From NCBI GenBank assembly GCA_026414725.1, contig JAOAIL010000010.1, forward strand, positions 1 to 49,530: a stretch of 49,530 nucleotides of DNA, given 5' to 3'. The notes beneath the pieces are model-generated. The model worked only from the letters and a program-made list of their open reading frames with translations, did not search any database and had not been told where the DNA came from. Below are positions 1 through 49,530 of this stretch, piece by piece (the stretch's first letter is position 1; each line of letters begins with the position of its first letter). This stretch comes from a bacterium (GTDB lineage: Bacteria > Ratteibacteria > UBA8468 > B48-G9 > JAFGKM01). The position numbers and the translations under genes were made by a program.

Positions 1-466
1 AGCGGGTCATATTATTCTGACGTCCCGTCGGGAGTATATTGCATTTTTACACAAAAAGGTCGCAATCCCCTATGAGCGGGTCATATTATTCTGACACAAA
101 AAGAATATAAGTTATGGGATTTTTCACGAGAGTCGCAATCCCCTATGAGCGGGTCATATTATTCTGACATAGAGAAATTAAATTTCAGTTCAATATATAT
201 ATTTGGGTCGCAATCCCCTATGAGCGGGTCATATTATTCTGACAGTTTCGTGCATTTAAAGGAGCTTATGGCTGGTTGAGGTCGCAATCCCCTATGAGCG
301 GGTCATATTATTCTGACTCAGTGCTATACCTGAAATTTGACCCGTCAGAAAGGGAGTCGCAATCCCCTATGAGCGGGTCATATTATTCTGACAATGAATA
401 AAGGAAACTACTATAAAAAGAAGACAAAGGTCGCAATCCCCTATGAGCGGGTCATATTATTCTGAC
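1..466 (-). CRISPR. CRISPR array of the type III-B locus (7 repeats in window, first truncated)
   Basis: Repeats of 37 bp start at 59, 132, 207, 281, 356 and 430; a partial copy at 1-21 shows that the array continues left of the window. All complete copies are identical. The six spacers are 36-38 bp (22-58, 96-131, 169-206, 244-280, 318-355, 393-429). On the minus strand the repeat ends in ATTGCGAC, close to the usual ATTGAAAC 5' tag of type I/III crRNAs, and contains an internal hairpin, TATGA-CCCGC-TCATA. This, with cas2 and a leader-like segment on the right, indicates transcription on the minus strand, so the newest spacer should be 393-429. Spacer targets cannot be identified here. Confidence 0.98.
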
Positions 467-650
467 TGCGGCTTATCAAAGACCGCTTCTATCAAGGGGT
501 TTAACCCCCTTTTCCGCAAATCCCCCTTTTTAAGGGTGTTTTTATATATACCATTTTTTTGTCAGTTTGTAAAATCCATTGTCTATCAAGGGTTTCGCTC
601 TCCCGCAAAACCCCCCTACTTTTTGACCCAAAAGAGGTTTGCGGAAATTT
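467..650 (-). promoter_or_regulatory. CRISPR leader between cas2 and the array
   Basis: This is the 184-bp non-coding stretch from the last repeat to the cas2 stop. It is low-complexity, with G/C runs, and holds a partial duplication: TCTATCAAGGG at 488-498 and 582-592, each followed 21-26 bp later by CCGCAAA (514-520 and 603-609). A third, inverted copy of the heptamer is TTTGCGG at 638-644. GGGGTTTAACCCC at 496-508 is a near-perfect palindrome. A promoter-like pair lies inside (545-573). Leader identity is inferred from position and array orientation. Confidence 0.7.
545..573 (-). promoter_or_regulatory. Candidate promoter for pre-crRNA
   Basis: On the minus strand, TTTACA (573-568) is followed by 17 nt and TATATA (550-545). 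Transcription would start near 538, about 70 nt before the first repeat. Spacing and direction fit a sigma70-type leader promoter; assigned by eye only. Confidence 0.45.
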
Positions 651-926
651 TCATACTATATAAAAATCCATATCCTTTGTTATCTCTCCATTACCTGCTA
701 TATCTACCTTTTTAAGGCATATCTCGCACAATCTATAATATCTGATACTATCCTCTGCTTCATTTATAATATCTTTTGTTATTTCCTGAATCTCATCCAG
801 TTGTTCTTCATCTATTATACATTCAAAAACAGAGTACTGAACACGAGTACCATAATTTTCAAGAAATTTTGATACTTTATTCCTTCTTTTATCATCCACT
901 ATGTCATAACTTATTATTACAAACAT
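651..926 (-). CDS. cas2: CRISPR-associated endonuclease/integration factor Cas2
   Basis: 91 residues, a normal Cas2 length. The N-terminus carries the ferredoxin-like strand with the conserved Asp (YDIVDDKRR, D8), followed by the typical GTRVQYSVFEC segment. Cas2 dimers bridge two Cas1 dimers in the spacer-integration complex. The start codon overlaps the cas1 stop (TAATG), so translation is probably coupled. It is the last cas gene before the leader, the usual place for adaptation genes. Confidence 0.97.
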   Translation of the reverse strand: MFVIISYDIVDDKRRNKVSKFLENYGTRVQYSVFECIIDEEQLDEIQEITKDIINEAEDSIRYYRLCEICLKKVDIAGNGEITKDMDFYIV

Positions 927-1912
927 TATTTTATCTCAAAAGGGATATATGGTTCTTTTTTAATAAGCGTATTAGCAAATTTTTCTACCTGATAGTGGAT
1001 AACCTCTCTATAGTTTATTGTTTTTTCATTATATACTATTACTGTTTGCATCCGTCTTTCATAGTTCATAAGATAGTTCTTTCTCGCTTTTTCATTAAGA
1101 TAAAGTCCTTCTTCTTTCTCTTCAAACTCATCTGATTTTATGACTTCTTTATTTATTAATTCTAATACCAGACGGTCAATTAGTGGCTGTCTGAATTCTT
1201 CCATTAAGTCCAGTGCAAGTGCGGGTCTTCCATATTCATTGGAATGCAGAAACCCAAGATATGGGTCAAAACCTCTCGCTGATATAGAGGAGAACAGTTC
1301 ATTGGTAAGTAATGCATATCCAAAACTTAAAAGTGAGTTAACAGGGTCTTTAGGGTGTCGTGGAATCCTTTCAGTAAAATTGAAATCTTTAAGTATCATC
1401 TTACCAAAACACTCAAAATAAACTGCAGATGCCCTGCCTTCAACTCCTAAGAGAGAAGATATTTTATTTTTTCTTGGGATTTCCTCCAGTAGTATATCTA
1501 ATTCTTCTATATGTTTTACAAAATCAACTTCCGGATGATTACGGAAATATTTTAATAATATGGTCTTAGCATTTCTAATCTTACCTGTAATGATGGTCTT
1601 ACTTATTTCCAACTTAAATTCCTCTGAGATATAATGATTATATTGGGCTATTCTTAAAGGGACATTCTTGGATTCTACAGGAACAAGCCGACCTAAAAAT
1701 TTACCATAAAGTGTAAATAAAGATGTCTCTATCCCATTTTCTAACAGAAACTTCATTGCTTGAGTGGTTAACTGGATATTTCCAAAGATAAAAACTCTTT
1801 CTATCTTAAATTCTGGTATTTCAAGTAAAACATTATCATCCTTCTCAATGACAAACTTCTTACTCTCCTTCTTAAGTTTTGCCCCCTGCTCTATAAGGAA
1901 CAATGTGGACAT
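926..1912 (-). CDS. cas1: CRISPR-associated endonuclease Cas1
   Basis: 328 residues. Cas1 is the integrase that inserts new spacers at the leader end. The metal-ligand pattern is visible: E158 in GVEGRAS, H223 in FLHSNEYGRP and E238 in LDLMEEFRQP. The N-terminal beta domain (about 1-80) and all-helical C-terminal domain follow the family layout, and no fused reverse transcriptase or Cas4 is present. The start is 3 nt after the stop of the upstream CARF-HEPN gene, so it is in the same transcript. Having cas1-cas2 in the operon implies that this type III-B system can run its own adaptation. Confidence 0.98.
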   Translation of the reverse strand: MSTLFLIEQGAKLKKESKKFVIEKDDNVLLEIPEFKIERVFIFGNIQLTTQAMKFLLENGIETSLFTLYGKFLGRLVPVESKNVPLRIAQYNHYISEEFKLEISKTIITGKIRNAKTILLKYFRNHPEVDFVKHIEELDILLEEIPRKNKISSLLGVEGRASAVYFECFGKMILKDFNFTERIPRHPKDPVNSLLSFGYALLTNELFSSISARGFDPYLGFLHSNEYGRPALALDLMEEFRQPLIDRLVLELINKEVIKSDEFEEKEEGLYLNEKARKNYLMNYERRMQTVIVYNEKTINYREVIHYQVEKFANTLIKKEPYIPFEIK

Positions 1913-1915
1913 AAC

Positions 1916-3124
1916 CTAAACTTCTATTAATTGCGGCAGTTGAATAAATATGGGCTGGATTTTTATTGATTTACAACACTCATCCATGATAAATTTTTTA
2001 AAAAAATTTTCTATTTCTATCCAATCTTTTTCAGAAACAGGTTCATCACCGTGCGCAAGTTTTGATTTATTTCTGACAGAAAGGACATTCAGCAATTCAT
2101 TCTTAAAATTTTTATAAACTTCGCCAATAGGGTCTTGCAATTCCATAAGCAGTTCATATGCATCGGTAAGCCCAATAGGAATCTCTCCATTTTCTTTTCT
2201 TTTCTGTTCCCACCTTTCTTTGTTTTTAAGTTTCTCCACACTCTTTTCAAGGTGGGATGTATCTATATCATACTGTCTCTTTAATCTTATCTGCACAAAC
2301 ATTTCAATTGCTCTATATATTCTTGCTACTGCATTATCATAATAACCGTTATATGCCTGCCTCTCTGCATTACAATATAAGTCAAATACTTTTTCATATC
2401 CAGTATTTTTATCCTTTTCTGTAAGTTTTAATAATATCTCCCAATGCTCTGGAAACTTCATACAATAATTTTTGAATACATCATATGCTTTCTCATATTC
2501 AAATCTATCCCAGTAGTTAAATGCTTCACACAGATAACATTTTGCGTCTATTTTTCTGTGAATTTCACTATTTACTGCTATATTTGATAAAAATTCTCTA
2601 AGTAAAAGAGAGGCAGAGTAATAAAAGTATCTTTTTATGAATAAGTCAGCCATTTTGGAAATATGTTCTGCTCTCGGTAAATCTACTGGTATCAAAGAAG
2701 GGTGAGATATACCTTTAACCTTTTCTAAATCTTCCCTTGGTCCTGTTGTAAGAGATGGTGTTACATAAAAATCCAGAGTTGCAAGCATACAAAGGACAGA
2801 AGACATTGTCTTTGTACCGCCTGTAAAATCTGCAATTATATCTTTCCCTTTTGATTTTGCCTTATCAATAGTATCTTTTGTTTTTTGATATACCTCTTCA
2901 AAACTATCAGGGTCTGCAATTTCTACTTTTTCGTATAATCCTTTATAAGAACTTTGTTTGATGATACTTTCATTACATGTATCTACTAATGGAGATGATG
3001 ATTTTTTTGGAGTTCCTGTAGAACAGATAAAATAGATATAATCTGTATCTTCTCCATGCGTTTTGATAAAAGAGACGATAGGTTGTATTGACCCACCTAC
3101 TGTAATTATCAATATCTTTGACAT
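1916..3124 (-). CDS. CARF-HEPN ancillary RNase, TIGR02710/Csm6-like
   Basis: 402 residues. The N-terminal CARF Rossmann domain (about 1-150) has the nucleotide-loop motif TVGGS (8-12) and the second CARF signature DFTGGTKTMS (99-108), which bind cyclic oligoadenylate in this superfamily. The helical C-terminus has an R-X6-H HEPN ribonuclease motif, RNKSKLAH (R351, H358). The segment around 250-295, with YYDNAVARIYRAIE, resembles the Cas02710 family. By family knowledge such proteins are RNases allosterically activated by cOA from Cas10. It follows the CARF-RelE gene with one intervening base (TAA-T-ATG). The precise family name is from memory; CARF plus HEPN is directly visible. Confidence 0.85.
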   Translation of the reverse strand: MSKILIITVGGSIQPIVSFIKTHGEDTDYIYFICSTGTPKKSSSPLVDTCNESIIKQSSYKGLYEKVEIADPDSFEEVYQKTKDTIDKAKSKGKDIIADFTGGTKTMSSVLCMLATLDFYVTPSLTTGPREDLEKVKGISHPSLIPVDLPRAEHISKMADLFIKRYFYYSASLLLREFLSNIAVNSEIHRKIDAKCYLCEAFNYWDRFEYEKAYDVFKNYCMKFPEHWEILLKLTEKDKNTGYEKVFDLYCNAERQAYNGYYDNAVARIYRAIEMFVQIRLKRQYDIDTSHLEKSVEKLKNKERWEQKRKENGEIPIGLTDAYELLMELQDPIGEVYKNFKNELLNVLSVRNKSKLAHGDEPVSEKDWIEIENFFKKFIMDECCKSIKIQPIFIQLPQLIEV

Positions 3125-3125
3125 A

Positions 3126-4238
3126 TTAAGAAATTTTTATTAAATATTTTTCGTATGTAATAGAATGCTTCTTGTCTTTCTCCTTAGCTGCTTCAAATTC
3201 TCTCCTATATTCTTCCTTTTTAGATGCTTTAGCCCCGTATGCTATTGAGATTATATATATTTTGTCTTTTTCTTTGTATAATATTCTGCAGGTATGTTCA
3301 CCATGCCCTGTATATTTAAAAATTTTATAACCTTCTTCTAAAAGTTCAATATCCGATGTATTTCTTTTTGCGAAATTATCTTTTAAAATTCTCTGGATAA
3401 CTGGGTTATCATCAATTTTTATTTTTGACTCAGCCGTTATCCAGAAGATAATATAAGAATTTTTATATTCTTCCCATAATAATTTTCCTAAAGGTGTGAA
3501 ATCACATAAATTTTCTTCAGTGTATATAATACTCTTGATAAAATAATTATCCTCATATCCAATTTTGTCTTTTATTTCATTCCACTGAACATCTTTCCTT
3601 CTTTCAAGTTCTATAAAGATATCATTATATTTATTAAATATCTCTTTATTAATAATTATAGGAACATTAGGAATTGATATCAGATTTTCTTCCTCTTCAA
3701 AAATATAATAAATTGGGACTTTTTTTATCTGGGCTATAATTGTTAAGTAGGGAATAGTGGCTTTATAACCACCTGTAATGTTTAATACTGGAACAGAAGA
3801 TTGATAGAAATTAATGATATCTAATAATGTATCTACAAGATTGTAAAGACCTTCTTTTTGAAATATCTGTAAGGCCTTTACCTGTAAACCTTTAATCCTT
3901 TTAATGTCTGCTTCACTTGAGAATTTTTCTTTCATGTAATCCTTCAAAAACTCACTACATAATCTACATTCTGCAGTATCACTAACTAACAGATAATTTT
4001 TCGTATTTTCATCAACACGAAGTTTTGCTAAACTTTTTATTTCTGCAGGTAGTTTTTTTAAGTGCTCTGATACTTTTAAATTATACTTTGATAAATTTTC
4101 ATATATTTCTCTTTTCTTTTTAGCCAGGTCTTCCCTGAAAGTATCAAAATATTCATAGGGTTTATCTTTGAAAGTATCCGTGTTAATACCTGCCTTTTCT
4201 ATTGCAGATGTTCCCACAGTTGTAATTACACATTTCAT
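3126..4238 (-). CDS. CARF-domain effector with probable RelE-like C-terminus (Cami1-like)
   Basis: 370 residues. The N-terminal CARF domain is shown by TTVGTS (6-11) and NITGGYKAT (153-161), the arrangement of the APE2256-type CARF proteins, with a helical insertion between (about 25-125). Residues 205-258 look like a winged-helix linker. The C-terminus (about 260-360) has the strand pattern and basic tail of RelE/ParE toxins: GHGEHTCRILYKEKDKIYII, then EEYRREF. CARF-wHTH-RelE is the layout of the known cOA-activated mRNA interferase Cami1. No HEPN R-X4-6-H motif is seen. CARF is near certain; RelE is an inference from the pattern. The start overlaps the stop of a small upstream reading frame (ATGA). 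Confidence 0.65.
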   Translation of the reverse strand: MKCVITTVGTSAIEKAGINTDTFKDKPYEYFDTFREDLAKKKREIYENLSKYNLKVSEHLKKLPAEIKSLAKLRVDENTKNYLLVSDTAECRLCSEFLKDYMKEKFSSEADIKRIKGLQVKALQIFQKEGLYNLVDTLLDIINFYQSSVPVLNITGGYKATIPYLTIIAQIKKVPIYYIFEEEENLISIPNVPIIINKEIFNKYNDIFIELERRKDVQWNEIKDKIGYEDNYFIKSIIYTEENLCDFTPLGKLLWEEYKNSYIIFWITAESKIKIDDNPVIQRILKDNFAKRNTSDIELLEEGYKIFKYTGHGEHTCRILYKEKDKIYIISIAYGAKASKKEEYRREFEAAKEKDKKHSITYEKYLIKIS

Positions 4239-4326
4239 TTTTGTATTCCTTTACGTCGTTCATACCACTTTCTTGCTTTTTCGTATTGTTGTTCTTTTTT
4301 TTAGAATATTCTTTACCCTGGCTCAT
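4235..4326 (-). CDS. Tiny basic ORF before the CARF-RelE gene; frame changes at an A8 run
   Basis: Between cmr6 and the CARF-RelE gene, AAAGGA followed 8 nt later by ATG (4326) opens a short frame beginning MSQGKEYSKKK. At 4300-4294 the message reads A-AAA-AAG in phase, a textbook -1 slippery heptamer inside a run of eight A (4302-4295). A -1 shift gives 19 further residues beginning EQQYEKARKWYERRK and a TGA that overlaps the next ATG (ATGA), the coupling style used throughout this operon. Without a shift the frame runs to a TAA at 4183, inside the next gene. It may be a frameshift-expressed 30-residue protein, a decayed gene, or a homopolymer sequencing error. No function recognised. Confidence 0.4.
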
Positions 4327-4338
4327 TACATATTTCCT

Positions 4339-5379
4339 TTACTCTTCTTCTGTTTTGAGGGTTCCATCAGAATTTAGAAACTCATCTTTCAATTCGGTTT
4401 CACTTTTTAGATAAGCCGGTAGAGGTTGAACATTTTGTTTTTTATCCTCTAACAAATCTCCACTTTTCTCTTCAATGTTTAATATTTCAACCTCTTTGAA
4501 GTATCCATATCCAACAGCAGTTTTAGCACCTATACCTAAATTTTCCAGTGCTCCCTTGATTAATGTTTCAACATCCCTTTTCATTTCGTCGTTCTCTGTA
4601 ATAAAAGGGAAAATAAATTTTGTGTCCTTTTTTACCGTTAGAAATTTTATAGGATTAGGAGAAAGCCAGTCAGCAGGTGGAGTAAGTTGTCCATTTTCTG
4701 TATCACCAGAATAATATGGTTGGTAGTGACAATTCATTACATCTATTTCTAACACAGGGAAGTTTTCAGGATATGCATCTAAAAATGTTACATTACCTTT
4801 ATTCTTTTGATTTCCAAAGAGTTTTATGTAATTTTCATCTTGTTCAGATGCAAACTCTTCAATAGTCGCATATTTCTTCTTATTTTCATTCTCATCATTT
4901 TCTTTATATTCTCTTAATTTTTCTTCTAATTGTTCTCTATTTTGTTCTATGTAGTATGTACTCAACATACCTTTGACTGCAGTACCTGGTATATAAGGAA
5001 CTCCTAAAATGTGGTGTAAAGTCATAGATGTTTCAAGAACACTATTTGTACCAAGTCCAACTACTAATCTCCAGTGGACCTTCCCGTATATCTGCGTTGC
5101 TTTTATCTGGGAAAGAAAGTATTTATATCTATTAACAAAATTCTTATAGAAGTTTTTACTTATAGAGGTAGATTTGGAATATGCCACTGCTCTATTTAAA
5201 ACTTTGCTTTTGCCTTTTATTTGGTTTTTACTTCCTTCTTTTTCATATTCATATCTATTTTTATTTATTATCCAAAAATCTATATATTTATTAAGCAATA
5301 AACTTAGGTTTTCTATACCATTTATATTACTGGTCAGGATATTCTCTACATCTTTAGGTAAGATTATTCTTCCTTTCAT
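4339..5379 (-). CDS. cmr6: Type III-B RAMP protein Cmr6
   Basis: 346 residues. Cmr6 is a Cas7-like RAMP subunit near the head end of the Cmr backbone. Family features seen: LGVPYIPGTAVKGML around 126-140, a DVMNCHYQPYY segment, and the glycine-rich C-terminal loop GIGAKTAVGYGYF. A charged insertion (about 150-185, rich in Glu, Asn and Lys) and an acidic tail extend it slightly. It starts 12 bp after cmr5 ends and is the last canonical cmr gene. Confidence 0.93.
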   Translation of the reverse strand: MKGRIILPKDVENILTSNINGIENLSLLLNKYIDFWIINKNRYEYEKEGSKNQIKGKSKVLNRAVAYSKSTSISKNFYKNFVNRYKYFLSQIKATQIYGKVHWRLVVGLGTNSVLETSMTLHHILGVPYIPGTAVKGMLSTYYIEQNREQLEEKLREYKENDENENKKKYATIEEFASEQDENYIKLFGNQKNKGNVTFLDAYPENFPVLEIDVMNCHYQPYYSGDTENGQLTPPADWLSPNPIKFLTVKKDTKFIFPFITENDEMKRDVETLIKGALENLGIGAKTAVGYGYFKEVEILNIEEKSGDLLEDKKQNVQPLPAYLKSETELKDEFLNSDGTLKTEEE

Positions 5380-5391
5380 AATTTGTTCTCC

Positions 5392-5754
5392 CTATGCTTT
5401 TGTTTCTAAATCTTCAAGTTCTGCTTCTGCAAATTTTCTAATCCATATTAAAAGTGAAAGAACTTCCTTTGTATATAAACGATACCTTGAACTATCACTA
5501 TTTAAAATAGATTCTAAAATATCAGAAATTTTAAATTTTACTTTACACCACTCGTTGATATGTTCATATAACATTAAATGATGGTCTTTACCTTTTGCTT
5601 TAAGAAAAGCCAGAGATTGTCCCAATCCATTCTGTAAAATCATTGAAGCAAAACCCCTTGATAATGATTTATATTCTTTGTTGTTTTTATTCTTTACGTC
5701 CTGTATTTTAGTAAAAGCAAATTTAGCCCTTTCTTGTTCTATCGTCTTTAACAT
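5392..5754 (-). CDS. cmr5: Type III-B small subunit Cmr5
   Basis: 120 residues, a typical size for this all-helical small (Cas11-like) subunit that lines the inner filament and contacts target RNA. The opening LKTIEQERAKFAFTKIQDV and the motif GFASMILQNGLGQSLAFLKAK are characteristic of the Cmr5 family. It lies between cmr4 (14-bp gap) and cmr6 (12-bp gap). Confidence 0.93.
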   Translation of the reverse strand: MLKTIEQERAKFAFTKIQDVKNKNNKEYKSLSRGFASMILQNGLGQSLAFLKAKGKDHHLMLYEHINEWCKVKFKISDILESILNSDSSRYRLYTKEVLSLLIWIRKFAEAELEDLETKA

Positions 5755-5768
5755 TTTCTATCCTCCTG

Positions 5769-6638
5769 TTATAACCAATTAATTCTGACAAATCCCTTTC
5801 CTACAGTTTCATTACCCCCTATTTGAATATAAGATGTCATTTCCGTTAATTTATCTACAATATTTTTCGCTTCAATAACCTGTTTTTTATCTCTTGTTTT
5901 AACTACAAAAAGAGAAAAGTAAAGTATTGTATCCATAGGGAGATACTCTTCTGACCATAAAGCACCTTCCTGAACTACTCCTGTGTTTTTGTCTATTCTT
6001 ATTCTTGTAATAACCTCTGTTGACATCTCTACAAAGTCCCTGAAAACATCATCTGAAACAATACATATCTTCTTTTTGAGGGATTCTTTCAGATACTTAT
6101 ATTCATCCTCCTTAGGAACTATGGCTTCAATGATTGAATCAAAAGAAGATGGTTCAATATCCTGCTTATTAAATAGATATTCTTCAAGTACTACTTGATT
6201 ACCTATACATATAGAATTATCCGAGACAATAATATGTTCATTCTCCACTGGTTCAACATCAGGAACCTGAATTGAATTTATACCTGCCATTGCGAGAGAA
6301 CGTCTGAATTTTTCAAGAACATCTTTACAGGTAATCCATACATAAACATCCTTGAGGGATTTTACTGGATAAAAAAGCACTCTTGCATCACTGAAAGATA
6401 CAGCAGATGCAAAATCACCACCTTCTTCTCCGCTTTTTTCAGGACCAAATATAGCATCAATATCGTCTCCTTTGTAATACTGTCTAAACACCCCTTTGAT
6501 TTCTGACCCCTGAATTCTCGGATAGTTTGTGTATCTTTCCCGCTGGATTGGCTGGTCAATAATACCTACATCCTGTCCTACACCACAATGGATTGGACTT
6601 TCTGCAATCAAAAAACCGATTTTGTTTTGTTCAAACAT
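5769..6638 (-). CDS. cmr4: Type III-B backbone RNase subunit Cmr4
   Basis: 289 residues. Cmr4 forms the repeated backbone and cuts target RNA at 6-nt intervals. HCGVGQDVGIIDQPIQRE (17-34) is the family signature, and D28 aligns with the catalytic Asp known from other Cmr4 proteins (D26 in Pyrococcus). RIQGSEIKGVFR follows as the RAMP loop, and the glycine-rich GGNETVGKGFVRI closes the protein. The gene overlaps the end of cmr3 by 8 bp. Confidence 0.96.
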   Translation of the reverse strand: MFEQNKIGFLIAESPIHCGVGQDVGIIDQPIQRERYTNYPRIQGSEIKGVFRQYYKGDDIDAIFGPEKSGEEGGDFASAVSFSDARVLFYPVKSLKDVYVWITCKDVLEKFRRSLAMAGINSIQVPDVEPVENEHIIVSDNSICIGNQVVLEEYLFNKQDIEPSSFDSIIEAIVPKEDEYKYLKESLKKKICIVSDDVFRDFVEMSTEVITRIRIDKNTGVVQEGALWSEEYLPMDTILYFSLFVVKTRDKKQVIEAKNIVDKLTEMTSYIQIGGNETVGKGFVRINWL

Positions 6639-7815
6639 TTATCCCTCCTATTAGTACTGTTCCAAATCCTGTTTTTTCGTTTTCATCAGAAAAATTATTG
6701 TTAAGAAAATAATCAAATATCTTATCTATTGCATCTTCAGAATTATCAGATAATTCAAAGTAATACACACTGCCAGATGGAACTACTTTCTTTATATGTT
6801 TTGGTTTCTGATTTGCAAGGTCCCAGCCAGATACAACCTCTGGTTTATTAAGGCATACTGAAATGAGTTTAATTTTAATTCCATATATTTCCAACTCAAA
6901 ATTATCATTAAATCTCTCTGACAACCATCCTTTTTTGAATAAAGCAGGTGTAAGAAATATCAGTTTAAATTTCTTTGTATTTTGTACTATTTTTTTTATC
7001 TCATGAGTTATATCATAATAATACTTAAATGGGTTATCAGAAATTTCTTCATATTCACATACTCTATTTGCTCCTCCTAACTTTATAAATCCTCGTTTAG
7101 ACAATAGAGAAAAATCTTTTACTTCAGCACACAGTGACCACTGGTCTTTATTACAATCCTTAAGTCGCACAAATCCCATAGTATAAAGCAATCCTTCTTC
7201 AGATACATTGGTTTCTCTGTTAATACCAAGTCCTGTGCGCATTTCATAATTGAATATCTCATCTGTACTCTTTATATCAGAAGTTTTAATAGAAACACCA
7301 AGAGAATATTCTGTGAAAGAAGAGATCGACATATAACCATTTATATCTTTTAGTCGTTTTTCTTTAATTGTATGGGGGAAAAAACATTCTAATTCCTTTA
7401 AATCTGTTGATATTCCATATCGTTTCCAGTCAAAAGGGGCTAATACACAAAGTTCATCGCTATCCTCTATTTTTTTAATATCAGATGGCACTCTTATAAA
7501 AACAGATTCACCGTTATGTAATAGAAATGGACCTTTTAGAGTAAAATCACCAAACTGGTTCGGAGTGCCTAATTCTTTTATTATTTTTTCTAATCCTGCT
7601 TTTTCAACCATTGCGGTATTGGAAAAACTGACATTGCCTGTTTTGTAAGTATCATAATCACAACCAAGTTTTTCAAGGACAGTAGTTCTCAATGCACCAT
7701 ATAGTGTCTGTGAGAAAGGTGGAAAAATTGATTTGGTAAAGTGTTCACTACCTCTACCAAATGGTTTTGAATCTCTGAAAAATAAAACATCAACCGGTTT
7801 AATATTGATAATCAA
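6631..7815 (-). CDS. cmr3: Type III-B RAMP protein Cmr3 (Cas5-like)
   Basis: 394 residues. Cmr3 binds the 8-nt crRNA 5' tag beside Cas10. The N-terminus IKPVDVLFFRDSKPFGRGSE is a clear Cmr3 signature, followed by FPPFSQTLYGALRT. The C-terminus ends in a glycine-rich GFGTVLIGGI strand. The start overlaps the cmr2 stop in an ATGA junction. Confidence 0.96.
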   Translation of the reverse strand: MIINIKPVDVLFFRDSKPFGRGSEHFTKSIFPPFSQTLYGALRTTVLEKLGCDYDTYKTGNVSFSNTAMVEKAGLEKIIKELGTPNQFGDFTLKGPFLLHNGESVFIRVPSDIKKIEDSDELCVLAPFDWKRYGISTDLKELECFFPHTIKEKRLKDINGYMSISSFTEYSLGVSIKTSDIKSTDEIFNYEMRTGLGINRETNVSEEGLLYTMGFVRLKDCNKDQWSLCAEVKDFSLLSKRGFIKLGGANRVCEYEEISDNPFKYYYDITHEIKKIVQNTKKFKLIFLTPALFKKGWLSERFNDNFELEIYGIKIKLISVCLNKPEVVSGWDLANQKPKHIKKVVPSGSVYYFELSDNSEDAIDKIFDYFLNNNFSDENEKTGFGTVLIGGINV

Positions 7816-10532
7816 TTTTTACCCCCTGATGATAAAAAACGTAAAACGAGAAAGAGATTTTCTATTGGCTCTTTACTTGTATTGTTGGATATAAGATTAT
7901 TAAATTTTTGATACATCTTATTTATTAAAGAATTTTTTATTGCTATTTTTTCCTTCGCATCTTTTTTACTTTGAATAAGAATGTGTCTTGTCAATCCAAG
8001 TTTTAGTAAAGATTTTATTAAATCCTGACTCTCTCCAATCCTTCCAATATCGTTGAACATAGATTGGAAAAATGACATAGAAAGTCCATCACTATCTTGT
8101 TTTCCTGCAACATTTTCCAGGATGGTTTTTATCTCTTCTATAATCAAAGTATTCTCATTCTTCCATTTTGACCCATATTTTACAATATTACCTGAACGCT
8201 TTATTATTTTTATTACAAAAGCATCTCTTCCATAGATATCTTTTGCTTCTTTCTGAACACTCTGAACTGTCTTCAATGTATCTGTTAAATCGTGGTCTTT
8301 GTGGGCTATAACTATTCCTGCAGACATTGTTGCTTTATCTCCAAGCGTAGAATAGATCGTTTTATTTTTTCCTTCTCTTATTACAATATAACCATTTTTG
8401 TGGGCTAAAAATATATTGTTATCTTCGTTTATGTTGCCAGAAAATGTAAATCTTATTTTTTGCGCAACTTCAATGGCATATTCCACTGGAATAAAAGCAA
8501 GAACATCATCACCACCAGAGTATACCAGTTTACCAGGGTATTGATATTCAACAATATCTCTAACAAGTTTTAAAGAGAACTTGTTAAGTGCCCGGCTTAT
8601 AAAAGAGTGAAGAGATGGAGATAAATTCCGCTTAAGATTTTGTGTATTTGGAGGGATTGATGATACAGCATCACTGTGAACTACTTCTTTCCATGAAGGA
8701 AAGTTCTCATGAGTTCCACTCAGCCATTTCCCCATATTATCTCCATCCATAGAGATAACTGCAAAATACTTGGAAGGTTTATCTCCAACATTTTTAATGA
8801 TATGCTTGATTGAACCAATATCAGTTCCCCTGATTTGTTGAATAAAGTCCTTTTTCTCATTATACTTTATGCCATACTCAGATAAGTTTTTTTCAGTAAA
8901 ACTTTCTTCAAAAAGCCATTGACCATCATAGCAAAGAAAATCTTTAATCGTATCATCATTAAGATTTAACTTCTTGATTTTATCTGAGATAAACCTTATA
9001 GAAAAACAGTTAAAAGTTTTTTGAATACCTATTTGTTTTAATAAATCTACATATTTTTTTACAGAACATGAGACATCAGGACTATTCCATTTTTCAATGA
9101 CAGCAATTTTAAACGGAAGGGTGGCAATTGTTGCTGTAGAAGGGAAAGAAACTTCTTGATTATTAAATATCTCTTTAAAATATAGTTCACCTGCCATCCT
9201 TTTTATAAAACAAATTGCACAGAGTTTCTCTTTCCCATCAATATTTATCTTGAAATCACTCACTTTTGCAATTTCTTTCCAGAATTCTGTGGGATTTCCT
9301 TTGTTAACAAGAATTTCTCTTTCGCCACAGAGGGAACATTTATTAAGTTGTCTTGGTGAATTCGTTAATTGATTAAAAGTTCTGATATTTTTACGAGAGT
9401 TAAAAGCAGTATCTATTATTTTATAAAGGTGCTGCCAGAAATTTCCTATATTGGAATATTCTGTTTCTATCGTAGCTTTTGTTTCTTCTCCAAAGATGTC
9501 TTTATAGTTCTGCTGCAAGGTATCTATAGCAGGCAATTTATAAATTACATAATAGGTTTCAAAGAAATTTTCTATTTGACTAGACCAGATTTTTTCAACT
9601 TCACTATCAGAAAATTTATCTCTAAATGTTTCAGAATCTTTAATTTTCTTTGCTATTTCATAAAAAGATGTTTTTATTGTTTCTTGCATTGATTTTGCTA
9701 TTGTTTCTGCTTGGTTATGAGGAAGTATAGCAAATATTATATTAGATAAAGAAGGTATAGAAATATTTCTCATAAAGTTATCATTGGCAATTTTTATTTC
9801 ATATGTATTTTTCAAAAATCTATCAATTAGAGGTTGGTTTTTTATATTAGGTAATATTATATGTTCTGGTCCTGCATTATCTATTATAACTTCAATGGCT
9901 TTTGATGTAAGATATGAGATAATGTAACTACCCATCCAGTAGTCCTCAGTTCTTTTAGAAGTAAGGATAAAACTCTGAACAGGCCCAAAAGAGAATTTTA
10001 AAAAAGCAGGTTCTGGTAAAGAACCTGTAATAGCTACAGAAAGCCAATTATGGTCCAATATAGAATGGTCAGGAATTCTTGTATCAGCAGGTAATAAATT
10101 CCACAGATTTCCTAATTTAAATTTTTCTATTTCTAAATCTGTAAATATATCCGGGATATTCCGCCAGAGGTTAATTAAAAATGTTTTATCATTTTTAGAA
10201 TTATTTTTGAGATTTACGATAGATTCAGATATAACTCTTTCTAATTCCTGATATTCAGGAGAAATATATCCATATTTAGATATCTCTAATCTTTCACTAC
10301 CGAGTGGATGTGTTAGTTCTGGTTTTTTATTGAAATCTATTGTAATATTCTGTGTAAACCTGATTCTATCAGCAGCAGCCGAAATTCTATCACTCTCTTC
10401 AATTTCGTCTGTAAATAATTTTTCTTCTGGTTTTACAAGATTATAATATTCTTCTGCTTTTTCTTTATGTCTATAGATATTGAATGGTTTATCAATAGGG
10501 TCATGGAAAAACGCTCTTAGTTTGTTATTCAT
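7812..10532 (-). CDS. cmr2: Cas10/Cmr2, cyclic-oligoadenylate synthase subunit
   Basis: 906 residues. The N-terminal HD-type region retains H10-D11 (FFHDPIDKPF) and a later SDRISAAADR. A zinc-binding pair of CxxC motifs is at C399/C402 and C438/C441. The palm (cyclase) domain has DGDNMGKWL (596-604) and the intact GGDD motif (673-676, in YSGGDDVLAF), the active site that turns ATP into cyclic oligoadenylates when target RNA is bound. Both nuclease and cyclase residues look preserved, which fits the two CARF genes in the same operon. The start overlaps the cmr1 stop (ATGA). Confidence 0.97.
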   Translation of the reverse strand: MNNKLRAFFHDPIDKPFNIYRHKEKAEEYYNLVKPEEKLFTDEIEESDRISAAADRIRFTQNITIDFNKKPELTHPLGSERLEISKYGYISPEYQELERVISESIVNLKNNSKNDKTFLINLWRNIPDIFTDLEIEKFKLGNLWNLLPADTRIPDHSILDHNWLSVAITGSLPEPAFLKFSFGPVQSFILTSKRTEDYWMGSYIISYLTSKAIEVIIDNAGPEHIILPNIKNQPLIDRFLKNTYEIKIANDNFMRNISIPSLSNIIFAILPHNQAETIAKSMQETIKTSFYEIAKKIKDSETFRDKFSDSEVEKIWSSQIENFFETYYVIYKLPAIDTLQQNYKDIFGEETKATIETEYSNIGNFWQHLYKIIDTAFNSRKNIRTFNQLTNSPRQLNKCSLCGEREILVNKGNPTEFWKEIAKVSDFKINIDGKEKLCAICFIKRMAGELYFKEIFNNQEVSFPSTATIATLPFKIAVIEKWNSPDVSCSVKKYVDLLKQIGIQKTFNCFSIRFISDKIKKLNLNDDTIKDFLCYDGQWLFEESFTEKNLSEYGIKYNEKKDFIQQIRGTDIGSIKHIIKNVGDKPSKYFAVISMDGDNMGKWLSGTHENFPSWKEVVHSDAVSSIPPNTQNLKRNLSPSLHSFISRALNKFSLKLVRDIVEYQYPGKLVYSGGDDVLAFIPVEYAIEVAQKIRFTFSGNINEDNNIFLAHKNGYIVIREGKNKTIYSTLGDKATMSAGIVIAHKDHDLTDTLKTVQSVQKEAKDIYGRDAFVIKIIKRSGNIVKYGSKWKNENTLIIEEIKTILENVAGKQDSDGLSMSFFQSMFNDIGRIGESQDLIKSLLKLGLTRHILIQSKKDAKEKIAIKNSLINKMYQKFNNLISNNTSKEPIENLFLVLRFLSSGGKN

Positions 10533-11590
10533 ATCAATGTCTCCATTTTTTTACTCAAATAGTTATTAAAATTCTCACATATTTGTTCAAATTCTTTATT
10601 TTTCTGAATCCAGTCAGATAATTTCTTACCGTCACGGTCTTCTGTCATAGAAGCACAATAGTTTGATGGTAAAAATAATATATAAGCGGAGAATTTATTA
10701 TCATCTTCCTTTATTACTTTTAAAAAATATGGCTTCGCATGTCTTTCTAAAAATGATTTAAACCCTCCATTTGGGTTATTACGTGTTGGGGTATTAAGTG
10801 GCGCTCCGATATATTGCCTTTTCATATATATGTGACTGCCTTCTAAATTCAATCTTGCCTCTCTATAAATTTTCCCTATTTCAGCAAGAGATTTATCCCA
10901 AGAGTCAAATATATTTTTTGCTTTGAACAGTCTTAATCCATTAGCAAAGGATAAATAATCAGTAGTATTTCTATTATTTATCATCTTATTTAAAATATCC
11001 TTTGTTGGTATAACATTTTTGATATATTCTTCTCCTATAGGCTTAAAAATTTCTCTATTTAACACTCTAAAACTCCCAAATCCATTTCTTGATTTTGCTC
11101 CAAGTCCACCAAAAGCATTGAGATAATAAAGAGATTTTAAAACATCTTTAAATTTATCAATGTTATTATAGAGGAATAAAATGATAAATCTTGTATTTGG
11201 AACAAAGTATTCAGAGATAACTTCATTACGTCGTATATTTTTATTGTATTCACAGCAACCATATGATAAATATTCAAGGATATTTATTTTAAAAGATTTC
11301 TTCCCAGATTTGACATCTATAAGGTGGCTCGGTAAAGAATTTTTAGAAGGATTAATAGAATCATATAGCAGTTTTATTGAAAAACTTGATTTTCCAGCAT
11401 CACTGCTTCCAAAAATTTTATCTTCTTTTTCTTTCAATTGTTGAAGATTATCTGAATTGTTTATCGCACGCCACCAGAATCTCAACAGACCTTTAATTGA
11501 TGGTGCTCTTAATTCAGCTGTCCTACCATCTGCACCTCCAAGAAACATAGGAGTTATTACTTCAACTTCACATTTCAATGTTTTCCACAT
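10529..11590 (-). CDS. cmr1: Type III-B RAMP protein Cmr1
   Basis: 353 residues. Cmr1 is the RAMP subunit at the 3' end of the crRNA in the Cmr complex. The N-terminus has ITPMFLGGADGRTAELRAPS followed by IKGLLRFWWRA, diagnostic of Cmr1, and GGLGAKSRNGFGSF is the glycine-rich loop. It overlaps the end of cas6 by 23 bp. Confidence 0.96.
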   Translation of the reverse strand: MWKTLKCEVEVITPMFLGGADGRTAELRAPSIKGLLRFWWRAINNSDNLQQLKEKEDKIFGSSDAGKSSFSIKLLYDSINPSKNSLPSHLIDVKSGKKSFKINILEYLSYGCCEYNKNIRRNEVISEYFVPNTRFIILFLYNNIDKFKDVLKSLYYLNAFGGLGAKSRNGFGSFRVLNREIFKPIGEEYIKNVIPTKDILNKMINNRNTTDYLSFANGLRLFKAKNIFDSWDKSLAEIGKIYREARLNLEGSHIYMKRQYIGAPLNTPTRNNPNGGFKSFLERHAKPYFLKVIKEDDNKFSAYILFLPSNYCASMTEDRDGKKLSDWIQKNKEFEQICENFNNYLSKKMETLI

Positions 11591-12557
11591 TATCTCTTCT
11601 CCTTAGATTTTCTATCCTGTACTTTCCCAAGCCGAAGGTGGTGTTTTTGCCGGTATGGAGATAGGAACCGAGAATAATGAGAGGCAGGAAATCATCTATA
11701 TTCCCTTTGTATGTTATCTCTCCCACAATTCCTCCAAGTTTCATTGTGGTTTTCTGACGGGTTGAATATCTTTCAAATTCAACCCATCTTGTTTCACATA
11801 CTTCTATTCTAATATCTTCTGATTTTTTAATCAAGTCATTCCAGTGATATTCAATTTTTTTATCACACCAGTGTTCTGAAAGGAAAGTTATCCGATGGAT
11901 TAAACTCCTTACAAGATAATGAAACTCAATTATAGAGACGAATTTTCCGTTATATTTTATTCTTGTTGGGGTTATAAACTTTAGAGTAAGTTTTGTAGTG
12001 GGTTCAGTCCCTATCTCTTTTACCCTTCCAATATCTGGTTTTGTCAGAGAACCTTCTTCTGCATTATATATTTCCTTTTCTTCAGGATATTGTTGTAAAA
12101 CTGATTCTATTGTGAAATTTTTTCTCTGATATCCAAAACCGGTTTCTCCGAGGGTTTGTATGGAAACAAAAAAATAAGGAAGATATTTTATTGAATTCCC
12201 GATAAGTGTAAGTTGTAAAGGCAGGATATCATTTTTGTTATAGATATTCTTCCTATAAGTTTCAATATCTAAAATGTAAGGTCTTGGTATATCCAGTGTT
12301 TTGAGAGTGGCATTTGAGTTTTGTATTTTGCTTTCAAAGAGTAGAGAGTAAGCACATTCACCTGATAATATACAGTCAACACAGGTTGATTTATTTTTAA
12401 AAATACAGGTCGCTTTTTTAAAGGCATATCCAAAGCCACCTCTTATTGTACTTCCATAAAATTTATTTAATATAATTTCTTCATCAGGTCTTATTCTGAA
12501 AAGGAATATGGAGAATGGTATCTGCTGGAGCTGTTGCATAAGAGATGAAGATTTCAT
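11568..12557 (-). CDS. cas6: CRISPR RNA processing endoribonuclease Cas6
   Basis: 329 residues. Cas6 cuts pre-crRNA inside the repeat and leaves the 8-nt 5' tag, here predicted AUUGCGAC. Seen: an N-terminal ferredoxin-like fold with STIRGGFGYAFKKATC, a cysteine cluster (CVDC, then GEC, near residue 60), TKLTLKFITPTRIKYNGK opening the second domain, and the glycine-rich end GKNTTFGLGKYRI. It is the first cas gene. No Shine-Dalgarno is visible, and a promoter-like pair (12564-12592) would place the transcription start at about the A of the ATG. Confidence 0.93.
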   Translation of the reverse strand: MKSSSLMQQLQQIPFSIFLFRIRPDEEIILNKFYGSTIRGGFGYAFKKATCIFKNKSTCVDCILSGECAYSLLFESKIQNSNATLKTLDIPRPYILDIETYRKNIYNKNDILPLQLTLIGNSIKYLPYFFVSIQTLGETGFGYQRKNFTIESVLQQYPEEKEIYNAEEGSLTKPDIGRVKEIGTEPTTKLTLKFITPTRIKYNGKFVSIIEFHYLVRSLIHRITFLSEHWCDKKIEYHWNDLIKKSEDIRIEVCETRWVEFERYSTRQKTTMKLGGIVGEITYKGNIDDFLPLIILGSYLHTGKNTTFGLGKYRIENLRRRDNVENIEM

Positions 12558-12563
12558 AGTTTC

Positions 12564-12592
12564 TTTATATCATAAAATAGAAATTCAGGCAA
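12564..12592 (-). promoter_or_regulatory. Candidate promoter for the cas operon, possibly leaderless
   Basis: On the minus strand, TTGCCT (12592-12587), 17 nt, then TATAAA (12569-12564). Only six bases separate the -10 from the cas6 ATG, so the mRNA would begin at or next to the start codon. It overlaps the 3' end of the hydrolase gene. Confidence 0.45.
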
Positions 12593-13535
12593 GATAATTT
12601 TTAAAGTATTTTAGAGTATGGTAAAGAATAGTTTTGTGAAAAAATGTGGAAGTGATGTGGGTGGAGGGAAGCCATACTATCGGAGGTCTTCCGAGTGCTT
12701 CCCACAGTTGGATTGTTGCTCTCACAGGAACGATAAGGTCAAATCTACCGTTAATCATAAGGACATTCCTCGGTTGGTTTAGATGTGCATATGTTAAAGG
12801 GTCTATTAAAAACCATTCTCTCGGACAGCAAATATCTTCTATTTCCTCAGGCATATTTACTCTTCTTACTTCTTTCAGGTATTCAATATAGTCCTTCGTC
12901 ATATTTCTATAATCTCTGATACGGAGTCCTTTAATCATTTCACCCACAACGATGGGAAGTGTTGCAATACCTCTGGTGAATATGTAGTGAAGATTACCTC
13001 CTCCTAATATAGATACGCCTGCTTTAATACGTTTATCAATCCCCATTACGGTGTTAAGAATGATAGCTCCTAAACTTATTCCAACCATACCTATCTGTCC
13101 TTTAATTATTTTTTCTCCATCTTCCAGCCAGTCGCAGAGTGCCATAATATCTATTACTGCCTGACGATATGCATTTACAGACCGGTTTACATCAGTAGTA
13201 ATAAATAAAGAGCCGCTTTTGTATCTTTTGTGTGCTCTGTTCATATGATAAGGAAGGTGTAAAAGGTATGCACCAAATCCTCTTTTTGCCAGTTCTCTGG
13301 CAAACCATTCAGTAGCACCATTTTTGTTTTCCATCCAACTATGTATAAGAACAATGGGAATCCATTTCTCCATATTTAAGGGCTCAAATACATCAACATA
13401 TACAGTGTCATTGAAAGGATATCCTGAAGTAAAACCAGAAGGGAAAGAAAGCATGCCTTTATTGTAAAGGGCGCTTCTTTCTGTGATAACATAATGGAAC
13501 CCAGTTATCTTTGCATATTGATAGAACTTTATCAT
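12585..13535 (-). CDS. Alpha/beta-hydrolase family protein
   Basis: 316 residues. The hydrolase fold is indicated by VLIHSWMENKNGATEWFARELAKRGFGAYLLHLPYH (oxyanion strand region), the nucleophile elbow G-I-S-L-G with S154, an acid candidate D266 in GRFDLIVP and H293 in PSTHITS, in the right order for a Ser-Asp-His triad. No signal peptide is seen, so it is probably cytoplasmic; the substrate is unknown. It ends 27 bp before cas6 on the same strand and has its own promoter (13559-13586), so read-through into the cas genes is possible. A link to CRISPR function is unproven; it may simply be a flanking gene. Confidence 0.85.
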   Translation of the reverse strand: MIKFYQYAKITGFHYVITERSALYNKGMLSFPSGFTSGYPFNDTVYVDVFEPLNMEKWIPIVLIHSWMENKNGATEWFARELAKRGFGAYLLHLPYHMNRAHKRYKSGSLFITTDVNRSVNAYRQAVIDIMALCDWLEDGEKIIKGQIGMVGISLGAIILNTVMGIDKRIKAGVSILGGGNLHYIFTRGIATLPIVVGEMIKGLRIRDYRNMTKDYIEYLKEVRRVNMPEEIEDICCPREWFLIDPLTYAHLNQPRNVLMINGRFDLIVPVRATIQLWEALGRPPIVWLPSTHITSTFFHKTILYHTLKYFKNYLA

Positions 13536-13558
13536 AAAAGTATTTCTCCTACTTCTTA

Positions 13559-13586
13559 ATTATCTATTCTATAAAGAGAATGTCAA
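13559..13586 (-). promoter_or_regulatory. Promoter of the alpha/beta-hydrolase gene
   Basis: On the minus strand, TTGACA (13586-13581), 16 nt, then GATAAT (13564-13559), with AGGAG before the ATG at 13535. Strong sigma70-type match. The rest of the 145-bp divergent gap holds a C-rich/G-rich imperfect inverted stretch (about 13600-13640). Confidence 0.6.
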
Positions 13587-13680
13587 GAAAATTCTTTTAC
13601 CCCTATTCTCTCCCCCAGTTGAGTGAGAAAGAAAAGGGGAAATTAACTTGACTGGTGTATAATAGTTATAAGGAGAAATA

Positions 13681-14520
13681 ATGAAGATAGGCGCACATAT
13701 ATGGATAGGTAAGGGACTGGGAAGTGTTGTTGAGACCGCTGATTTTTTGAGTTGTGATTGCTTCCAGATGTTTCTTCAAAATCCCCGTTCATGGAAAAGG
13801 AAGGAAAGAGAAAATACAGAAGTTATGAAGTTCAGAGAAGGAGTTAGAAAGCATAATATTGCTCCCGTAGTAGTTCATATGCCGTATATAATGAATCTAT
13901 CTTCCCCTGATAGAGAAATTTTGTATAAGTCCAGAATGTTATTTGAATATGAAATGGCAGAAGCAGAAAAACTGGGTGCTGACTATTATGTTATACATCC
14001 AGGCAGTCATAAAGGAGAAGGGATTAAAACAGGTATTAAAAACCTTGCGGAAAGTATTAAATCGTTTGTTGTAAAAAAACCAAAGATACTTGTTGAAAAT
14101 ACTGCAGGACAGGGTAATACAATAGGTGGAAGGTGGGAGGACTTTGTTTATCTTTTTGAAAGATTTGGAGATAGCATTGGAATATGTTTTGATACCGCAC
14201 ATGCTTTCCAGTCAGGGTATGATATAAGAGATGAAGAGAAACTTTTAGAGATGCTGAAAATAATAGATGCGAAACTTATACGTAAAGGAATTCTTATAGT
14301 CCATTCCAATGATTCTTTTTCTCCTCTGGCTTCACATCTTGATAGACACCAGCATATCGGGAAGGGGCATCTCGGAATAAAAACATTTGAGATACTTATA
14401 AAAAATGGTTATATCGGAACACTACCATTTATAATTGAAACACCAAAGCTGGATATATCTGCGGATGAAAAAAATCTTGATATATTGAGAAAAATTGGTA
14501 GAAAATATCAACGTTATTAG
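13681..14520 (+). CDS. nfo: Endonuclease IV (AP endonuclease)
   Basis: 279 residues, the standard length. This TIM-barrel enzyme cuts DNA 5' to abasic sites in base excision repair. All nine expected metal ligands can be placed: H66, H106, E139 (LVENTAG), D171 and H174 (FDTAHAF), H208 (HSND), D221 and H223 (LDRHQHIGKGH), and E253 (IIETP). The start has AAGGAG 6-8 nt upstream. It is transcribed away from the hydrolase/cas side and converges on the permease gene. Confidence 0.96.
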   Translation: MKIGAHIWIGKGLGSVVETADFLSCDCFQMFLQNPRSWKRKERENTEVMKFREGVRKHNIAPVVVHMPYIMNLSSPDREILYKSRMLFEYEMAEAEKLGADYYVIHPGSHKGEGIKTGIKNLAESIKSFVVKKPKILVENTAGQGNTIGGRWEDFVYLFERFGDSIGICFDTAHAFQSGYDIRDEEKLLEMLKIIDAKLIRKGILIVHSNDSFSPLASHLDRHQHIGKGHLGIKTFEILIKNGYIGTLPFIIETPKLDISADEKNLDILRKIGRKYQRY

Positions 14521-14532
14521 GCATCCAGGGTT

Positions 14533-15855
14533 TTACCTTATAAGAACAGCATATTTGAATATGAAAAGTACTGCTATTACAATCAATATCCAGTTAAGTT
14601 CTCTGTATCTTCCCGAAGTAAGTTTGAAAATAACATAGGATATAAATCCCATAGCCATTCCATCTCCGATATTATATGTAAGAGGGATACCTAATAGAGT
14701 AAGGAAGGCGGGGATACTTTCTGTATGGTCTTCCCATTTTATCTTTTTAACAGTACCCATTATTAAACTTCCTATTATGATGAGTGCAGGTGCAGTTACA
14801 GGGTAAAGTGTTATTCCTCCTTCTCCGGGGATACCTGTTCCTACCATTCGGACAAAAGGATAGAAAAATAAAGCAAGTAGGAAACAGATAGCAGTTATCA
14901 CTGATGCAAAACCGGTCTTTCCACCGGATGAGACACCCGCAGCACTTTCAATATAACTTGTTACAGTGGATGTTCCTAACATTGCACCTGCAACAGTTCC
15001 TACTGCGTCTGAGAATAAGATTCTTTCTGCTCTCGGTAGTTTACCGTCTTTCATAAATCCTCCTGCTTGTCCTATTCCTATGACGGTTCCCACTGTGTCA
15101 AACACATCCATAAAGAGAAATACAAATATTACAGTAAATATTCCATATCTTATTGCACCTACTACATCCATCTTCATAAATGTAGGAGAGATGGAAGGTA
15201 TTTTTCCTGCAATACCCTGATATTCTACTAAACCCATGGCAAGTCCAATAAGCCCTGTAATGACCATACCTAAAAGGATTCCACCTTTTATCTTTCTGGC
15301 AATTAAAATTCCTGTGATGAAAAGTCCTATAACGGAAAGTAAGACCTCCTTTTGGTGGAAGTTTCCCAGTGAGACGACCAGTCCACTTTTTTTAATAATA
15401 CCTGCCTGTAGAAAACCTATAAATGCAATAAAGAATCCTATACCTGCTGCTATTCCATACTGAAGTGTTTCTGGTATCGCGTTTATAAGTTTTTCACGCA
15501 CCCGCCATAGTGAAAGGACTATAAATATAACTCCGGAAATAAAAACTGCTCCAAGAGCGGACTGCCAGGCAATACCCATACCGAGCACAACCGTGAATGT
15601 GAAATAGAAGTTCTGTCCCATACCCGGCGCAAGTGCGATGGGATAGTTAGCATAAATTCCCATCAGTAGGGTTGCTATGGCTGATGAGAGACAGGTGGCA
15701 ACCATAACTGAACCAAAATCCATTCCTGCCTGAGATAAAACCGCTGGCTGGACAACTATAATATAAGCCATTGCCATAAATGTTACAATGCCTGCTAATA
15801 CCTCTGTTTTTAGGTCGCTTCCATATTCCTTAAATTTGAAGAATTTTGCTATCAT
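14533..15855 (-). CDS. NCS2-family purine permease, AzgA/PbuG-like
   Basis: 440 residues from the preferred start; an in-frame ATG at 15867 adds four residues, but GGGGTGG sits correctly before the 15855 ATG. A hydrophobic protein with about 12-13 membrane segments. The AzgA branch is indicated by the start (KEYGSDLKTEVLAGIVTFM), the segment MAYIIVVQPAVLSQAG, the APGMGQNFYF loop, and DAVGTVAGAMLGTSTVTSYI with ESAAGVSSGGKTG. This branch imports hypoxanthine, guanine or adenine with protons. It is convergent with nfo (12-bp gap) and probably monocistronic. Confidence 0.92.
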   Translation of the reverse strand: MIAKFFKFKEYGSDLKTEVLAGIVTFMAMAYIIVVQPAVLSQAGMDFGSVMVATCLSSAIATLLMGIYANYPIALAPGMGQNFYFTFTVVLGMGIAWQSALGAVFISGVIFIVLSLWRVREKLINAIPETLQYGIAAGIGFFIAFIGFLQAGIIKKSGLVVSLGNFHQKEVLLSVIGLFITGILIARKIKGGILLGMVITGLIGLAMGLVEYQGIAGKIPSISPTFMKMDVVGAIRYGIFTVIFVFLFMDVFDTVGTVIGIGQAGGFMKDGKLPRAERILFSDAVGTVAGAMLGTSTVTSYIESAAGVSSGGKTGFASVITAICFLLALFFYPFVRMVGTGIPGEGGITLYPVTAPALIIIGSLIMGTVKKIKWEDHTESIPAFLTLLGIPLTYNIGDGMAMGFISYVIFKLTSGRYRELNWILIVIAVLFIFKYAVLIR

Positions 15856-15954
15856 TATCCACCCCATCTTATTTTTTTGATTTTATAATTTTAAAAAATA
15901 AGTAGCAAATAATTCTTTCTTATTTCTCTTTTTCTGTGAAAGAGGAAACAGCAT

Positions 15955-16085
15955 AGGTTTCACCCTCACTCTGTCTTGCCCTGACGGGCTTCGGGCACCC
16001 TCCTCACCATCTCGGCGGGCGTGCTATACGCTGCTCCTTACCTGTCGCACCAGCACCCCTCTCCCCTAAAGGGAGAGGGAATTAT
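15955..16085. repeat. GC-rich intergenic island with a 9-bp stem hairpin
   Basis: In the 300-bp gap between the permease and the next gene, this stretch is far richer in G+C than its surroundings. It contains TGCCCTGACGGGCTTCGGGC (nested GCCC/GGGC pairs) and a perfect hairpin CCCTCTCCC-CTAAA-GGGAGAGGG at 16057-16079. It has no coding look. Such CTCTCCC...GGGAGAG elements are commonly dispersed non-coding repeats, but only one good copy lies in this window. The hairpin lacks a clean T-tract, so it is not called a terminator. Confidence 0.5.
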
Positions 16086-16106
16086 CTATCCTATCCGTAC
16101 GTGAAC

Positions 16107-16136
16107 TTGACAGGACATAAAACTAAAAATTACAAT
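16107..16136 (+). promoter_or_regulatory. Promoter for the secreted-protein/TM2 gene pair
   Basis: TTGACA (16107-16112), 18 nt, TACAAT (16131-16136). The expected start near 16143 lies downstream of a GTG at 16101, which rules that codon out as the start and supports the ATG at 16158. Confidence 0.6.
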
Positions 16137-16157
16137 ATAGAAAAAAAGGAGATGAAA

Positions 16158-16946
16158 ATGTTTAAAAAATCAGGAATATTTTTCAGTATAATTTTCTTAT
16201 TTTTCTCTTCTCTCCTGCTTTCTGCCCCATCTTCTCAGAAAACTACAAAGTTTGAATATAGAATACAAGGTGAGGATGTGTTTTTTACGACAGAAGGCAA
16301 CATCTTTCTCGTCCAACCAGTAAGTATTATATGTAAAGATAATATGCTCTATTTCGCTGCACAGGATATTACTGCAAAACGGGACCTTATAGTAAGTAAA
16401 ACAAAAGAAGTTAAGAATATTATAGACCAGGAGGATAGAAAAGTTGTAAAAGTCACATATCTACTCGCAGATGCCAATAATAATGCTATATATAAGGACT
16501 ATGAACTTGTATTATTCTTGGAAATTCTTAAAGGATATCCGTTCCTTGCTATATCTTCAAAGTTTACATATACAGGAAATGGAGTCAATGAGTGTGCTAT
16601 CAACTGGGCACTTGATTCTATATATGAACCATTTAAATATTACACAATCCCTGGAAAGACAAAAGAAGAGACATATAAACTTGTTAAGACAAAAAAAACA
16701 AAGATAGGACAGGCAAACTGGATATTTGCTAATATAGGAGACGGAACAGGAGGAGGACTTATAGCACCTGCTGCTATACTCGGTAGAGGAGAGGACTTTA
16801 TATTTCTTAATAGTGTTCCACCGAAAAAGAAATTGAGAAAAGGAGAATCAATTGATTTATTTATGATTTTCCTTCCTATTAATAAAAACTATAAAATTCT
16901 CGGAGAAATCTTTGAAAAGATAAAAAATAGAAAATGGGAATATTAA
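16158..16946 (+). CDS. Secreted protein of unknown function
   Basis: 262 residues. The start is set by AAAGGAG six bases before the ATG and by the promoter position. A signal peptide is clear: Lys-Lys, a hydrophobic core (IFFSIIFLFFSSLLLS), then APSSQ as the likely cleavage region. The mature part is a beta-rich, Lys-rich domain with no catalytic motif I recognise; it contains IVSKTKEVKN and a glycine-rich IGDGTGGGLIAPAAILGRG. It is followed after 19 bp by the TM2-like gene, so the two are probably co-transcribed. Confidence 0.75.
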   Translation: MFKKSGIFFSIIFLFFSSLLLSAPSSQKTTKFEYRIQGEDVFFTTEGNIFLVQPVSIICKDNMLYFAAQDITAKRDLIVSKTKEVKNIIDQEDRKVVKVTYLLADANNNAIYKDYELVLFLEILKGYPFLAISSKFTYTGNGVNECAINWALDSIYEPFKYYTIPGKTKEETYKLVKTKKTKIGQANWIFANIGDGTGGGLIAPAAILGRGEDFIFLNSVPPKKKLRKGESIDLFMIFLPINKNYKILGEIFEKIKNRKWEY

Positions 16947-16965
16947 TATAACAAAGGAGGAATCA

Positions 16966-17451
16966 ATGGCACTGAATGAAGATGAAAGAAAAAGGATTGA
17001 GGAGGAAGAAGAAATACGGACAAAAATCCGTCTTAAATATGAACAGAAATCATCAGGAATTGCTGGAGTTCTATCAAGTGTATGTCCCGGACTTGGACAG
17101 ATTTATAATGGACAGGTTGGTAAAGCAACATTATGTATAGTAGTTGTGCTAATAGGTATTCTATTGTTAAGTGCTGGAATTTATTTTCAGATTAAAGGTA
17201 TGCCTGTAAAAGGACAGCCCGTAGCAGTTATGGAACAATCAGAACAGGTTGAGATGAGTGAAGAAGGGGTTATTGTAGAAGAGAAATCGGAAGAGGTAAA
17301 AGGAATTACTCCTTCCGAACAAAAAGGGGAGAAAAAACCAGCAACACCGGTAGTTCTTATTGTTGTAGGAACTATAGGAACTCTCCTGGGATGGAATTAT
17401 TCTGTAAAGGATGCTATAAGGTCGGCTAAAAAAATAAATACTTCTTATTAA
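16966..17451 (+). CDS. TM2-domain-like small membrane protein
   Basis: 161 residues. A charged N-terminal segment (about 1-28, Glu/Lys/Arg rich) precedes SVCPGLGQIYNGQVGKA, the typical TM2-type turn, then a membrane helix (about 55-72). A Glu/Lys-rich linker (about 80-125) leads to a second hydrophobic helix and a short basic tail. Function unknown. It has a strong AAAGGAGG ribosome site. Its stop shares bases with the convergent rex stop (TTAA), a 4-bp overlap. Confidence 0.75.
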   Translation: MALNEDERKRIEEEEEIRTKIRLKYEQKSSGIAGVLSSVCPGLGQIYNGQVGKATLCIVVVLIGILLLSAGIYFQIKGMPVKGQPVAVMEQSEQVEMSEEGVIVEEKSEEVKGITPSEQKGEKKPATPVVLIVVGTIGTLLGWNYSVKDAIRSAKKINTSY

Positions 17452-18086
17452 GAAGTTTCTTTCATTCTGTATATAATACTACCGATTTCAGAAGCCATAT
17501 CCACATTTGCTATATTTATATCCTCAGGAAGAAAAAGAACTACAGGAGCAAAATTAAGTATACTCTTTATCCCTGCTTCTATAAGGATATTAGATACATT
17601 CTGGGCTATCTCTGCAGGAACACACAGAATAGCAATTTTTACCTCATTTTTAACAATAAATTTTTTTATCTCTTCTATATTATATATCTTTATTCCTTTA
17701 ATTGTTTGTCCTATTTTTTTAGCATCATTGTCAAAAGCACCTATAATCTCAACATTAATATCTAAAAAACCAGGATACTGAATAAGTGCAGTCCCTAATC
17801 TTCCTGCGCCTATTACTACTGCCTTAACTTTCTTATCCAGTCCGAGTAGTTCTTTAAGTGTCTTTATGAGTGTTTCAACATTATAACCAACCCCTCTTTT
17901 ACCAAATTCTCCGAAAAAAGAAAGGTCTTTTCTAAACTGGGCAGGTGGTATATTTAACAAGGATGTTATATCTCTGGATGAAATTATCTTAATCCCTTTT
18001 TGCTTCTCCCTTTCAAGGTAACGAAGATATGTTATTGTCCTTTTTACTGTTTCTACTGGTATATTATGTTTCCTCGCTTTTTCCAT
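17448..18086 (-). CDS. rex: Redox-sensing transcriptional repressor Rex
   Basis: 212 residues, a normal Rex length. The N-terminal winged helix (about 1-80) ends with the diagnostic RKDLSFFGEFGKRGVGY (52-68). The Rossmann domain has GAGRLG (93-98) for NAD(H), and the C-terminus provides the swapped helix. Rex represses fermentation and respiration genes when NADH is low. AGGAGG lies 28 nt before the ATG, farther than usual, with an in-frame stop between, so the ATG at 18086 is the first usable start. Divergent from the Lon-like gene, with a candidate operator in its own promoter. Confidence 0.95.
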   Translation of the reverse strand: MEKARKHNIPVETVKRTITYLRYLEREKQKGIKIISSRDITSLLNIPPAQFRKDLSFFGEFGKRGVGYNVETLIKTLKELLGLDKKVKAVVIGAGRLGTALIQYPGFLDINVEIIGAFDNDAKKIGQTIKGIKIYNIEEIKKFIVKNEVKIAILCVPAEIAQNVSNILIEAGIKSILNFAPVVLFLPEDINIANVDMASEIGSIIYRMKETS

Positions 18087-18126
18087 TAAGTTAATGTTTG
18101 ACTTTTTCGCTCAACCTCCTATAATA

Positions 18127-18155
18127 ATTATACAGATTTGTTAAGTATTTTCAAA
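18127..18155 (-). promoter_or_regulatory. rex promoter with a candidate Rex operator
   Basis: On the minus strand, TTGAAA (18154-18149), 16 nt, TATAAT (18132-18127). The 18-mer TTGTTAAGTATTTTCAAA on the plus strand (18138-18155) resembles the Rex-box form TTGTTAA-N4-TTAACAA with mismatches in the right arm, and it covers the -35 and spacer. This suggests autoregulation; it could also affect the divergent protease gene. The promoter is well supported, the operator only moderately. Confidence 0.5.
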
Positions 18156-18170
18156 AAGGAGAAAAGATAA

Positions 18171-20588
18171 ATGGAAAAATATAAGGTGCCTGTTGAAAAA
18201 CTGAGGAAAAAATGTGATTTGAAAAGTTTTAAGTTTAACACAACAGAAGAGATATCCCCTCTTGAAGGATTGATTGGACAAGAACGGGCAAAGAAGGCAC
18301 TTGAGTTTGGGCTTAAGATAAAAAGTGATGGATACAATATATTCGTTGCTGGAATTTCAGGAACAGGAAAAACCACCTCTGTAGAACAGGCAGTAAGAAA
18401 AACAGCAGAAGAACAAAAAGTCCCTGATGACTGGTGTTATGTATATAATTTCTCAAATCCAGATAATCCTGTTGCATTAAGATTACCTCCAGGAATGGCA
18501 GTGGCTTTTAAGAAAGATATGGAGGAACTGGTAAAAGAACTTCAGATAGAACTTCCTAAAGAACTTGAAAGTCAATTATACGAAGAACATAAAAATCAGA
18601 TAATAAAGGAGTTTCAGGAAAAGAAAAATGAGATGCTTGAAGAATTTGAAAGTTCGGCAAAGTCATCCGGTTTTCTGATTAAAAAAACCCCTACCGGTGT
18701 AGTTATGGTCCCATCTATTGAAGGTAAACCACTTGAAGAGGAAGATATTGAGAAACTAACAGAACAGGCAAAGGAAGATATTAAAAAGAAACAGGAAATA
18801 TTACATGAACATTTTAATCAAATCTCACGGGAAATCAGGAAACTGGAGAAGGAGGCACAAAGAAAATTGGTTGACCTTGAAACCCAGACAGCAAGGGCTA
18901 CTATAAGTCCGAGGATAGAAGAGTTAAAGGAAAAATATAAAAAATTCCCGGAGATTTTAAAATATCTTGATGATGTAGAGAAAGATATGGTAGAGAATGC
19001 TGATAGTTTCAAGGAAAAAAGAGAAATAGAGATACTCCCGGGGATAAAACTTCCTGATAGACCATCTACTTTATATAAATATGAAGTAAATGTCTTAATA
19101 GATAATTCCTGTCTTAAAGGTGCTCCTGTAATTAAAGAGACAAATCCCACATCTTATAACATAAGCGGCAGAATAGAATATCGCCCCCAGTATGGAGCAA
19201 TGGTAACTGATTTCACAATGATAAAGCCAGGTGCTCTCCATAAAGCCAATGGTGGTTATTTAATATTGCAGGTACTGGATATCTTTAAGAATTATTTTTC
19301 CTGGGAAACATTGAAAAGGGCTATAAAGAATAAAGAAATTATAATAGAAGACCTTAATGAACAATATCGTCTTATAAACACCCCTACATTAAGACCACAG
19401 CCCATACCTCTCGATGTAAAAGTTGTATTGATAGGAAATCCGCTTTTCTATTATTTACTTTTTACCTATGATGAGGAATTTAAAAAACTCTTCAAAGTAA
19501 AAGCGGATTTTAGCACAATTATGGATAGAGATGAAGAAGGTATTACTAATTATGTGGCTTTCATAAGTAAAATATGTAAAGAAGAGAAACTACTTCCTTT
19601 TGATAGAGAATCTACATCAGAAATAATTGAGTATGGAGCGCGGATTGCAGAAGACCAGAATAAACTAACAACGAGATTCAGTGAGATAGCAGACATTATA
19701 AGAGAAGCAAACTTCTGGGCACTGACAGAAAATTCTTCTGTTGTAAAAACATCTCATGTGAAAAAGGCACTGGAAGAGAAAATTTTCAGGTCAAACCTTA
19801 TAGAAAAGAGGATAGAAGAACTTATTAAAGAAGGTACTATTATGGTAGATACTGAAGGCGAAAAAGTAGGTCAGATAAATGGTCTTGCCGTTCTCACAAT
19901 GGGAGATTATTCTTTTGGAAAACCATCAAGAATTACAGCGAGAGTTTATACTGGAAGAAGTGGGATGATAAATATAGACAGAGAGGTAAAACTTTCAGGG
20001 ACAATACATAATAAAGGTTTTTTAATACTTACTGGCTATATGGGAGAAAAATATGGTGTTGATAAACCACTCGTTTTCAGTGCCACGCTTTGTTTTGAAC
20101 AACTTTATGAAGAGATAGAAGGAGATAGTGCTTCTTCTACAGAACTTTATGCCCTTCTTTCTGCGATATCAGGATTACCACTAAAACAGGGGATAGCAGT
20201 TACCGGGTCGGTAAATCAGAGAGGTGAAGTCCAGCCCATAGGTGGAGTTAATGAAAAGATAGAAGGATTCTATCATACCTGTAAGATAAAAGGACTGACA
20301 GGAGAGCAAGGAGTCATTATACCTAAAACAAACATCAGACACCTTATGTTAAAAGACGAGGTTATAAATGCGGTCAAGGAAGGAAAATTTCATATATGGG
20401 CTGTAAGTACTATAGACGAAGGAATAGAAATTCTTACAGGAGTTCCTGCAGGAGATAAAGATAAAAAAGGCGATTATCCAGAAGGAACTGTTAACTATCT
20501 GGTTTCTAAACGACTGGAAGAACTTACCAGAAATTATCTAAAACACCAGAAGATACACTCGCCTAAAAAAGGAAAGATAAATAAGTGA
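18171..20588 (+). CDS. Lon-like AAA ATP-dependent protease (AAA_32 type)
   Basis: 805 residues. Walker A is GISGTGKT (61-68), after the opening GLIGQERAKKALEFGL. A long helical coiled-coil insertion (about 120-285, rich in Glu and Lys) follows. The C-terminal Lon protease domain has the Ser-Lys dyad S653 (EGDSASSTE) and K696 (GGVNEKIEG). It lacks the N-terminal LAN domain of classical Lon and has the layout of the YcbZ/LonB-like group. Predicted cytosolic quality-control protease. AAAGGAG precedes the ATG. Divergent from rex with 84 bp between starts. Confidence 0.9.
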   Translation: MEKYKVPVEKLRKKCDLKSFKFNTTEEISPLEGLIGQERAKKALEFGLKIKSDGYNIFVAGISGTGKTTSVEQAVRKTAEEQKVPDDWCYVYNFSNPDNPVALRLPPGMAVAFKKDMEELVKELQIELPKELESQLYEEHKNQIIKEFQEKKNEMLEEFESSAKSSGFLIKKTPTGVVMVPSIEGKPLEEEDIEKLTEQAKEDIKKKQEILHEHFNQISREIRKLEKEAQRKLVDLETQTARATISPRIEELKEKYKKFPEILKYLDDVEKDMVENADSFKEKREIEILPGIKLPDRPSTLYKYEVNVLIDNSCLKGAPVIKETNPTSYNISGRIEYRPQYGAMVTDFTMIKPGALHKANGGYLILQVLDIFKNYFSWETLKRAIKNKEIIIEDLNEQYRLINTPTLRPQPIPLDVKVVLIGNPLFYYLLFTYDEEFKKLFKVKADFSTIMDRDEEGITNYVAFISKICKEEKLLPFDRESTSEIIEYGARIAEDQNKLTTRFSEIADIIREANFWALTENSSVVKTSHVKKALEEKIFRSNLIEKRIEELIKEGTIMVDTEGEKVGQINGLAVLTMGDYSFGKPSRITARVYTGRSGMINIDREVKLSGTIHNKGFLILTGYMGEKYGVDKPLVFSATLCFEQLYEEIEGDSASSTELYALLSAISGLPLKQGIAVTGSVNQRGEVQPIGGVNEKIEGFYHTCKIKGLTGEQGVIIPKTNIRHLMLKDEVINAVKEGKFHIWAVSTIDEGIEILTGVPAGDKDKKGDYPEGTVNYLVSKRLEELTRNYLKHQKIHSPKKGKINK

Positions 20589-20671
20589 GCAGTAGAGAAA
20601 AATAAGGCACATCTTATCTTCTACATATTTAATTATTTTTTACTTTTAATATGTAATCTGTGTTTAAGAAT

Positions 20672-22420
20672 ATGAATAAAAATTTGAAGAATTGGGATTT
20701 TAACATTTTTCTTGAATATCTGAAACCATATAAAAAGTCGGTTATTATTGCACCTCTATTTATGGTTCTGGAAGTAATAATGGACCTTTTTCAACCAAAA
20801 CTCCTTGCCCATATTGTTGATGAAGGAATAATGAAGGGGGATTTCAAATTTATAGTACATACAGGGATATTAATGCTTGGAATTGCAATTATAGGTCTGA
20901 TTGGTGGGATTGGATGTACAATATTTTCAAGTATAGCAAGCCAGAACTTCGGACACGATTTAAGAAAAGCCATTTTTAAAAAAATTCAGAATGTTCAGTT
21001 TAAAGACAGCAATAAATTCTCCCCCTCCTCTCTTATAACAAGATTGACAAATGATGTATCTCAGACACAACAACTTGTACTTATTTCTTTAAGATTGCTT
21101 GTCAGAGCACCTCTTTTATGTCTGGGGGGAATTATTATGGTTTTTTTTATAAACATTAAACTTTCCATGATAATTCTTATTGTGATACCTCTGCTCCTTT
21201 TTATCTTCTATTCTATTACAAGGAAAAGTTTTTCTTTATTCACTGATATGCAGAAAAAAATAGATAGAATTAATCTTATAATCAGAGAGAACCTTGCAGG
21301 TATAAGAGTAATCAAAATTTTCAACAGGACACCATATGAAAAAAGACGTTTCAAAAGTGCAAATGAAGATATGGTTGAAGCATCTCTCAATGCAATTAAA
21401 CTTATCGTAAACATAGGACCTCTGGTTATGATAATCGTAAATTTAAGTATAATCGCTGTCTTATGGTTTGGCAGTAATATGTCAATGAGAAATGAAATTA
21501 TGATAGGTGAAATAGTGGCTTTTATCAACTATCTTATGATAATCCTTATGTCTCTTATGATGGTAAGTAATCTATTTATATTTATATCAAGGGCAGGTGC
21601 TTCTGTAGAAAGGATTAATGAGGTATTAAGGGTTAAAGAACCTGACAGAGAAGAAAAATTTTATCAATCTGTTTCCATAAGGGGACATATAGAGTTTAAA
21701 AATGTTTCTTTTAGTTATACACAACAGACACCATTTTTTCATAATTTATCTTTTTCAATAGAAGAGGGAAAAACAACTGGCATAGTCGGAATTACAGGTT
21801 CAGGAAAAACAACACTATTAAATTTGATGGCAGGATTATACCAACCGTTATCTGGAGATATTTTTATTGATGGAACAAAAATGAATGATATAAACCCTTC
21901 TGTACTGAAAGAAAATATAGGGTTTGTTACACAGGAAGCAATAATATTTTCAGGAACTATCAGAGAGATTATGAAATGGGCAAAAGAGGATGTATCAGAT
22001 GGAGATATAGAAGAGGCATTAAAAATAGCGGAGATTTATGATTTTATCAAAAAACTTCCGGATGGGCTTGAAACATTCATTGGACAGAAAGGAGTAAATC
22101 TATCAGGAGGACAGAAACAGCGGTTAACAATAGCGAGGGCTATCATCAGAAACCCCAAAATACTAATCCTTGATGATTGCACAAGCGCTGTGGATTTTAT
22201 AACAGAAAAACGGATACTGAAAAATTTAAAAAGTGGATTGAACACCTGTACAAAGATTATTGTTACTCCGAGGATATTTACAGTTATGGAAGCAGATAAT
22301 ATTATAGTTCTTGAAAAAGGAAGTATAGCAGGTTTTGGAACCCACAGACAATTGCTTAAAACATGTGATATCTACAGGGAGATATATGAATCACAGGCAG
22401 GAGAGAGAATAAATGTCTGA
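20672..22420 (+). CDS. ABC exporter subunit 1 with a degenerate nucleotide site
   Basis: About 582 residues; an in-frame GTG at 20660 adds four more, and neither start has a good Shine-Dalgarno. An N-terminal six-helix exporter domain (about 20-310) is followed by the ATPase. Numbered from the GTG: Walker A GITGSGKT at 377-384 and signature LSGGQ at 481-485. Walker B is LILDDC with D506 replacing the catalytic Glu, and the switch His is Pro (P537 in VTPRIF). These losses match the regulatory half of heterodimeric exporters such as TM287/288. It overlaps the next gene by 8 bp. Confidence 0.92.
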   Translation: MNKNLKNWDFNIFLEYLKPYKKSVIIAPLFMVLEVIMDLFQPKLLAHIVDEGIMKGDFKFIVHTGILMLGIAIIGLIGGIGCTIFSSIASQNFGHDLRKAIFKKIQNVQFKDSNKFSPSSLITRLTNDVSQTQQLVLISLRLLVRAPLLCLGGIIMVFFINIKLSMIILIVIPLLLFIFYSITRKSFSLFTDMQKKIDRINLIIRENLAGIRVIKIFNRTPYEKRRFKSANEDMVEASLNAIKLIVNIGPLVMIIVNLSIIAVLWFGSNMSMRNEIMIGEIVAFINYLMIILMSLMMVSNLFIFISRAGASVERINEVLRVKEPDREEKFYQSVSIRGHIEFKNVSFSYTQQTPFFHNLSFSIEEGKTTGIVGITGSGKTTLLNLMAGLYQPLSGDIFIDGTKMNDINPSVLKENIGFVTQEAIIFSGTIREIMKWAKEDVSDGDIEEALKIAEIYDFIKKLPDGLETFIGQKGVNLSGGQKQRLTIARAIIRNPKILILDDCTSAVDFITEKRILKNLKSGLNTCTKIIVTPRIFTVMEADNIIVLEKGSIAGFGTHRQLLKTCDIYREIYESQAGERINV

Positions 22421-24263
22421 AAGAGATAAGTTTCAGGAACAGGAGAAATTCAGATTTCATCATGGACCATTCTTTGGTCCACCCGGACCCGGCAGGCATT
22501 TACATTTAACAACTGAAAGACCAAGACAAACAATTAAAACACTGAAAAATCTTTTCAAATATCTTAAGAAGTACAGATTATATCTTTTTCTAACATTTAT
22601 CTGTTTGATTGGAAGTTCAGTCCTTTCACTTCTCGGTCCGTATCTTATAGGGAAAGGAATTGATAATTATATAATACCAAAATCTCTCTCTAAATTTGGC
22701 TTTTTTCTCCTTTTTTTATTAGTAATATATATCTTCAATTCTATCCTTTTATACATACAGGGTATTACAATGGCAAATATATCCCAGATGATTGGATTTG
22801 ACTTAAGAAAAGATGTTTTTGAATGTCTCCACAAACTTTCTCTTAAAGTTATTGATAGAAGACCTATCGGGGATATAATGAGCCGTTTTACCAATGATAT
22901 AGATATGATAAACACGAGTATTGCAACAGCAACAATCCAGTTTTTCTCTGGAGTTATTATGCTTATAGGAACCATTGTAATGATGGTTATTTTAAGTCCA
23001 ATTCTCACATTATTCAGTATGATACTTATTCCTCTTATGGTTATCACAACAAAGATTATATCTGGAAAAACAAAAAGATACTTTTTACTTCAACAGACAA
23101 AACTTGGTGAGGTTAATGGAATTGTAGAGGAGAATATTACTGGTTTGAAGATAGTAAAAATTCTGGGGATGGAAGAAAAAGAAATAAGGAAGTTTGAAGA
23201 AAAAAATTCTGAACTCAGGGAATATGGTATTATGGCACAGAAACTTTCAGGTATTGTCCCTCCTTTAATGAATTTCCTGAACAATATAAGTTTTGCTATT
23301 ATCGGTGGGATAGGAGGCCTTTTTGTTATAAAAAATATCATTACTATTGGCACTATAGCAAGTTTTATAAACTATGTGAGGTTTTTTACAAGACCATTAA
23401 ATGAGGTTGCCAATCAGTTCAATGTTATTCAGGGGGCAATAGCAAGTGCGGAAAGGATTTTTGAAATCATGGAGGAAGAAAAGGAGAAAGAAGATACAGA
23501 AGAGGAAGTAAGAATTGATGATATAAAAGAAACCATTGAGTTCAGAAATTTGTGGTTTTCTTATAAAGATGAGAATTATGTTCTTAAAAATATTAATTTT
23601 CAAATTTCACCAGGTAAATTAATCGCAATTGTAGGACCCACAGGAGCAGGAAAGACAACTATAGTAAACCTCCTCGCTAGGTTATATGAGATTAATAAAG
23701 GTGAAATACTATTTGACGGTACAGATATAAGAAGAATAAAAAAGGAAAGTTTAAGGTCTATATTTGGAGTGGTACTCCAGGACACATATCTTTTTTCAGA
23801 GTCAGTGAGAGAAAATATAAGATATGGTAATCTGGAAGCAACAGACAGAGAAATTGAAGAAGTATGTAAAGCAATAAATGCTGATGAATTTATTTTAACT
23901 CTGCCATTAAAATATGATACGGTTCTTTCAGATGGAGCACAAGGGTTAAGTCATGGGCAGAAACAACTTATAGCAATTGCCAGGGCAATACTCTCTAATC
24001 CGAAAATTTTAGTATTGGACGAAGCAACAAGCAGTATAGATACAAAAACAGAGATGACTATCCAGAAAAGTATGTCAACCCTGATGAAAGGACGGACAAG
24101 TTTTGTGATAGCGCACCGATTAAATACAATTAAAAATGCTGATTTAATTCTTGTAATCAAAGAGGGAGAAATAATTGAAAAGGGAACACATAGAGAACTT
24201 ATGGATAAGAAGGGATTTTACTGGGGTCTTTTTACCAGTCAGTTCGGAGAAATCTCTGAATAA
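22413..24263 (+). CDS. ABC exporter subunit 2 (catalytic partner)
   Basis: 616 residues. A Pro/Gly/His-rich N-terminal tail (about 15-32) precedes six membrane helices and the ATPase. Walker A GPTGAGKT at 408-415; Walker B with the catalytic E537 (LDEATSS); switch H568 (AHRLNT). Its signature is LSHGQ (512-516) rather than LSGGQ. Because each ATP site combines one subunit's Walker motifs with the other's signature, this defect falls in the same site that is broken in subunit 1. One functional and one degenerate site is the standard heterodimeric pattern. Substrate unknown, probably a drug or lipid. Confidence 0.93.
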   Translation: MSERDKFQEQEKFRFHHGPFFGPPGPGRHLHLTTERPRQTIKTLKNLFKYLKKYRLYLFLTFICLIGSSVLSLLGPYLIGKGIDNYIIPKSLSKFGFFLLFLLVIYIFNSILLYIQGITMANISQMIGFDLRKDVFECLHKLSLKVIDRRPIGDIMSRFTNDIDMINTSIATATIQFFSGVIMLIGTIVMMVILSPILTLFSMILIPLMVITTKIISGKTKRYFLLQQTKLGEVNGIVEENITGLKIVKILGMEEKEIRKFEEKNSELREYGIMAQKLSGIVPPLMNFLNNISFAIIGGIGGLFVIKNIITIGTIASFINYVRFFTRPLNEVANQFNVIQGAIASAERIFEIMEEEKEKEDTEEEVRIDDIKETIEFRNLWFSYKDENYVLKNINFQISPGKLIAIVGPTGAGKTTIVNLLARLYEINKGEILFDGTDIRRIKKESLRSIFGVVLQDTYLFSESVRENIRYGNLEATDREIEEVCKAINADEFILTLPLKYDTVLSDGAQGLSHGQKQLIAIARAILSNPKILVLDEATSSIDTKTEMTIQKSMSTLMKGRTSFVIAHRLNTIKNADLILVIKEGEIIEKGTHRELMDKKGFYWGLFTSQFGEISE

Positions 24264-24295
24264 ATATCCTTTATCTACACCTTTAGTTTATTAAT

Positions 24296-24832
24296 TTACC
24301 AGTATATGTATCTGGTAAAAAGGTCCTGTTCTGCCTTTGTAAGTTTTTCTATATCAGGGAGAAGATAACGGTCATCAAATATATCAAGAAGAATCTTACC
24401 TTTTTCTCCATAGTCAAGAGTTCTATGTGATGCCCATCTCATATAAAACTCTTTTGGTCCTTTATCTGTCTCAACTTTAAAATGCAGTACACCGAACTCA
24501 AGTTTTATACTGTATATAGATTCTATAATATAGGCAAAGTATTGTTTCTTCATTGCATCTAATATAATCTGCCTTGTGTCATCAGGAAATTGATTAATAT
24601 CCTCTATCATTCCTATTTCCTGAATCCTGTCATTCTCATCATAATAAAAAAGAAGTATAAATTTATCCGGACATCTTACAGGAAATGCCCTTATAGCATA
24701 TACTCCTCTATAAAGGGTTCCATCTGATGTCATAACATGCATAAGATTAAATGTACCTTTAAATATCCTAATATCTTCCGGTTTTAAACTCTTAATACCT
24801 ATTTCTTCAAGACGACTTTTTTTATCTTCCAT
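24296..24832 (-). CDS. DUF1854 family protein paired with an ABC transporter
   Basis: 178 residues. The sequence matches my memory of the DUF1854 family: a short beta-rich protein with FYMRWASHRTLDYGEKGKILLDIFDDRYLLPD in the C-terminal third and DRIQEIGMIEDINQFPDD in the middle. No signal or membrane segment. It is 8 bp downstream of the ABC transporter gene on the same strand, a pairing seen in other bacteria and sometimes annotated as cyanophycin-associated; no cyanophycin gene is present here. Molecular role unknown. Confidence 0.75.
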   Translation of the reverse strand: MEDKKSRLEEIGIKSLKPEDIRIFKGTFNLMHVMTSDGTLYRGVYAIRAFPVRCPDKFILLFYYDENDRIQEIGMIEDINQFPDDTRQIILDAMKKQYFAYIIESIYSIKLEFGVLHFKVETDKGPKEFYMRWASHRTLDYGEKGKILLDIFDDRYLLPDIEKLTKAEQDLFTRYIYW

Positions 24833-24840
24833 ATAAACCC

Positions 24841-27033
24841 CTATTCATCAATAGAGGCAAGTTTTGTCTGCGCCTCAACAAGTTTGTAATAAATACCTTT
24901 TTTCTCCATAAGTTCTTTATGTGTTCCGTATTCTACAATTCTACCTTTATCAATAACATAAATCCTGTCCGCACCTTTCAGGGTTGAAAGGCGGTGGGCT
25001 ATAGCAATCGTAGTCCTTCCTTTACATAAAACAGAAAGTGCTTCCTGTATCTTGATCTCTGACTCTGTATCTACGGAAGAAGTTGCTTCATCCAATATCA
25101 AAACCGGAGGGTCACATAGAAGTGCCCTCGCTATTCCTATCCTCTGCCTTTCTCCTCCAGAAAGTCCTGCTCCACCTTCACCGAGGTAAAAATCATATCC
25201 ACTGGGCATCTGCATTATTGATTCATGTATATTTGCTGCCTTCGCTGCAGCAATAATTTCTTTATATGTTGCTGTAGGATTCCCATAGGCAATATTATCT
25301 GCTATTGTACCACGAAAAAGAAATGGTTCTTGCAGAACAAATCCTATACTCCTGTGTATTACTTCAAGAGAAATAGTCCTCGCATCATATCCATCTAAAA
25401 GAACCATTCCTTGCTGAGGGTCGTAAAATCTACATATAAGATTTACAACCGTTGTCTTCCCACTTCCACTTTTACCAACAATCCCTATCATCTCTCCTTT
25501 TTTAATCTTGAAACTCACATTTTTCAAAACAGGGTGATACGGTTCGTATCCAAAAGTAACATTTTTAAATTCAATATCGCCCTCTATCTTTTTTATATTT
25601 ACTGGATTGGCAGGTGGTCTTAATGTGGGTTCTGTATCCAGCACTTCAAATATTCTGTATGTGGCTGTAATAAACCCACTGAACCAGTTTGAAAGAAGTG
25701 TTAAACTTGAAAGGGGGGTATAGAACATCGTTATATAACTTAAAAATGCCATCAGTTCTCCCAATGTTAATTTTTCAGCAAGCACATTTTTACCACCAGC
25801 ATACCACACTATTAAACCACCCAAACTGAAAAAGAAAGCCATAAGCGGGTTAAAAGCAGCAACACTTAAATTCACTGCTCTATTTGCATCTCTTAAATCT
25901 TTCGCTCTACTATCAAACCGCTGAATTTCTCTTTCTTCCTGTGCAAAAGCACGAACAAGACGGATTCCTGATATAACACTGTGAAGAAAACTGGATATTT
26001 TTGACTGTGCATCCCAGAGTTTATAGTATCTCGGATAAATTTTATGCCAGAAGAACCATGTTCCAGATACTACAAATGGAATAGGAACAAGTACATATAA
26101 AGCAAGTCGTGTATTAATAGTAAAAAGCATAATACCTATACCAGCAAATAAAAGTATATTAATTAAAAATCCCTGCCCTATCTGTGAGACAAATCCGTGA
26201 AGTTGTTCTACATCCGAAGCAAATCTTGTCATTATCATCCCTACAGAGTTTTTATCGTAATAATCAATAGAAAGTTCCTGTAGTTTTCTAAACATTCTGT
26301 TTCTGAGGGAGTATGTTATTAAAGTACCAACAGAGGTTGAAAGAGTTCCTATTATCATATTTAACTGGGCACGGATTACCTCTGTTCCTATAAGAGCAAG
26401 CACCAGCCATATAAGCCAGTCAGTATGTCTTTTAGTAGTCAAAACTTCGTCTACTAAGACCCTTATAAGTTGAGGTGGCACAAGACTCAATCCAACCGCT
26501 ATTGCAGTTATAAAAAATATAGTGACCATCCAGTGCATATATGGGACTATTAGAGAGAGTAATCTTTTCAGTATCCCCCCTTCTTTTTCACATCGCGGAC
26601 AGAGGGCACCTTCTGCTCTGAGTGGCATACCACAGATACGACACAGTAAAGGATGTGGCTCTGCAAGTATCTTACTATCTATTGGTTTACCTGATTTCAA
26701 GTTTTCAATCTGATGAGAAAGCCGTTCAAATCTATAACGTAATACATTGGTAAACCTTGCTATATCAATATATACTCCTTCAATTCTTGCTTGGAAAAAG
26801 GCACTTCCAACTGTACAATAGACCCTTGTACTTTCAACATCTTTCATATCTACTACTACTTCCGTACCTTTACCTTTTTCAGGAAGTGACATAATTTTTT
26901 CAGGGGATACAAGAACCCAAATAGTGTTAAAATCACCCTGAATATCAAGGTCAGCAATAGCTATAAGTTTAATATCCTTCAAAGAAACACCCAAACTCTC
27001 TAATCTATCTATAACTGTTTGTGGAATAGACAT
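24841..27033 (-). CDS. ABC exporter with N-terminal PH-like region and zinc ribbon
   Basis: 730 residues, about 130-150 longer than a plain half-exporter. Residues 1-115 form a beta-rich soluble region, and a zinc ribbon follows with C131, C134, C145 and C148 (CRICG...CPRC). Then come six membrane helices (about 160-450) and a complete ATPase: GKSGSGKT, LSGGERQRIGIARAL, LILDEATSSVDTESE and the AHRLST switch. All catalytic residues are present, so it can work as a homodimer. Divergent from the V-ATPase genes, with 133 bp between. Confidence 0.9.
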   Translation of the reverse strand: MSIPQTVIDRLESLGVSLKDIKLIAIADLDIQGDFNTIWVLVSPEKIMSLPEKGKGTEVVVDMKDVESTRVYCTVGSAFFQARIEGVYIDIARFTNVLRYRFERLSHQIENLKSGKPIDSKILAEPHPLLCRICGMPLRAEGALCPRCEKEGGILKRLLSLIVPYMHWMVTIFFITAIAVGLSLVPPQLIRVLVDEVLTTKRHTDWLIWLVLALIGTEVIRAQLNMIIGTLSTSVGTLITYSLRNRMFRKLQELSIDYYDKNSVGMIMTRFASDVEQLHGFVSQIGQGFLINILLFAGIGIMLFTINTRLALYVLVPIPFVVSGTWFFWHKIYPRYYKLWDAQSKISSFLHSVISGIRLVRAFAQEEREIQRFDSRAKDLRDANRAVNLSVAAFNPLMAFFFSLGGLIVWYAGGKNVLAEKLTLGELMAFLSYITMFYTPLSSLTLLSNWFSGFITATYRIFEVLDTEPTLRPPANPVNIKKIEGDIEFKNVTFGYEPYHPVLKNVSFKIKKGEMIGIVGKSGSGKTTVVNLICRFYDPQQGMVLLDGYDARTISLEVIHRSIGFVLQEPFLFRGTIADNIAYGNPTATYKEIIAAAKAANIHESIMQMPSGYDFYLGEGGAGLSGGERQRIGIARALLCDPPVLILDEATSSVDTESEIKIQEALSVLCKGRTTIAIAHRLSTLKGADRIYVIDKGRIVEYGTHKELMEKKGIYYKLVEAQTKLASIDE

Positions 27034-27128
27034 TTCTTAATATGAAATAATAAGTTAACAATTATTCTATTTTACTTTACTACTTTACTACAATTCTCCT
27101 TACTGTCAAGCAGTTATAAATTATACCA

Positions 27129-27158
27129 TTGCAATACAGTTATAATTCATTGTATAAT
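27129..27158 (+). promoter_or_regulatory. Candidate promoter for the V-ATPase B-D pair, near-leaderless
   Basis: TTGCAA (27129-27134), 18 nt, TATAAT (27153-27158), only eight bases before the ATG at 27167. No Shine-Dalgarno is visible before that ATG, so the mRNA may be leaderless. The rest of the 133-bp gap is plain AT-rich sequence. Confidence 0.45.
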
Positions 27159-27166
27159 ATTTTATT

Positions 27167-28591
27167 ATGGATCTAATTAAATCTTTACGGGTGTATAAAA
27201 ATATAAAAAATATATCAGGTCCCTTAATGTTAGTTGAAGGGGTTGAGGGTGCATCTTATGGAGAGCTCGTTGAAATCTCAACAGAACATAATATAAAAAG
27301 ATTGGGAAAAGTGCTGGAAGTTTATCAGGATAAAGCACTTATCCAGGTCTTTGAAGGTACATCCGGATTGAGTACAACCACTACGAAGGTCCGTTTTACT
27401 GGCAGAGGTATAAAATTTGGAGCTTCACCTGATATACTGGGCAGAATATTTACTGGACTGGGAAATATAAGAGATGGTGGTCCTGATATAGTACCTGACA
27501 GGTATCTTGATATAAATGGTTCTCCTATCAATCCTACAAGACGTGATTATCCATCTGAGTTTATCCAGACAGGTATATCAGCAATAGATGGATTGAATAG
27601 TTTAGTCAGAGGACAGAAACTTCCTATATTTTCAGGTGCAGGGCTTCCACATAACATTCTCGCCACCCAGATAGTAAAACAGGCAAAAATACCTGCTGAA
27701 AAAGAAGATACACGATTTGCAGTTGTGTTTGCTGCAATGGGTATAACATTTGAAGAAGCAGAATTTTTCCAGAAGGAATTCAGAGAAGCAGGTGCAATAG
27801 AAAGATGTGTAATTTTTATAAACCTTGCGGATGAACCAGCTATAGAAAGGATAGCAACCCCACGTGTAGCACTTACATCAGCAGAGTATCTTGCTTTTGA
27901 ATTGGGTATGCATGTGGTTGTAATATTGACAGATATGACTAACTATGCAGAAGCGCTAAGAGAAATTTCTTCGGCAAGAAATGAAATACCAGGAAGACGT
28001 GGTTATCCTTCATATCTATATACAGACCTTTCAACCATCTATGAGCGAGCAGGGAGAATTAAAAACAGAAAGGGAACTGTCACACAGATACCTATACTTA
28101 CAATGCCTGAAGATGATAAAACACATCCTATACCTGACCTGACGGGTTATATAACAGAAGGACAGATTATACTCTCACGACAACTACATCTGAAAGGCAT
28201 ATATCCTCCCATTGATATACTTACATCCCTTTCAAGGTTAAGAGATAAAGGTATAGGTGTTGATAGAAAGACAGGGAAAAATCTTACACGCGACGACCAT
28301 CCTGCTATAGCAAGCCAACTATTTGCATCCTATGCGAGAGGTAAGGAAGCAGAAGAACTTGCTGTGGTTTTAGGAGAAGCATCTCTTTCTGAAGTAGATA
28401 TTGCACACCTTACATTTGCGAGACAACTTGAGAAGGAGTTTATCTCTCAACAACCTGATGAGGAAAGAACCATAACAGAGACACTTGATATTGGATGGAA
28501 ACTACTACATATGCTTCCTCTCTCAGAGATAAAACGAATCCCTCCTGAAATTCTTGAAAAACGCTGGAGTAAAGATGAAACTAAAGGTTAA
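27167..28591 (+). CDS. ntpB: V-type ATP synthase/ATPase subunit B
   Basis: 474 residues. The non-catalytic nucleotide-binding head subunit of V/A-type ATPases. Features: [27 protein letters not shown] at the N-terminus, [32 protein letters not shown] (a degenerate P-loop, as expected for B), and the C-terminal [11 protein letters not shown] segment. It overlaps the subunit D gene. Subunits A, E, I, K, C and F are not adjacent: upstream is a divergent ABC transporter, so the complex is either split across the genome or incomplete. Confidence 0.95.
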
Positions 28592-29186
28592 TCCAAACAG
28601 GATGGAACTTTTAAAACTTAAAAAGAGATTAACCCTTGCAAAAAGGGGACATAAACTCTTAAAAGATAAAGAAGAACAACTTTTAATAGAATTCAGGTCT
28701 CTTATCTTTACAGTCAAAGAAAAAAGAAAGGACGTTGAAGAAGAAACACTACAGTTCTATATGGATATAATTAAAATGAAGGGACTGATGGACGAGAAAA
28801 TATGGAAGTCATTTATTGAAGAAAGTTTTTTCAAAACGATATTTTTACAGGAGATATTACGATTTTTTAATATACCTGTTTCAAAAATTTCTTTCAATGT
28901 GTCCACAGAAAAAACTCTACCAGATTATTCACTCTCGCCATATCACTACTATCTTCTGGATAAGGGAAAAAAAGTATTAGAAAAATTAATGGAACTTGCT
29001 TTCCTTGAAAATAAACTTATAAGTTTTTCTATAGAGATTGAAAGGACAAGAAGGAGAGTTAATGCACTTGAATATGTCCTTATACCCAATATTGAGGAGA
29101 CAATAAAATTTATATCTTTCAAACTTAATGAAATAGAGAGAACTTCTCTCGTTATGTTAAAACATATCCAATTAATCCGAGAATAA
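28575..29186 (+). CDS. ntpD: V-type ATP synthase/ATPase subunit D
   Basis: 203 residues from the ATG at 28575, preceded by GGAG at a good distance; an upstream in-frame ATG at 28554 lies further inside ntpB. Subunit D is the coiled-coil central stalk. It begins [29 protein letters not shown], the family signature, and is helical throughout, with a C-terminal [22 protein letters not shown] motif. It overlaps ntpB by 17 bp, consistent with translational coupling. Confidence 0.94.
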
Positions 29187-29216
29187 AAACAGATAGAATT
29201 TTTTTATCCCGTATTT

Positions 29217-30017
29217 TTATTCACAAACAACAGGATTTCGTAAAATTCCTATCCCTTCTATTTCAACTTCAACATTATCCCCTTCCCTTAAAAATACCTG
29301 AGGTTCCCTTGCAAATCCAACACCTGAAGGGGTACCTGTCATAATAAAAGTACCTGGAAGGAGCGTCATCTGTCTTGAAAGATAAGAAACAATTTCTGAA
29401 ACATTAAATATCATATCAGATGTGTTTGCATTCTGCATTAAAACACCGTTGACCCTTGATTGAATTTTTAAATTATCTGGACTGATATCTGTTTCTATCC
29501 ATGGACCTATCGGTGCAAAGGTATCAAACGATTTTGCTCTTGCCCACTGTCTGTCCAGTTTCATCTGGCAATCTCTTGCTGAAACATCATTACCACAGGT
29601 GTATCCAAAGATAAAATCTGAAACATCTTCTTTTGAAACATTTTTTGCCCTTTTACCTATAACTATAACAAGCTCTGCTTCATAATCAACAAAATCAGGT
29701 GCCTCTCTCGGTAATACTATGGGACTTAAATGACCTGTTATTGCAGTAGTTGCCTTTAAAAACACAACAGGTGCTGGACATAATTCCATTTTACTTTCCT
29801 TTGCGTGTTCTTTATAGTTAAGCCCCAGCGCAATAATATTGGGTGGGTCTACAGGTGGTAAAAACTTTTTTACAGAATTAAGAGGCACTTTTATTCCTGT
29901 ATATTCAGGAGGGGAAAGAAGTGGAGATGTTTTTATTATATGGACTATCTCATCTTTAACTATACCATAACTACCACACCTATCCAGCCCCTCTACAACA
30001 ACTCTTACATATTTCAT
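29217..30017 (-). CDS. Fumarylacetoacetate hydrolase family protein
   Basis: 266 residues. The FAH-fold catalytic core has ALGLNYKEHAKE, the metal-binding pair in FVDYEAELVIVIG, the GNDVSARDCQ segment with the third acidic ligand, and the closing TGTPSGVGFAREP motif. Members cleave C-C bonds or decarboxylate 2-oxo acids (for example acylpyruvases); the substrate cannot be told. The start shares bases with the dnaK stop (TAATG), so it is translated from the dnaK transcript, an unusual partner. Confidence 0.92.
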   Translation of the reverse strand: MKYVRVVVEGLDRCGSYGIVKDEIVHIIKTSPLLSPPEYTGIKVPLNSVKKFLPPVDPPNIIALGLNYKEHAKESKMELCPAPVVFLKATTAITGHLSPIVLPREAPDFVDYEAELVIVIGKRAKNVSKEDVSDFIFGYTCGNDVSARDCQMKLDRQWARAKSFDTFAPIGPWIETDISPDNLKIQSRVNGVLMQNANTSDMIFNVSEIVSYLSRQMTLLPGTFIMTGTPSGVGFAREPQVFLREGDNVEVEIEGIGILRNPVVCE

Positions 30018-31897
30018 TACTTCTTATCCTTATCATCAACCTCTTTGTATTCTGCATCAACAACATTACCTCTATCCTCCTTTTTCTCTGGTTCCTGTTC
30101 AGGTTGTGCTTGTTGCCCGGAGGTCTGCTGTTGTGCCTGTTGATATATAACCTGTGCAAGACCATGGACTGCCTGTTGAAGTTCTTCCATTGCCTTCTGT
30201 ATATTATCTTTATCTTTAACCTCTGCTTTTATCAATTTATCCAGTGCATCTATTTTTTCCTGTATATTTTTTCTATCTGTTTCACTAACTTTATCCCCAT
30301 GTTCTTTCAACGTTTTATTAACATTGTATATCAGAGAATCTGCCTGATTGACAACCTCTATAATCTCTCTCTGCTTCTTGTCCTCTTCTGCATATCTCTC
30401 AGCTTCCTTAACCATCTTTTCAATCTCCTCCTGTGATAGTTTTTTAGAAGCAGTTATTTTAATGGACTGTTCCTTTCCAGTTCCCTTATCTTTTGCTGTC
30501 ACATGCAAAATACCGTTTGCATCAATATCAAAAGTAACTTCTATTTGAGGAACTCCTCTCGGAGCAGGAGGAATACCTTCAAGGTGGAATCTACCTAAAC
30601 TCAAATTGTCTTTTGCCATAGGCCTCTCACCCTGTAAAACATTGATTTCAACAGACGGCTGGTTATCTGCAGCCGTTGTGAATATCTGACTCTTTTTTAC
30701 AGGAATGGTTGTATTCCTTTCTATAATCTTTGTAAACACACCTCCTAATGTCTCAACACCGAGCGAAAGAGGAGTAACATCCAGAAGAAGTATATCCTTA
30801 TCTTTCATATCTCCACTCAAAATAGCCCCCTGTATTGCAGCACCTATAGATACACACTCCATAGGGTCAACCCCTCTCTCTGGTTTTATTCCAATAAAGT
30901 CCTCTATAAACTTCTGAACAATAGGCATTCTGGTAGGACCTCCAACGAGAATTACCTTGTTAATTTCTGATGGTTTTAATTTTGCATCTTCCATCGCCTG
31001 TTTTACAGGGCCTTTACACCTTTCTATGATGGGCTCTACCAGTTCCTCAAGTTTTGCCCTTCTTATCTTCATTTGAAGATGCTTGGGGCCTGTATGGTCT
31101 GCTGTAATAAATGGCAGGTTGATTTCTGTTTCCAGTGTTGAAGAAAGTTCTATTTTTGCCTTTTCCGCTGCTTCTTTAATTCTCTGCATAGCCATCTTGT
31201 CTTTACTAACATCTATACCTGACTCTTTTTTAAACTCTTCTACAATATATCTTATAAGAACTTCATCCATATCAGTCCCACCCAGCTGTGTATCTCCATG
31301 GGTAGAAAGAACCTTAAACACACCTGCCATCATTTCCATAATGGTGACATCCAGTGTTCCTGCCCCAAAATCAAACACGAGGATTTTAAGTTCTGCCTGT
31401 AATTTATCAAGTCCATAGGCAAAGGAAGCAGCGGTTGGTTCATTTATGAGACGGACAACTTCAAGACCTGCTATAGTCCCTGCATCCTTTGTCGCCTGTC
31501 TCTGGTTATCATTAAAATATGCAGGAACAGTTATTACTGCTTTCTTTATCGGATATCCGAGGAACGCTTCTGCATCCCTTTTTATCTTTTGAAGGATATA
31601 AGCAGATATCTGTTCAGGAGTATAGGTCTTCCCATAGATATTATATTTATAGTCAGTTCCCATCTTTCTCTTAGCAGCAAAAACAGTACCTTCAGGATTT
31701 ACTGCCGCCTGTCTTCTTGCCGGTTCTCCAACAAGAACCTGTCCATCTTTTGTAAAGGCAACATAAGAAGGGAACGCCTTACCACCAACTATAGTAGTCC
31801 CTTCTGCACTGGGGATAATAACTGGTTTTCCTGCTTCCATAACTGCTGCGGAAGAATTACTTGTCCCGAGGTCTATACCTATAATTTTCTCTGTCAT
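30017..31897 (-). CDS. dnaK: Chaperone protein DnaK (Hsp70)
   Basis: 626 residues, full length. Nucleotide-binding domain with [29 protein letters not shown] and LVGGPTRMP; linker [14 protein letters not shown]; substrate domain with [13 protein letters not shown]-terminal lid and a Gln/Glu-rich tail ending in [12 protein letters not shown]. Folds proteins with DnaJ and GrpE, neither of which is encoded here. GGAGGG precedes the ATG. The promoter candidate upstream resembles sigma32 sites. An FAH-family gene is coupled downstream. Confidence 0.98.
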
Positions 31898-31927
31898 TTT
31901 ATACCCTCCATTCTGTTTATTAACTTT

Positions 31928-31955
31928 AGATGAGAGAGATATTGAAAAGTTTCAA
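31928..31955 (-). promoter_or_regulatory. dnaK promoter: Candidate heat-shock (sigma32-like) promoter of dnaK
   Basis: On the minus strand, TTGAAA (31955-31950), 14 nt, TCTCATCT (31935-31928), which agrees with the sigma32 consensus (TTGAAA, CCCCATNT) at most positions and in spacing. The predicted start near 31921 leaves a 24-nt leader with GGAGGG. The -35 is also one arm of the palindrome TTGAAA-AG-TTTCAA (31942-31955). Confidence 0.4.
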
Positions 31956-31977
31956 ATTTTCTTATAAATCTTTTTTA

Positions 31978-32002
31978 AATTTGGTGGGCGGTGCAGGACT
32001 TG
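31978..32002. repeat. Duplicated 3' end of the tRNA-Val gene
   Basis: A 25-bp stretch identical to 32105-32129, which covers the CCA end, discriminator, 3' acceptor strand and part of the T arm of the tRNA. The offset is 127 bp. The DNA between is GC-richer than its surroundings and contains inverted repeats GAAATTGC/GCAATTTC (32044-32051, 32063-32070) and TTCAAGTCCT/AGGACTTGAA (32084-32093, 32122-32131). It has the form of an attachment-site duplication or a tRNA-derived non-coding element. Confidence 0.75.
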
Positions 32003-32108
32003 GCGCCCTCGTCTCCCAAAACGTCTCGGGTCGGCCACCCGCTGAAATTGCTGCGCCCACTCGCAATTTCTCACTTCGCTCCCTTCAAGTCCTTTCCAGA
32101 GAAGAATT

Positions 32109-32184
32109 TGGTGGGCGGTGCAGGACTTGAACCTGCGACTTCTACCTTGTAAGGGTAGCGCTCTTGCCACTGAGCTAACCGCCC
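32109..32184 (-). tRNA. tRNA-Val (anticodon UAC), CCA encoded
   Basis: On the minus strand, GGGCGGT (from 32184) pairs with ACCGCCC (32119-32113), followed by discriminator A and an encoded CCA ending at 32109. The D arm has TAGCTCAGTGG, the anticodon stem CTACC/GGTAG encloses loop CTTACAA with anticodon TAC, and the T arm holds GCAGGTTCAAGTCCTGC. A complete 76-nt cloverleaf including CCA. It reads GUA-type valine codons. Confidence 0.95.
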
Positions 32185-32263
32185 CTTTATAAAAATTGTT
32201 TACACCAAAGGGATAATTGTGATATATTATACATCAACTTTTTTTTTATACAAGGAATTTTTC

Positions 32264-32291
32264 TTGACATTAAAAATAAATTATATATAAT
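32264..32291 (+). promoter_or_regulatory. Promoter of the corrinoid-protein/plsY run
   Basis: TTGACA (32264-32269), 16 nt, TATAAT (32286-32291), then AGGAGG (32303-32308) six bases before the ATG at 32315. A perfect sigma70 pair, so strong expression is expected. Confidence 0.75.
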
Positions 32292-32314
32292 TGTAAAATG
32301 CAAGGAGGGGAACA

Positions 32315-32956
32315 ATGGCAGAGGAAATTCTTACTGGAATTAAGGAAAGTGTTATATCTGGAAATGCAGGGAAGACAAAAGAACTGGTAGATAAAGCGGT
32401 AAAAGAGAATATTGACGTTGCAAGAATCTTGAATGAGGGTCTTATTGCCGGAATGAATGTTGTAGGTGTAAAATTCAAAAATAACGAGTTCTATGTTCCA
32501 GAGGTCTTGATTGCTGCGAGGGCAATGCATGCAGGTATGGGAATAATAGAACCTCTTATCGCTAAAGCAGGAATAAAACCTCTTGCAAAGGTTGCCATTG
32601 GAACAGTAAAGGGGGACCTCCACGACATAGGGAAGAATTTAGTAATTATGATGTGGAAAGGCGCTGGCTTTGAAGTAGAAGACCTCGGTATAGATGTACC
32701 TCCTGAAAAATTTGTTGAGGCAGCCCAAAAAGGAGCAAAGGTTTTAGGATTATCTGCACTCTTAACAACTACTATGGTAGCAATGAAAGATGTTATTGAA
32801 GCCCTTAAGTCAGCAGGTATTAGACAACAGGTAAAAGTTGTTATAGGTGGAGCACCAATAACCCAAAGTTATGCTGATGAAATAGGTGCTGATGGATATG
32901 CTCCTGATGCAGCAAGCGCAGTGGACAAAGTAAAAGAACTTTTAAGTATCCAATAA
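32315..32956 (+). CDS. Corrinoid (B12-binding) protein of methyltransferase systems
   Basis: 213 residues, the usual length of cognate corrinoid proteins such as MtbC/MttC/MtmC. An N-terminal helical cap (about 1-85) contains FYVPEVLIAARAMHAG. The cobalamin domain has the cofactor His in GDLHDIGKNLV (D-x-H-x-x-G), then GLSALLTTTM and VVIGGAPIT. It would carry a methyl group between a substrate methyltransferase and folate or CoM. No methyltransferase or reactivase gene is nearby, so the partner is elsewhere. It has its own very strong promoter. Confidence 0.93.
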   Translation: MAEEILTGIKESVISGNAGKTKELVDKAVKENIDVARILNEGLIAGMNVVGVKFKNNEFYVPEVLIAARAMHAGMGIIEPLIAKAGIKPLAKVAIGTVKGDLHDIGKNLVIMMWKGAGFEVEDLGIDVPPEKFVEAAQKGAKVLGLSALLTTTMVAMKDVIEALKSAGIRQQVKVVIGGAPITQSYADEIGADGYAPDAASAVDKVKELLSIQ

Positions 32957-33553
32957 GTGATAATTATTCTATCTATAATATTGGCTTATCTGATAGGAAG
33001 TATCCCGGTGGGATACATCCTATGTCGTTTTATCAAAAAAATAGATATAAGAAAATATGGAAGTGGTAATATCGGTGCTACCAATGTATACAGGATTGCA
33101 GGTGGTAAATTAGCAAGTGTAGTACTGGTACTTGATATACTTAAAGGATTTTTACCTGTTTTTATAGCAAAATATTTTCTATCTACCCCTTATGTAATTT
33201 TTACAGGGATTACTTCAATTATAGGCCATAACTATTCTGTATTCTTAAAAGGGAAAGGAGGAAAAGGGGTCTCCACTGGATTTGGTGTAATTATAGGACT
33301 GTTCCCTATCCCTGCTTTATTTACTTTTTTTGTATGGATTGCTGTCGTCATATCTACCAGATATGTTTCTTTAGGTGCTATCAGTGCTTCTCTGTGCCTA
33401 CCATTTTTTATCTCCACCTTTCAGAAAGATAAAATTCTTACCATTACAGGAATTATAATCTCTCTTCTTATTATTTATGCCCACAGGACTAATATAAAAC
33501 GTCTATTAAATAAAAAAGAAAACAGGATATTACTTCCATGGAAGAAAAGATAG
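32957..33553 (+). CDS. plsY: Acyl-phosphate glycerol-3-phosphate acyltransferase PlsY
   Basis: 198 residues starting at a GTG directly after the corrinoid gene stop. A multi-pass inner-membrane enzyme that makes lysophosphatidate from acyl-phosphate and glycerol-3-phosphate. Three PlsY motifs are seen: GSIPVGYI, YGSGNIGATNVYR and GKGGKGVSTGFG. It overlaps gpsA, which supplies its glycerol-3-phosphate substrate, by 16 bp, a meaningful pairing in phospholipid synthesis. Confidence 0.95.
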   Translation: MIIILSIILAYLIGSIPVGYILCRFIKKIDIRKYGSGNIGATNVYRIAGGKLASVVLVLDILKGFLPVFIAKYFLSTPYVIFTGITSIIGHNYSVFLKGKGGKGVSTGFGVIIGLFPIPALFTFFVWIAVVISTRYVSLGAISASLCLPFFISTFQKDKILTITGIIISLLIIYAHRTNIKRLLNKKENRILLPWKKR

Positions 33554-34527
33554 GAATACTGGGAGCAGGTGGCTGGGGAATTACACTAACACGTCTGCTT
33601 GAAAAAAAAGGATACAGAGTAATTTTATGGGAACCAGTAGAGAAAACACTTTCTGTTTTGCAAAAAGAGAGAGAAAGTCGTGAATATTTTCCAAATTTTA
33701 AAATCCCAGTAAATGTTGATATCACAGGGACTATAGAAAAAGTCGTTTTATATTCTGATGTTATTATAATAGTAGTACGTTCTACCTTTCTAAGGAATAC
33801 ATTGAGACAGTTGAAAAAATTTTATAGGAACCAGCCCATACTTATAGGGACAAAAGGACTTGAGGTATCTACAGGAAACAGTATGTCAGATATTTTAATA
33901 TCAGAACTTGGAGAAAATATCCCGTTTGGAGTTCTATCAGGCCCAACTATTGCGAAGGAGATAGCAAAAGGGAGGCCATCAGCTGCTGTTGTAGCAACAC
34001 AGAAAGAAAAGTTAGGTCTTCTTTTTCAAAAAATACTTGGATGTGAAACCTTAAGGATATACACAAGTAATGATGTAAAAGGTGTAGAGTTAGGTGGTGC
34101 ATTTAAAAATGTTATTGCTATTGGAGCAGGAATAATTGATGGACTTGACCTTGGAATAAACACAAAGTCCGCATACCTTACACGTGGACTCAATGAGATG
34201 ATTAAAATTGGTTGTAAACTCGGTGGTAAAGAAAAGACATTTAGAGGGCTCTCAGGGATAGGAGACCTAATTACAACTTCTTTCAGTCCTTATAGTAGAA
34301 ATAGGTCATTTGGAGAGGCAATAATCAGGATAGGAAAGGAACCATATCTTAAAGAAACCAAGATGGTAATAGAAGGAATTTTTGCAACAAAGGCATTTTA
34401 TAGATTGAGTAGAAAAATGGATATAGAATTGCCAATTACTGAATCAATATATAGAATTATATATAAAGACATAAGACCAGAAATAGAAATTAAAAGATTG
34501 ATGACAAGAAAACCAAAAGAAGAATAA
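33538..34527 (+). CDS. gpsA: NAD(P)H-dependent glycerol-3-phosphate dehydrogenase
   Basis: 329 residues. The Rossmann motif GILGAGGWGITLTRLL is at the N-terminus. The catalytic-domain motifs LSGPTIAKEIAKGRPSA and GGAFKNVIAIGAGIIDG (with the conserved Lys) follow, then GLSGIGDLITT and NRSFGEAI. Reduces dihydroxyacetone phosphate to sn-glycerol-3-phosphate for lipid synthesis, the step before PlsY. The stop shares bases with the next ATG (TAATG). Confidence 0.96.
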   Translation: MEEKIGILGAGGWGITLTRLLEKKGYRVILWEPVEKTLSVLQKERESREYFPNFKIPVNVDITGTIEKVVLYSDVIIIVVRSTFLRNTLRQLKKFYRNQPILIGTKGLEVSTGNSMSDILISELGENIPFGVLSGPTIAKEIAKGRPSAAVVATQKEKLGLLFQKILGCETLRIYTSNDVKGVELGGAFKNVIAIGAGIIDGLDLGINTKSAYLTRGLNEMIKIGCKLGGKEKTFRGLSGIGDLITTSFSPYSRNRSFGEAIIRIGKEPYLKETKMVIEGIFATKAFYRLSRKMDIELPITESIYRIIYKDIRPEIEIKRLMTRKPKEE

Positions 34528-34844
34528 TGAAAAGAGAGAAATTTTATTATATTGGGGAAGTAAGTAAAATCACTGAACTTCCCACTCATATAATAAGATT
34601 CTGGGAAAAAGAACTTTCTTTTATAAAACCATTGAGGGACCAGAAAGGGCATAGAATATATACGGAAGAAGATATTGAAAAAATTAACAGAATAAAATTT
34701 TTGGTCTATAATGAAGGATATAAGATAAAAGGGGTGAAAAAGAAATTAAGAGATATTAATGATAAAGAAGCAAAAAAAGATATGAAAAAATTCTGTGAAG
34801 ATATCTTGCGAGATATAAAGGAGATTAAAAAATGTTTACAATAG
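34527..34844 (+). CDS. Small MerR-family regulator
   Basis: 105 residues. A MerR-type winged helix at the N-terminus: FYYIGEVSKITELPTHIIRFWEKEL, then KGHRIYTEEDIEKINRIKFL. The rest is a short charged helix with no effector domain or metal-binding Cys. This resembles the HspR/RacA-like minimal MerR proteins found beside gpsA or purN in many bacteria. Target genes unknown. It overlaps purN by 13 bp. Confidence 0.87.
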   Translation: MKREKFYYIGEVSKITELPTHIIRFWEKELSFIKPLRDQKGHRIYTEEDIEKINRIKFLVYNEGYKIKGVKKKLRDINDKEAKKDMKKFCEDILRDIKEIKKCLQ

Positions 34845-35443
34845 GACTTCTCGCATCAGGAAAAGGAAGCAATATCCAGGCGATAATAGATAACATAAAG
34901 ACAGATAATCTTCCTGTATATCCAGCAATCATATTGAGCGATAATCCAGATGCAGGCGCACTTGAAATAGCAAAAAGGGAAGGGATAAAACATTACTGTA
35001 TACCTGAAAAAAAATATAGAACTATTCTTTCGCCTGATGTGGAAAAATCTTATGTAAAGATATTAAAGGAATATAAGGTAGACCTTATCTGTCTGGCTGG
35101 CTTTATGCGGGTAATAAAAGAAACGTTTTTAAAAAACTTTGCTGGCAAAATTATAAATATACATCCATCACTTCTACCTGCATTTCCTGGACTTGAAGCA
35201 TGGAAACAAGCAATTGACTATGGAGTAAAATTTACTGGCTGTACCACCCACTTTGTTGAAGCAGGAGTTGACACAGGACCAATAATCCTTCAAGCAGTGG
35301 TTCCTGTATTAAAAGATGATACCTCAGAAACATTGCATAAAAGAATTCAGGAAAAGGAGCATATTATATATCCACTAACAATAAAACTTATAGCAGAAGG
35401 AAAAGTGAGCATATCTGGAAGAAAAGTATATATTAATAGTTAA
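34832..35443 (+). CDS. purN: Phosphoribosylglycinamide formyltransferase (GAR transformylase)
   Basis: 203 residues, standard for PurN. The N-terminal LLASGKGSNIQAII binds the GAR phosphate. Catalytic residues N109, H111 (IINIHPSLLPAFPG) and D147 (VDTGPII) match the E. coli N106, H108 and D144. Transfers formyl from 10-formyl-THF in the third step of purine synthesis. The gene lies within the plus-strand run, with no other pur gene nearby. Confidence 0.96.
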   Translation: MFTIGLLASGKGSNIQAIIDNIKTDNLPVYPAIILSDNPDAGALEIAKREGIKHYCIPEKKYRTILSPDVEKSYVKILKEYKVDLICLAGFMRVIKETFLKNFAGKIINIHPSLLPAFPGLEAWKQAIDYGVKFTGCTTHFVEAGVDTGPIILQAVVPVLKDDTSETLHKRIQEKEHIIYPLTIKLIAEGKVSISGRKVYINS

Positions 35444-35452
35444 GGGACATAA

Positions 35453-35920
35453 ATGGAAAAAGTCATTATAAGAAAAGCAAAAATGGGTGATGTAAATTAT
35501 ATAAGACGACTCATAAACACTTTTGCAGCAGAAGGGAAAATGCTTCCTATATCTCTTAATATGCTTTACGAACGGTTAAGAAACTTCTGGGTTGTAGAGG
35601 TAGATGGAAAAGTTATTGGCTGTGCTGCCCTGAAAATCGTCTGGAAGGACCTCGGAGAAATAAGGTCTATCGCTATATCTAAAAAACATCAGGGAAAGGG
35701 TTATGGCAAGATACTTGTAAAGAAACTACTGGAAGAAGCAGAATTACTGGAAATAAAAAAGGTTTTTACACTTACATATGTCCCTGAATTTTTTGAAAAA
35801 TTAGGATTTGATAGGATTATAAAATCAAAACTACCACATAAGGTATGGAGTGATTGCATCAACTGTCCCAAATTCCCACGGTGTGATGAAACAGCACTAC
35901 AGATGATTCTAAAAAAATGA
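35453..35920 (+). CDS. GNAT acetyltransferase, probable short N-acetylglutamate synthase
   Basis: 155 residues. A single GNAT domain with the acetyl-CoA loop HQGKGYGK and EIRSIAISKK before it. The C-terminal KLPHKVWSDCINCPKFPRCDETAL, with its Cys pattern, is typical of the short ArgA-type enzymes that lack the amino-acid-kinase half. Two genes on is argG, supporting a role in arginine synthesis. It overlaps the next gene by 4 bp (ATGA). Confidence 0.8.
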   Translation: MEKVIIRKAKMGDVNYIRRLINTFAAEGKMLPISLNMLYERLRNFWVVEVDGKVIGCAALKIVWKDLGEIRSIAISKKHQGKGYGKILVKKLLEEAELLEIKKVFTLTYVPEFFEKLGFDRIIKSKLPHKVWSDCINCPKFPRCDETALQMILKK

Positions 35921-37029
35921 AAAAAATATACCTTATCTTTCTTTTTATTGTTATGCTTCCACCATTTCTTATGGAAGCAAAAATTGTTATGGGAGAATAT
36001 GTTTCTATGGAAGAACCCTCAGAGGAAGAGGTATTTTTCATAGGAGATGAGATTAAAGTAAACTCCATTCTTAAAAATGAATTTATAGGTATCGGTAGAA
36101 ATATAAGTGTTTTTACTGATACGAAAGGGGATTGTATTGCCATCGGCTATAATGTGAATTTTTCCGGTAATGCGGAAAAAGACATCTATATAATAGGCGG
36201 GAATATAACATTGGAAGGAGATTTCAAGGGAAGCATTACCGTTTTAGGAAAAAACGTCAAAATAAAAGGAAATACAAAAGGCAATGTTCGTGTGAGTGCA
36301 GAAAATATAGGCATAGAAGGAGAGATAAAAGAAAAAACAATACTATGGGGCAAGAATATTACTCTATCTGGTGTTTTCAATAACCTTTCTATCTATGGTA
36401 CATACTTCCATTTCGCTCCAGACACAGTTATAAAAGGGGACCTCACATACAGCACACCTGAAAAAGTTGACCTTTCAGGTATCACTGTGTATGGAACAAC
36501 TGAATGGAAAAAACCTATAAATGAACAGATGAAGGAGAAATTACCGCTAAAAACAATGCGACGCTTTTACGGGTTTTTCTCTCTTCTTATTCCTGTATTG
36601 TGTACACTTTTATTTTTCCCTAATCTATTCAGACAGACCGTTGACATATCAGGAAGAAGATTTATCCCTTCATTCTTTGCAGGGTTATTTATGATAATAA
36701 CAACAACCGTATTTATACTGATATCGTTTATTACAATAATTGGTGTACCGTTAGGTCTCATCACTACTGTATTTTTCAGTTCATTTATTTATATATCAAG
36801 GGCCTTTCCAGCAATATTTGTAGGAAGAAAGATCCTTTTTAAGATGCAGGATAGGACTCACACATGGATACTTGCTACATTTATAGGGATATTTCTCTTT
36901 ACATCCATATCATTACACCCAACTGCAAAAATTTTGATAAATCTCATATCTATCCCTGCTGGATGTGGAGCACTCTTTGCAGGACGATTAAAACTGATGA
37001 AACGACTAAGAGATGAAAAGATACTGTAA
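35917..37029 (+). CDS. Membrane polymer-forming (bactofilin-like) protein
   Basis: 370 residues. A signal peptide or N-terminal anchor (about 1-20), then a right-handed beta-solenoid (about 50-190) of short repeats such as IYIIGGNITLEGDFKGSITV and LGKNVKIKGNTKG, like bactofilin-type polymer-forming domains. The C-terminal half has about four membrane helices (215-235, 250-300, 325-355). Probably envelope-located. It sits between two arginine genes, but nothing in it suggests an enzyme. Confidence 0.75.
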   Translation: MKKIYLIFLFIVMLPPFLMEAKIVMGEYVSMEEPSEEEVFFIGDEIKVNSILKNEFIGIGRNISVFTDTKGDCIAIGYNVNFSGNAEKDIYIIGGNITLEGDFKGSITVLGKNVKIKGNTKGNVRVSAENIGIEGEIKEKTILWGKNITLSGVFNNLSIYGTYFHFAPDTVIKGDLTYSTPEKVDLSGITVYGTTEWKKPINEQMKEKLPLKTMRRFYGFFSLLIPVLCTLLFFPNLFRQTVDISGRRFIPSFFAGLFMIITTTVFILISFITIIGVPLGLITTVFFSSFIYISRAFPAIFVGRKILFKMQDRTHTWILATFIGIFLFTSISLHPTAKILINLISIPAGCGALFAGRLKLMKRLRDEKIL

Positions 37030-37043
37030 AGGAGGAGAAAAAT

Positions 37044-38237
37044 ATGAAGATAGTACTTGCATATTCAGGTGGACTTGATACTTCAGTAGCAATAAGGTGG
37101 TTAAAAGAAAAATATAAAGCAGAAATTATATGCTACACTTCCAATATCGGACAGACAGAAGATGTAAAAAAATTGAGAGAAAAGGCGCTAAAAACAGGTG
37201 CGAAAAAATTATATTTTGATGACCTGAGAGAAAAATTTGTGAATGAGTATATCCTGCCAACATTGAAAGCAGGTGCTATGTATCAGGATAAATATCCCCT
37301 GGCAACAGCACTTTCCAGACCACTTATTGTGGAAGGGATGGTAAAGATAGCACAAAAAGAAAAGGCAGATGCGGTTGCACATGGATGTACAGGAAAAGGA
37401 AATGACCAAGTAAGGTTTGAACTCACAACAAGATATTTAGCACCGGAACTGAAAGTCATTGCACCTGTTAGGGAATGGGAGTTTAAATCAAGAGAAGAAG
37501 AGATAGGATATGCTAAAAAATATAATATCCCTGTACCTGTAACAAAAGCAAAACCGTACAGTATTGACTGGAATCTGTGGGGGGTATCTGTTGAGTGTGG
37601 TATACTTGAAAATCCTTGGAATGAACCCCCAGAGGATGCATACCAGATTACTATCTCACCTGAAAAAGCCCCTGCAAAACCGGAATACATCACAATTGGA
37701 TTTGAAAAAGGGATACCTTTATCACTGAACGGTAAAAAAATGGAAACAATAAAAATCATTGAGAAACTTACAGAGATAGGTGGAAAAACTGGGATTGGAA
37801 GGATTGATATGGTGGAAGACCGTCTTGTAGGAATAAAATCAAGAGAAATATATGAAGCGCCTGCTGCAGTTATACTCCACACTGCACACAACGAACTGGA
37901 AAAGCTTGTCTTCTCAAGAGACCTTTTTGAATTCAAGAAGATTGTTTCTCAGAGGTACTCACAACTTGTATATTTTGGTCAGTGGTTCTCTCATATAAAA
38001 GAGTGTCTGGACGCATTTGTAGAAGAAAGCCAGAAGTTTGTCACAGGAGAGGTACGGTTAAAACTCTATAAAGGAAACTGTATCATTGCAGGTAGAAAGT
38101 CCCCTTACTCATTGTATAGTGAAGTACTTGCGACTTATACAGAAAAGGATATATTTGACCACACTGCTGCAAAGGGTTTCCTCGAGATATTCGGTCTCCC
38201 TTCAAAACTTGAAGGTATTCGAGAGAAAAATAATTAG
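37044..38237 (+). CDS. argG: Argininosuccinate synthase
   Basis: 397 residues, full length. The PP-loop VLAYSGGLDTSVAIRWL (SGGLDTS about 8-14) binds ATP, with GCTGKGNDQVRFEL and SVECGILENPWNEPPEDAY downstream. Joins citrulline and aspartate in arginine synthesis. A strong AGGAGG is placed before the ATG. argH is not visible; the gene ends four bases before the convergent membrane-protein gene. Confidence 0.97.
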   Translation: MKIVLAYSGGLDTSVAIRWLKEKYKAEIICYTSNIGQTEDVKKLREKALKTGAKKLYFDDLREKFVNEYILPTLKAGAMYQDKYPLATALSRPLIVEGMVKIAQKEKADAVAHGCTGKGNDQVRFELTTRYLAPELKVIAPVREWEFKSREEEIGYAKKYNIPVPVTKAKPYSIDWNLWGVSVECGILENPWNEPPEDAYQITISPEKAPAKPEYITIGFEKGIPLSLNGKKMETIKIIEKLTEIGGKTGIGRIDMVEDRLVGIKSREIYEAPAAVILHTAHNELEKLVFSRDLFEFKKIVSQRYSQLVYFGQWFSHIKECLDAFVEESQKFVTGEVRLKLYKGNCIIAGRKSPYSLYSEVLATYTEKDIFDHTAAKGFLEIFGLPSKLEGIREKNN

Positions 38238-38241
38238 TAGT

Positions 38242-40116
38242 TTAAGACCCAAGTATAGGATGAGTAGCAGGAATAACACCTGTTAAAAAATCTATAAGCA
38301 TCCACATACCTGCAGTGAAAAATGTACCCAATAACATCCCGAGGAAAAAAGGTTGCATATTTTTATATGTTCTCTGTCCTCCGTATTTTAATATCATAAA
38401 TTTAAACAACCATCCAAGAAAAATAGAAAACCATGTGAATATCACAGGAACAGTTGATGCAATCGTCAGTCCTATTGGATGGACAGGAAAAGCAGGGAAT
38501 TTAATTCTCATAAACCAGAACAGAAAGAAAGAACAAACTCCTATAAAGAAAGCAAAAAATTGATATTTCCCAAATCCATACGGATGTAGTACATATTCCT
38601 TTACCCATGACATAGTATATGGAACATAACTAGTAAACTGGAATCCTCCAAGATTTATTGCCCCATATCTGTAAGCAGTATTAATAACAGACCAGGCAGA
38701 GCCAATAAGCCCCAGCACCACAGCAATAACTCCTGCAATTATAATTTTACGAATATTTATCTTAAAAACATGTCCAAGTTTTATAAAACCTGCTATAGAA
38801 GTCATTACCATCGTACGTAAATCACATGCCCAGGGAGAAGTAAATCCCAGTGTGGTGATACCGTGAGGACCTATAGTTTTACTTCCAAAAATGTTAAGAG
38901 TCATCCCAGCTGGAACAGCTCCACTCCTTGCATAAGGAGTACCCGCCTGACAGACAACTCTGGTAATACCTATAAAAGTTAAAAAAGCAAGACAGGTAAA
39001 AACAATGCTGTATTGGAACTTAAGTCCAGCGTAAGTAAGCCAGATAACTACTATAAAAAAACATATTATGCCTGTAAAAATCAATGGATAATTACTCTTA
39101 TCTTTGAAAGTTTTACTCCAGAAAAACCGTTCCTGCCACAACATCAGAACAATCATAGCTAACATTGCCCCCATAGTGATATAACCAGAAAATAATCCTC
39201 CACCCATTACCCATGGTTCTGGAGAAGAAAAAGAGATTCCCATAATATTACATAAACCTCCAGTCATAAATAGAATTAAATAGAAAAGCCATAGTCCCAG
39301 AGAAACATCCAGAGGGACAAAAAACATCAGTGCTATAACTTCAAAATATATACCTATATAAAGCTCTGTCGTTTTTCTAAACAGGAAGAAAATTCTTCTG
39401 AGTTGTAAAGAAGGAATTACAGGGAAATAGATATGTAAACAATCTATACTTAATATTAGAAGAGGGATTAAAACACCTGCCAAAAAGTTCTTATTCCTGA
39501 AAATTTCAGGGAAGTTACCCTCTCTATCCGAAAGTTTCTCAGGCATAATGGTCAAAGGATACATCAATCTTTCTTCTTCTATCCATCTTTTTCTTATCAA
39601 AACCATAATGAGCACAGATAATAAATAAACTGTCATTATCAGAATAAACCATAAAAGTAATGGAAATAACCATTTATCCCATGGTATTGAAGTACCCGGT
39701 GGAAGTCCTTCAAAAAACCACTGAATAGCATTTCCATCTGATACAGTTATTTCCTTCCTGACAAAAGGCATAACTGAATTTTCCCATGTTTGGTCAGCAT
39801 AATAGTATATGCCGGGAAGAAGAGGTATCAGATTGAGTGTAAAACCCCATGTGGGTATTGCACAGCCAACCAGCATCATACCATAGATAATTATGAGTTC
39901 ACCGGCAGAAAGGGCAAATCGTTTATTGAAACGGCTTATAACTCCATTAATCAATATGATAATGAAAAAATAGAAGAAAGATGCTCCTGCACTATAATCC
40001 GAAGTTAAAGAGGCACCTTTAGAAACTGTAACTCTAATAGGGTCAACTATAGCAATAATCAGTGTAAAAATCGCTCCTACAACAATTGCTCTGGTAAATC
40101 TTATATCATTATCCAT
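38242..40116 (-). CDS. Large multi-pass membrane protein, DUF6785-like
   Basis: 624 residues from the ATG at 40116, which has GGGAG six bases upstream; an ATG at 40131 overlapping the previous stop is the alternative. About 14 membrane segments, with conserved-looking loops such as FALSAGELIIIYGMMLVGCAIPTWG, IRKRWIEEERLMYPLT and the repeated aromatic/Pro loop regions. It resembles DUF6785-family (OPT-like) proteins found in sugar-degradation clusters of PVC-type bacteria. It is the last gene of the minus-strand cluster, so an importer for the cluster's product is a reasonable guess. Confidence 0.72.
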   Translation of the reverse strand: MDNDIRFTRAIVVGAIFTLIIAIVDPIRVTVSKGASLTSDYSAGASFFYFFIIILINGVISRFNKRFALSAGELIIIYGMMLVGCAIPTWGFTLNLIPLLPGIYYYADQTWENSVMPFVRKEITVSDGNAIQWFFEGLPPGTSIPWDKWLFPLLLWFILIMTVYLLSVLIMVLIRKRWIEEERLMYPLTIMPEKLSDREGNFPEIFRNKNFLAGVLIPLLILSIDCLHIYFPVIPSLQLRRIFFLFRKTTELYIGIYFEVIALMFFVPLDVSLGLWLFYLILFMTGGLCNIMGISFSSPEPWVMGGGLFSGYITMGAMLAMIVLMLWQERFFWSKTFKDKSNYPLIFTGIICFFIVVIWLTYAGLKFQYSIVFTCLAFLTFIGITRVVCQAGTPYARSGAVPAGMTLNIFGSKTIGPHGITTLGFTSPWACDLRTMVMTSIAGFIKLGHVFKINIRKIIIAGVIAVVLGLIGSAWSVINTAYRYGAINLGGFQFTSYVPYTMSWVKEYVLHPYGFGKYQFFAFFIGVCSFFLFWFMRIKFPAFPVHPIGLTIASTVPVIFTWFSIFLGWLFKFMILKYGGQRTYKNMQPFFLGMLLGTFFTAGMWMLIDFLTGVIPATHPILGS

Positions 40117-40130
40117 ATAACTCCCTTCCA

Positions 40131-41897
40131 TTAAGGATTCTGAAGAACAACCTCAATTGTATTTTCTCCTTTAGGTACACTTATAAAAATCCAGAATTGT
40201 GAAAATAATTTCTTGATCCTAAATGGAAAATTTATTTTATTCACCTTCCTGTTATGTAAAGGAATCTTCACAATAATTGCTACATCAGAATATGTATTAA
40301 AAACAATTTTATTTTTCTCTATCTCTATATCATCTATTCTGGCTTTTGCACGAGCCAACCACCATTCTGTTAACCTGTCAGGAGTAGAATGAATAATTTT
40401 CAATTCCTTTTCCTTTCCAACCTCTTTAATTTTTTTTATTATCTCCCTGCAAGAAGAAACCCTTGCTATATAAACAGGGTGATAAAAAAAATTCATTGTT
40501 AAATTATAATAAGTGGCTATATTTATACATTTTTCCAGTACAGGAAAATCAACCTCATATTTATAACTCCAGTCCATATCTTCCCATCCACTTGAGTTAG
40601 CGGTATCAATATATTTATAACCACATTCATATGCTATAATAGGCAGATCAAGAAAATCCAATTTTTGATTTTCATATTTATAATCTGTCCAGTAAAAAAA
40701 TGGAAAAGAGGTTCCAAAAGAAAATCCCAATCTATTTATAGGATTTATAGGCGGTACAGTAACCTGTATTTTACCATTAAAGGATTTTATACCCCTCTGT
40801 CCCATCCATAAAGCAGGTTCATATAATCCTGTCCATCTTAACCAGTGCGTATTACAGCAAACGGGGATTTTCTTAAATTCATCAATAAAAAGTTTTACTT
40901 GCTTTGCTACATCTGACTCGCTAAACCCAGAGGGATGGGAAAAGTTATCCATAAAATTTAAATGTAAGGAAATTTCTGTCCCATTCTCTTCAAGAATCTC
41001 TTTTTCTTTTTTATTAACTGCAAATTTATAATTTTCATCTGGCATTATATTAATATGGTATGGAAGTCCCATCTCTTTCATAAATTCACTTGCCGGTATA
41101 TTAATACCGGGTGTTGCTTCATCATCTCCTCCATAATAAAAAAGTGCATCCGGGATATCTCCATCTTTCATAGAAGGCAAATAATGAATCAAAGGAATAG
41201 AGGAAACGGAGACCATATTTTGAAGCAGGAAAAGAAACTCATCTGTATATAGAATTTCCGGCTCATACCCGTTTATTAATATTCCATCTGCATTTCTCAA
41301 ATACCCATCGCCATCATAGTCCTGTTCAACCGGTCTTCCTTGATTGAGAATCCAGAAGGTCTTTGTCAAATCAAAACCAAAATAAAAAAACCATCCCTTT
41401 CCAGCCCTTCTACATGTTATTACAGGATATCCATTACACTGAGCCAGAACCTCTGAATTTAATGTCTGCAACAGCCGTATATTACCAGAAACAAGAAGAG
41501 GTTTATCTTTATGTATCGGAGAATGGATATTCTCTGTAAAGAAATGCTTATTTAAAAATATCTCTCCTGTAATTGAAAAAACTCCTTTATCAGAAATACT
41601 CTTTACAAACTCATTCCCAAAGATACTATCCCTATCTAAACATACTCCTATAAGAATACCCCCGGATTCTACCCACTTTTCAATCTCTCTCCAAGGTAGT
41701 TCCTTTTCAGTTTGTCCAATAAACAGGACTGCATATTCTTTTATACCTCTTATCAAATCTTTTGTATGTATCCTTTCAGCAATAAGTCCAATATGGTTTA
41801 ATATTTCCTCAATGTATATCCACCAGTAATTTTCACCTTTTTTATTTCTTTCTTTCCATTCATCTAAGTCCACAACATAACCTGCTTTAACCTTCAT
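40131..41897 (-). CDS. Amidotransferase-like plus polysaccharide-deacetylase-like protein
   Basis: 588 residues. The N-terminal part (about 1-225) has the fold pattern of a class-I amidotransferase-like/ThuA-type domain (VLFIGQTEKELPWREIEKWVESGGILIGV), without an obvious catalytic Cys. The middle (about 245-480) resembles a NodB-type deacetylase barrel, with the acidic pair D258-D259 in YYGGDDEATPG and H312 in SLHLNFMDN. A beta-rich C-terminus follows. No signal peptide. It probably acts on a sugar or cyclitol within the cluster; the activity is unproven. Confidence 0.6.
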   Translation of the reverse strand: MKVKAGYVVDLDEWKERNKKGENYWWIYIEEILNHIGLIAERIHTKDLIRGIKEYAVLFIGQTEKELPWREIEKWVESGGILIGVCLDRDSIFGNEFVKSISDKGVFSITGEIFLNKHFFTENIHSPIHKDKPLLVSGNIRLLQTLNSEVLAQCNGYPVITCRRAGKGWFFYFGFDLTKTFWILNQGRPVEQDYDGDGYLRNADGILINGYEPEILYTDEFLFLLQNMVSVSSIPLIHYLPSMKDGDIPDALFYYGGDDEATPGINIPASEFMKEMGLPYHINIMPDENYKFAVNKKEKEILEENGTEISLHLNFMDNFSHPSGFSESDVAKQVKLFIDEFKKIPVCCNTHWLRWTGLYEPALWMGQRGIKSFNGKIQVTVPPINPINRLGFSFGTSFPFFYWTDYKYENQKLDFLDLPIIAYECGYKYIDTANSSGWEDMDWSYKYEVDFPVLEKCINIATYYNLTMNFFYHPVYIARVSSCREIIKKIKEVGKEKELKIIHSTPDRLTEWWLARAKARIDDIEIEKNKIVFNTYSDVAIIVKIPLHNRKVNKINFPFRIKKLFSQFWIFISVPKGENTIEVVLQNP

Positions 41898-41898
41898 C

Positions 41899-43041
41899 TC
41901 ACTTTCCTTCTAGTTTTCTTATCGCATTATAAATTTTTTCTGCTCTTCTTTTTGCTTCTTCTTCTGATATAACTGTATCTCCCAAAACTATCCTCGGAAT
42001 AATCCTTTCTGCAACTGGACACAAACCGTCTGGATATTCAATTTTCTCTCTGTAATTTGCACAATGAAAAGCATGGGCTAATCTCTCTTTTATTACAGGA
42101 TGTTTATAAGCAGGCATCTGTGTATAACCAACACTCAATCCTGTCTCCTCCTCTTTCAAAAACTTTTTAAATTCTTCCAGTTCCAAGCCATATTTATCTC
42201 CTTCAAATGTTACAGCCCATAAATGATATGTGGAGATAGCATCCGGATGTTTTTGCTGTATCAGCCATTTACATTCTGAAACTGCATTGTTATAGTATTC
42301 AGCAATTTTCTGAAGACCTTTTATGAACAAATTTAATCTTTCCAGTTGTGCTATTCCAACCACTGATGTAAGTTCATTCATCCTATAGTTATAATGAAGC
42401 CCGTGTGCTACAGAAAAGAAAGTAGGTGCACCTGCATTTAAATTAAGTTTTTTGGAAAGTTCCTCATTATCTGTAATTGCCATTCCCCCATCTCCGAGAG
42501 ACATCTGTTTACTTCCCTGAAAACTGAATGAACCTATATCTCCCCAGGTTCCTGCATACTTACCTTTATAGGTTGCCAGAATTGCATGTGCACAATCTTC
42601 TATAACTAAAAGTTTATATTTACGGGCAATCTCTACAATTTTATCTATTTCAGCAGGTAATCCCCATGCATGAGTTACTATCACTGCTTTTGTTCTTTCA
42701 GTTATCGCTGATTCTAATTTTTCCGGGTCCATATTGTGGGTGTACGGTTTTATATCTACAAATTTAGGTATTGCATTGTTATACAAAACTGCCTGGGCGC
42801 CGAAGACAAAAGCAGAATCACATATAACCTCACTCCCAGCACCTGCACCAGCACAGATAACTGAAGAGTGTAAAACACTCATTGCAGAATTCATAGCAAC
42901 ACCATATTTTACACCCATCATCTGTGCAAATTTCTCTTCAAATATATGGGTATATTTTCCATCTAGCGAACATAATCTTTTTGAATCCAGTACTTCCTTT
43001 AAGAGTTCCAGTTCCCTTTCCCCATAAATCCTTTCTGCCAT
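41899..43041 (-). CDS. DegT/DnrJ/EryC1 family aminotransferase
   Basis: 380 residues from the ATG at 43041, chosen because GAGGAGG sits right before it; an ATG at 43062 adds seven. A fold-type I PLP enzyme: the Schiff-base Lys lies in FQGSKQMSLGDGG, with EDCAHA and GSFSFQGSK nearby. Family members aminate keto-sugars or keto-cyclitols. It has no GT or nucleotide-sugar neighbours; the adjacent Gfo/Idh/MocA gene suggests a dehydrogenase-transaminase pair, as in inosamine or kanosamine-type pathways. Confidence 0.88.
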   Translation of the reverse strand: MAERIYGERELELLKEVLDSKRLCSLDGKYTHIFEEKFAQMMGVKYGVAMNSAMSVLHSSVICAGAGAGSEVICDSAFVFGAQAVLYNNAIPKFVDIKPYTHNMDPEKLESAITERTKAVIVTHAWGLPAEIDKIVEIARKYKLLVIEDCAHAILATYKGKYAGTWGDIGSFSFQGSKQMSLGDGGMAITDNEELSKKLNLNAGAPTFFSVAHGLHYNYRMNELTSVVGIAQLERLNLFIKGLQKIAEYYNNAVSECKWLIQQKHPDAISTYHLWAVTFEGDKYGLELEEFKKFLKEEETGLSVGYTQMPAYKHPVIKERLAHAFHCANYREKIEYPDGLCPVAERIIPRIVLGDTVISEEEAKRRAEKIYNAIRKLEGK

Positions 43042-43100
43042 TATTCCTCCTCTTTTTTTCATTCTGAGTTAGTTTAACTCAGTTGATACTGTTTTCTATT

Positions 43101-44177
43101 TTACTTTTCATTCCAGGGGTATTTGATAGCAATCATTTTTCCACCTGCTTTAGCGGACTCTAATGCATATACTCCAGGTAAAGACATTTTGAGTGCCTTT
43201 TTCACATCAATCGGTGAAGGGAGATTTTTAACGATTGCCTTAATAAAATCTTTTACCATTAGATAGTCCGCTCCTCCATGACCTTCACTGATAAGGTCAA
43301 TATTAGAAGTTGGTAATTCCATCAATCCATCCATACCCCTGATTTGAGTGGTTGAAAAAATTGTCTTCTGTAGATGAGAGGATACTCTGTCAGGCAGTGG
43401 AGAAGATCTTTCAAAATATCCTTTAGTACCATAATACACATAACGGTGGAAACATGCAGGATGATTGTTAATGAAACTACATAATATTTTTACTACTATA
43501 TCTGATTTCGTCCTGAAAACCGCTACCATTGCATCATGTTGATATCTTTTCTTATTGATATGACTCCCTGTATCCATACAGGCAACTGCAATTAGTTCTT
43601 CCTCTATCCATTCAATAATAGGACCGAGAGAATGGGTAATATAAAGAATCGGAGGCAAAGTTTCTCTCCATGGTGTCTGACTGAAAAGATACCTTATATC
43701 GTGGATGTATTCTGCTTCAAGATAGACAGGGTCTCCTAATAGTCCTTTTTCTTTTAATTCCTTACATGTCTTTATAAAATCCCAATAATTCACATTCTCT
43801 CCAAACATATATATCGCTTTACTCTTCTGTGCTACCTTCCATAGTTGTTCTCCTTCTTTTATAGAAACTACTGCAGGACAATCAGAAAGCACATGTATAT
43901 TTTTTTCCAGTGCTGCTATGGAATAGGACGCATGATAGGCAGGAGGTGTTTCTATCAAAACAGCATCTATATTACCTGAACTAATCATTTTATAATAGTC
44001 AGTATAAAAAGAAACTTCAGGATGGTCTTTTTTAACATGGTCTTGAATTTTAGGATTGCTATCACAAACTGCTCTCAATTCCACTTCTGGAAATTTTTTT
44101 AAAATATTGCATAAACCCCATCCCCGTCCATAACCCACAACACCTACTCTAATTTTTCCTATATTAGTATCTCTCAT
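43101..44177 (-). CDS. Gfo/Idh/MocA family oxidoreductase
   Basis: 358 residues. The N-terminal Rossmann motif is VGVVGYGRGWG, with VCDSNP after the second strand. The position of the usual EKP motif reads SDCPAVV, so the conserved Lys is Cys (C100) and Glu is Asp (D99). The C-terminal half is the alpha/beta substrate domain with a YITHSLGPI segment containing a His. NAD(P)-dependent sugar or cyclitol dehydrogenases are the family norm; the motif change may mean altered chemistry. In the same cluster as the DegT gene. Confidence 0.85.
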   Translation of the reverse strand: MRDTNIGKIRVGVVGYGRGWGLCNILKKFPEVELRAVCDSNPKIQDHVKKDHPEVSFYTDYYKMISSGNIDAVLIETPPAYHASYSIAALEKNIHVLSDCPAVVSIKEGEQLWKVAQKSKAIYMFGENVNYWDFIKTCKELKEKGLLGDPVYLEAEYIHDIRYLFSQTPWRETLPPILYITHSLGPIIEWIEEELIAVACMDTGSHINKKRYQHDAMVAVFRTKSDIVVKILCSFINNHPACFHRYVYYGTKGYFERSSPLPDRVSSHLQKTIFSTTQIRGMDGLMELPTSNIDLISEGHGGADYLMVKDFIKAIVKNLPSPIDVKKALKMSLPGVYALESAKAGGKMIAIKYPWNEK

Positions 44178-44197
44178 ATCATATTTTCATAGTCCAC

Positions 44198-46351
44198 TTA
44201 TACTTTTATCGTGAAAACAACCCTCTCTTTCAGCCCATTTATAATTACTTCTCTACCATTATTCACTATAAAATCCCCTTCACCTAACACTTTTTTTATT
44301 TCACGAACCTTTGGTATATTTACAAGAATCTCTAAATTAACAGGTATAATCTCTGTTCTCATCTCTTCTTTGCTTGCAGGTCTACCCTGAGGAGATAACT
44401 CATTTACAAGATGAACCACATATCTATTTTCTTTTTTCTGTTTCCATAAAGAGAAAAAAACACTCGCTGGTGCTTTTACTTCTACAGGTAATGGACTGGC
44501 TATTTTAAAAATAAGTGAATATAAAAGTTTCTTTAAATTAGGTATTCCTTTATGTAAAACCTCACCTACATCAAAGTTTAAATAATAAATCTCCCCTTTT
44601 CCCCATTTTCTTTTCCCTATACCTACAGTTTCTTCCATTTTACTTTCAGGATGCTCTTTATATCCAAAAGGGAGGATAACTTCCCATTCTTCACTGTAAT
44701 TTACCTCAAGTGCCTCTGCCGGAATATGTAAGTTTTTATCTAAATAACCGGGAATTTCATATTCTATCCAGCCACCTCCATCTTCTAAGAGAGAAAAGTC
44801 CAGATTAAAATTATCAATATCTTCTTCAGTTAGAAGAAGATATTGATTGTATTCAGGAGGGATATTAACCTGAAGGTTTCCCTTCTTATCTACCAGATAG
44901 GGTTTCTCTGTTTTTATCTGTTTTCTGAAAAACAAGCCAGCATTATGCCATAGCAGTTCCTTACCAATGCTTTTCCCATAGATACCAAATAGACCTGTTT
45001 TGTATGTTGCAAGTATCTTACCACCTTTCTCAACATATTTTTTGATATTTTCCCATCCTTTTTCATTCAGTGCAGCAACGTTCGGTAAAATCAACAACTT
45101 AAAGCCATCTAAATCCCCTTTTTCAATCTGTCCATCCCCTATAAACTGAAAAGGTAGATGTGCTTCAACAAAAAATTTAAACAATCCATGCATCTGAGTA
45201 AAAAAGGGATTATAATTTTCCTTATGATAAGCAGAAATAAAATCATCAGTAGGAATATCTTTATAATATGAATCCCTCGTTATATCCGAATAAACAATCC
45301 CTATACATCTTTCCTGTTCACTCTCATAGAGATATGGTTCTGTTTTTTTAATTTCTTCCATTATTCTTCTTATAGAAACATCGCATCCCTGAATACAGGG
45401 TACTCCACCACTAGCAAGAATAGTATTTATTTCAGTTATCACTTCTGCTTCCAAAGAGCCAGGGACTATGTATGTATAACAATGGGATCTTTTGCCTTCC
45501 TGTAACATTCTCGTTACATAAACACTGTAAGAAGTAAATGTGATAAGTGACCAGTTTTTTTGGGAAGAATACCTTATAGATGATGGCAGATATGTTTCTG
45601 TCCCTACTCTATCCAGATATTTTGCAGGGAGATAACTCTGTCCAAACCATGTGCTGAACCAGGCATAAGGACAGTTATATATGATTTCTATTTTAGGGTC
45701 AATTGAATGTATCGCATCACTTATCATCTCTGCAAAGTACTCTACCTGTCTGTACTTCCATCTCATATACTCATACCACTTCTTGTTATTCCAATCAGGC
45801 TTTTCAGGGATATCATATCCCATTTCCTTTTTAAATTTTTTCCTGCATGCTTCACAATAACAACCTTTGTCTCCTATTAACAAACCATCTATATAAAAAC
45901 CGTCAGGTCTGTAATTTTCAGTAATTTCCTTCAACTCTCTACATATAAACTCTCCAAAACCAGTATTCCAGCATCCCCATGTCTTCCAGTGTGCTGTTTC
46001 AACCTTCGTTCCATCAGCCCTTCTCTGCTGCCATTCAGGATGTTTTTTCCACCATATCTCAAATGCTAAAGGCGCCACATACCCAACAAATTTCAACCCA
46101 AGATTTCTACATATATCAACACATTCTCTCACAAGGTCACGGTCTCCTAAAACAGGGTCTTTCACAAATACTTTTGTTTCATGGAGAGAATAACTCTGGG
46201 TTCTTACATCTACAACCACAACTTCTGCACCTATACTCTTAGCAAACTTTATAAATTTTTCTGGATTAAAATTTTTAAGTCGCATAGGATATGTCAAGTT
46301 TCTGAAAATCTGCCTGTATTTATCTTTTAAGTATGTGTTCTCTCCTTCCAT
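44198..46351 (-). CDS. Glycosidase-like protein with trimerisation-type domain
   Basis: 717 residues. The N-terminal TIM-barrel-like region (about 1-330) has YRPDGFYIDGLLIGDKGCYCEACRKKF: Asp155 is a candidate catalytic residue and C164, C166 and C169 form a tight cluster. The middle (about 380-470) resembles the beta-galactosidase trimerisation domain (LILPNVAALNEKGWENIKKYVEKGGKILATY). A beta-sandwich C-terminus follows. No signal peptide is seen. It resembles GH42-related hypothetical glycosidases; the substrate is unknown. AGGAGG lies 11 nt before the ATG. Confidence 0.7.
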   Translation of the reverse strand: MEGENTYLKDKYRQIFRNLTYPMRLKNFNPEKFIKFAKSIGAEVVVVDVRTQSYSLHETKVFVKDPVLGDRDLVRECVDICRNLGLKFVGYVAPLAFEIWWKKHPEWQQRRADGTKVETAHWKTWGCWNTGFGEFICRELKEITENYRPDGFYIDGLLIGDKGCYCEACRKKFKKEMGYDIPEKPDWNNKKWYEYMRWKYRQVEYFAEMISDAIHSIDPKIEIIYNCPYAWFSTWFGQSYLPAKYLDRVGTETYLPSSIRYSSQKNWSLITFTSYSVYVTRMLQEGKRSHCYTYIVPGSLEAEVITEINTILASGGVPCIQGCDVSIRRIMEEIKKTEPYLYESEQERCIGIVYSDITRDSYYKDIPTDDFISAYHKENYNPFFTQMHGLFKFFVEAHLPFQFIGDGQIEKGDLDGFKLLILPNVAALNEKGWENIKKYVEKGGKILATYKTGLFGIYGKSIGKELLWHNAGLFFRKQIKTEKPYLVDKKGNLQVNIPPEYNQYLLLTEEDIDNFNLDFSLLEDGGGWIEYEIPGYLDKNLHIPAEALEVNYSEEWEVILPFGYKEHPESKMEETVGIGKRKWGKGEIYYLNFDVGEVLHKGIPNLKKLLYSLIFKIASPLPVEVKAPASVFFSLWKQKKENRYVVHLVNELSPQGRPASKEEMRTEIIPVNLEILVNIPKVREIKKVLGEGDFIVNNGREVIINGLKERVVFTIKV

Positions 46352-46376
46352 AACTACACAATCCTCCTATCTTTTC

Positions 46377-48716
46377 TTATTTAATTCTGATTAACTGAGA
46401 ATTACTGTCATATCCTTTCTGCTTTATATCATCAAATGTTTCAGCCCCTCCCCAGTTAAATTTAACAGGTGATTGTTCTCTTTCTATGAAGCAATTTTCT
46501 ACAGAGATATTATTGGAATCCTTAAACGGCAGGACATTAGAAGAATGCCACTGGACAATAGCATAACCTTTATTATCTATAAGAATGTTTTTCCTTATTG
46601 TATTGTTATATACAAGATAATAATTTTCTTCAATTCTGTTGTTTGGACTATTGGTAGATACACATCTATCTCCATCAACAAATATAATACCATGAGCATT
46701 TTTAAACAGGATATTATTCTCTACAATACAACCAGCGGAGTTCTGGATAAGGATACCTCCACCGAGCCATATGTCTTCACCAGAGGGGAAATAAGAAGTA
46801 TCATTAAATGCACAGAAATTATCTTTTATTATACCTGCATAACTTATTTCATACATTATCCCTGCATGAGCGTTATTGTTCATTATTACATTGTTAATAA
46901 TAACAACATCTCTACTTCTATCATCAAACCATATACCGGGACCCTGATTTTCTAATACTTTACATCCTGATATTATATATTCACTTACAAGACAGAACTT
47001 CATTCCTCCACTACCGAGCACAGGATTAATATATTTCCAGTTGTTATAACTACTCTCACACTCTATAATTTTATTTCCATAAGTTCCCCAGAAAGCAAAA
47101 AATCCCAACCATCCATTATGAATGGACTTACATTTCCTTATGATATTATTATTCCCTCTAAGCATAATGCCAACACCAGCATTAAATATTGATGTGCAGT
47201 CCTCAACAAGCCAATTATTTCCTGATACAGTAATCCCACCTAAGGAAAGATGTCCTTCTCCATATGGTGGGTTGGCAAAATGTGTAAAGGTTAATCCTTT
47301 CAATACCACATCATCTCCACCTCCCTCAAAAGGAGTCCATTTTGTCCCAACCTCTATCATATGTTCATCAGGAGTTCTACTATCTGCCAGCCGAACATAT
47401 ATCCTTTTTGCACTTCTATCCCAGTAAAAAACATTTATTCTATCTCCCATTTCTTCCAGTGTTTCACATCTTTCAAGCATCTTTTCATCACAAAATACAA
47501 TATCAGGAGTATTAGGATTTTTATTGCGAACATTGGATGCCAGAGGAACTTCAACTCCTGAAAAAGAAAACTCTAATCCTACACCATCTGCAAAATAATA
47601 ATTCCCTTTCCTATCATACTGCCATCCTTTTACTATTTTTGACCCTTTGATTATTACCTCTTCCCCTTTCTTTGCAAAAATCTGTATACCTGTTTTTAAA
47701 GGTATAACCTCTCTGTACACACCTCCTGCTATCACTATTCTATCTCCTGAAGATGCTTTCTCTGCTGCCATTCTAATACTATTAAAAGGATGTTCCTCTG
47801 TTCCATCTCCTCCTGCTTCACTCTTCCAGTCAACATACAATATCTTACCGGTACTGTCAGGTATTAATTTTACTCTTGCTTTTTCCAATTCTTTCTCCCA
47901 GAACCAGTTTTTAGATAGATAGATACTGTATTTGTTTGTTTCAAAAAAACTTTTTGCTCCATCTCTCATAGTATAATCACGCCAGCATCTTGATACTCTT
48001 AACTCATCCATAATACCATCCACCAGCCAGCCAATTTTATCCGGCTCTTCACCACCAATAATAAATTTTGCTTCTTTTAAATCCATATTTAATGTTAACC
48101 CTGTCCAGTATCCTATCTGTTCTCCATTACAAAAAATCTTAACCTCATCCTTTCCCTCTCCATTCCCAAACTTCCATGAAAAACCAAGATGATACCATTC
48201 TTCAGGGGTCAAAAATACCTGAGGTATATCAAAACTAACAATTTTTCCTTCTTTATCTCCTACAACTAATCGTAATGCCTCTATCTGATAAAGAAATTGT
48301 ATCCTGTTCTTCCACCAGTCCTGAGGAGTAAGATGGGAATATATAGTAAAGAAAACATGGGTGCTTTTTACCCATTTTTCTCCAGTTGGTCTAAACCAGA
48401 ATTCTACTGTTCCGGACCGTAACTCCTTATTATTCCCTGATGAGTATACTAAAGGATAATAACCAGTAGAAGAAAAGATAAGCCCTGCCCCCCAATCAGT
48501 TTCCTTATAATCCACACCTGACATATGTTTATTTAAAAGTTCCTGTCCTGTTTCCACTTTATATTTCATATCTCCTGCATTGTCCCAGTGGGCAAGAAAT
48601 ACTGTATCTTTATCAAGTATAGGTGCAGTTAACCATGTAGTATCTCCACTATTGTTTCCAAATAATCCTGTCACAGCCAGTAGAAATACCCCAACCCAAA
48701 ATAAAGATCTCTCCAT
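46377..48716 (-). CDS. Secreted LamG plus right-handed beta-helix protein
   Basis: 779 residues from the ATG at 48716, preceded by GGGGGT; an ATG at 48770 adds 18 residues without a ribosome site. Signal peptide: SLFWVGVFLLAVTGLFG. A LamG/concanavalin-type domain (about 40-245, with GTVEFWFRPTGEKWV and LVDGIMDELRVSR) is followed by a DUF1565-like stretch (LYVDWKSEAGGDGTEEHPF) and a parallel beta-helix (about 450-770) of NN-rich turns. This fits a polysaccharide-binding or lyase-type extracellular protein; the catalytic residues are not evident. Confidence 0.8.
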   Translation of the reverse strand: MERSLFWVGVFLLAVTGLFGNNSGDTTWLTAPILDKDTVFLAHWDNAGDMKYKVETGQELLNKHMSGVDYKETDWGAGLIFSSTGYYPLVYSSGNNKELRSGTVEFWFRPTGEKWVKSTHVFFTIYSHLTPQDWWKNRIQFLYQIEALRLVVGDKEGKIVSFDIPQVFLTPEEWYHLGFSWKFGNGEGKDEVKIFCNGEQIGYWTGLTLNMDLKEAKFIIGGEEPDKIGWLVDGIMDELRVSRCWRDYTMRDGAKSFFETNKYSIYLSKNWFWEKELEKARVKLIPDSTGKILYVDWKSEAGGDGTEEHPFNSIRMAAEKASSGDRIVIAGGVYREVIPLKTGIQIFAKKGEEVIIKGSKIVKGWQYDRKGNYYFADGVGLEFSFSGVEVPLASNVRNKNPNTPDIVFCDEKMLERCETLEEMGDRINVFYWDRSAKRIYVRLADSRTPDEHMIEVGTKWTPFEGGGDDVVLKGLTFTHFANPPYGEGHLSLGGITVSGNNWLVEDCTSIFNAGVGIMLRGNNNIIRKCKSIHNGWLGFFAFWGTYGNKIIECESSYNNWKYINPVLGSGGMKFCLVSEYIISGCKVLENQGPGIWFDDRSRDVVIINNVIMNNNAHAGIMYEISYAGIIKDNFCAFNDTSYFPSGEDIWLGGGILIQNSAGCIVENNILFKNAHGIIFVDGDRCVSTNSPNNRIEENYYLVYNNTIRKNILIDNKGYAIVQWHSSNVLPFKDSNNISVENCFIEREQSPVKFNWGGAETFDDIKQKGYDSNSQLIRIK

Positions 48717-48885
48717 CTTTTTTACCCCCTTTTTATCTGTCAGAATAGCAATCAGTAAACTGTAGAGCAAAGATTTATATCATCTCTACTTGTTATATAT
48801 AATAAATAGGGTAACAAACAGGGGTATTCTTCCATACATCTCATTATAGAACCTGTAAACTCAAGAACACCCTTTCTTTTATTTC

Positions 48886-49530
48886 TTACGGATTTTCCCA
48901 GAAGTCAGATGTTTTTAACTGTCCATACTTAGCCATCCCTGTATGTCCATCAAAATACACAAAGTTGGCAAGTCCATTATGCCGATACTCTATTACTGAT
49001 TCTCCGTTTGGATTACCATCAGCTATACTCTTTTCATTATCAACAAAGAAATTAAACCACATAGCATCAATGGCATAAATGAGTTGACTGGGTTTTTTAA
49101 TCCTGCTGTATTTCTTAAAAGGTATACCATCAACCGCTGCTCTTCCTACAAAAGAACCACACACCGCATAAGCAACTCTTCCAGCCCAGTTACCATTTTT
49201 ATACAAACCCCAGTAATAGTTAGAACTCGGACAGTTAAAAACACCTCCTCTTTTACCATGATAGGGCTTCTCATTTGGTCCCAGATATGGATATAACTTC
49301 ATATGCCAGTTTTCATTCCATCCACCAGTAAGTATATCCTCTACAGACCTCGGGATAAATTCATTGTAGTCAGATATATACATATGAAGTGCAAGCCCTA
49401 TCTGTTTTAAGTTATTTATACAGACCGACTGTCTCGCCCTTTCCCTTGCCTGAGAAAGTGCAGGTAGGAACATTGCGGCTAAAATCGCAATAATTGCTAC
49501 CACAACCAGCAACTCTATTAAGGTAAAACC
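48886..49530 (-). CDS. Prepilin-like protein with H-X9-DG domain (5' end outside window)
   Basis: The reading frame runs off the right edge; the last bases encode [16 protein letters not shown], so the true N-terminus includes a type IV prepilin cleavage site just outside. After the hydrophobic helix come [21 protein letters not shown] and a soluble domain. Near the C-terminus [12 protein letters not shown] is exactly H-X9-DG, the prepilin-type processing signature common in Planctomycetes and Lentisphaerae. At least 214 residues; function unknown. Whether it belongs to the sugar cluster is unclear: 115 bp separate it from the open frame of the next gene. Confidence 0.9.

Follow-up and report, generated by a model that had tools for sequence, protein, structure and literature searches.

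What is the DNA that lies between a tRNA-Val gene and a second, perfect copy of that gene's own 3' end? The question arises in a window of 49,530 nt of contig JAOAIL010000010.1 (GCA_026414725.1), by which we mean the whole stretch of DNA analysed, and whose forward-strand coordinates are used throughout. Here the 25-nt sequence AATTTGGTGGGCGGTGCAGGACTTG occurs at 31978-32002 and again, with 100% identity, at 32105-32129, the two starts being 127 bp apart; an exact repeat of 25 nt at this distance is far beyond chance. The original prediction had noticed the repeat, together with two inverted repeats, and had read the arrangement as the footprint of integration at a tRNA: either the scar of an excised element or a minimal tRNA-targeting element. 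The repeat is confirmed, and the interpretation placed on it turned out to be half right. By examining the same arrangement in related genomes (G000 denotes the genome of the window, and other G numbers the genomes compared), we find that the unit behind tRNA-Val belongs to an undescribed family of non-coding units that are structured and targeted to tRNAs, and that it is most probably mobile. The reading that we prefer, with a probability of about 0.62, is that of a phylum-wide, non-coding and non-autonomous structured mobile element that inserts at the T loop and 3' end of tRNA genes.

The folded unit behind tRNA-Val

The locus is composed of the following parts:

32109..32184, minus strand: tRNA-Val(UAC) gene, the target, intact and with its CCA encoded (ARAGORN; Rfam RF00005, 75.2 bits)
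32105..32128, minus strand: first direct-repeat copy (DR1), from tRNA T-loop position 57 to the end plus 4 nt, its boundary placed by comparing other units
32093..32108, minus strand: spacer X, AATTCTTCTCTGGAAA, 16 nt, locus-specific and resembling the original flank
32084..32092, minus strand: left arm, GGACTTGAA, the reverse complement of tRNA positions 54-62
32002..32083, minus strand: conserved folded core, GGGAGCG...GGGCGCC, 82 nt, from the unit model and covariation
32044..32070, minus strand: hairpin P2 within the core (helices 2-3), all pairs changed on both sides
32002..32036, minus strand: hairpin P3 within the core (helices 4-5), GGCCGACCC...GGGCGCC, with internal GA:GA steps
31978..32001, minus strand: second copy of the tRNA 3' end (DR2), from direct-repeat comparison

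Read along the tRNA strand, the intact tRNA is thus followed by the spacer, the left arm, the core (GC-rich, and reading GGGAGCGAAG...GAGGGCGCC on this strand) and the second tRNA copy, which runs from position 57 to the end and includes 4 flanking bases. The first 6-9 nt of DR2 can pair with the left arm, forming helix 1 (P1). Comparison with relatives places the true beginning of the repeat at T-loop position 57 (32128 and 32001); the 25th base of the repeat, a C at 32002 on the tRNA strand, is the final base of the core and matches C56 by coincidence. The inverted repeat predicted to pair with the T arm is present as the T-arm reverse complement, TTCAAGTCC on the plus strand at 32084-32092, and the second predicted inverted repeat corresponds to the covarying hairpins at 32044-32070 and 32002-32036. 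The unit carries no gene; by sequence inspection, a DnaK-like gene lies beyond it, and a gene for a corrinoid-binding-type protein on the other side. Elsewhere in the window, near the left contig end, there is a Cas1 gene (PF01867, E 5.5e-99) at 1058-1903 on the minus strand, so a CRISPR-Cas locus is likely there.

Distribution of the unit and its position behind tRNA genes

Similar cores exist in G000 behind tRNA-Ser(gga) and inside a copy of tRNA-Ser(cga), and BLAST among relatives gave matches in 26 genomes. A covariance model of the unit, R1, was built from 57 units, among them the window's own, which it scores at 119 bits (E = 1.7e-34 for the window). R1 matches 30 of the 35 genomes searched in the phylum, with a maximum of 28 copies in G016, while several phylum genomes have no R1 unit; the unit models detected none in G006, G007 and G032. 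In other phyla, matches were obtained in 3 of 351 genomes, all of them weak (E 7e-5 to 2.4e-4), and the public records showing the unit pattern bear the label Candidatus Ratteibacteria or Omnitrophota. No match to the unit was obtained in phage, plasmid and viral collections, and Rfam, searched also at low thresholds, gave no family for it (best hit 12.8 bits, E 9.2). The open-access literature on tRNA-associated repeats, Ratteibacteria and small tRNA elements, as far as its partial coverage reaches, contains no description of the unit; "undescribed" therefore means not found in that literature.

The original prediction suggested a search for the unit beside other tRNA genes. Among 203 units on fetched DNA, 173 lie on the same strand as, and directly behind, a tRNA gene or another unit: a same-strand tRNA is found directly upstream within 60 nt for 121 and within 130 nt for 7 more, and 45 belong to tandem arrays, where they follow another unit (the genomes are without exception draft MAGs, so that tandem units at contig ends may be misassembled). 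A further 10 are at a contig edge. The good-scoring ones among the remaining 20 were read base by base and are mostly explained by special contexts: a position inside a tRNA copy, a tRNA missed by the finder (a tRNA-Asn with an intron, a stretch of N), or inserted sequence between tRNA and unit. More than 20 kinds of tRNA carry units.

Two loci have features of their own. At G020:C25 (L201, ~610-760), a tRNA-Asn upstream of a type A unit (type A being the kind found in the window) apparently contains a group I intron (the AAGATATAGTCC element). In G004 (L038, 450-2500), a tRNA-Ser(tga) is followed by an array of type A units and units with a second core, type B, described below; a transposase gene that looks IS481-like by eye has been inserted into the array, and the arms are replaced by a repeat, AGTGATTAGTGA.

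Arms matched to the host tRNA

In each unit, two arms specific to the host flank a constant folded core of about 80 nt. One arm directly repeats the unit's own tRNA from T-loop position 57 through its end; the other is the reverse complement of positions 54-65. The direct copy begins at position 57, is typically about 18-30 nt long, and matches its own tRNA 17/17 from that position in 94 of 123 units. The left arm pairs perfectly with its own tRNA at positions 57-62 in 89 of 102 units, as against 20.7 (maximum 37) when tRNAs were shuffled among units and 39.5 (maximum 55) when they were shuffled within genomes. Contiguous arm pairing scored over positions 57-65 is 7-9 in most units; where units were read by eye, it goes no further than position 65, at which the T stem ends. 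In a few units the bases facing G57-A58 are GA rather than TC, giving a tandem GA:GA step. No perfect complementary arm was found behind the unit-free tRNAs of G000, indicating that the arm comes and goes with the core. These comparisons go beyond the original prediction, since they reveal the T-arm inverted repeat as a constant, target-matched part of the units, in addition to the tandem arrays and the units inside tRNA copies.

Such arms would also suit an intron-like RNA element of the T loop, in which the left arm serves as an internal guide across the 56|57 junction (TTC|RAATCC) in the manner of group I introns, and the duplicated 3' exon makes splicing unnecessary. The arm is complementary to the contiguous positions 54-65, and DR2 begins exactly at 57, as this explanation expects; the unit has no Rfam match, however, and taking all the evidence together, including that presented below, we regard the explanation as quite improbable.

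Covariation and spread of the core

The fold of the core is strongly supported by covariation. RNAalifold returned 21 pairs, of which 18 show changes in both partners. Standard pairs make up 95.5% of cells across 127 distinct sequences (76.2% when shuffled), and double changes occur in 19 of the 21 pairs; having been fitted to the model, the alignment somewhat favours the fold, but pairing nonetheless falls to 35-56% (maximum 55.7%) when the partner is slid by 1-3 columns. On the tRNA strand, G:U pairs outnumber A:C (76 versus 45), a weak hint at RNA to which no probability is attached because the sequences are related.

A covarying fold is what one would expect of a functional RNA, either a cis-acting 3' trailer or a released RNA with a role in tRNA maturation, termination or regulation, maintained by selection and spread by gene conversion. 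That units are always co-oriented, on the tRNA strand, agrees with such a role, and the G:U excess weakly favours it. The distribution is patchy, however, with about 10 of the 45 tRNAs of G000 carrying a unit of any type and several genomes carrying none, and almost any tRNA is used; we therefore consider a functional RNA rather unlikely. One specific role, a switch between two tRNA folds, was rejected. The 5' acceptor strand folds onto the second tRNA copy in 96 of 96 units, but the preference (-6.6 kcal/mol) is nearly the same with shuffled or swapped arms (-5.9 and -5.8), so that the 96/96 result reflects the folding model and carries no weight as evidence; folding energies thus give no sign of an arm-driven switch of the tRNA fold.

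Cores are shared between tRNAs of the same genome. In G016, tRNA-His and tRNA-Lys(ctt) share an 83-nt core with 100% identity, and the core at tRNA-Leu(tag) is 98.8% identical to it, although these loci differ in spacer, arm and repeat, each fitting the local tRNA. Among 100 units, core likeness is higher between different tRNAs of the same genome (0.826) than at one and the same tRNA across congeners (0.800); across genera, a shared tRNA brings no extra likeness (0.678 versus 0.689). This likeness implies that cores spread inside a genome, whether by transposition or through gene conversion between standing arms; the latter would also yield identical cores with different arms, and the present data fit both.

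Occupied and empty sites

The locus of the window varies among relatives, as a comparison proposed with the original prediction made plain. Between tRNA-Val(tac) and dnaK, a unit is present in G000 and G002, a type B unit in G009 and a decayed remnant in G010, while the site is empty in G001, G004, G006 and G007; the flank that follows DR2 in G002 (TGATTTAAACCCCTCACC) aligns with the flank that follows the tRNA in the empty G001 (TGATTAACACCCCTCACC). Five further tRNAs, Leu(caa), Ala(tgc), Gly(tcc), Gln(ttg) and Lys(ctt), carry a unit in G001 or G004 but none at the corresponding syntenic site of G000, so that six tRNA loci of this genus (g1) are occupied in one genome and syntenically empty in another. 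Syntenic congeners that do without the unit again speak against a functional RNA.

Presence/absence polymorphism at syntenic sites is thus combined with near-identical copies elsewhere in the genome, as for non-autonomous miniature mobile elements. The differences could also be losses via recombination between the repeats, and at single loci loss cannot be told from gain. Sites at tRNA-Ser(tga), tRNA-Val(gac) and tRNA-Tyr are occupied in several species, which indicates that turnover is not fast.

Recurrence behind many kinds of tRNA, with a repeat that fits the local tRNA and at a site that varies among relatives, bears out one half of the original prediction, that of a minimal tRNA-targeting element. 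Units far from tRNAs and without the match, as well as an invariant site, were looked for as possible objections, and neither search overturned the tRNA-targeting reading.

A second core and interrupted tRNAs

At several places in G000 a second core, type B, which is unrelated to type A and reads AAAGGG...GGAGGACTATATCAGGAAGGGGG...CCCCCTCCTGAAGAGCGAAGCGA, occupies the same layout, with a copy of the 3' part of the tRNA on one side and the complement of the start of that copy on the other. The corresponding model, R2, has matches in 20 of 35 phylum genomes, with 8 copies in G000. That two unrelated cores follow one insertion habit suggests a shared machinery. The start of the copy in type B varies from the end of the anticodon stem to the T loop, and these other starting positions count against an intron-like guide across the 56|57 junction.

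At nine places the unit lies inside a tRNA copy. In this interrupted form, positions 1-53 are followed by CTGAAAT-loop-ATTTCAG, the core and, where the contig continues, the tRNA from 57 onward; several cases are followed by an intact copy of the same tRNA. The hosts are tRNA-Ser(cga) in G000, G001, G016 and G026, tRNA-Val sequences in G004 and tRNA-Pro in G024, and one of the G004 cases is within the tRNA copy of a type B unit. In this form TTC:GAA is replaced by CTG:CAG with complementarity kept, indicating that the upstream T-loop copy is paired by the arm as well; this is a point in favour of the intron-like explanation. The interrupted tRNA-Ser(cga) is common to two families, f1 (G000, G001) and f2 (G016, G026), as a functional RNA might be. 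In these genes (L246, L247, L249, L250) a shortened acceptor end is followed by a terminator-like hairpin, and the interrupted tRNA-Ser(cga) may be a stable RNA gene of its own.

Candidate mobilising enzymes

Four enzyme families were profiled: tyrosine integrase (PF00589), reverse transcriptase (PF00078), Y1 transposase (PF01797) and Cas1 (PF01867). PF00078 has matches in 3 of the 35 genomes and was not found in the unit-rich G016, G020, G021, G023 and G025, which also leaves an intron-like element in those genomes without a reverse transcriptase for its return from RNA to DNA. PF01797 was not found in G000, G016, G020, G021 and G025, carriers of 3-28 units, nor PF01867 in G008, G020, G025 and G029. 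PF00589, a general tyrosine recombinase model rather than one specific for IntI, has one or two matches in several unit-rich genomes (one in G016, with its 28 units), as expected of Xer, with which we tentatively identify them. None of the four families explains the distribution of units, with the possible exception of housekeeping Xer; CTX phage offers a precedent for Xer acting on folded single strands.

Two loci bring units together with protein-coding genes. At L148 (G000:C26, 101-1264 and 1290-1535), a tyrosine integrase ORF ends beside DR2 of a type B unit behind tRNA-Leu(taa), and an integrative element may here have used the unit's tRNA copy, and not the tRNA, as its attachment site. 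At L222 (G033:C98, 800-5584), two type A units behind tRNA-Tyr enclose genes for a type II methyltransferase, a TdeIII-like restriction enzyme and an Old/GajA-like ATPase; beyond the second unit the start of the methyltransferase gene is found again, and the restriction-modification set seems to have been duplicated along with the unit. No integrase was found in the DNA between the far-apart unit pairs at L222 and L204.

The integrase ORF and the enclosed restriction-modification genes would be in keeping with units being scars or att-site remnants of larger tyrosine-integrase elements, possibly decoy att sites. A conserved, covarying core and an inverted arm, however, are unexpected of a scar; this core of about 80 nt recurs in 30 genomes at dozens of tRNAs, G016 has a single tyrosine recombinase match for all its units, and the phage, plasmid and viral collections gave no match. 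An att remnant is accordingly very improbable, and the scar of an excised island, the other half of the original prediction, is largely refuted.

A possible route of insertion

We return to the preferred reading, that of a mobile element. Its mobile part would be the core of about 80 nt, folding as a single strand of RNA or DNA and probably moved in trans by an enzyme that recognises both the folded strand and the T loop, with the arms formed at insertion. The target would be the T loop, broken between positions 56 and 57 in the case of type A, and insertion would duplicate the tRNA from 57 through its end together with some flank, so that the upstream tRNA stays intact. A staggered cut followed by fill-in would give this duplication; the spacer resembles the original flank. 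The core would gain an inverted copy of positions 54-65 on its opposite side, and so become closed by a helix of the host tRNA's own T arm. This inverted copy goes beyond a simple staggered cut, which does not explain it: either the opposite strand might be copied during insertion, for example by snap-back synthesis with the folded core as cap, or cores might be exchanged between existing arms by gene conversion. It is possible, and we suggest it tentatively, that the units represent a new mobile class that writes its target into itself twice, with at least two unrelated cores (A and B) served by a shared host or trans-acting machinery across the phylum.

If this is true, a non-coding element is able to settle behind almost any tRNA without damaging it, and does so without reverse transcriptase or any consistently present transposase of the usual small elements. 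For the inverted arm to match its target, an enzyme or repair pathway would have to copy the target into the element; to our knowledge, no transposon so far described does this. Hundreds of insertions with known targets would provide natural material for the study of a new, T-loop-directed chemistry of site-specific insertion. For annotation, repeated tRNA 3' ends behind tRNA genes in these genomes should not be taken as evidence of an excised island.

Comparison with known systems

REP sequences and REPINs are short, non-coding, folded, non-autonomous and present in many copies, as the units are, and are moved by RAYT (TnpA_REP), it is thought in trans and as single-stranded DNA (PMC3116915, PMC2817692). 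REPs are dispersed in extragenic space, whereas the units are tied to tRNA 3' ends with matched arms, and the Y1 transposase is missing from several unit-rich genomes. In IS608 and the IS200-IS605 group, a short stretch beside a hairpin base-pairs with the target or cleavage site, the target being a tetranucleotide and the guide fixed (PMC5934647). The units likewise have a short hairpin-adjacent stretch that pairs with the target; however, it is about 9-12 nt long and different at each tRNA, and the units have direct repeats and no transposase gene.

Retroelements (group II introns, retrons and SINE-like elements) differ in their dependence on reverse transcriptase, which is missing from the unit-rich genomes tested. 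Group I introns in tRNA genes share a guide complementary to the ligated exon junction, but the unit has no recognised group I core, and its tRNA is intact without splicing. Integron cassettes resemble the units in forming arrays with folded recombination sites (attC); the units, by contrast, have no coding content, and their array is anchored at a tRNA instead of attI.

The casposon of M. mazei has a target site duplication of 14 bp that overlaps the last 4 bp of tRNA-Leu (PMC6977970). Casposons and Cas1 thus share with the units insertion at a tRNA 3' end with target duplication; the repeat of the units, however, is about 18-30 bp and begins at position 57, rather than being 14-15 bp at the very 3' end, the units are ~105 bp with no gene, and Cas1 is missing from several unit-rich genomes. 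Finally, tRNA-integrating islands with a tyrosine integrase also duplicate the tRNA 3' end and keep the gene intact. Different from these islands, what lies between tRNA and distal repeat at tRNA-Val is a 127-bp unit without an integrase gene, and the units have an inverted T-arm copy, a covarying core, and one family that serves more than 20 kinds of tRNA.
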